28,098 nt of DNA from a virus, in IMG/VR virus record IMGVR_UViG_3300025789_000120, positions 1 through 28,098 of that record; one strand, given 5' to 3'. Positions 1-28,098 of this stretch are shown one piece after another (the stretch's first letter is position 1; each line of letters starts with the position of its first letter). The position numbers and the translations under genes are program-made. The notes beneath the pieces were generated by a model. That model did no database searches. It was not told the DNA's origin and saw nothing but the letters and a program-made list of their open reading frames with translations.

Positions 1-2
1 AC

Positions 3-527
3 TCTACATCGCCCCCTAGCACACTAGGCAGTATCAACTATAGTATTATTGGTTGGGCAGATTATATTAAGCGTAGTGCCAGTGGATTTGACTATATGTT
101 AGAAGCAGTTTCTCGTAACAGTAATGGTGGTATCTTTACAGCCAACGAAGCCTATAGTTTCACAGGTCAAGTTGATCTAACTGCTTATGCCTCACTAGGA
201 TCGGGACCGTATTTTGGTGGCACACAATATAGCATTGATGGTTTCAATGCTGTGATTTCTACTGGCAATGGCTTCCGTCAAAACATCACACTAAAAACCA
301 AGTTTGGCACTTGGAACTATAACGACAACGGATTAGAAAAGCGTATGCCTTGGTTTACTACCAACAGTCCGGGTCTAGCAGGCGAAGCAATTTTAACCAC
401 AACACACGATGATCCCGGAGCATGGTGGGGATCTTTAATGGACTATGATGCTAGTTTTGGCCCAGCACCGTGGCAAAGTGATGTTGGAATACCTACCCCT
501 GGCATTATTTGGTACTGGGTGCGTTAA
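3..527 (+). CDS. Partial phage structural-type protein (C-terminal part)
   Basis: The frame is open from the window edge, so the start lies outside and at least 174 residues are visible. I do not recognise a family. The visible part is rich in Gly, Ser, Thr, Asn, Tyr and Trp with few charged residues, typical of beta-rich tail or fibre proteins. It ends with a tryptophan-rich segment (IIWYWVR). The stop overlaps the ATG of the next gene by one base (TAATG), so the two are probably translationally coupled. Assignment to tail or adsorption structures is inference from composition and from the adhesin-like genes just downstream. Confidence 0.7.
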   Translation, partial: STSPPSTLGSINYSIIGWADYIKRSASGFDYMLEAVSRNSNGGIFTANEAYSFTGQVDLTAYASLGSGPYFGGTQYSIDGFNAVISTGNGFRQNITLKTKFGTWNYNDNGLEKRMPWFTTNSPGLAGEAILTTTHDDPGAWWGSLMDYDASFGPAPWQSDVGIPTPGIIWYWVR

Positions 528-1159
528 TGCGAATACGCCCTGCTAACACTAGGGGCTTTCTAGATGTGGGTTGGATTCGAAGCCGCAGAACATTCAGCAA
601 CAACTCTTACTGGGATCCAAAGTATATGAACTGGGGTAACTTAAAGGTTATCAACGACGACGTACAACAGCCTGGCAACATGGTTCCAAACCATGAACAC
701 CGCAACTTTGACATTCTAGGTTATCTTGTAGAAGGCGAGCTAGAGCATAAGGACAGCCTAGGCAATGTACAAAGAGCCCGTCCTGGACAAATCCAACATA
801 TGTGGTGTGGAAAGTCAATATGGCATACAGAAGCATCAGTGGGCTCAGTGCCAGCAAGGTATCTACAACTATGGATTACACCTAAAGATAGCTTAAAAGA
901 CAGCAATCCTTACTATGAAATCATTGAAAAAGACCCCGATACCTATGGAATTATACCAGTAACACTACAGCAGGATATGACTATTCACGCAGGATGGATA
1001 ACAGGACTTCAAACACTAAATACAAACAATGCGTATTTGTATGTTGTGGAAGGCACAATAACAGGTAATGGCTTTATGTTAAACGAGGGAGATGGAGCAG
1101 AGTTAGATGCTGACTTAACAGCAGATTTTAATGCTCATATTTTATTGTTTCAGGAATAA
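527..1159 (+). CDS. Pirin family cupin protein
   Basis: A 210-residue protein matching the pirin/YhaK layout. The N-terminus has the family's R-G-x-x-D-x-G-W pattern (residues 9-16), followed by NLKVIND near 38-44. The metal ligands of pirin are all visible: H56 and H58 (HEH, usually HPH), then H100 and E102 (HTE, usually HSE). The segment GELEHKDSLGN (70-80) is a family signature. I chose the ATG at 527, not the in-frame one at 509, because it gives the family's normal N-terminus and overlaps the upstream stop as TAATG. Bacterial pirins bind iron and some have quercetin 2,3-dioxygenase activity. The role in a phage is unknown; redox or metal sensing, or modulation of host metabolism, are guesses. 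Confidence 0.9.
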   Translation: MRIRPANTRGFLDVGWIRSRRTFSNNSYWDPKYMNWGNLKVINDDVQQPGNMVPNHEHRNFDILGYLVEGELEHKDSLGNVQRARPGQIQHMWCGKSIWHTEASVGSVPARYLQLWITPKDSLKDSNPYYEIIEKDPDTYGIIPVTLQQDMTIHAGWITGLQTLNTNNAYLYVVEGTITGNGFMLNEGDGAELDADLTADFNAHILLFQE

Positions 1160-1164
1160 CTACA

Positions 1165-1497
1165 ATGTCAGTAAATGTCAAAAAAGGTGCTTTTTATCCA
1201 GGCACAACACAAAATCAAACTACAAACACTAGTAGTCAATATACTAGCGCTTTTGGTTCAACTACCAGCATTGTTCGTGTAGCGGTGCAAAATGATACTT
1301 ATGTTCAACCTATCGCAAGTACCGCTACCACTGCTACCGTTAATAGTATGATTATTCCCGGCGGAGGTGTTGAATTTTTAACCGTGCCCTACGGTAGTCG
1401 GATTGCACACCTACAGGTAAGTTCTAGTGGTTGGATCAGTATTACCGAACTTGGTAGTTTGATTAATCCTACCGTATCTACTCCTGCTCCATTATAA
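1165..1497 (+). CDS. Small Ser/Thr-rich structural-type protein
   Basis: A 110-residue protein of unrecognised family. It starts MSVNVKKGAFYPGTTQ and is very rich in Thr, Ser, Val and Ile with few charges and no cysteine. It has no signal peptide or membrane segment. It lies 5 bases after the pirin stop and 6 bases before the ILEI-domain gene, in the same transcript. Composition and position suggest a small beta-sandwich virion component, possibly a fibre accessory. This is inference only. Confidence 0.7.
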   Translation: MSVNVKKGAFYPGTTQNQTTNTSSQYTSAFGSTTSIVRVAVQNDTYVQPIASTATTATVNSMIIPGGGVEFLTVPYGSRIAHLQVSSSGWISITELGSLINPTVSTPAPL

Positions 1498-1503
1498 TAT
1501 ACT

Positions 1504-2091
1504 ATGTGGTCAAGACCAGGTATAGTTCGTCCCACTGGCAGTCATCATACTGTTGCCAAAGCTATCAATATCCTAAATACTGTTGATCGCTATGGATTCT
1601 TTGAGAACCAGCTTGACGGCGGCACCTATATGACGTTTGATCAAAGTATATCTGGACAACATGTACAGAGTATCTGTACCAATTTTAACGGAACTTGGAC
1701 TCATGGCAGCTATATCAAACTTAACGGTACTATTATAGCCAGCGATTGGCAAACTGCACCTGACGGTACTGATAATAGTGTAGGTGGCGGTGTTGGATTC
1801 CATATGACTCGAGGTCATACCATGGTAATAGCTAACGGTTCGGGTGTAATACAAAGTATCAACTGTTATGATACATACGGTAATTCTTCTCTATGCACAA
1901 CAATGGCCACTGCTCTGCACGCTATGCCAGCAGGATGGATTGTAGCAATTGGAACATATGATGCTACAAGTTGTAATCAAGATTTACGCAATGCTTTTAC
2001 TAACTATTTCGGAGACAATGCCTATACAAATACCTGGTACGGTGTACGCATTAGCCAAATGTTCCTTGGTAAAAGAAACAGCGTCACCTAA
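1504..2091 (+). CDS. ILEI/PANDER-domain protein, probable virion adhesin
   Basis: A 195-residue protein whose middle and C-terminal part matches the ILEI/PANDER (interleukin-like EMT inducer, FAM3-type) domain: GGGVGFHMTRGHTMVIAN (about 97-114), then SINCYDTYGNSS, then MPAGWIVAIGTYDATS and a terminal LRNAFTNYFGD segment. Known members share the order R-G-x-x-x-V, a DTYG motif, and P-x-G-x-I-V-x-x-x-x-x-D. The domain occurs in animal secreted proteins and stealth-type glycosyl enzymes, and in phage tail proteins, where carbohydrate binding is suspected. Cysteines at about 119 and 129 could be paired. The late-type box AATAAATA for the next gene starts inside the stop codon. Confidence 0.75.
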   Translation: MWSRPGIVRPTGSHHTVAKAINILNTVDRYGFFENQLDGGTYMTFDQSISGQHVQSICTNFNGTWTHGSYIKLNGTIIASDWQTAPDGTDNSVGGGVGFHMTRGHTMVIANGSGVIQSINCYDTYGNSSLCTTMATALHAMPAGWIVAIGTYDATSCNQDLRNAFTNYFGDNAYTNTWYGVRISQMFLGKRNSVT

Positions 2092-2097
2092 TAAATA
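2090..2097 (+). promoter_or_regulatory. T4-type late promoter box (AATAAATA)
   Basis: AATAAATA begins within the stop codon of the upstream gene. It lies 18 bases before the ATG at 2116, with a good ribosome site (AGGAAAC) between them. It differs from the T4 late box TATAAATA at the first base only. Confidence 0.6.
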
Positions 2098-2115
2098 TAC
2101 AAACAGGAAACAAAT

Positions 2116-2541
2116 ATGAGAGCAAGCGAAATATTAGCAGGTCTAGCAGAGTTATTGGGTGGGATTGATTCTAGTTCAACAACACAACCATCTGTAGTTG
2201 TTATTAATAATACCCCACCAACAACACCTGCTCCACAACAACAGCCTGTAGCACAAACTTCTGCTCCTGTGCCTGCTGGTACACTAACACCAGTTACACC
2301 TAGTAACACAGATGATAGTGAAAAAACCACAATGGTTCCTCCACTTCAACAAAAGATTGAATTGTTGAAACGATCTGTCAATGTTGATAACGAGTTTAAT
2401 CAAGGATTTGATCAAATCGATCAAGAACAAGATGCTAAAGAACAGCAACAACCCGACGAACTTGCTCGTATGAAAAAAATGGCAGGCATAAACCCACTTA
2501 TTAAACAAGAATTAGTTGGTGACGAACCAGTAGATGATTAA
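2116..2541 (+). CDS. Pro/Gln/Thr-rich protein, probable virion-internal or scaffold-associated
   Basis: A 141-residue protein, family not recognised. The N-terminus MRASEILAGLAELLGG is a short amphipathic helix. Residues 20-75 are low-complexity Pro/Thr/Gln/Ser, and the C-terminal half is acidic and helical (LQQKIELLKRSV, then a Gln/Asp/Glu-rich stretch). Similar short N-terminal helices occur on several other products here (starts at 3265, 7470, 7910). In T4, proteins packed into the prohead carry a comparable N-terminal capsid-targeting segment that is cut by the gp21 protease, so prohead packaging is a possible role. The ribosome site is AGGAAAC. Confidence 0.7.
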   Translation: MRASEILAGLAELLGGIDSSSTTQPSVVVINNTPPTTPAPQQQPVAQTSAPVPAGTLTPVTPSNTDDSEKTTMVPPLQQKIELLKRSVNVDNEFNQGFDQIDQEQDAKEQQQPDELARMKKMAGINPLIKQELVGDEPVDD

Positions 2542-2551
2542 GGAGTAAACT

Positions 2552-2959
2552 GTGCCTATATCACATAAGGTTTACTCAAGCAGAGCACTAAACATTGACA
2601 GCGACACCTATGTAGGTGAAGAAGGTCGATTATTCTACGCACAGACCACTGCCACAGGTATCGCGCCTATATTAAAATACAGCGACGGTGTTACTCCAGG
2701 TGGATTACCATTAAGCGGTAGCTCATTAACATTTTCAGGATCATCTGCACCTAGTAATCCTCATGATGGTTTATTATGGTGGGATAGTAACAGTGGTCGT
2801 TTGTACATCTACTATCAAGGCGCATGGGTTGACGGAACCCCTCAACCATCTACAATGAGTTATACTCCAGCAGTCCCTGCTAACTGGCATTCAACAGTTA
2901 CTACTATTAGTCAAGCCTTAAATGAAATAGCCGCAAGGTTAACCAACGCCGGATTTTAA
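2552..2959 (+). CDS. Tail fibre-associated structural-type protein
   Basis: A 135-residue protein starting at GTG, 10 bases after the previous stop. The ribosome site AAGGAG is well placed, and no ATG gives a better start. The N-terminal segment (SRALNIDSDTYVGEEGRLFY) resembles the start of T4-like tail fibre proteins, in which an Mtd-like N-terminus is followed by a G-x-L-x-Y/W hairpin. Residues 68-90 (PHDGLLWWDSNSGRLYIYYQG) form the small 'W-D-x-x-x-G-x-L-x-I-x-Y-x-G-x-W' repeat common in phage tail proteins. A helical tail (TISQALNEIAARL) ends it. A virion-surface role is likely; the exact part is unknown. Confidence 0.75.
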   Translation: MPISHKVYSSRALNIDSDTYVGEEGRLFYAQTTATGIAPILKYSDGVTPGGLPLSGSSLTFSGSSAPSNPHDGLLWWDSNSGRLYIYYQGAWVDGTPQPSTMSYTPAVPANWHSTVTTISQALNEIAARLTNAGF

Positions 2960-2967
2960 TATAAATA
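2960..2967 (+). promoter_or_regulatory. T4-type late promoter box (TATAAATA)
   Basis: A perfect TATAAATA starts at the base after the upstream stop codon. It precedes the micro-ORF region (2983-3171). Confidence 0.65.
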
Positions 2968-2982
2968 AAGTATCAAACCACA

Positions 2983-3033
2983 ATGACTGAAGTGGAAAAA
3001 GCCACTGGTATGAAGTTTAATCTTGGACAGTAA
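2983..3033 (+). CDS. Micro-ORF, 16 residues
   Basis: It encodes MTEVEKATGMKFNLGQ, 16 bases after a perfect late promoter box, but no Shine-Dalgarno sequence is visible. Its stop overlaps the ATG of the next micro-ORF (TAATG). It could be a leader peptide, a gene remnant or chance. No function is claimed. Confidence 0.25.
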   Translation: MTEVEKATGMKFNLGQ

Positions 3034-3107
3034 TGTTGAATGAATATCCAGTCTATCCCGAAGACGATGGCTACGATAGGCCTCGCAATCCTTACAGCCC
3101 TGTATGA
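3033..3107 (+). CDS. Micro-ORF, 24 residues
   Basis: It encodes a Tyr/Pro/Asp-rich 24-residue peptide (MLNEYPVYPEDDGYDRPRNP...). The start overlaps the preceding stop (TAATG), which supports coupled translation. It overlaps the 3040-3171 frame almost completely, so at most one of the two is likely to be the main product. Confidence 0.25.
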   Translation: MLNEYPVYPEDDGYDRPRNPYSPV

Positions 3108-3171
3108 TGGGCTTGTAAGATTTGGATTAGGTATGGCAGGATTGCCATATCCTGAAGAACACCTACCTTAG
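3040..3171 (+). CDS. Small hydrophobic protein, possible fragment paralogue of the 21734-22801 product
   Basis: A 43-residue frame. It has a short N-terminus, then a hydrophobic and helical middle. Residues 16-31 (LAILTALYDGLVRFGLG) resemble residues 87-103 of the long helical protein at 21734-22801 (NVLYALYEALKRFGLG). The shared pattern is L-x-A-L-Y-(D/E)-x-L-x-R-F-G-L-G, and the DNA also looks similar. This suggests a duplicated or decayed fragment, or a small relative of that protein. No clear ribosome site is seen. Confidence 0.35.
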   Translation: MNIQSIPKTMATIGLAILTALYDGLVRFGLGMAGLPYPEEHLP

Positions 3172-3252
3172 GTTCCGTTGGAAGCCACGGCAAAGGCGTC
3201 CGCGAAATTTCACTGCACCGCGTAGTGTGCCCCGTATAAAGTCAGCGGGACT
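3172..3252 (+). other. Intergenic stretch with GC-richer, hairpin-forming sequence
   Basis: About 80 bases that are visibly GC-richer than the surroundings. Short inverted repeats are visible (for example CCCG...CGGG at about 3233-3250 and CACT...AGTG at about 3211-3227). An open frame runs through it (GSVGSHGKGVREISLHRVV) but has no start codon. It may be a structured leader or the remains of a gene; I cannot decide. Confidence 0.3.
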
Positions 3253-3260
3253 AATAAATA
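3253..3260 (+). promoter_or_regulatory. T4-type late promoter box (AATAAATA)
   Basis: AATAAATA ends only 4 bases before the ATG of the metallopeptidase gene. A T4-type start site about 6 bases downstream would put transcription at or just inside the ATG, so a transcript from it would be leaderless. Confidence 0.5.
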
Positions 3261-3264
3261 CACA

Positions 3265-3684
3265 ATGCGTATTCCAGAACTATTAGAAGACATTGAAGGC
3301 TTAGAACATCATAAAACAAACTTTATGGAAATGTTCCGTAAGTTCTTGCCTGTTGCCATGCACTATATCGGCCTAAAGTCTTTGCCTACTATGAAGTTTG
3401 AAGCGCATATACACGATGATGTTCAACCTACTTTTGGTAAGTACGAAAATAGTGAAAAAACTCTGTATGTTGCCTTACTAAATCGTCATCCTAATGATAT
3501 ACTGCGTACTGTTGCTCACGAACTTGTACACTATAAACAAGACACAGAACACGAACTAGAAGCAGATAGCGGGCGTACTGGTAGCCCGCATGAGAATGAG
3601 GCACATGCTATCGCTGGTGTGGTCCTTCGCCACTTTAATAAACTCTATCCCGAGTACCTATCGGCTAAACCGATAATTATATAA
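3265..3684 (+). CDS. Zincin-type metallopeptidase, probably virion-associated
   Basis: A 139-residue protein with the zinc-binding motif HELVH (H85, E86, H89). A downstream E-N-E-A-H-A segment (110-115) could supply the third ligand, as in gluzincins. The N-terminus MRIPELLEDIEGLE is a short helix like those of other products here and resembles a capsid-targeting segment. The helical hydrophobic stretch 22-40 precedes a short beta region. Substrate unknown; a role in prohead maturation or in opening the cell surface is possible. No Shine-Dalgarno sequence precedes the ATG, and the late box ends 4 bases upstream. The stop codon overlaps the next late box. Confidence 0.8.
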   Translation: MRIPELLEDIEGLEHHKTNFMEMFRKFLPVAMHYIGLKSLPTMKFEAHIHDDVQPTFGKYENSEKTLYVALLNRHPNDILRTVAHELVHYKQDTEHELEADSGRTGSPHENEAHAIAGVVLRHFNKLYPEYLSAKPIII

Positions 3685-3687
3685 ATA
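3680..3687 (+). promoter_or_regulatory. T4-type late promoter box (TATAAATA)
   Basis: A perfect TATAAATA overlaps the stop codon of the metallopeptidase gene. It would drive the homing endonuclease gene with a leader of about 65 bases that ends in AAAGGAAAC. Confidence 0.65.
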
Positions 3688-3755
3688 AAAATGCCGTCCG
3701 CGATGCGCTAACATCCGACAGCTCTAATTGTAATAACTTAAAGGAAACAATCAGC

Positions 3756-4394
3756 ATGACTATTTACAAACTCTATGTCAAAACCCATAATAAAACTGGG
3801 TTAAAATATCTCGGCAAAACTACAGCAAAAGATCCTCATAAGTATACAGGATCTGGTTTGTACTGGAAACGCCATCTCGAAACACATGGTAAAGATTATA
3901 CTACAGAAATACTTCGAGAATGTCAAAATTCATTCGATGCTAAATCCTGGGGAATGTATTATAGCAACCTCTGGAACATAGTTGAAAGTAGTGAGTGGGC
4001 TAATCTTAAACCTGAGGCAGGAGACGGAAATGATCCCGAAACTGCTCGTAAAATAAATCAGAAGCGAATAAGCGAAGGCACCCATAACTGGCAAAATAGT
4101 GAAACAGCAAGTCAACGAGCAAATATTAGATTAGCAAATAATAACCATCATTTCTTAAACAAAGAATGGGCTCGCGAAAAAGAACTTAACAAGGTAAAGA
4201 ATGGAACTCATCCGTTCCTCGGGGGAGAAGTTCAACATAAATCTAATATAGAAAGATTGTCTAAAGGAACACATAACTTTCAAGGATCAAACAACCCAAA
4301 CAATATAAAAATAACTTGTCCTCATTGCGGTAAGATAGGAGGTAAACCTAATATGATTAACCATCACTTTGATAAGTGTAAACTTAAACCATAA
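3756..4394 (+). CDS. GIY-YIG-like homing endonuclease with NUMOD3-type repeats
   Basis: A 212-residue protein. Residues 4-22 (YKLYVKTHNKTGLKYLGKT) are a divergent GIY-YIG core, in which the usual GIY and YIG tripeptides read KLY and KYLG. It is followed by the typical K-Y-x-G-S-G-x-Y-W-K-R-H-L segment (29-41). Three short repeats of the NUMOD3 kind follow (EGTHNWQ, NGTHPFLG, KGTHNFQG), which bind DNA in such enzymes. The C-terminus carries a CPHCG...H-H-x-x-x-x-C zinc finger (188-207). These are free-standing selfish endonucleases of phages. The ribosome site is AAAGGAAAC. A strong terminator follows directly, as expected of an inserted cassette. Confidence 0.8.
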   Translation: MTIYKLYVKTHNKTGLKYLGKTTAKDPHKYTGSGLYWKRHLETHGKDYTTEILRECQNSFDAKSWGMYYSNLWNIVESSEWANLKPEAGDGNDPETARKINQKRISEGTHNWQNSETASQRANIRLANNNHHFLNKEWAREKELNKVKNGTHPFLGGEVQHKSNIERLSKGTHNFQGSNNPNNIKITCPHCGKIGGKPNMINHHFDKCKLKP

Positions 4395-4396
4395 AA

Positions 4397-4425
4397 AAAG
4401 CCCCAGTTAAGGGGCTTTCTTTTTC
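4397..4425 (+). terminator. Rho-independent terminator
   Basis: AAAGCCCC, a 6-base loop, GGGGCTTT, then CTTTTTC. The stem of 8 pairs lies 3 bases after the endonuclease stop codon. A second small hairpin (AGGGC TAT GCCCT, about 4440-4452) lies between it and the convergent minus-strand gene. Confidence 0.9.
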
Positions 4426-4482
4426 TACGAACATATTATAAGGGCTATGCCCTGACATCTTTATATCGCTTATTATTTAATA

Positions 4483-4755
4483 TTATTTTTTTGTATTTCC
4501 GGCATTTACAAATTCATACATTTTTTCAGCAGTTTCGAGAACTTTGTCTAGTCCTGGGAACTCAGGCATGCCTACTGTGGTAACGATCTGACCAGTCTTC
4601 TCATCACGCTTGGCGCTCATTTCCCATCCAGCAAACTTGGTACTGTATTCGCTTTGAACCATATCTTTGGCCATTGCTAGGATGTCTGTACGAATTTCAT
4701 AACCGTTTTTGTTGAATTTAACTTCTGGTAGTTTAGGTGTTTCAAATTGTGACAT
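4483..4755 (-). CDS. Conserved small phage protein of unknown function
   Basis: A 90-residue soluble protein. It reads as alpha/beta, with N-terminal LPEVKFNKNGYEIRTDIL, a helix, then FAGWEMSAKRDEKTGQIVTTVGMPEF and a C-terminal helix (LDKVLETAEKMYEFV). I recall similar proteins in T4-like phages of marine and freshwater bacteria but no function. It has its own leader: a late box on the minus strand at 4812-4819, a hairpin at 4791-4806, and the ribosome site AAAGGAAAA. It is the last gene of the minus-strand block and converges with the homing endonuclease. Confidence 0.8.
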   Translation of the reverse strand: MSQFETPKLPEVKFNKNGYEIRTDILAMAKDMVQSEYSTKFAGWEMSAKRDEKTGQIVTTVGMPEFPGLDKVLETAEKMYEFVNAGNTKK

Positions 4756-4790
4756 GATATTTTTCCTTTATGTGTGTTATGTCTGTGTAA

Positions 4791-4819
4791 GCAGTAACTT
4801 TACTGCCTATGTATTTATT
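4791..4819 (-). promoter_or_regulatory. Late promoter box plus 5' leader hairpin
   Basis: On the minus strand, AATAAATA (4819-4812) is followed a few bases later by the hairpin GCAGTAA/TTACTGC (4806-4791). Next come a CACACA stretch and AAAGGAAAA. A related leader precedes the gene starting at 5696, and a third precedes ahpC. A further CAGT/ACTG hairpin (ACAGT...ACTGT, 4822-4836) lies just upstream of the box. Confidence 0.55.
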
Positions 4820-4854
4820 ATACAGTCTTATACTGTGTAATAAAGCTGTAATGG

Positions 4855-5415
4855 TTAAAATAGTAGACTAGTTTTTACCAGACTACGTTTACTCCAGTAA
4901 TCTAATACACCTAGTTGCGTATCTAATGATTCGTCTATGTATGTTGTGACATTAGCTGTCGGCAGTTTAATGTCGGCCAGTGCTTCACCGGCTTCTGTAG
5001 TTACAGCAATACCATGTTTACGGCATAGGTGGCGTATGGCAGAATTATATGTTAGACAAACCATGGTACCTGATAATCTATTATGAATTCGGCACCATTG
5101 AATACAACGTCCCATTAGCTTGCTGCCCATGCCCTGCTTTTGATATTCTTTGTGAACGCTAAAGGCCAGTTCCATGTTATTGTCTTCTAAGGCAATATGA
5201 CCAACCGCAATAAAATTTAGATCACTATCTTCTATAGCAAATAGAATATGTTGATGTGGTTCCGCTTCTACACGGTCGCAGAATTGATCGATTACAAGAT
5301 CAGAGACTGGATTAGCAAACCGAAGTGTCCTAGATTCTGCATCCAAGGCTTTAAGGTGGTTGCGATATTTAGAGTACTCATTCGGTAGTACCCTTCTAAT
5401 AGTTTGGCCCGGCAT
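4855..5415 (-). CDS. GNAT family N-acetyltransferase
   Basis: A 186-residue protein with the GNAT fold order. The acetyl-CoA binding loop is QKQGMG (motif A, Q/R-x-x-G-x-G) after a beta strand (MELAFSVHKEYQ), followed by helix SKLMGRCIQWCR. A preceding strand is IAVGHIALED. It could acetylate a protein or small molecule; the target is unknown. It lies about 10 bases after a 35-residue membrane protein and probably shares its transcript from the minus-strand late box at 5752-5759. The C-terminal extension (DIKLPTANVTTYIDESLD...) is longer than in a minimal GNAT. Confidence 0.85.
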   Translation of the reverse strand: MPGQTIRRVLPNEYSKYRNHLKALDAESRTLRFANPVSDLVIDQFCDRVEAEPHQHILFAIEDSDLNFIAVGHIALEDNNMELAFSVHKEYQKQGMGSKLMGRCIQWCRIHNRLSGTMVCLTYNSAIRHLCRKHGIAVTTEAGEALADIKLPTANVTTYIDESLDTQLGVLDYWSKRSLVKTSLLF

Positions 5416-5424
5416 AGTTCAGCC

Positions 5425-5532
5425 TTACTTAACATTGGCAAACAGTTCTATGGCCAGAGCCATTTGTGTAGCGTAAATTGCTAGGGCAGTTACCAGGAAC
5501 CAGCTAGATTTCTTAAAAATTTTGCTGATCAT
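5425..5532 (-). CDS. Small single-pass membrane protein (35 aa)
   Basis: It encodes 35 residues: a basic N-terminus (MISKIFKKSS), then a hydrophobic segment WFLVTALAIYATQMALAI, and a short tail. The start overlaps the stop of the preceding gene as ATGA, and an AGGAG site lies 7 bases upstream inside that gene. Both point to real translation. The segment could also act as an uncleaved signal anchor. Function unknown. Confidence 0.65.
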   Translation of the reverse strand: MISKIFKKSSWFLVTALAIYATQMALAIELFANVK

Positions 5533-5696
5533 AGATAACTCCTACTACGAGTCATACGATCGTACTGGCGAATGTAGTGATCTACTTCAGCAGCATTGGT
5601 TGGGTTTTGAGCTTCAATAAAACGCTCTAAACTGGTTTGTTTCGAGCTAAACATTTCTCCTAGTTTTGCTAGAACTAATGTAATATATGTTAACAT
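5529..5696 (-). CDS. Small protein (55 aa), possibly DUF3563-like
   Basis: A 55-residue basic protein that begins with a short hydrophobic segment (MLTYITLVLAKLGEMF). It then has SLERFIEAQNPTNAAEVDHYIRQYDRM. The order L-E-R-(F/Y)-(I/L)-x-x-(A/S)-x-(N/D)-x-x-x-x-x-x-x-(I/L)-(R)-x-x-(D) resembles the DUF3563 family of short bacterial and phage proteins; this is a weak match. It has the ribosome site AAAGGAAAA and is the first gene after the minus-strand late box. Its stop overlaps the next start (ATGA). Confidence 0.7.
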   Translation of the reverse strand: MLTYITLVLAKLGEMFSSKQTSLERFIEAQNPTNAAEVDHYIRQYDRMTRSRSYL

Positions 5697-5728
5697 TTTG
5701 TGTTTTCCTTTCTGTGTGAGTTTTGTCT

Positions 5729-5759
5729 ATCAGTGTTTCTACTGATATATTTATTTATA
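5729..5759 (-). promoter_or_regulatory. Late promoter box plus 5' leader hairpin for the minus-strand operon
   Basis: On the minus strand, a perfect TATAAATA (5759-5752) is followed by ATCAGT, a 6-base loop and ACTGAT (5746-5729). A CACACA stretch and AAAGGAAAA then lead to the ATG at 5696. The hairpin would lie at the very 5' end of the transcript and may protect it from decay. Confidence 0.65.
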
Positions 5760-5850
5760 CAAGTATGTGGCACCGCAACATGAATGTCAAGTCTTTATTT
5801 TGCTCAAACAGTATGTTATACTAAATATTACAGTAACAAAGGAAACTGCC

Positions 5851-6150
5851 TTGAAACGTGCTACCCGTAGTTTATTAGAAGAACTTAATAGTATATCCGA
5901 ACGTAAGAATGGCGAAGCTATCGTAGAAGCCCGCGCCACGCACGTTATTAATAGTGCTATCAATCTATTGAACTTAATCAAAGAAAACTTTAATCCCAAG
6001 GAAGCCTATGAATTAGAGCGTAGACTTATTAATAGCATCAAAGGCGGCGATGCCAGCAAGTTTACTCGCAGTATTCGTCGACTACGAGACAGTAAAGAAA
6101 CCGCTCGAGGTCTTAAGATCATCGAAGGTGATCTAAAAGACGACGAATAA
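5851..6150 (+). CDS. Conserved helical phage protein of unknown function
   Basis: A 99-residue, highly charged, all-helical protein (KRATRSLLEELNSISERKNGE..., then ELERRLINSIKGGD, RSIRRLRDSKE). I chose the TTG at 5851 because AAAGGAAAC lies just upstream and the protein then starts at the conserved-looking KRATRSLLEEL; an in-frame GTG at 5767 has no ribosome site. I recall proteins of this shape in T4-like phages but no function. Basic and acidic patches suggest binding to nucleic acid or another protein. ACTAAATA at 5820-5827 could be a weak late box. Confidence 0.75.
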   Translation: MKRATRSLLEELNSISERKNGEAIVEARATHVINSAINLLNLIKENFNPKEAYELERRLINSIKGGDASKFTRSIRRLRDSKETARGLKIIEGDLKDDE

Positions 6151-6180
6151 TACCCATTATAAGCATTTTTTTCCAAAAGG

Positions 6181-6188
6181 CATAAATA
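6181..6188 (+). promoter_or_regulatory. T4-type late promoter box (CATAAATA)
   Basis: CATAAATA lies 59 bases before the ATG of the 6248 gene. The intervening leader contains a strong hairpin and an ideal ribosome site. Confidence 0.6.
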
Positions 6189-6203
6189 TCTTTACATAAA
6201 AAA

Positions 6204-6220
6204 CATTCCGGAGCGGAATG
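6204..6220 (+). promoter_or_regulatory. 5' leader hairpin
   Basis: CATTCCG, loop GAG, CGGAATG: 7 perfect pairs in the leader of the 6248 gene. Such leaders can stabilise abundant phage mRNAs. The AAAGGAG ribosome site follows 13 bases later. Confidence 0.6.
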
Positions 6221-6247
6221 GACATAAATGATTAAAGGAGATATATT

Positions 6248-6688
6248 ATGTCAGCAGGTATTTCAAGAGTTCACGGTTATGTCGTTGCACCAAGTCAACG
6301 TCCATCAACACTAAGTTTCTTCAACCTACAAGTTAGCGGAAACTTAACAACAAGCGACGCTACAACAGCCAACGGTGCGTTAGATCAAATCTTCCGTACA
6401 GCTTTGGACAGCTTTGCTACTGTTGGTTTAATCGGTACACCAACATATAACGGTACTACAGCAACCTATGTTAACTTTGCCATTGAAGACACAGGCGTTC
6501 TAAGTAGCGTAGCTGGTCAAACAGCTCCAAGCGGTCTAGGCCTAGGTTCTGTTGAAGGCACTACTGCTAGTACTGTAACAGCAGCTTTAACCGCTGCTGT
6601 TCAAGCACTAGGTACAGTTAACGGCTTCAACTTGTCTACAGCAACAGTATTCGCTGGTGTTGTTGCTACAACTAGCCCAACACTATAA
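6248..6688 (+). CDS. Probable abundant virion protein (decoration-like), unknown family
   Basis: A 146-residue protein, almost free of charged residues after residue 20, rich in Ala, Thr, Ser, Gly and Val, with no cysteine and no signal peptide. It starts MSAGISRVHGYVVAPSQRP. It is a stand-alone unit: late box, leader hairpin, near-perfect Shine-Dalgarno (AAAGGAG, 7 bases), two hairpins after the stop and a strong terminator. That layout suggests very high late expression, as for capsid, tail tube or decoration proteins. The family is not recognised, so the structural role is inference. Confidence 0.75.
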   Translation: MSAGISRVHGYVVAPSQRPSTLSFFNLQVSGNLTTSDATTANGALDQIFRTALDSFATVGLIGTPTYNGTTATYVNFAIEDTGVLSSVAGQTAPSGLGLGSVEGTTASTVTAALTAAVQALGTVNGFNLSTATVFAGVVATTSPTL

Positions 6689-6735
6689 TCTAAACATTAG
6701 ATTAAAAATAAAGGGAGTTTTTAACTCCCTTTTTT
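6686..6735 (+). terminator. Inverted repeat plus rho-independent terminator
   Basis: First TAATCTAA/TTAGATTA with a 3-base loop, overlapping the stop codon. Then AAAGGGAGTT (6710-6719), loop TTT, AACTCCCTTT (6723-6732) and a T run. The second hairpin is a textbook terminator. Confidence 0.9.
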
Positions 6736-6740
6736 ACGAC

Positions 6741-6748
6741 TATAAATA
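6741..6748 (+). promoter_or_regulatory. T4-type late promoter box (TATAAATA)
   Basis: A perfect TATAAATA lies 17 bases before the ATG at 6766, directly after the preceding terminator. The leader is short and has a weak ribosome site (AGGTAG). Confidence 0.65.
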
Positions 6749-6765
6749 TATTATATAGGTAGTTT

Positions 6766-7191
6766 ATGGACAGAATAGAAATACATACATTAGTTGATAT
6801 TACCAACACGCAGGTCAATCGACCTAATCAAGGAAGTCAGCTGGAGTATGACCAAAATAGAAATTTTATTACACTAAGACAATGTGTGGAGTTGCGTAGT
6901 ATTGTGTCCTACGATAATAAACCACAGTATGAAGAATGTGAAATAGATGGACTGGGATTTGGTAGCAGCTATAAAGGAAAACACCGTGTATGGTCTTTTG
7001 TGTTTAGTCCTGATCGTTCTTTTGTATATTTAGACAACGGTGATCCTATAGGTGGGCTAATAGAAGACATAGACGGTGTTCCGATCATTGTAAATTTAAC
7101 AGAAACTATAAATATAGCGAAGGCAATTTTCGATTGTAAGAACGTTGCTACTAAAAACACAATCATCAAGGCTCATTTAGGCACAACTTAA
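6766..7191 (+). CDS. Phage protein of unknown function (141 aa)
   Basis: A soluble, beta-rich 141-residue protein starting MDRIEIHTLVDITNTQVNRPNQGSQ. It then has an N-terminal LEYDQNRNFITLRQCVELRS segment and a middle with CEIDGLGFGSSYKGKHRVWSFVF. No catalytic motif, signal or membrane segment is seen. The N-terminal 'D-I-T-x-T-x-V-x-R' stretch is like conserved T4-like phage proteins of unknown function. It opens the gene run 6766-8558. Confidence 0.7.
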   Translation: MDRIEIHTLVDITNTQVNRPNQGSQLEYDQNRNFITLRQCVELRSIVSYDNKPQYEECEIDGLGFGSSYKGKHRVWSFVFSPDRSFVYLDNGDPIGGLIEDIDGVPIIVNLTETINIAKAIFDCKNVATKNTIIKAHLGTT

Positions 7192-7228
7192 GGCAATCCG
7201 TACTACACCAACTGAAGGAGTGAATAAA

Positions 7229-7468
7229 ATGGCCAATGGTCAAATAATTGATATAGAAAAAACAAATTTAGAAGCGCATGTAGACTTATGTGCTCAACGT
7301 TATGACAATCTTGACAAGCGATTAACTTCTATTGAAGGAAAGTTTGGCGATCTTAAAAAACTAATCGAAGACGGCCACAACAGCATGGCCAAAGTTATCA
7401 TTGGTACCGCCGGCACTATCATTACTGGTATTATCGGTGTTCTTGTCATGATATTACAAAAGCATTAA
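7229..7468 (+). CDS. Holin-like / XhlA-like membrane protein
   Basis: A 79-residue protein. Residues 1-50 are a charged coiled coil (DIEKTNLEAHVDLCAQRYDNLDKRLTSIEGKFGDLKKLIEDG). Residues 54-77 form a single membrane segment (KVIIGTAGTIITGIIGVLVMIL), ending QKH. This layout, coiled coil followed by a C-terminal membrane helix, is that of XhlA-type lysis-associated proteins. I chose the ATG at 7229 with AAGGAG 8 bases upstream, not the GTG at 7220. A lysis role is inferred from shape only; no endolysin gene is seen next to it. Confidence 0.7.
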   Translation: MANGQIIDIEKTNLEAHVDLCAQRYDNLDKRLTSIEGKFGDLKKLIEDGHNSMAKVIIGTAGTIITGIIGVLVMILQKH

Positions 7469-7469
7469 T

Positions 7470-7913
7470 ATGAAAATCAGAGAATTAGTTGAACAAACAT
7501 TACCTCAGGCTACCAATACCACTCCTGGTAATGTTGTAGGACCTGTACCAGCCGGCGGCAAACCCAGTGGTGATAGCCCTATTCCTAATACAGAACCAAA
7601 ACCCAATACTTCTAATACTCCAAAGACAACTCAACCTACTGGTTTTGCCCCAAGTACTAAAGCACCCAGTGCTCCTACCACAGTTCCTCCACAACCTCAG
7701 CAACAAGTGGGACAGGCTACAAGTCAACCTATTCAACCACAGTCTACTCAACCAGAAGCCGAAGATGCTGAAACCCAACAACCTGGTCAACAGCCAGCAA
7801 CAGTTCAAGATTTACAAACACAAATGGGTAACTTAATGGCCAAGTTACGCCAAATACAAGGCCAGGAACCTCCTCCAGAAACATTAAATCCACAACCGGG
7901 AGTATCGGGATGA
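7470..7913 (+). CDS. Pro/Gln/Thr-rich protein with N-terminal targeting-like helix
   Basis: A 147-residue protein. The N-terminus MKIRELVEQTLPQ resembles those at 2116, 3265 and 7910. Residues 15-105 are low-complexity Pro/Gln/Thr/Ser, without charged residues over long stretches. A helix near the C-terminus (VQDLQTQMGNLMAKLRQIQGQ) could mediate assembly. It starts one base after the preceding stop, and its own stop overlaps the next start (ATGA). Probable role: packaged or linker protein of the virion; not established. Confidence 0.7.
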   Translation: MKIRELVEQTLPQATNTTPGNVVGPVPAGGKPSGDSPIPNTEPKPNTSNTPKTTQPTGFAPSTKAPSAPTTVPPQPQQQVGQATSQPIQPQSTQPEAEDAETQQPGQQPATVQDLQTQMGNLMAKLRQIQGQEPPPETLNPQPGVSG

Positions 7914-8119
7914 AAATCCATCAACTCCTATCAGGCATAAGTTTACCTGTAACCAATGAAGAACAACACTTCATTGAACATCATGACAACGGCATTAAAA
8001 TCAGTAGTCTTGATGAGCACGATCACTGGCTTGCTCAAAGTCTTGTTCGTAAGGGTGTATATACTATAAGTAAAGATAACAATACTTTAGTTAAAAACAT
8101 CAATGAAAACAATACCTGA
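7910..8119 (+). CDS. Small conserved phage protein (69 aa)
   Basis: A 69-residue protein starting MKIHQLLSGISLPVTNEEQHFIE. A second part (LDEHDHWLAQSLVRKGVYTISKDN) looks like a small helix-turn-helix or winged domain: 'L-(D/E)-E-(R/H)-x-x-x-L-A-x-x-L-V-x-K-(D/G)-V'. I recall similar sequences in T4-like phages of cyanobacteria, with no function. It overlaps the previous gene by 4 bases and the next by 17. Confidence 0.7.
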   Translation: MKIHQLLSGISLPVTNEEQHFIEHHDNGIKISSLDEHDHWLAQSLVRKGVYTISKDNNTLVKNINENNT

Positions 8120-8558
8120 AGAACTTTACAAACGAATACAAAAAATCAGCGAAGAAGTCAAACAAGATCTTCGTCGCAAAGGTCTTGTAGTTCCTGTCAA
8201 ACAGGATGACGGTTCTATAACAGTGGGAACATATACTATTGTAAAAGATCCTAATGGGTATACAATATTAGACTTCTGTGACGAAGAAGTAGTAACAGGC
8301 ATTAACTTGCCACAAACTGCCATTATTGTTGCTAATAAACTAGCCCTTGGATATTACAAAGATACTAAGTTATTAGAAGAAGATAAACGTTACGGATTTG
8401 CTGAGTTTGAAGAGAAACTATACAAACGTGCCATGTTGAATAAAAGTATCGAGAAATTTGATATTTTTTTATCCAAGCACAGCATAGCACACTACAAAAA
8501 ACAAGAGCATAAAAAGACCATCATTAATAGTTTCGAGAAACTTATCAAACTGGTATAA
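8103..8558 (+). CDS. Conserved phage protein of unknown function (151 aa)
   Basis: A 151-residue soluble protein. It has an N-terminal helix (PEELYKRIQKISEEVKQDLRRKG), a beta part (ITVGTYTIVKDPNGYTILDF), then a long helical C-terminal half rich in Lys. The segment LPQTAIIVANKLALGY is typical of a conserved T4-like phage family without function. It overlaps the upstream gene; its stop codon lies within the TATAAATA box of the next gene. No enzyme motif is visible. Confidence 0.7.
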   Translation: MKTIPEELYKRIQKISEEVKQDLRRKGLVVPVKQDDGSITVGTYTIVKDPNGYTILDFCDEEVVTGINLPQTAIIVANKLALGYYKDTKLLEEDKRYGFAEFEEKLYKRAMLNKSIEKFDIFLSKHSIAHYKKQEHKKTIINSFEKLIKLV

Positions 8559-8561
8559 ATA
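8554..8561 (+). promoter_or_regulatory. T4-type late promoter box (TATAAATA)
   Basis: A perfect TATAAATA overlaps the stop codon of the upstream gene and lies 27 bases before the ATG at 8589. The ribosome site there is modest (TGGAAC). Confidence 0.65.
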
Positions 8562-8588
8562 ACATTAACCAATTTTCTGGAACTCAAT

Positions 8589-10100
8589 ATGAAAACTACC
8601 GATTTTAACAAACCTGTCACAAGCACTTTATTAGAAACTAATCTAGAAAAGCAGTTTGGTTCCAAGGTTAATTTAAACAAGTACAATCGCGAACAGTTGG
8701 AAGACTTTCGTAATAAGTTGCGTACCCGTATTTTTCAACAAGAAGGATCAGCAAAGATCAATGATTTGTTGACCAATGAGACTTACCAAAAAGACAAAGC
8801 AATGTTAGAATTGCTAAACACAAGGATTAAAGAAATGCTAGGCGAACAAATGAAACAACTACGCGACAAGATCGACCAACTTAACGAAAACAAAAAAGAT
8901 GTTAAGACCACAAAGAAGCCAAAGGGTGCTAAACCAGACTTCCTAGATCTAGACAAAGATGGCAACAAAACAGAGCCAATGAAAAGTGCTGCTAAGAGTG
9001 CTAAAGTAAAAGAAACTATCAAGAAAGATAAAAAAGAATTAGAAGGTAATGCCTTTGGCAAAGCAGTTCGTGATGCTAAAAAAGATGGTGTTCAACCTGG
9101 CGAAAAAATCAAAGTCGGTGGTAAAGAATATGATGTCAAAGAAAACTTTGACGGTGATCGTAATGCTGATCAAGATACTCCTAGCCGCTTCAACAAGAAG
9201 AAAACATCTACTGGTACAGTACACACTAAAAAGTCAAAAGAGTTTGATAAAGACTCCAGCGATAGCGGTAAAAAAGATACTAGCCACCTACAAGGTATGT
9301 TAGGCGGTGCTCCTAAAGCTGCGGTCAAAGGCCGTGTACACAAGATGAAGGAAGGCATGAAGCATCCTAAGGACTGTGATTGCAAAGAGTGCATGGGTAC
9401 ATTTGAAGGTAAAGACGAAGGCAAACCAGGTAAGAACTTTGCCAAGATTGCTAAGTCAGCAGGCAAGCGTTATGGCAGCAAGGCAGCAGGTGAACGTGTA
9501 GCCGGTGCTGTTCGTGCTAAACTAGCCAAGCAAGGTAAGTTAGAAGAAAGCCAATATAAACACAATGTTCGTTTTGTAAATGAAAGTCTTGCTTTCTTGT
9601 TAATGGAAGACGAAGAAGCCAAAGCCAAGACAATCACAGCCGCTGGCGACATTGTTAACGATTATACAAGTTGGATGCAACGTGTTGGTCAATACCAAAC
9701 CAAGGCTATCATTGAACTAGCTGATAGTATTCGTGCCGACTTTGGTCAAGCAGAAGCCGAAGCATTTAAACAAACAGTTGCTCCAGCTCTAAGTGCTACA
9801 CTAGAAACATTGACACAACAACGTGAAGCTATCAGCAATGCTGTTGCTGCTCTAGCTGGCGGCGCTGCTCCTGCAGAACCAATGGGTACTGATCCAATGG
9901 ATACAGGAATGGAACCAGGTGTTGATATGAGCGCCCCAGATGATATGAATCCAGAACCAGCAGGTGACGAGTTTGGTGCAAGTGATGCAGCCGTTGGCGG
10001 TGATGTAACTGCCGGACGTGAAATGCGCGAAAGCCGTGAAGTTCGTCGTGCTCGAAAACTACAAGAAGCACATAGCATTATTGCTCGACTAGCAAAATGA
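8589..10100 (+). CDS. Large modular Lys-rich virion-associated protein with EF-hand-like loop
   Basis: A 503-residue protein built of segments. The N-terminal helical part is residues 1-105 (LLETNLEKQFGSKVNLNKYNREQLEDFRNKLRTRI is one helix pair). Next is an EF-hand-like loop D-L-D-K-D-G-N (about 118-124) in the context KPDFLDLDKDGNKTEPM, which is common in T4-like phage virion proteins. A GNAFGKAVRDAKKDG...KIKVGGKEYDVKE module (about 153-184), a Lys/Asp-rich linker, a CDCKEC cysteine pair (about 263-268) and a GKNFAKIAKSAGKRYGSKAAGERV module follow. Last come two acidic helices and an Ala/Pro/Met-rich tail. Calcium binding and prohead-core function are possible, not shown. The stop overlaps the next start (ATGA). 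Confidence 0.75.
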   Translation: MKTTDFNKPVTSTLLETNLEKQFGSKVNLNKYNREQLEDFRNKLRTRIFQQEGSAKINDLLTNETYQKDKAMLELLNTRIKEMLGEQMKQLRDKIDQLNENKKDVKTTKKPKGAKPDFLDLDKDGNKTEPMKSAAKSAKVKETIKKDKKELEGNAFGKAVRDAKKDGVQPGEKIKVGGKEYDVKENFDGDRNADQDTPSRFNKKKTSTGTVHTKKSKEFDKDSSDSGKKDTSHLQGMLGGAPKAAVKGRVHKMKEGMKHPKDCDCKECMGTFEGKDEGKPGKNFAKIAKSAGKRYGSKAAGERVAGAVRAKLAKQGKLEESQYKHNVRFVNESLAFLLMEDEEAKAKTITAAGDIVNDYTSWMQRVGQYQTKAIIELADSIRADFGQAEAEAFKQTVAPALSATLETLTQQREAISNAVAALAGGAAPAEPMGTDPMDTGMEPGVDMSAPDDMNPEPAGDEFGASDAAVGGDVTAGREMRESREVRRARKLQEAHSIIARLAK

Positions 10101-10450
10101 GATTGTTTGAAGTAGATCAAGGATCTGCTAGAGAAGTTCTAGCAGTTCTTCAAGGCCTTGCTAATATGGATGGACAAACTAGTGAAATCCCATTCAAGGC
10201 TGTTCTAAATATCATTCGTCCATTTGCTTTGGGTATTGCTACTCCCGATGGTCTAATTGCTTTAAAAAATAATATTGATCCGCAAGGTGATGTTATTCAG
10301 GATATCAAAGATGACGGTACTGTTATCTTAAAAACAACTACTCAGGATCCCAATGCTGAGCCCCAAGATACTGCTGCCCCAAAAGCAGGTAACGGTGGCC
10401 CTAGTATAGACAGTATGGCTGCTCATAACGCCAAAACGGCATTTAAATAA
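10097..10450 (+). CDS. Phage protein of unknown function (117 aa)
   Basis: A 117-residue protein starting MRLFEVDQGSAREVLAVLQGL, translationally coupled to the large modular protein upstream (ATGA). The first 70 residues look alpha/beta (FKAVLNIIRPFALGIATPDGLIAL); the last 40 are a disordered Asp/Ala/Pro/Gly tail. No family is recognised. Pairing with its neighbour suggests they act together. Confidence 0.65.
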   Translation: MRLFEVDQGSAREVLAVLQGLANMDGQTSEIPFKAVLNIIRPFALGIATPDGLIALKNNIDPQGDVIQDIKDDGTVILKTTTQDPNAEPQDTAAPKAGNGGPSIDSMAAHNAKTAFK

Positions 10451-10479
10451 TTGTATTAATAGGTCATATGTGTTATAAT
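10451..10479 (+). promoter_or_regulatory. Sigma70-type promoter (TTGTAT-N17-TATAAT)
   Basis: TTGTAT (10451-10456), a 17-base spacer, then a perfect TATAAT (10474-10479). The expected start site, about 7 bases after the -10, falls at or next to the ATG at 10487, so the message would be nearly leaderless. It fits host-polymerase (early or middle) transcription, unlike the late boxes elsewhere. Confidence 0.75.
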
Positions 10480-10486
10480 TAACAAT

Positions 10487-11215
10487 ATGACTTTAACTTT
10501 TACTCCCCCTCCATTCGTAGAACGATTCCAATATAAAAACTGTAAGCAGGTTAATGATCCTGTTACAAAAAAACGTGTCTACCAAACTCCAGACGGAGAA
10601 TCTTTACCCAGTGTAACAACCATTCTTAGTGCCATGAAAGACATGACACATTTGAATGAATGGAAAAAACGGGTGGGCGAAGCCAACGCCGCACAGATTA
10701 CCAAAGAAGCCAGTGGTGTTGGTACTGCTATGCATGCCAACTTGGAACGTTTTATTGTAGGTGAACAACGCCAACCCGGAAATAACCCTGTACATGTACA
10801 AGCCAATAAAATGGCTGATGTTATTATTGAAAATGGTCTAAGCAAAATGGACGAAATTTGGGCCATGGAACAAAGCCTATACTTCCCGGGACTATATAGC
10901 GGAACTACTGACCTAGTGGGCGTATATCAAGGCAAGCCCGCAGTTTGCGATTATAAACAAACCAATAAGCCTAAGAAAGAAGAATGGGTTGAAGATTATT
11001 ACCTACAACTCATGGCCTATATTCTAGCACACAACGAAGTATATGGAACAGATATCCGTGAAGGACATATCTTTATGTGCTCTAGGGATTTTCAATATCA
11101 ACAGTTTACATTGAAACCTGAAGATTTTAATAAATGGCAAGATGCTTGGTTAAAGAAAGTCGAAGAGTACTACACCATAGGTCTACAGGGCTACCGACAG
11201 TTGCTCACACAGTAA
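10487..11215 (+). CDS. PD-(D/E)XK (RecB/Cas4-like) exonuclease
   Basis: A 242-residue protein with the motifs of RecB-family nucleases: G-V-G-T-A-M-H (77-83), E128, D142 in YSGTTDLVG, D155-Y-K157 (the D-x-K catalytic pair) and the QxxxY motif LQLMAY (173-178). The N-terminal LPSVTTILSAM (40-50) is the usual 'S-V-T-x-x-L' substrate-side helix. Such phage nucleases process DNA ends for recombination and replication. It has its own sigma70-type promoter, and no ribosome site is visible. Early or middle expression is inferred. Confidence 0.85.
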   Translation: MTLTFTPPPFVERFQYKNCKQVNDPVTKKRVYQTPDGESLPSVTTILSAMKDMTHLNEWKKRVGEANAAQITKEASGVGTAMHANLERFIVGEQRQPGNNPVHVQANKMADVIIENGLSKMDEIWAMEQSLYFPGLYSGTTDLVGVYQGKPAVCDYKQTNKPKKEEWVEDYYLQLMAYILAHNEVYGTDIREGHIFMCSRDFQYQQFTLKPEDFNKWQDAWLKKVEEYYTIGLQGYRQLLTQ

Positions 11216-11216
11216 G

Positions 11217-11245
11217 CATAAATATCCTTATACAGAGGATATTTA
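11217..11245 (+). promoter_or_regulatory. Late box inside a hairpin that covers the tail fibre ribosome site
   Basis: CATAAATA (11217-11224) lies in the left arm of a perfect 10-pair inverted repeat: TAAATATCCT (11219-11228), a 7-base loop, AGGATATTTA (11236-11245). The AGAGGA ribosome site (11234-11239) sits partly in the right arm. A late start site about 6 bases past the box would lose the left arm and free the site. Transcripts coming from upstream would contain the whole hairpin. Confidence 0.65.
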
Positions 11246-11246
11246 G

Positions 11247-13607
11247 ATGCCGATTATTGAAATTGCCAAAATACAAGTTAGACGCGGCACCGAATTAGGT
11301 GCCAACAATGGTGTGCCGCAACTAGCACCAGGTGAGTTTGCTTGGGCTGTAGATACACAAAACTTATACATTGGTAAGAGACAATATGAAGATGGTGTCT
11401 TTACTGGGGCTAGTGATGATAGTAACACACGTATTCTGACAGAAAAGGATTTAAATTCTATTCTGACAATGGCATCTCAGAATTTAACAATCACTAATCT
11501 AAATACAAGTTCTTATAGATTTAAAGGTAATTTAGGCGCTGATAACTTAACCTACGGGATTGCGACCAATAACGGCAAGGCCCAAACACTGGCAACTACA
11601 TCTAGTTATGGTGTTTATACTAAACTGGATAACTTTGTTAGTATAACAGATTTTGCTCCGGGCGGCATATGGCCTCCATTAAACAACGATATTACCATAG
11701 CACTACAAAATGCTATAGGTATAACCGGCGGTCCTTTACAAACTGGTGGTGGTGTTGTTTTTCAAACTACTGGAACCGATGGTCCTACCGCATTGGGACC
11801 TTATAGCATTAAAATACCACCAGGTCAATGGGCATTAAGTAGCCCTGTATTTCTTCCACCGTATACATCACTAGTAGGCGAAGGTTCTGCTATGACAGTG
11901 CTGACCGCTACTAATATGATTGGTTATAATGGCGCATTGTTCCAAACAGTAGACTCCACAGGAACTACATTCAGTCAAGGTATGAATTTAAGTCCAGCAT
12001 CTGTGCCTAGATCTATTAAACTAAAAGGCATGACTATTCAACCGCCTAATCAAAATCCCTATGGCGGCACATTGTTAAGTTTAGATAATGCTCAAGATGT
12101 AACCATTGACGATGTTTATTTTGGTAATCCTTTAAGTACTACTTCTACATCTAGTATTACAGCTATTCAAATACGCAGTAGCCAACCAGTTATAACAGAT
12201 GTCACAATCTCTGTGCTTAAAAATATCAAGATCAATAACTGTACATTCCAAGGGTTAACAACTGGTATCATAAGTACAGGTACCATTGATAAGTTTTCTA
12301 TTACAGGAAATAAATTCAGTTGGTTGAATAACGGTGTTGTTACATCTGCACCGTCAGGCAATGCTTGGGGTATCAACGGAAATGTAGAAAACAATATGTT
12401 TGAGTATATTAGTGCCGAGGCCATGATTATTGGTACTTCCACTAATGCTGTACAGTCTTATGTTTCTAGTGCGTTTAACTCGTTTGTTAATGTAGGTAAT
12501 AACTTCCAAAGTGACACAACTCAAACTAATAATATTATCACTGTTAATGACAAAGGATTCCAGTCACATCATGATTATTTTGATAGACTAGTTAATAGTT
12601 CGGGAATAAATCCATTGACTGCAACACCTTCTGGAAAATATCAATATCCTTTAATATCCGCTAACTCGATAATGCGTAGTGGAACTACATTTAAGAAAAC
12701 GATTCCAGGAAATACTGGTATAGTCAGTGTTCTCAGAATACCAATGACTGCTAACTCACAAGTTGCAACAATGAACTATAATGCATATAACGCCAATATG
12801 TCTAGGCAAGGACAGTTGGTTATGAGTATATCCACAGCAGGTTCTACAACAATACCTGATGGATTTGCTTCGGTAACAGACAAATATCAGTTTGAAGAAA
12901 ATACTGCTGGAACTTCTCCTTACTTAAAATTTACCACTAATCTATTCTATTCGCAACAAGGTATTATAGCTCAAGGAGGATTCTTCTATCCATGGGGAAC
13001 CCTTAACTCTAGTGGATTGGTTGCCGGCAACACTTCTACCCAGTTTAATTGGCAAAATGGTACAAGTACATACATTATTCCGGGAACTACTAAAATAACC
13101 TTTGAATCACCAACTGCACCGTTTAACGGATCTTATACAGCTACCGTTAACACATTTACTGTAACTAATGGTATTGCTACTATTCAACTTGATACAACTG
13201 CAACAACATCTGTTGGAGGATTAACCACAGTTATATTTTCAAATGGTACCGCATCGTGGTCTTCAACAACTGTTAATTCTTATGTATTTTCTACTGCTCA
13301 AGACCCTAGTATTGAAATACTATCAACACAAACAGTTACCTATACCACATCAAGTTTGTTACAACCTTATATCTATAAAAATGGTGATTTAACTAAGAAA
13401 TATTTGGTAACAACATCGTCTTATATTTCTACATTATCTTCATATGTGTTATACTTTACTACAACTGGTACAGTTTCTTTTGATATTCAAGATATAGTAG
13501 ATGTACAAATAGCTAATAGTAACTTTTCAAACTATGTTGAATTAACAGCCATAAATGTAGACACAGTTCCTACATCAGTGGAAGTAGATCTAACCTTAAT
13601 GAATTAA
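11247..13607 (+). CDS. Tail fibre with Mtd-like N-terminus and pectate-lyase-like beta-helix
   Basis: A 786-residue protein. The N-terminus IAKIQVRRGTELGANNGVPQLAPGEFAWAVDTQNLYIG (residues 6-43) is the Mtd N-terminal-like module seen at the start of many phage tail fibres. The segment NFVSITDFAPGGIWPPLNNDITIALQNAI (about 128-157) is the entry strand of a pectate-lyase-type right-handed beta-helix. Repeated N-N-x-T/F-x-x-(L/I) turns follow (IKINNCTFQGL, FSITGNKFSWLNNGV). The C-terminal 300 residues are Thr/Ser-rich. Role: host recognition, possibly with polysaccharide-degrading activity. The ribosome site lies in a hairpin. Confidence 0.85.
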   Translation: MPIIEIAKIQVRRGTELGANNGVPQLAPGEFAWAVDTQNLYIGKRQYEDGVFTGASDDSNTRILTEKDLNSILTMASQNLTITNLNTSSYRFKGNLGADNLTYGIATNNGKAQTLATTSSYGVYTKLDNFVSITDFAPGGIWPPLNNDITIALQNAIGITGGPLQTGGGVVFQTTGTDGPTALGPYSIKIPPGQWALSSPVFLPPYTSLVGEGSAMTVLTATNMIGYNGALFQTVDSTGTTFSQGMNLSPASVPRSIKLKGMTIQPPNQNPYGGTLLSLDNAQDVTIDDVYFGNPLSTTSTSSITAIQIRSSQPVITDVTISVLKNIKINNCTFQGLTTGIISTGTIDKFSITGNKFSWLNNGVVTSAPSGNAWGINGNVENNMFEYISAEAMIIGTSTNAVQSYVSSAFNSFVNVGNNFQSDTTQTNNIITVNDKGFQSHHDYFDRLVNSSGINPLTATPSGKYQYPLISANSIMRSGTTFKKTIPGNTGIVSVLRIPMTANSQVATMNYNAYNANMSRQGQLVMSISTAGSTTIPDGFASVTDKYQFEENTAGTSPYLKFTTNLFYSQQGIIAQGGFFYPWGTLNSSGLVAGNTSTQFNWQNGTSTYIIPGTTKITFESPTAPFNGSYTATVNTFTVTNGIATIQLDTTATTSVGGLTTVIFSNGTASWSSTTVNSYVFSTAQDPSIEILSTQTVTYTTSSLLQPYIYKNGDLTKKYLVTTSSYISTLSSYVLYFTTTGTVSFDIQDIVDVQIANSNFSNYVELTAINVDTVPTSVEVDLTLMN

Positions 13608-13610
13608 TAA

Positions 13611-14033
13611 ATGTTTAATCGGTCAACAGACGATAGAATATCGTCTTGGGCTCAGTTTCGCGCCCAGTTAGAAACTTGCGAACAACCATTACAATGTGTG
13701 ATTGACTTTTGGCGTGATGCACCATACATACCATACAATCACAACATTGATCAATTCAATCGTAAATCATGGCCAACACCGTGGGACATTATTGTGGAGA
13801 ATCATTACGATGACTTCACAAAGGCCCTAATGATGGCATATTCGCTCAAATATACAGAGAAGTTTAAAAATTCTGTAATAGAACTGCGTAGTCTCGTAGA
13901 CAATGCTAGAAAAACATACTATAATATAGTTTGTGTAGACGGAGAATGGGCTATAAACTACAAAGATAATGAGCCCTTTGCCCTTAAAGATATACCCGAG
14001 TCGTTTTTGGTAGAAAATATTATCGAACTTTGA
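13611..14033 (+). CDS. Phage protein of unknown function (140 aa)
   Basis: A 140-residue soluble protein, starting 3 bases after the tail fibre stop. It is Trp- and Asn-rich with an N-terminal helical part (SSWAQFRAQLETCEQPLQCVIDFWRDAPYIPY) and the segment WPTPWDIIVENHYDDFTKALMMAYSLKYTEKF. I recall this W-P-T-P-W-(D/E) pattern from conserved unknown proteins of T4-like phages. No catalytic motif is visible. Position suggests a link to the fibre gene or to nrdA downstream. Confidence 0.7.
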   Translation: MFNRSTDDRISSWAQFRAQLETCEQPLQCVIDFWRDAPYIPYNHNIDQFNRKSWPTPWDIIVENHYDDFTKALMMAYSLKYTEKFKNSVIELRSLVDNARKTYYNIVCVDGEWAINYKDNEPFALKDIPESFLVENIIEL

Positions 14034-14088
14034 GTTGGTTGGTAAATATCTTCCTCGACACATTTAAGAAGGTTAGTTAAAACAATAT

Positions 14089-16419
14089 ATGATCACAGTG
14101 GTCAAACGTAATGGGGAGAAGGTTCCTTTGGACATCTCCAAAATACAGAGACAAGTAGCCCATGCATGTAACGGGATTGACGGAGTTAGTCCTAGCATGG
14201 TAGAAATTAAAGCACAAATAGAACTACACGATGGCATGACCACAAAGACAATAGATGAACTATTGTTAAAAGCCATGGTAGATTTGATTGATGAAACAGA
14301 AAATCCAGAAATCAATAATGTAAACTATCAATACGTAGCTGGACGTCAGCGTGTTAGTATGTTGCGTAAAGAAGTTTATGGTAGTTATACTCCTCCTAAA
14401 CTCTACGACATTGTTAAACGTAATGTAGAACTGGGTATGTATACCTCTGAACTTTTAGATTGGTATACAGAAGATGAATGGAACATTATTGATTTGTTTA
14501 TCGATCATGCCAAGGACGAAAGCTATACCTATGCTGCCATTGCCCAACTATGTGAAAAGTATCTAGTGCAAAATCGTGCCACTAATACTATCTATGAAAC
14601 CCCGCAAGTTCGTTATGCTGTGGCATCTGCTACTGCTTTCCATGGTGAACCCCAAGACAAGAGATTAAAATATGTTAAAGAATACTATGAATGTGCCAGC
14701 GATGGCCACTTTACCCTTGCTACACCAGTATTGGCTGGGCTGGGCACTACCACTAAGCAGTTTTCAAGTTGCGTGCTTATCAGTAGCGATGACACCCTGG
14801 ACAGTATATTTGCCGCAGGCGAAATGATGGCCAAATATGCTTCAAAACGAGCTGGAATCGGCCTGGAAATCGGCCGAATTCGCCCGTTAGGAGCACCAAT
14901 TCGCAATGGAGAAATCAAGCATACGGGTTTGATACCATTCTTGAAGAAATGGTTCGCAGATCTACGTAGTTGCTCACAAGGCGGTATTCGAAACGCCAGT
15001 TGTACAGTTACATTTCCGTTGTGGCATTATCAGTTTGAAGATCTTATTGTATTGAAAAACAATCAAGGTACAGACGAAACTCGTGTTCGTCAAATGGACT
15101 ATAGCGTAGTTGTTAATAAGATGTTTTGGAATCGTTACAAGAACAAACAAACCATTACCTTGTTTGATCCTGCCGAAGTTCCAGACTTGTACATGGCTTA
15201 CTATCGTAGCACCGAAGAGTTTGAACAACTATACTTAAACTATGAAAAGCATCCGACAATTAAAAAGAAAGTCGTATCGGCAGATGAGATTTTCAAAAAT
15301 CAGATCCTTAAAGAAAGGACTGATACGGGGCGCATATATCTTGTCAATGTCGACAACGTCATTGCCCAAGGCCCGTTTGATACGACAACAGATCCTATAT
15401 ATCAATCAAATCTATGCCAAGAAATACTTTTACCCACCCGTCCTTTCCAGAGAATTGAAGATCCAGAGGGACGAATTGCTCTTTGCACTCTTGGCAGCAT
15501 CAACTGGGGTGCCTTCCGTAACCCTCAGGAAATGAGAAAAGCCTGTCGTGTACTAGTACGCAGTCTGAGCAACCTGCTGAACTATCAAGATTTCTTGAGC
15601 GTACAAAGTAAACTAGCAAATGAAGATTTTGAACCCCTGGGTGTTGGTATTACTAATTTGGCTTTTTGGCATGCCCGTCGTAGTTACAAATATGGCACAG
15701 CAGAAGCTCTAGCAGAAGTCAAACGCTGGATGGAACATCAAGCATACTACCTTACCGAGACTAGTGTAGAACTTGCCCAAGAAAGAGGGGCCTGTAAGCG
15801 TAGCGAATACACTTACTACGGTAAGGGAGTATTCCCTTGGGAACGTCGTAGCGCAGGTGTTGATGAACTAACAGACTTCACACCTAGTATGGATTGGGAA
15901 CCGTTGCGTGAACGTATGAAAACATATGGTATTCGTAATGCTACCTTAATGGCAGTGGCTCCGGTGGAGTCCAGTAGCGTTGTATTAAACTCTACTAATG
16001 GTATTGAGATGCCCATGGAGTTGATCAGTGTTAAGGAATCCAAAGCAGGTTCATTCGTGCAAGTAGTTCCTGACTATCGTAGATTAAAGAACCGCTATCA
16101 ACTGATGTGGGACCAAACCGATTGTGTTGACTATTTGAAAACCAGTGCTGTGTTAGCCGCTTATATTGACCAAAGTCTAAGCACAAATACATTCTATAAT
16201 CCAGCACACTTTAAGGACGGTAAAGTTCCTGGCACACTGATTGCTAAGAATCTAATGCTGGCCAGTAAGTGGGGATTGAAGACCATGTACTATTCATTGA
16301 TCAATAAAGTAGGTGCAAAGACTTCTTTAAATACTCAAAGTGATAGATTAGTGCCAGCTGAACCTGTTACAGTATATGCTGAACTGGAAGATGATTCTTG
16401 CGAAGCCTGCAAGTTGTAA
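14089..16419 (+). CDS. nrdA: Ribonucleotide reductase class Ia, large subunit
   Basis: A 776-residue NrdA that reduces ribonucleoside diphosphates to deoxy forms for phage DNA synthesis. Residues 1-90 are an ATP-cone (VVKRNGEKVPLDISKIQ). All expected catalytic residues are visible: C228 (FSSCVLISS) and C466 (ALCTLGSINW) as the redox pair; C443 as the radical cysteine with N441 and E445 (SNLCQEI); Y734 and Y735 (MYYSLI) in the radical path; and the C-terminal C771/C774 pair (CEAC) that is re-reduced by a glutaredoxin. Length fits E. coli and T4 enzymes. It heads an operon with nrdB and glutaredoxin. A weak late-like box (GGTAAATA) lies at 14041. No intron or intein is seen. Confidence 0.97.
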   Translation: MITVVKRNGEKVPLDISKIQRQVAHACNGIDGVSPSMVEIKAQIELHDGMTTKTIDELLLKAMVDLIDETENPEINNVNYQYVAGRQRVSMLRKEVYGSYTPPKLYDIVKRNVELGMYTSELLDWYTEDEWNIIDLFIDHAKDESYTYAAIAQLCEKYLVQNRATNTIYETPQVRYAVASATAFHGEPQDKRLKYVKEYYECASDGHFTLATPVLAGLGTTTKQFSSCVLISSDDTLDSIFAAGEMMAKYASKRAGIGLEIGRIRPLGAPIRNGEIKHTGLIPFLKKWFADLRSCSQGGIRNASCTVTFPLWHYQFEDLIVLKNNQGTDETRVRQMDYSVVVNKMFWNRYKNKQTITLFDPAEVPDLYMAYYRSTEEFEQLYLNYEKHPTIKKKVVSADEIFKNQILKERTDTGRIYLVNVDNVIAQGPFDTTTDPIYQSNLCQEILLPTRPFQRIEDPEGRIALCTLGSINWGAFRNPQEMRKACRVLVRSLSNLLNYQDFLSVQSKLANEDFEPLGVGITNLAFWHARRSYKYGTAEALAEVKRWMEHQAYYLTETSVELAQERGACKRSEYTYYGKGVFPWERRSAGVDELTDFTPSMDWEPLRERMKTYGIRNATLMAVAPVESSSVVLNSTNGIEMPMELISVKESKAGSFVQVVPDYRRLKNRYQLMWDQTDCVDYLKTSAVLAAYIDQSLSTNTFYNPAHFKDGKVPGTLIAKNLMLASKWGLKTMYYSLINKVGAKTSLNTQSDRLVPAEPVTVYAELEDDSCEACKL

Positions 16420-16422
16420 ACT

Positions 16423-16468
16423 ATAAGTTTTCTGCAAACTATGATAAATAGTTTTGCAGAAAACTTAT
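16423..16468 (+). promoter_or_regulatory. Hairpin with late promoter in its loop, at the start of the HNH gene
   Basis: ATAAGTTTTCTGCAAACTAT (16423-16442), loop GATAA, then the complementary arm (16448-16468) with one bulged base: about 20 pairs. The arm ends directly at the ATG (16469). The late box GATAAATA (16443-16450) spans the loop and the first bases of the right arm. Late transcripts would start inside the right arm and lack the left one. This is the same logic as T4 I-TevI, where a hairpin blocks translation of early messages. Confidence 0.75.
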
Positions 16469-17143
16469 ATGAATTACCAAAAGATATATGATAATATAGT
16501 AAGGAGAGGACAGCATAGAATATTAGAAGGATATAGTGAAAAGCATCATATTGTTCCGAGATGCCTTGGAGGAACAGATGACGTAACTAACTTAGTATCG
16601 CTAACACCAGAAGAACATTATTTGTGTCATCTTCTATTAGTTAAAATACATCCTAACAATATACGTCTAGTCAAAGCCGCTATGTTTATGGTATCAGCAA
16701 ACAAAGATCAGCAACGCAACAACAAAGTATATGGGTGGTTGAAACGGCAGTATTCTGAATATATGCAGGGACCAAATAATCCTTCAAAATTAAACGGTCC
16801 ATGGAATAAAGGCGTTACAGGATATAAAACTAATGTAATTTTTTCAGAAGATACTATAAAACAAATTTCTGAAAGAATGAAAAGTAACAACCCGTGTGCA
16901 GGTGTTAAGCCATGGAATCATCCCAGAGCAACAGATTACTCTAAATCTGTTTGGAAACAAGCAGGTACGATTTATCAAGTATGGACAGAAAATAGCAAGC
17001 CATCTTATTGTAAGTTATATACATTAGTGAACAATAAATGTTATACTAATGATTCAAAAGTTATCGGTCCTTATATGAATATGGTGAAGTATTTTAGGAA
17101 CGGATGGATTCCTGTAGAAGATAACGAATGGATTAAATTATGA
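16469..17143 (+). CDS. HNH homing endonuclease inserted between nrdA and nrdB (MobE-like position)
   Basis: A 224-residue protein. The HNH core is EKHHIVPRCLGGTDDVTNLVSLTPEEHYLCHLLL: H26/H27, N41, H50 and H54. The N-terminus MNYQKIYDNIVRRGQ is typical of phage HNH enzymes of this class, which is why I start at 16469 and not at the TTG at 16454. The C-terminal part (PWNKGVTGYKT, NNPCAGVKPWNH) resembles NUMOD DNA-binding repeats. T4 carries mobE in the same place. The enzyme probably cuts homing sites in nrdA or nrdB of related phages. No ribosome site is obvious; the start lies beside a long hairpin. Confidence 0.88.
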   Translation: MNYQKIYDNIVRRGQHRILEGYSEKHHIVPRCLGGTDDVTNLVSLTPEEHYLCHLLLVKIHPNNIRLVKAAMFMVSANKDQQRNNKVYGWLKRQYSEYMQGPNNPSKLNGPWNKGVTGYKTNVIFSEDTIKQISERMKSNNPCAGVKPWNHPRATDYSKSVWKQAGTIYQVWTENSKPSYCKLYTLVNNKCYTNDSKVIGPYMNMVKYFRNGWIPVEDNEWIKL

Positions 17144-17916
17144 GAATAGCATATTACGGAAATAGTTTTGCCGAAAGCGGCCACGATATTTCTTGGACAA
17201 AAGTTTTGGCAAGAAAAATGAACGCTGACTATTCGCAATCTTTTGCCAAGGGTGGTAGTTCTTTATTATATTCTTATCAACAGTTTTTAAAGAATTACAA
17301 AAACTTTGACCTTAATGTTTTTGTAGTCACACATTGGGAAAACTATTCAAGAGAACTACCATTGATGCATAAGGATGGGACTACAAAAATGTTTCGTCCA
17401 AACAGCATACACAATGTAGAAGAAATGATTAGAATGAATAAAGACATACTAACCAATACTGCTATTGAAACTTTAGAATATCTAAGAGGTTGGTTTATTG
17501 TAGCAGACGATGAATATATGATTCTAACATGGGAGTTGATTTTAAAACATGTTGAATCACTAGATCCTAAAGTTGTTTTTATTTCATCGGGTGATTTAAA
17601 AGAAAAAGATTTTATGTATAGCGATGAAAAAAGACGTAAACAGTTTAAGCGACATTTATCTCAATATCATCATATACAAACAAAGAGTCTGGGAATGGTC
17701 GAGCCTTGGAGTTATGACGGTAAGACCAAACTAAGAGAAAGTCCAGATACTATGGCTAATCACTTAACTGAAGAAACGGCTAAAATAGTTGCTGATTCAA
17801 TTTATTCTTTGATTACCACAGGGGAAATGTTACCGGCACCTTCTCGAATCGAACACCAATATACATATGAACACTACTATCTCTCTGAAGATAGAGGATA
17901 CGTTTGGAGCAGTTAA
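17140..17916 (+). CDS. SGNH-hydrolase-like protein
   Basis: A 258-residue protein that starts inside the HNH stop (ATGA overlap). The N-terminus IAYYGNSFAESGHDISWTKVLARKM has the block I position of SGNH enzymes (G-N-S for G-D-S), and SFAKGGSSL fits block II. Block III (usually G-x-N) seems to read VVTHWEN. The C-terminal D-T-M-A-N-H-L-T (about 206-213) matches the D-x-x-H block V. A nucleophile serine (S9) is present. Such phage proteins may deacetylate sugars or act on lipids; the substrate is unknown. It is an unusual guest in an nrd operon. Confidence 0.65.
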   Translation: MRIAYYGNSFAESGHDISWTKVLARKMNADYSQSFAKGGSSLLYSYQQFLKNYKNFDLNVFVVTHWENYSRELPLMHKDGTTKMFRPNSIHNVEEMIRMNKDILTNTAIETLEYLRGWFIVADDEYMILTWELILKHVESLDPKVVFISSGDLKEKDFMYSDEKRRKQFKRHLSQYHHIQTKSLGMVEPWSYDGKTKLRESPDTMANHLTEETAKIVADSIYSLITTGEMLPAPSRIEHQYTYEHYYLSEDRGYVWSS

Positions 17917-17918
17917 AA

Positions 17919-19013
17919 ATGAGTAAAGAACAATATAATTTATCAGTAGCACCTAACTACTTAAAACGACGAATGTTTTTAGATGGTGCTGTTACAGTAC
18001 AGAGATTTGAGGAATTCCGTCATCCTAAGATTGCTAAGTTTGAAGAACTAGCACGGGGATTCTTTTGGGTTCCTGAAGAAATCAGTCTTACCAAAGACAA
18101 AATGGATCATAAGGATGCTAGTGATGCTGTTAAACATATCTTTACTAGCAATCTTCTAAGACAAACAGCCTTGGACAGTATTCAAGGTCGTGCACCGAAT
18201 CAAGTTTTTGGCCCAGTGGTATCTATCCCTGAGCTAGAAGCATTGATCAGCAACTGGAGCTTTTTTGAAACAAATATTCATTCAAAGAGCTACAGTCACA
18301 TTATTAGGAATGTTTATGGTGTACCCAAAGAAGAATTCAATAAAATCCATGATACACAAGAAATTGTGGGCATGGCTGCTAATATCGGTAGATACTACGA
18401 AGCGTTACACGAACTCAACTGCCGCAAAGAATTGGGTGAAGAAATTTCAACAATGGAACATAAACGTGCTATCTGGTTGGCTTTGCAGGCCAGTTACGCA
18501 CTCGAAGCACTGAGATTCATGGTCTCTTTTGCTACTAGTTTAGCCATGGTGGAAAATAAAATCTACATTGGCAATGGTAACATTATTAGTTTGATTTTAC
18601 AAGACGAATTATTACACGCAGAGTGGACTGCTTGGATTATTAATCAAACAGTCAAAGAAGATGCAGACTTTGCAGAACTGGAAAAAGAATGTGCCGAAGA
18701 AGTCTACGCCATGTACTTAGAAGTTATTGCAGAAGAAAAAGCATGGGCTGACTACTTGTTCAAAAAAGGTCCTGTGATCGGTCTTAATGCTACTATTCTA
18801 AAAGACTTTGTGGATTATACAGCATTTACACGACTGAAGGAAATAGGAATTAAATATTTAGAAGATCATCCTAAGAGTAATCCTGTTCCTTGGTTTAATA
18901 AACACGTTAACATCAATAAAAAGCAAACAGCATTGCAAGAAAATGAATCTACTAACTATGTTATCGGAGTAATGAGCGATAATGTTAGTTACGACGAGTT
19001 GCCCGATCTATAA
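17919..19013 (+). CDS. nrdB: Ribonucleotide reductase class Ia, small subunit
   Basis: A 364-residue NrdB that houses the di-iron tyrosyl radical. I start at the ATG 17919, with GGAG 9 bases upstream. Aligned with E. coli NrdB the ligands are D86, E117, H121, E196, E230 and H233, and the radical tyrosine is Y125. The LDSIQGRAPN and YSHIIRN segments are characteristic. One oddity: between E117 and H121 there are three residues (ETNIH), whereas E. coli has two (ETIH), so an extra Asn is inserted in the metal-ligand helix. The C-terminal YDELPDL tail can bind NrdA. Confidence 0.96.
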   Translation: MSKEQYNLSVAPNYLKRRMFLDGAVTVQRFEEFRHPKIAKFEELARGFFWVPEEISLTKDKMDHKDASDAVKHIFTSNLLRQTALDSIQGRAPNQVFGPVVSIPELEALISNWSFFETNIHSKSYSHIIRNVYGVPKEEFNKIHDTQEIVGMAANIGRYYEALHELNCRKELGEEISTMEHKRAIWLALQASYALEALRFMVSFATSLAMVENKIYIGNGNIISLILQDELLHAEWTAWIINQTVKEDADFAELEKECAEEVYAMYLEVIAEEKAWADYLFKKGPVIGLNATILKDFVDYTAFTRLKEIGIKYLEDHPKSNPVPWFNKHVNINKKQTALQENESTNYVIGVMSDNVSYDELPDL

Positions 19014-19024
19014 TAGGGATTGTA

Positions 19025-20185
19025 ATGAATATCGGTGTTGTTACCAGCCCGTCTGTTAGAGATGATATATTAACGCCTTTCTTGTATCCCCTAACCAATG
19101 GGGAGATTGAGATGCTGGATGCGTTTGTCACGTCCAGTAAAATATACCATCCTAACAAGTTTAAAATTAAGGAAGGTGGACATTGTTATCACTTTAGTAA
19201 AAATTTAGACGACATAAACTATTGTGATATAAAACTCATGGTAATGCCTGTGTCATCTGATGCCTTTCATATTATTCAAAAATATGAAAATGATATAGAT
19301 TATTTTATATTTTCCAGGCAAGATGACGAAGCAGAGCATCCTACTAATATGCAGTATATAAAAAGCCTGTTAGAAAGATCCAATACAATTTTCATTTATC
19401 CACATGGAATAAATCAATCTGAAAATCCTAGATGTATTGTAGATTATTCAATTAATCTTTATTTGCATTATCATGCGTTTGGGTTTTATTATTTGAACTA
19501 TTATCCTAATAAAGAAAAACAACACCTTGTGGGAGTGTACAATAGATTTGATAACTATAAACCTTTTAGAAAAAAAACAATAGAGTATTTTCGTTCAAAA
19601 GTTGACCCCGAAGATATTCATATTTTTAAAACAGAAACTCCATATACTTCTAGCATAAGTGGCCAACTACTAGATAGATGGTCGTGGCAACAGATGCATA
19701 TATCTTCCTACACTGATTATAACTCATCTGTTGCAAATATAGTGTTTGAAACTGGTGCTGTAGTTACTGAACGATTTTTATTCTCAGAAAAAACTGTTAA
19801 AAGTATAGCGTTTCAAAGTGCTGATATATTTTTCATATACATGGGAATAAGTAAAGGTATTGAATGGTTACACGAAAAAGGATTTTGGTTTTTAAATAGC
19901 GAGTTTTATGATACAGAAGATGACGATTTTGATTATGATAATTTAGGACGTCTTACTATGTTTAAATCAGAGTTTCCTTTAATGCGTAGTGTACAACGAT
20001 CAATAAACTATTTAAAAACATTAAAAGAAGAACTAAAAACAAATAATGCAGTACATGCGTTTTTAGTAAAAAAATATAGAGATAAGTTAGATGCCAATGA
20101 ACAAGCATTTAAAAAACTATTAACAAATTGCGAATACAAAGAAAAACTGTTAAACTTAATAACTAAAAAGGAGATAACATTATGA
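19025..20185 (+). CDS. Glycosyltransferase-like protein of unknown specificity
   Basis: A 386-residue protein. The N-terminal half has no recognised motif. The segment VVTERFLFSEKTVKSIAFQSADIFFIYMGISKGIEWLHEKGFWFLNSEFYD (about 246-298) follows the pattern (T/S)EK-T-x-K-(P/S)-I-A-F-x-x-P/A-F-(I)...LGF-x-(T)-F...(Y)D seen in a phage family with glycosyltransferase-like C-termini. The match is moderate. It lies between nrdB and glutaredoxin and overlaps the latter by 4 bases. It could modify phage or host surface sugars; I cannot say which. Confidence 0.55.
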   Translation: MNIGVVTSPSVRDDILTPFLYPLTNGEIEMLDAFVTSSKIYHPNKFKIKEGGHCYHFSKNLDDINYCDIKLMVMPVSSDAFHIIQKYENDIDYFIFSRQDDEAEHPTNMQYIKSLLERSNTIFIYPHGINQSENPRCIVDYSINLYLHYHAFGFYYLNYYPNKEKQHLVGVYNRFDNYKPFRKKTIEYFRSKVDPEDIHIFKTETPYTSSISGQLLDRWSWQQMHISSYTDYNSSVANIVFETGAVVTERFLFSEKTVKSIAFQSADIFFIYMGISKGIEWLHEKGFWFLNSEFYDTEDDDFDYDNLGRLTMFKSEFPLMRSVQRSINYLKTLKEELKTNNAVHAFLVKKYRDKLDANEQAFKKLLTNCEYKEKLLNLITKKEITL

Positions 20186-20430
20186 CAAAGGCTATTGTTT
20201 GGAGTAAGTATAACTGTACCTTTTGCGATCAGGCAAAGGCATTATTAAAGCAACGTGGTATTCCCTACGAGGAAAAGAAAATCGGTGACGGCTATACTAA
20301 AGAAGAACTATTAGAAGCAGTACCAACAGCACGTACTGTTCCACAGATTTTTATTAATGACCAACTAGTTGGCGGCTTTACCGAACTCAAAAAATACATT
20401 GAGGAAACGGCTGGCGGATATGGCGACTAA
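20182..20430 (+). CDS. Glutaredoxin
   Basis: An 82-residue protein with the whole glutaredoxin fold: active site CTFC (15-18; the common forms are CPYC and CVYC), the TVPQIFIND strand with cis-Pro (about 52-60) and the G-G-F-T-E-L binding motif (64-69). It probably re-reduces the C-terminal cysteine pair of NrdA, like T4 NrdC and E. coli Grx. It overlaps the stop of the preceding gene by 4 bases (ATGA) and the start of the following one. Confidence 0.92.
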   Translation: MTKAIVWSKYNCTFCDQAKALLKQRGIPYEEKKIGDGYTKEELLEAVPTARTVPQIFINDQLVGGFTELKKYIEETAGGYGD

Positions 20431-20980
20431 AGAAGAACTTGATAAACTCAAAGAAGCCTTAGAAAAGGTAAATTCTTTTGAAGTTGAGTTTGATGATAAA
20501 CCATCAATTGGCATTATTGCCCAAGAGATTGAAGAGTTTCCGGGACTTGAAAGTCAAGAACTCCCGGCATTGACTACTTTGGATTTGTCTAGTTTATCTA
20601 GTCTATGGAATATGCCTAGCGGCAACATTACTATAAGTACAGGTGCAACAGGAAGTTCTGGATCAATATTAACCAGTGCTGGTGCTAACGGAGCTTCTTG
20701 GTCAAATTATGGAAATTCTGGTCCATATACAATATCTTCAGCTGGCTTTAATCCCAAGAGTTCCCTGGAAGTCAGCGGTGATGCAAACTTCGAAGGCGAT
20801 ATCAAGTGGAGGGGTCGCAGTCTAGGAGATATGCTAGAGACCATTGAAAGTCGGTTGGCCATATTGGTTCCTGATCCAGAAAAACTTGAACACTTTGAGG
20901 CATTACAAAAGGCCTACGAACATTATAAAACTTTAGAAGCATTGTGCACAATGCCAACAAAGGATGACACAGAACACTAA
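20420..20980 (+). CDS. Phage virion protein with collagen-like Gly/Ser stretch and helical C-terminus
   Basis: A 186-residue protein. I start at the ATG 20420, inside the glutaredoxin stop region. After a helix (KEELDKLKEALEKVNSF), residues about 68-110 are a Gly/Ser/Ala/Thr-rich stretch (NITISTGATGSSGSILTSAGANG). Then SSLEVSGDANFEGDIKWRGRSLGDMLETIESRLAIL (about 117-152) and ALQKAYEHYKTLEALC follow, which I recall as a conserved phage module at the end of baseplate- or fibre-type proteins. Virion role likely, exact part unknown. Confidence 0.7.
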   Translation: MATKEELDKLKEALEKVNSFEVEFDDKPSIGIIAQEIEEFPGLESQELPALTTLDLSSLSSLWNMPSGNITISTGATGSSGSILTSAGANGASWSNYGNSGPYTISSAGFNPKSSLEVSGDANFEGDIKWRGRSLGDMLETIESRLAILVPDPEKLEHFEALQKAYEHYKTLEALCTMPTKDDTEH

Positions 20981-21455
20981 TTCTGCCAAAGGCAGATCTA
21001 GCTATGATGTAGAAGTAGGAGGATTAATTGTTCCGTTTTTTAATAGGAATGTTACTCCTTACGCTACAGAAGCGGGCGGTCCTAAATTTGATCTAGTTCC
21101 TGTTGAAAAGCAAAAAGATGTAATGCTGAATGTAGCACGTCTACATGCTCAACAGGAATATGATAGAATAATGGAAATGGTTGAAGTATTGCAGCGTCAA
21201 GCCAATCAAATCAAACGTAGACTGGAAATAACTGATGCTGTACACGCAGCAAAATATGACTTTCAAGTTTCGCATGGTCAAAACTATTGGCTGGTCTATG
21301 ATACTAGGCATAAATTTACAAGACTATGTCTACAAGGGCCCGATGAATGGTCATCAGGTCCACCAGTAGATTATGAATATTTTGCAAGGGTTAAATACCT
21401 AGGCGATTATAGTTGGCAAGAAATAGATAAAGAAGGAAACTATGTTACTAATTAA
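20964..21455 (+). CDS. DUF2452 domain protein
   Basis: A 163-residue protein. The order is: PYATEAGGPKFDLVPVEKQK near 31-50, a long helix (LHAQQEYDRIMEMVEVLQRQANQIKRRLEITDAVHAA), then F-Q-V-S-H-G-Q-N-Y-W-L-V-Y and L-Q-G-P-D-E-W...YFARVKYLGDYSW. It matches the DUF2452 family of bacteria and phages: a P-Y-A-T-x-x-G-A/G start, a helix, then a beta hairpin with P-x-E-W. Function unknown. It overlaps the preceding gene by 17 bases and the next by 14. Confidence 0.85.
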   Translation: MTQNTNSAKGRSSYDVEVGGLIVPFFNRNVTPYATEAGGPKFDLVPVEKQKDVMLNVARLHAQQEYDRIMEMVEVLQRQANQIKRRLEITDAVHAAKYDFQVSHGQNYWLVYDTRHKFTRLCLQGPDEWSSGPPVDYEYFARVKYLGDYSWQEIDKEGNYVTN

Positions 21456-21732
21456 TAAAGGTTATAAATCGGGCGATGTTGTTAGTTTGAAACTGATCAA
21501 CAGTGATGAAATCATTGCACGGTTTGAAGAAGAAACTGACACCACTATCAAAATCAATCGCCCATTGGCATTGACCATGAACGCACAAGGACTGGGAATG
21601 ATGCCTTGGATGATTCTGGGTAGTGATGAGTTTATTACACTAAGCAAGACACATGTCATGGCAATCAGCGCTAGTAAACAAGATGCCGCAGATCAATATA
21701 TTCAAGGTACAACAGGTATCGCATTAAAATAA
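21442..21732 (+). CDS. Sm-like small beta-barrel protein
   Basis: A 96-residue protein. The beginning, KSGDVVSLKLINSDEIIARFEEETDTTIKINRPLALTM (9-46), is the strand pattern of an Sm fold (G-D-x-V-x-(V/L)-x-L-x-(N/S)-x-(D/E)-x-(I/V)), with a C-terminal FITLSKTHVMAIS strand. Small proteins of this kind are common in T4-like phages; RNA binding is possible but unproven. The start overlaps the preceding gene, and GAAGGAAAC is a strong ribosome site. Confidence 0.7.
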   Translation: MLLINKGYKSGDVVSLKLINSDEIIARFEEETDTTIKINRPLALTMNAQGLGMMPWMILGSDEFITLSKTHVMAISASKQDAADQYIQGTTGIALK

Positions 21733-21733
21733 T

Positions 21734-22801
21734 ATGTCCATTGAATCCAGTTTAACTCCGTCGACTTTGATATTAGATCCTATTCATGGGTTTAACATGC
21801 AGGCTATTGCTGATGGTCTATCCAAGGCTTACCCTGCGTCAACTACTTCGACCACAGTTACTGGTGTATATGTTCCTATTGTTTGTATGGGCGGCTGTGT
21901 AAAAACAGGCATTATTAATCCAGAAAACGATGCTAAAGAAACTGCTAGTCGGGTTTACAACTATGCCATGCAGGCAGCATATCAACCTGTATGGAATGTG
22001 TTATATGCTTTATATGAAGCACTTAAAAGATTTGGTCTAGGTGTGATAGATTTAAAATTGCCTGTGTTTGATTTACACATTAGTGATTTATTCAATCCAG
22101 ATATTACCTGCGTTATAGAAAAAATCATTAATAAATTATTGGCAAAATTCAAAAACGCATATGATAAGTTTCTAGCAGAGATTAAAAGGATTTTTGGATT
22201 ACTGGGTATTCCTTTTCCGTTGTTTAAAAATCTAAACAGTCCATCGGAACTAATCAAATACATTGTCAAACACATTGTGGCAAGTTTATGGGATCAGTTG
22301 TCTAGAAAGATTAGACTGATTATAGATTTAATCCAAACAGGTTTAAAAATCTATGATTCGATAGTAAAAAATGGATTTGTTTTATATAATCTTTGGAAAA
22401 CAGCAATAGCCCAGCTTCTAAAAACAGTATTACATTATTTGTCAAATCCACCTAGTTTAAATGATATTAAAAATCTTCTTGAAAAATTTGCCAAAAAAGT
22501 TTTAAAGAAAGCACAAGTTACTATTGCTGAAATATTATCAGTAATAGATAAGTTTAAACTACCAATATTTGGAAATCCGTTTGATTGGAAACTCCCATTG
22601 AATATACATATGAAGATTCCTGAACTGGATTTTAATAAAATAATAAACGATATTAAACTTTGGCTAAACAACTTTGTGATGAACTTGATGATTAAGTTTA
22701 TACAACTTGTTGAGAGAATATTGAAAATATTTGGGATTACTTTTCATTTGCCCAAGATACATATTCCGTTTTTTGTTTGTACATTAAAAAATACCCCTTG
22801 A
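21734..22801 (+). CDS. Long helical structural-type protein
   Basis: A 355-residue protein. The first 60 residues resemble phage tail proteins (LILDPIHGFNMQAIADGLSKAY) and contain a C-x-G-G-C pair (51-55). The rest is a series of amphipathic helices very rich in Lys, Leu, Ile, Phe and Asn, with repeated units such as K-L-P-x-F (KLPVFDL, KLPIFGNPFDWKLPL, HLPKIHIPFF). The block NVLYALYEALKRFGLG (88-103) recurs in the 43-residue frame at 3040. No family is recognised. Its stop codon overlaps the -35 box of the next promoter. Confidence 0.7.
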   Translation: MSIESSLTPSTLILDPIHGFNMQAIADGLSKAYPASTTSTTVTGVYVPIVCMGGCVKTGIINPENDAKETASRVYNYAMQAAYQPVWNVLYALYEALKRFGLGVIDLKLPVFDLHISDLFNPDITCVIEKIINKLLAKFKNAYDKFLAEIKRIFGLLGIPFPLFKNLNSPSELIKYIVKHIVASLWDQLSRKIRLIIDLIQTGLKIYDSIVKNGFVLYNLWKTAIAQLLKTVLHYLSNPPSLNDIKNLLEKFAKKVLKKAQVTIAEILSVIDKFKLPIFGNPFDWKLPLNIHMKIPELDFNKIINDIKLWLNNFVMNLMIKFIQLVERILKIFGITFHLPKIHIPFFVCTLKNTP

Positions 22802-22831
22802 CAACTAGTTAGAAATACCGTACAATAAATA
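22798..22831 (+). promoter_or_regulatory. Sigma70 promoter (TTGACA-N17-TACAAT) overlapping a late-type box
   Basis: A perfect -35 TTGACA (22798-22803), overlapping the upstream stop, a 17-base spacer and TACAAT (22821-22826). AATAAATA (22824-22831) overlaps the -10, so both early and late transcription are possible. Start sites at about 22833-22837 would give a leader of about 110 bases. Confidence 0.75.
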
Positions 22832-22832
22832 T

Positions 22833-22946
22833 ATATGCTTTCGCAGGGGCAAGTTCGCGTAGCGGATAGCAGTAGTTTAGATACTTCAGGCTCGGCAGAG
22901 GCTCTACACGCCCTGGGAAGTCTGTCAATTATTTTTGGAGTTCAAT
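22833..22946 (+). promoter_or_regulatory. Long structured 5' leader of the glycine-zipper gene
   Basis: About 110 bases, GC-richer than the neighbours. CAGGGGC (about 22844) can pair with GCCCTG (about 22911) with one bulge, and a short CGC-GTA-GCG hairpin lies inside. A 77-codon frame runs through it but reads into the next gene out of frame and has no ribosome site. It could be a regulatory leader or small RNA. No known riboswitch is recognised. Confidence 0.4.
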
Positions 22947-23351
22947 ATGAAAAAAGTCACCGCATCGATGTTTTTGATTTTTGCCAGCAGTCTATGCCTA
23001 GCACAGGAAGTTGCCACAGTGGTCAACGTTCAACCCCGTTATGTCACCGTTCAACAACGACAATGTGAACAGCGTGAAGTAGTTCGTGATAACAGCCGAG
23101 GTGACACCGCAATTGGTGCTATTGCCGGTGGTGCGATTGGCAGCACATTGGGTCACAATAGCAATGATCGACTAGTTGGCGGTATTGCTGGTGCTCTTAT
23201 TGGTGGTGCGATTGGTAACGAAGCAGGTCGCGACGGTGCTAGAGCAGAAGTGCGTGAAGTCTGCAGATATGTTCCGGTTACTATTCAGCAAGGTTCAACT
23301 GTGACCTTTAACTATCGTGGACAGGTGTTTACACAATCATTTGGTCAATAA
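22947..23351 (+). CDS. Glycine zipper (2TM) outer-membrane-type exported protein
   Basis: A 134-residue protein. Residues 1-23 are a signal peptide (MKKVTASMFLIFASSLCLAQE; possible signal peptidase I cut after LAQ). The core GAIAGGAIGSTLGHNSNDRLVGGIAGALIGGAIGNEAG (about 60-97) is a glycine-zipper double hairpin, as in 17-kDa surface antigens of Gram-negative bacteria. It ends with EVCRYVPVTIQQGSTVTF. No lipobox cysteine is seen at the cut site. It may insert in the outer membrane and alter it, for example in superinfection exclusion; this is speculation. I start at 22947, which has the ribosome site GGAG. Confidence 0.85.
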   Translation: MKKVTASMFLIFASSLCLAQEVATVVNVQPRYVTVQQRQCEQREVVRDNSRGDTAIGAIAGGAIGSTLGHNSNDRLVGGIAGALIGGAIGNEAGRDGARAEVREVCRYVPVTIQQGSTVTFNYRGQVFTQSFGQ

Positions 23352-23352
23352 T

Positions 23353-23547
23353 ATGAAAAAGTTTGAATATATTAACTGTCGATTTTTTAGATCATTAAAA
23401 CTAAGATTAAAAAATAAAACATATACAGTATATCGAAATAAACCTAATCGTACTTGGCATTTTTATGTGTTTGATAATATAGGGAGTTATTATGAAGAAG
23501 ATTATAACATCGATTTTAGTAGCGTTCACAGTTCTAGCAACATTTAA
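23353..23547 (+). CDS. Possible small basic aromatic-rich protein (64 aa)
   Basis: It reads MKKFEYINCRFFRSLKLRLKNKTYTVYRNKPNRTWHFY..., rich in Tyr, Phe, Arg and Lys. It starts just after the glycine-zipper stop but overlaps the following gene by 56 bases and has no clear ribosome site. It may be real or a chance frame. No family is recognised. Confidence 0.35.
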   Translation: MKKFEYINCRFFRSLKLRLKNKTYTVYRNKPNRTWHFYVFDNIGSYYEEDYNIDFSSVHSSSNI

Positions 23548-23812
23548 TGCTAATGCTCACGAGTGGCATCACGGTGGTTACTATCGTGGCGGATGCCGAG
23601 GCTGTGGTTGGGTGCCATTGGCAGCAGGGGTTGTTATCGGTGCTGAATTAGCTCGTCCCTATCCCTACATTGTAAACGAACCAGTTTATGTTCAACCACA
23701 ACCGGTATTTGTTCTGCAGCCAACATTGCCTCCTCCACCATACGGATATCACTACGAGCAAATTTTTGATTCGCAGATCAATGCTCAAAGAATTGTATTG
23801 GTGCCAAATTGA
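23492..23812 (+). CDS. Small exported Pro/Tyr-rich protein
   Basis: A 106-residue protein. It has a signal peptide (MKKIITSILVAFTVLATFNANA, likely cut after NANA) and a His/Gly-rich start (HEWHHGGYYRGGCRGCGW). A short hydrophobic stretch (LAAGVVIGAEL) and a Pro/Tyr/Gln/Val-rich part (PVYVQPQPVFVLQPTLPPPPYGYHY) follow. Proteins of this type, sometimes called PXPV-like, are common in betaproteobacteria. The ribosome site GGGAG is clear. HHGG and CRGCG could bind a metal. Function unknown. Confidence 0.75.
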   Translation: MKKIITSILVAFTVLATFNANAHEWHHGGYYRGGCRGCGWVPLAAGVVIGAELARPYPYIVNEPVYVQPQPVFVLQPTLPPPPYGYHYEQIFDSQINAQRIVLVPN

Positions 23813-23994
23813 AACCGCTTCCAGAATATGGATGGGGTACTTTTGCAGAAGAATGGGAAAGAATGAATACACCTGAATTTGAAGAAGAACAAAAACAATG
23901 GAGTAGATATGCTGTCACTTTTACAGCAATACTCGCTGTGGTTGTTTGCATATTAAAATATTATAATTTAATTCCCCCAAATGCGCCAGTATAA
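23809..23994 (+). CDS. Small C-terminally anchored membrane protein
   Basis: A 61-residue frame starting at TTG (23809) that overlaps the upstream stop as TTGA. An ATG at 23863 with GGGAAAG would give a shorter 43-residue form. It has an acidic N-terminal half (GTFAEEWERMNTPEFEEEQKQW) and one membrane helix (AVTFTAILAVVVCILKYYN). The stop overlaps the next start (TAATG). Function unknown. Confidence 0.6.
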   Translation: MKPLPEYGWGTFAEEWERMNTPEFEEEQKQWSRYAVTFTAILAVVVCILKYYNLIPPNAPV

Positions 23995-24194
23995 TGGAAT
24001 CGCATAAAAGAACATTAGCAAGAAGTATCACATATAGACTTAGTGCTTGGATGTTGACAATTTTGTTATCTTATATGTATACAGGCAATCTTTCAGAATC
24101 AACTGGATTTAGTACTTTCCTACATTTGATTCTTTCATTAGATTATTATATTCATGAAAGAATTTGGATGAAGATTAGTTGGGGTAAGATTTGA
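23994..24194 (+). CDS. DUF2061 small membrane protein
   Basis: A 66-residue protein that matches DUF2061: E-(S/T)-H-K-R-(T/S)-L at the start, R-L-S-A-W-M-L-T-I-L-L-S-Y, T-G-(N/S)-L-S, then D-Y-Y-I-H-E-R-I-W-x-K-I-S-W-G at the end. DUF2061 proteins are small membrane proteins of bacteria and also occur in large aquatic phages. Function unknown. It is coupled to the previous gene (TAATG). A sigma70-like promoter (24054-24083) lies inside it and could serve the tmRNA. Confidence 0.85.
   Translation: MESHKRTLARSITYRLSAWMLTILLSYMYTGNLSESTGFSTFLHLILSLDYYIHERIWMKISWGKI
24054..24083 (+). promoter_or_regulatory. Candidate sigma70 promoter upstream of the tmRNA
   Basis: TTGACA (24054-24059), an 18-base spacer, TATACA (24078-24083), inside the DUF2061 gene. 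It would give a tmRNA precursor with about 100 extra bases at its 5' end. The good -35 and correct spacing are the only evidence. Confidence 0.45.
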
Positions 24195-24537
24195 GAGTAA
24201 TCTCAATAGTAAGACTGTATGAAGTTGACAGAAAAGGATTCTGGACGCGGGTTCGACTCCCGCCAGGTCCACCATAAACACATGTGGGTTTAAGTCCCAA
24301 GTGGTAGTGTTATAGACACATAGCGGCACAGCCGATACCTTTCAGATTTGAGTGTGTTTATGATGGGCCTGACCTGGTTTTCGACAGGGTCAAGAGTAAT
24401 GAAATGGACAGTCCGGCAATGTAGAAGCCGTTAGGATTGGGGTGACCCGATCGAAGACACGCAAAAAGTAATCGCAAACGATTCACAATATTCCATGGCC
24501 GCTTGAGCCAAGGTGAGGTAACTATACCTTATTACCC
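24191..24537 (+). ncRNA. ssrA: Circularly permuted (two-piece) tmRNA, tag ANDSQYSMAA
   Basis: Here the 3' part of tmRNA lies upstream of the 5' part. The acceptor piece ends at 24274 with the T arm GCGGG-TTCGACT-CCCGC (24247-24263), CAGGTCC (24264-24270), A and an encoded CCA. The coding piece starts at 24365 with GGGCCTG, which pairs with CAGGTCC over all 7 positions (one G-U), followed by the conserved CTGG...TTCGAC. P2 is also formed between the pieces (GTCAA/TTGAC, ACAGTC/GACTGT). The tag frame (24474-24506) is GCA AAC GAT TCA CAA TAT TCC ATG GCC GCT TGA, preceded by GTAATC. One pseudoknot after the tag is visible (AAGGT/ACCTT with GGTAA/TTACC). Permuted tmRNAs are known from alphaproteobacteria, some cyanobacteria and some betaproteobacteria. 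The 5' boundary is approximate: a TTGAGA-GTAA-TCTCAA hairpin begins at 24191. Confidence 0.93.
24275..24364 (+). other. Intervening segment of the permuted tmRNA, removed on maturation
   Basis: It joins the two mature ends. TAAACACA (24275-24282) is exactly complementary to TGTGTTTA (24353-24360), so the acceptor stem continues almost directly into a helix that closes the loop. Inside lies a T-arm look-alike (TGGG-TTTAAGT-CCCA). Processing at the CCA (24274) and before 24365 would produce the two pieces. Confidence 0.8.
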
Positions 24538-24546
24538 AAAATAGTA

Positions 24547-24575
24547 GAAAGGGCCTTGACGGGCCCTTTCTTTTT
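24547..24575 (+). terminator. Rho-independent terminator of the tmRNA
   Basis: GAAAGGGCC (24547-24555), 6-base loop, GGCCCTTTC (24562-24570), TTTTT. Nine perfect pairs, ten bases after the last pseudoknot. Confidence 0.92.
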
Positions 24576-24584
24576 GTGTATACT
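24556..24584 (+). promoter_or_regulatory. Sigma70-type promoter inside the tmRNA terminator
   Basis: TTGACG (24556-24561, the terminator loop), a 17-base spacer, then TATACT (24579-24584). The expected start at about 24591 gives a 20-base leader with AAGG before the ATG at 24612. It shares its DNA with the terminator, a compact junction. Confidence 0.65.
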
Positions 24585-24611
24585 AACTTTACTTTAACAA
24601 ACAAGGTTCTT

Positions 24612-25313
24612 ATGAAAAAGACTCTTTTAGCAGTGATGTTTGGTATCGCACTATGCGGCGCAGTTAATGCCAAACCCGGCCAAGGTGGGGCTAGTCGTGG
24701 CAGTTTTAGTACTCCATCGAGTGTGCCACATAGTTCCCCTGGCCCTGTTCATCCTATCGCATCTCCTAGCCCACAGAAAGGTAGTTTTAGCGCCGCGCCC
24801 GCTCCTGGTCAAAAAGGTAGTTTTAGTGCCCCTGCACAGACTACTACTCGCACAACCACTACCGCAGTAAATCGAACTTATACAAGTCGCTATGTTAGCC
24901 CCGGTGGCTACTATGGTGGTTGGGGTTATGGTTATCACTATAACAACGGATTGATGACTGGACTAATTATTGGCAGTATGATGCATCCATATGGTACCGT
25001 AATGTACACAGGTCCCGGTGCGTACTACAATAATGCTGTTCTGTATCCCGATGGTCGAGTGGTTAATCAAAATGGTTATTTGGTAGGAACCTATGCCGGC
25101 GGACAGTTCAATCCCGTCCAAAACGGTCCCATGGTAGCGCAACCTGCTCCTGCTGATGCCGGTGCTCAACAACCAGTACAGCCACAACCACAACAACCAC
25201 AGGTTATCTATGTCGAGAAACCTGGACCTACAGCAGTGGAAGTCTTTGGCTATGCCATGGGTGGATTTTTGGTGGTAGTATTGTTAATTGCTTTATTTGG
25301 AATGGTGATTTAA
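24612..25313 (+). CDS. Exported low-complexity protein with C-terminal membrane anchor
   Basis: A 233-residue protein starting at ATG 24612. Residues 1-20 are a signal peptide (MKKTLLAVMFGIALCGAVNA). A Ser/Pro-rich part with three KGSFS/RGSFS repeats follows, then a Thr stretch, a Tyr/Gly-rich part (GGYYGGWGYGYHYNNG), a Pro/Gln part and a final membrane helix (VFGYAMGGFLVVVLLIALFGMVI). It is thus probably a periplasmic protein anchored at its C-terminus. Repeats and the gene's own promoter suggest a surface or envelope role. I do not recognise a family. Confidence 0.75.
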   Translation: MKKTLLAVMFGIALCGAVNAKPGQGGASRGSFSTPSSVPHSSPGPVHPIASPSPQKGSFSAAPAPGQKGSFSAPAQTTTRTTTTAVNRTYTSRYVSPGGYYGGWGYGYHYNNGLMTGLIIGSMMHPYGTVMYTGPGAYYNNAVLYPDGRVVNQNGYLVGTYAGGQFNPVQNGPMVAQPAPADAGAQQPVQPQPQQPQVIYVEKPGPTAVEVFGYAMGGFLVVVLLIALFGMVI

Positions 25314-25314
25314 T

Positions 25315-25611
25315 ATGTTGTTCATTTGGTCTTTGGTATTTTTCCTTTTTATACTTGTGCTGATGGTAGCAGTTTTTCGGAGGGATCAAGAAGTGATTTA
25401 TGATATCGATGATGGTAGTGAAATTGAAACTACAGTGACAACTACCGTTACTACCAATCAAATAGCTACAGTGGGCACTATCTATGCCTTCCAGAAACTT
25501 CCAGATGCTACTTGGTATGTTATTGATCCGGTAGATAGTCAAGAAACATCAGTCAATGCCAACGACGACTACTACCGCGATGCTGGTGGTAAAGTTTGGA
25601 GTTTGATGTAA
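25315..25611 (+). CDS. N-terminally anchored small membrane protein
   Basis: A 98-residue protein. Residues 1-22 are a membrane segment (MLFIWSLVFFLFILVLMVAVF) followed by RRDQ. The rest is Thr/Val-rich (IETTVTTTVTTNQIATVGT), then a soluble part with ATWYVIDPVD and YYRDAGGKVWSLM. It lies one base after the upstream stop and one base before the next start, so it is part of one transcript. Family not recognised. Confidence 0.65.
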   Translation: MLFIWSLVFFLFILVLMVAVFRRDQEVIYDIDDGSEIETTVTTTVTTNQIATVGTIYAFQKLPDATWYVIDPVDSQETSVNANDDYYRDAGGKVWSLM

Positions 25612-25612
25612 T

Positions 25613-25900
25613 ATGAGCACCGAAGATGATAAATTCAAACACAGCAAACGTCTCCAAAAAGACGAAAACGCTGTTAAAAAACAAACTAAAATTGCCAAAG
25701 AACACGGTATGGCAGTAAAAGAACCACATAAGTTTGCCAAACATCATGCTATGAACTGCGGTAATCCAAAATGTATGTTATGCGGTAATCCTAGAAAAAC
25801 TTTCAAAGAACTAACCGCACAGGAAAAGCGATTGTTCCAGGATGCTGATACTCCTAACGATAAACACAGTAACGGATTACCGCCTGAAGAAGAACAATAA
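25613..25900 (+). CDS. Small protein with CGNPxCxxCGNPR motif
   Basis: A 95-residue, very basic and His-rich protein. The N-terminal half is helical and Lys-rich (KHSKRLQKDENAVKKQTKIAKEHG). It contains HAMNCGNPKCMLCGNPRKTFKELTAQEKRLFQD (about 45-77), with three cysteines (49, 54 and 57) in a likely zinc or metal site. I recall this motif from short proteins of aquatic bacteria and of large phages. Function unknown. It ends the run of genes that starts at 24612. Confidence 0.7.
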   Translation: MSTEDDKFKHSKRLQKDENAVKKQTKIAKEHGMAVKEPHKFAKHHAMNCGNPKCMLCGNPRKTFKELTAQEKRLFQDADTPNDKHSNGLPPEEEQ

Positions 25901-25913
25901 ATTTTTCCTATTT

Positions 25914-26004
25914 CAGTCATAGATACACTCATAGGAAAACCCTATGAAAATGCTTGATCTAGGTAGTAAATACTATTACAATAATATATCAGTGTTTACA
26001 CTGA
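25914..26004 (+). promoter_or_regulatory. ahpC control region: OxyR-like palindrome and phage-type leader hairpin
   Basis: ATAG-GAAAACC-CTAT (25931-25945) equals one half of an OxyR site (ATAG-N7-CTAT); a CTAT-N7-ATAG precedes it by 8 bases. Downstream an AT-rich box leads to the hairpin TCAGTGT/ACACTGA (25989-26004). Then come CACACA and AGGAGG. The box-hairpin-CACACA-ribosome site order resembles the two minus-strand leaders at 4791-4819 and 5729-5759. Confidence 0.5.
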
Positions 26005-26038
26005 GTTAAAGTTTTTCATTATACACACAGGAGGAAAT

Positions 26039-26584
26039 ATGAAAACAATCGGCGATAAACTAGAACATTTCGTAGTTACAGGCGTTAAGCCAGGACAACC
26101 AGAAGATGCTTTCTTCAACATTGATGAAACAAGTTTCCCAGGTAAGTGGAAGATCATTGCTTTCTATCCCAAGGATTTTACATTTGTATGCCCAACTGAA
26201 ATTGTGGCCTATGACAAGTTGAATCAAGACTTCGAAGACCGCGATGCTGTATTGTTGACAGGTTCAACAGATAATGAGTTCTGTAAGATTGCTTGGCAAA
26301 AGAGCCACCCAGACTTGATCAATATCAAACACAATCAATTCGCTGATACACAGCGTGGTGAGTTGAGTTTGGCTGAACAACTTGGTGTATTCTTTGGTCC
26401 AGCAGGTGCGGCACTTCGCGCAACATTCATTGTTGATCCAGACAACACAATCCAACACGTTACCGTCAACAACTTGGATGTAGGTCGTAGCCCAGAAGAA
26501 ACTTTGCGTATTCTTGACGCACTTCAAACTGGTGAACTTTGTGCTTGTAACCGTACCGTTGGTGGCGCAACTCTAGGAGCATAA
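26039..26584 (+). CDS. ahpC: AhpC, three-cysteine peroxiredoxin
   Basis: A 181-residue peroxiredoxin that reduces hydrogen peroxide, organic peroxides and peroxynitrite. The peroxidatic cysteine is C51 in FVCPTE, within the context F-Y-P-K-D-F-T-F. The C-terminus has C168 and C170 (GELCACN), the arrangement of actinobacterial AhpC (C174 and C176), which is recharged by AhpD and not by AhpF. The very similar L-Q-T-x-E-L-C-A-C-N segment supports this. AGGAGG lies 4 bases before the ATG. It is followed after one base by ahpD, so the pair is complete. Confidence 0.95.
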   Translation: MKTIGDKLEHFVVTGVKPGQPEDAFFNIDETSFPGKWKIIAFYPKDFTFVCPTEIVAYDKLNQDFEDRDAVLLTGSTDNEFCKIAWQKSHPDLINIKHNQFADTQRGELSLAEQLGVFFGPAGAALRATFIVDPDNTIQHVTVNNLDVGRSPEETLRILDALQTGELCACNRTVGGATLGA

Positions 26585-26585
26585 T

Positions 26586-27092
26586 ATGGCATTCATTGAT
26601 TCAGTAAAAGGCGCATTGCCTGACTATGCTAAAGATGCTCGTTTGAACATTGATGCTGTATTGCTTCGTAGCACATTGGACAAGGATGTGGCTATGGGCT
26701 GTGCTGTAGCCGCTTTGGCTGCTACCGGCAACGGTAAGTTATTAGCTGTATTGTTAGCAGATGCTCCTGTATTTGCTGAGTCAGCAATGACTGCCGCAAG
26801 CATTATGGCAATGACAAACAGTTGGTACCCATATGTTGAAATGGCCGATGACGCAAACTTAACGGGTTTGCCTGCCCAACTGCGTATGAACGCCATCGCT
26901 ACACACGGCGGCACAACTAAGAGCAATTTTGAAGCATTTAGTTTGGCCGCTAGTATTGTTGGAAAATGTGAGTTCTGCGTTAAAGCACACTACGAAACAT
27001 TGAAGAAGGAAGGCTACTCTGTAGAAAACCTTCGTGACATTGGTCGTATTGCCGCAGTGATTAACAGCGTGGCTAAAGTATTGAATAGTTAA
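26586..27092 (+). CDS. ahpD: AhpD, CxxC alkylhydroperoxidase-type reductase of AhpC
   Basis: A 168-residue all-helical AhpD (carboxymuconolactone decarboxylase-like fold). The active site is C128-E-F-C131 with H135 (CEFCVKAH) and E116, equal to E118, C130, C133 and H137 of the mycobacterial protein. It passes electrons to AhpC and can itself reduce peroxides; in mycobacteria it takes them from dihydrolipoamide via Lpd and SucB. Whether the host has that link is not visible here. Its stop overlaps, tail to tail, the stop of the minus-strand gene by 4 bases. Confidence 0.93.
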   Translation: MAFIDSVKGALPDYAKDARLNIDAVLLRSTLDKDVAMGCAVAALAATGNGKLLAVLLADAPVFAESAMTAASIMAMTNSWYPYVEMADDANLTGLPAQLRMNAIATHGGTTKSNFEAFSLAASIVGKCEFCVKAHYETLKKEGYSVENLRDIGRIAAVINSVAKVLNS

Positions 27093-27769
27093 CCACTATT
27101 CATATTACGATCGATTTCTGGATTATCAACTCTTAGATATCTCCAGTTATTAAAAAACTCTAGGGCCTTATCATCTGGTATTGGCCCTAGATTCATGATT
27201 GCACATACTCTTTTATATTCTGATAAAAACCCATTATCGCCTGTTAACATTAAATCTAAATCTATCGGTTTAATATCTATATTACTCAATACCCAATCAT
27301 AGTCTTCTTTCTCTTGCGGACTAATTTCCAAATGCATATATCTATTCATAAAATGCCAGTTTTCTTCTGACACCTTAATATAATAGTGATGTTCATTTAT
27401 ATTAGTATCAGTAAACCTAAATGAAGAATTACACGTTAGTTTCCAACCAGCAAAATGTTTACATATTACAAGGTTTTTATTTTCTTTTCCCCCGGGGATA
27501 TCGTAATCATTTAATATATTACCCCCGAATGGCAATAGATGTGCTTCTTGCCCCCAATTCTTAACTTGGGATTCTTTGAATATTAACCATTTCCATTTTT
27601 CTTCAAAAGTAGAATTAACAGGTAAACAACCGCAACTACCTTGTTTCCATGGCATCTTGACATTATCTGACAATGAAAATAATCTTGTCATAAAATTTCC
27701 GCCAGTTGCTGGTAAATATGTTATAATGTGTAAATCGGTAGTAGTTTGTCTTATTCGAGTTAAATTCAT
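27089..27769 (-). CDS. Phage-type protein with a P-loop-like N-terminus, possibly sulfotransferase-like
   Basis: A 226-residue soluble protein. The N-terminal segment LHIITYLPATGGNFMTRLFSL (about 13-33) resembles the nucleotide-binding loop of sulfotransferase-like phage proteins (strand, then x-P-A-x-G-G-x-F-M). The rest (VICKHFAGWKLTCNSSFRF..., EEKWKWLIFK) does not match a family I know. It overlaps the end of ahpD by 4 bases. ATTAAATA on its strand (27783-27776) lies 6 bases before the start and could be a late box, which would give a leaderless message. Confidence 0.55.
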   Translation of the reverse strand: MNLTRIRQTTTDLHIITYLPATGGNFMTRLFSLSDNVKMPWKQGSCGCLPVNSTFEEKWKWLIFKESQVKNWGQEAHLLPFGGNILNDYDIPGGKENKNLVICKHFAGWKLTCNSSFRFTDTNINEHHYYIKVSEENWHFMNRYMHLEISPQEKEDYDWVLSNIDIKPIDLDLMLTGDNGFLSEYKRVCAIMNLGPIPDDKALEFFNNWRYLRVDNPEIDRNMNSG

Positions 27770-27849
27770 ATATAGTATTTAATCTACTGTTACATTTGGG
27801 TTAAAATGAACAAATTTTGCCCAATTTCTATAGACTATATTAGTAGAAA

Positions 27850-27883
27850 TGCTATATAATATACACATAGTCATTTAATGACT
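27850..27883 (+). promoter_or_regulatory. Porin promoter (extended -10) and leader hairpin
   Basis: TGCTATATAAT (27850-27860) contains a perfect TATAAT with a TG upstream, but no good -35. AGTCAT-TTA-ATGACT (27869-27883) follows as a hairpin near the start of the leader, again the box-hairpin order seen at other genes. AAGGAA is the ribosome site before the ATG at 27918. Confidence 0.5.
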
Positions 27884-27917
27884 TGTTTATTTTTAACTTA
27901 ATTAAGGAATTTAAAAA

Positions 27918-28098
27918 ATGAAGAAATCTCTATTAGTGGCTGCTTTGTTCAGTCTAGCAGGTTTGGCAACTGCCGGCGACAATGTTGAAGTCTATGGCAA
28001 GTTGAATGAATATGTAAATAGTTACAAACTTGGTACTGCAACTGCGGTTACACAAGGTTACAACGATAGCAGCCGTTTCGGTGTCCGAGGATCTGAAG
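27918..28098 (+). CDS. Gram-negative trimeric porin (partial, N-terminus only)
   Basis: The first 60 residues are visible. Residues 1-19 are a signal peptide (MKKSLLVAALFSLAGLATA, cut after ATA). The start of the barrel is DNVEVYGKLNEYVNSYK, followed by DSSRFGVRGSE. Both match the 'V-x-x-Y-G-x-(V/L)-(D/N)-x-x-(V/I)' and 'S-R-(F/W)-G-(V/L)-(R/K)-G-(S/T)-E' signatures of betaproteobacterial porins. It would act as an outer-membrane channel. The remainder lies beyond the window. If it is a phage gene, its function may be to replace or mask host surface proteins. Confidence 0.85.
   Translation, partial: MKKSLLVAALFSLAGLATAGDNVEVYGKLNEYVNSYKLGTATAVTQGYNDSSRFGVRGSE

Follow-up and report, generated by a model that had tools for sequence, protein, structure and literature searches.

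Permuted tmRNA gene and its surroundings

The window (the whole stretch of DNA analysed, a complete virus record of 28,098 bases) contains an intact circularly permuted (two-piece) tmRNA gene at positions 24213–24573, detected with both ARAGORN and Rfam. ARAGORN assigned the gene to its permuted type, "tmRNA*", with the tag ANDSQYSMAA, and found no further tRNA or tmRNA in the 28,098 bases. In cmscan searches, the tmRNA_permuted model (RF04321) matched positions 24213–24506 with 105 bits (cut-off 47, E = 8.6e-20; model positions 1–213 of 213), and the beta_tmRNA model (RF01850) matched positions 24162–24573 with 95.3 bits (cut-off 84, E = 5.6e-28; model positions 1–331 of 331). An earlier note, made from the letters of the sequence, had claimed a circularly permuted tmRNA here and proposed a covariance search as a check; the permuted ARAGORN call and the two full-length Rfam matches above cut-off confirm that claim. 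The features of the locus are as follows.

23994–24194, + strand: upstream neighbour, 66-aa DUF2061 protein
24213–24274, + strand: acceptor piece, first in the precursor, with distal P2 strand, P2 strand, T arm and acceptor 3' strand (ARAGORN, Rfam RF04321)
24236–24274, + strand: 3' tRNA domain (ARAGORN)
24272–24274, + strand: encoded CCA (ARAGORN)
24275–24364, + strand: intervening segment of 90 nt, expected to be absent from the mature RNA (ARAGORN, fold)
24365–24473, + strand: 5' part of the coding piece, with acceptor 5' strand, D-like loop, P2 strand, first pseudoknot region and resume context AGTAATC (Rfam, ARAGORN)
24474–24506, + strand: tag reading frame ANDSQYSMAA with stop TGA (ARAGORN)
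24507–24545, + strand: 3' part of the coding piece, the downstream portion of the beta_tmRNA model (Rfam RF01850)
24546–24575, + strand: intrinsic terminator hairpin (24546–24571) with T tail (fold z −4.6)
24609–25313, + strand: downstream neighbour, 234-aa protein with no Pfam or PHROG match
26039–26584, + strand: phage AhpC (peroxiredoxin; Pfam)
26586–27092, + strand: AhpD-like protein, carboxymuconolactone decarboxylase family (Pfam)
27918–28097, + strand: porin, truncated at the window end (complete copy in viral record L003, 11880–12833)
L003 15349–16587 = G876 88208–89446, + strand: clpX, past the porin in two further viral records

The order of the pieces is permuted, the acceptor 3' half (24236–24274) preceding the 5' half (24365–24392) with 90 nt between them. 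The upstream piece carries the T arm (GCGGG-TTCGACT-CCCGC) and the acceptor 3' strand CAGGTCC, followed by an encoded ACCA. This strand forms seven of seven pairs with the acceptor 5' strand GGGCCTG, including G3-U70, next to the discriminator A73. The P2 strands CAGGGTC (24385–24391) and GATTCTG (24237–24243) also form seven of seven pairs, two of them G-U (ARAGORN bracket), and the Rfam alignment adds a distal 5-pair helix between GACTG (24213–24217) and CAGTC (24409–24413). The tag frame reads GCA AAC GAT TCA CAA TAT TCC ATG GCC GCT TGA, with GCA as the resume codon. An 11-pair helix (24273–24283 with 24352–24362), which includes the last two CCA bases, closes the intervening segment, whose fold has a z-score of −2.8, with equal stability in 1 of 200 shuffles. 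All parts that the earlier note had described were therefore present: the T arm and CCA end upstream, the acceptor 5' strand, tag and pseudoknot downstream, the acceptor and P2 pairings between the pieces, and the closing helix.

The acceptor was compared across 205 unique phage permuted tmRNAs, a collection that was shaped by our search patterns and includes cultured phages and some uncertain calls whose tags look odd. Positions 4, 5, and 6 of the acceptor covary with pairing retained, and 204 of the 205 genes have G-U as pair 3; because ARAGORN favors paired acceptors, this covariation is support rather than an independent test. A scan for sigma-70-type promoters found none upstream of the tmRNA, its single match lying past the gene (2.6 expected by shuffling), and no riboswitch was among the Rfam matches in the window. 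The late-promoter motif TATAAATA was dropped as a candidate, with six occurrences in the window versus 3.8 expected and none close to the tmRNA.

Phage setting, descent, and distribution of the permuted form

The permuted tmRNA gene belongs to the phage and not to a host. Viral record G876 (99,019 bases) holds the entire window at 99.73% identity (56822–84919), with the tmRNA at 81003–81418, and over 12,060 bases the window is 100% identical to viral record L003. Ten of the 19 G876 proteins scanned (one cut at the end of the stretch) had PHROG matches. These include, on the left side of the tmRNA, a tail fiber, tail proteins, a DNA ligase, and a virion structural protein and, on its right side, a member of a metallo-phosphoesterase family. 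The window itself encodes NrdA, NrdB, and a phage exonuclease, and beyond the porin L003 continues with clpX, a 2OG-Fe(II) oxygenase gene, and a 3'-5' exoribonuclease-like gene. The placement on a phage proposed in the earlier note was thus upheld, the whole window lying inside a 99-kb viral record in which genes of phage families lie to either side. The T4-like nature suggested for this phage is plausible, its NrdA being closest to those of Xanthomonas phage X1 and Menderavirus phages; no T4-type capsid, sheath, portal, or terminase was named among the 19 proteins scanned, and the 99-kb record is a fragment. Elsewhere in the window, an open reading frame at 3756–4394 matched an intron-like DNA endonuclease family, and a second one at 16454–17143, beside nrdA, has the look of an HNH-type homing endonuclease, as judged by eye. 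At its 3' end, nrdA has a long inverted repeat (16419–16474), which gave a sub-threshold miRNA-precursor match and is possibly a terminator.

The phage also carries an AhpC–AhpD pair (26039–27092), and ahpC is frequent in viral contigs, with relatives in at least 597 viral stretches. The best 80 of these shared 82–100% identity with the window AhpC, which marks the right side of the window as viral; the best 80 of 341 bacterial relatives shared 65–71%. Because the best listed bacterial AhpC reached only 71%, we claim no host genus. In the cultured-phage collection, 18 records matched, every one below 60% identity.

The closest cultured NrdA was that of Xanthomonas phage X1 (60%), followed by those of Menderavirus phages of Stenotrophomonas (54–55%). 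Like the window phage, X1 and three phages of Stenotrophomonas (Mendera, Bhz51, and DLP_6) have a permuted tmRNA according to ARAGORN; in X1, Mendera, and Bhz51 it is found no more than 3 kb upstream of nrdA. The three that were scanned (X1, Mendera, and DLP_6) passed the tmRNA_permuted cut-off, Mendera and DLP_6 also passed that of beta_tmRNA, and in the records of all three the tmRNA is unannotated at those sites. These phages differ from the window phage in their tags (VAANDDSYTVRIAA, ANDDSFAPMAIAA, VAANDADYSVARYA) and in having gammaproteobacterial hosts. The X1 tmRNA (L627, 3951–4401) has the tag VAANDADYSVARYA, which ends in RYA and not in Ala-Ala. Gammaproteobacteria typically have a one-piece tmRNA; therefore, the permuted form may be retained by phages whichever form their host has.

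In a phylogenetic tree of 74 tmRNAs (180 columns), the window gene was placed deep among phage genes, adjoining viral sequence L004. The phage clade had a support of 0.78, and a node with 0.99 support unites it with a host-gene group including that of Oligella; the tmRNAs of the viral sequences L423 and L444, of Pelagibacter phage Mosig, and of the cultured Xanthomonadaceae phages fell outside the phage clade. Judging from the sequences, a tmRNA lineage maintained by phages fits better than a recent capture, with modest support in the tree. The permuted genes of Oligella urethralis (L213) and an Alcaligenaceae bacterium (L214) share with the window gene the RF01850 model, the piece order, and a 10-residue tag of the AND.. 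type; however, their intervening segments are 33 and 42 nt long versus 90 nt in the window, and the window gene differs in its tag ending SMAA and its viral genome context.

The tmRNAs of mycobacteriophages and Bacillus phage G are not known to be permuted. These one-piece tmRNAs are phage-borne like that of the window (accessible part of PMC4131195). The earlier note had framed phage tmRNAs as one-piece only, which is out of date: a two-piece tmRNA was reported in 2022 in the methylophage Melnitz, and the accessible part of the same paper counts 133 unique phage tmRNA structures, of which 53 are suggested to be two-piece, 50 of these coming from marine or aquatic samples, and proposes roles in the upkeep of hijacked machinery or the recycling of host proteins (PMC9004378). 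The two-piece phage tmRNA is therefore already known, and the window adds another such gene. Melnitz and Mosig (L002) resemble the window in carrying a phage-borne, permuted gene, and the Mosig tag also ends in Ala-Ala, but this tag has nine residues (GEDNFALAA versus ANDSQYSMAA). In the text available, the Melnitz gene is said to resemble alphaproteobacterial genes more closely and to be controlled by a glutamine riboswitch (PMC9004378), whereas the window gene fits the betaproteobacterial model.

The permuted form is much commoner in the sampled AhpC-bearing viruses than in the sampled Burkholderiales genomes. ARAGORN found a permuted tmRNA in 33 of 80 viral AhpC loci (the best 80 of at least 597), in all 33 on the same strand, and a one-piece tmRNA in none of the 80. 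When whole records were scanned for 50 of these 80 loci, mostly the longer ones, 35 passed the tmRNA_permuted cut-off, a share that leans high because four short records (L023, L024, L028, and L054) had been picked as tmRNA-positive. Among Burkholderiales, the permuted form was found in 16 of 399 genomes; in the 23 named genomes, it occurred in two, with 19 one-piece genes and two genomes without a match. In a sample of the gammaproteobacterial class, which in GTDB takes in Burkholderiales, 4 of 369 genomes were above the cut-off, and ARAGORN classified one of these as permuted and three as one-piece. For the bacterial loci L217, L218, L227, L258, and L262, a second, overlapping permuted ARAGORN call with an implausible tag was set aside, as was one odd permuted call in L276.

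We also searched IMG/VR with two tag-shaped DNA patterns, each of which retrieved at least 120 stretches, and analyzed 117 loci per pattern. ARAGORN found permuted tmRNAs in 104 of 117 loci for the long-tag pattern and 85 of 117 for the short-tag pattern, with none in the remaining loci and no one-piece form; because the patterns select for a permuted context, these counts do not show how frequent one-piece forms are among viruses. The DNA of the window tag itself occurred in five viral stretches, four of which had an ARAGORN tmRNA; the fifth stops at the end of its contig, two bases after the match.

Phage tags, ClpX, and the proteins of trans-translation

Tags in the 205 unique phage permuted tmRNAs were either 9–15 residues (122 genes) or 22–33 residues (83 genes) long, with none between, and 194 of the 205 end in Ala-Ala. 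In the AhpC-reached set, from which two records were left out, 16 of 26 unique tmRNAs had tags of at least 20 residues. Of 18 distinct permuted genes from bacteria, 17 had tags of 10–12 residues; the exception (L289, from the Burkholderiales sample) has a 28-residue tag, GNQPSNLQVMQQFDVPTPANGDQYLNVA, and chromosomal neighbors that look ordinary by eye. According to the accessible part of the tmRNA database paper, the commonest tag length is 10, and 79 phage sequences are held (PMC11915505).

The long-tag tmRNAs (22–33 residues) were seen in L290–L406 and in L015, L045, L052, L054, L060, L069, and others. Their tags mostly share an N-terminal TF[DE][FY], for which one search pattern selected and which is absent from some long tags of the AhpC set (e.g., L060 and L069), and most keep the Ala-Ala end. 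In the FTGN family, codons 9–18, which lie outside the search pattern, were compared among 18 unique sequences. Residue-changing differences made up 42% of the codon differences versus 79% expected from random single changes, and third positions held 520 differences versus 157 and 132 at the other positions; these sequences are related, so that the events are not independent. By this codon pattern, the FTGN-family tag extension is conserved as protein. From Mollicutes tags, we take Lon to be a candidate reader of the long phage tags. Among the papers listed in literature searches, which included few subscription papers, none dealt with long phage tags.

The window phage encodes a ClpX about 7 kb downstream of the tmRNA, and this protein scored 503.2 bits against TIGR00382 (cut-off 370.75) in both records of the phage (L003 and G876). 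It has a zinc finger (PF06689, 50.2 bits), and Walker A, the pore loops, and RKH were read in the alignment, with VGF replacing IGF in the ClpP-binding loop. All six residues matching E. coli Y153, V154, T199, V202, R228, and H230 are kept in the alignment; in the portion of the structural paper available, these residues contact the ssrA tag (PMC7652416). No ClpP was found in the two records of the window phage (35 and 99 kb, both fragments), and the phage would therefore depend on host ClpP. Among viral records more widely, ClpP-family genes were present in 15 of 30 AhpC-bearing and 12 of 46 clpX-bearing records. Some records carry two ClpP-family genes of different score classes, and the weaker matches may be prohead proteases. 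SmpB was found in 0 of 30 and 0 of 36 viral records sampled (66 in total, many of them fragments).

ClpX relatives are encoded by 187 viral stretches, and a permuted tmRNA lay within 10 kb of clpX in 28 of 80 viral clpX loci, in all 28 on the same strand. We nevertheless rejected a clpX–tmRNA module: AhpC loci behave alike (33 of 80, all same-strand), and a tmRNA above cut-off was present in 3 of 6 ClpX-positive versus 32 of 44 ClpX-negative records, showing no enrichment with clpX. The proximity is thus attributable to a shared neighborhood. None of the 28 clpX-linked tmRNAs, one of which is doubtful (VGPSGPTFA, L469), has a long tag. Among 50 of the 117 long-tag-pattern records, mostly the longest, none had a clpX above cut-off, as compared with 3 of 50 short-tag records (47 reached with the short-tag pattern and 3 chosen because they carry the tag of the window). 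The three positives include G876 of the window phage and G888, which also belongs to the clpX set. An exclusion between tag class and clpX was not adopted, as 0/50 versus 3/50 is by eye not significant and is given as a pattern. In the accessible literature, a Sinorhizobium jumbo phage encodes both a tmRNA and clpX (part of PMC11242549), and phage pf16 is described as encoding SspB, with a tmRNA absent (part of PMC5587285); among the papers listed in our searches, which included few subscription papers, none dealt with a phage tmRNA–clpX pairing.

Proposed function and alternatives

We consider it likely that the locus is a functional betaproteobacterial-type two-piece tmRNA gene of the phage, which acts with host SmpB and tags proteins for ClpXP. 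A single precursor would be transcribed and end at the terminator. Judging from the anatomy of the gene, host tRNA-processing enzymes would excise the 90-nt segment, and the mature products would be an acceptor piece ending in CCA and a second piece with the tag frame, joined by the acceptor and P2 helices. The acceptor would be charged with alanine through G3-U70, and the RNA would use host SmpB, enter stalled ribosomes, and add ANDSQYSMAA. Because this tag retains Ala-Ala at its end, ClpXP is the expected destination of tagged proteins, and the phage ClpX would read the tag and feed host ClpP. The probable benefit is that ribosomes would be freed and fragments recycled during the destruction of host mRNA. 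The phage tmRNA would in this way rescue ribosomes and mark proteins with its own tag, as the earlier note predicted.

Three other explanations were weighed. The earlier note had allowed that the window ends on the right in bacterial DNA and that the tmRNA is the host's own, and AhpC, AhpD, and porin are indeed bacterial families. However, L003 and the 99-kb record run on past the porin with the same tmRNA and phage-family genes, the window AhpC groups with the viral copies rather than the listed bacterial ones, and viral AhpC loci repeatedly carry the permuted gene on the same strand; the viral records spanning the locus refute this explanation in practice, and we give it almost no credence. 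The gene might instead be a recently captured host tmRNA that is decaying and functionless. Short tmRNA 3'-end matches do occur in P2-like phage records, presumably as traces of integration into tmRNA genes. The window gene, by contrast, is complete with its pairings intact, is conserved in many related records, and is placed among phage rather than host genes in the tree, although with modest support, and a decaying passenger is therefore very improbable.

A further possibility is that the phage RNA acts as a decoy, competing for SmpB or alanyl-tRNA synthetase and so blocking host trans-translation. The absence of smpB from the 66 sampled records is compatible with such competition, and the tag-less RNA of mycobacteriophage DS6A, for which such a role has been suggested, provides a precedent (accessible parts of PMC4131195 and PMC11915505). 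A decoy would have no need of a tag, but the tag frame is intact in the window, the Ala-Ala end is kept in nearly all of the unique phage tmRNAs, and the extended tags of relatives are, by their codon differences, conserved as protein. We therefore regard a decoy as improbable, and a functional tagging RNA remains the preferred reading.

Beyond the window, we put forward as a tentative and rather unlikely extension that phage-lineage two-piece tmRNAs with diverged tags give some environmental phages a tag-and-destroy branch of host quality control of their own. Depending on the phage lineage, a phage ClpX, sometimes with ClpP, would read the short Ala-Ala tag, or two-part tags of 22–33 residues with a conserved aromatic TF[DE][FY] stretch would be read by another protease or adaptor. 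If this is true, phage tags would determine what becomes of unfinished proteins during infection. The permuted tmRNA, the phage ClpX and ClpP, and the extended tags make it testable whether phages replace the host tagging signal during infection and what reads the new tag. Given its higher frequency in the sampled AhpC-bearing viruses than in the sampled Burkholderiales and its presence in phages of gammaproteobacteria, the permuted form may be one that phages themselves maintain and spread.
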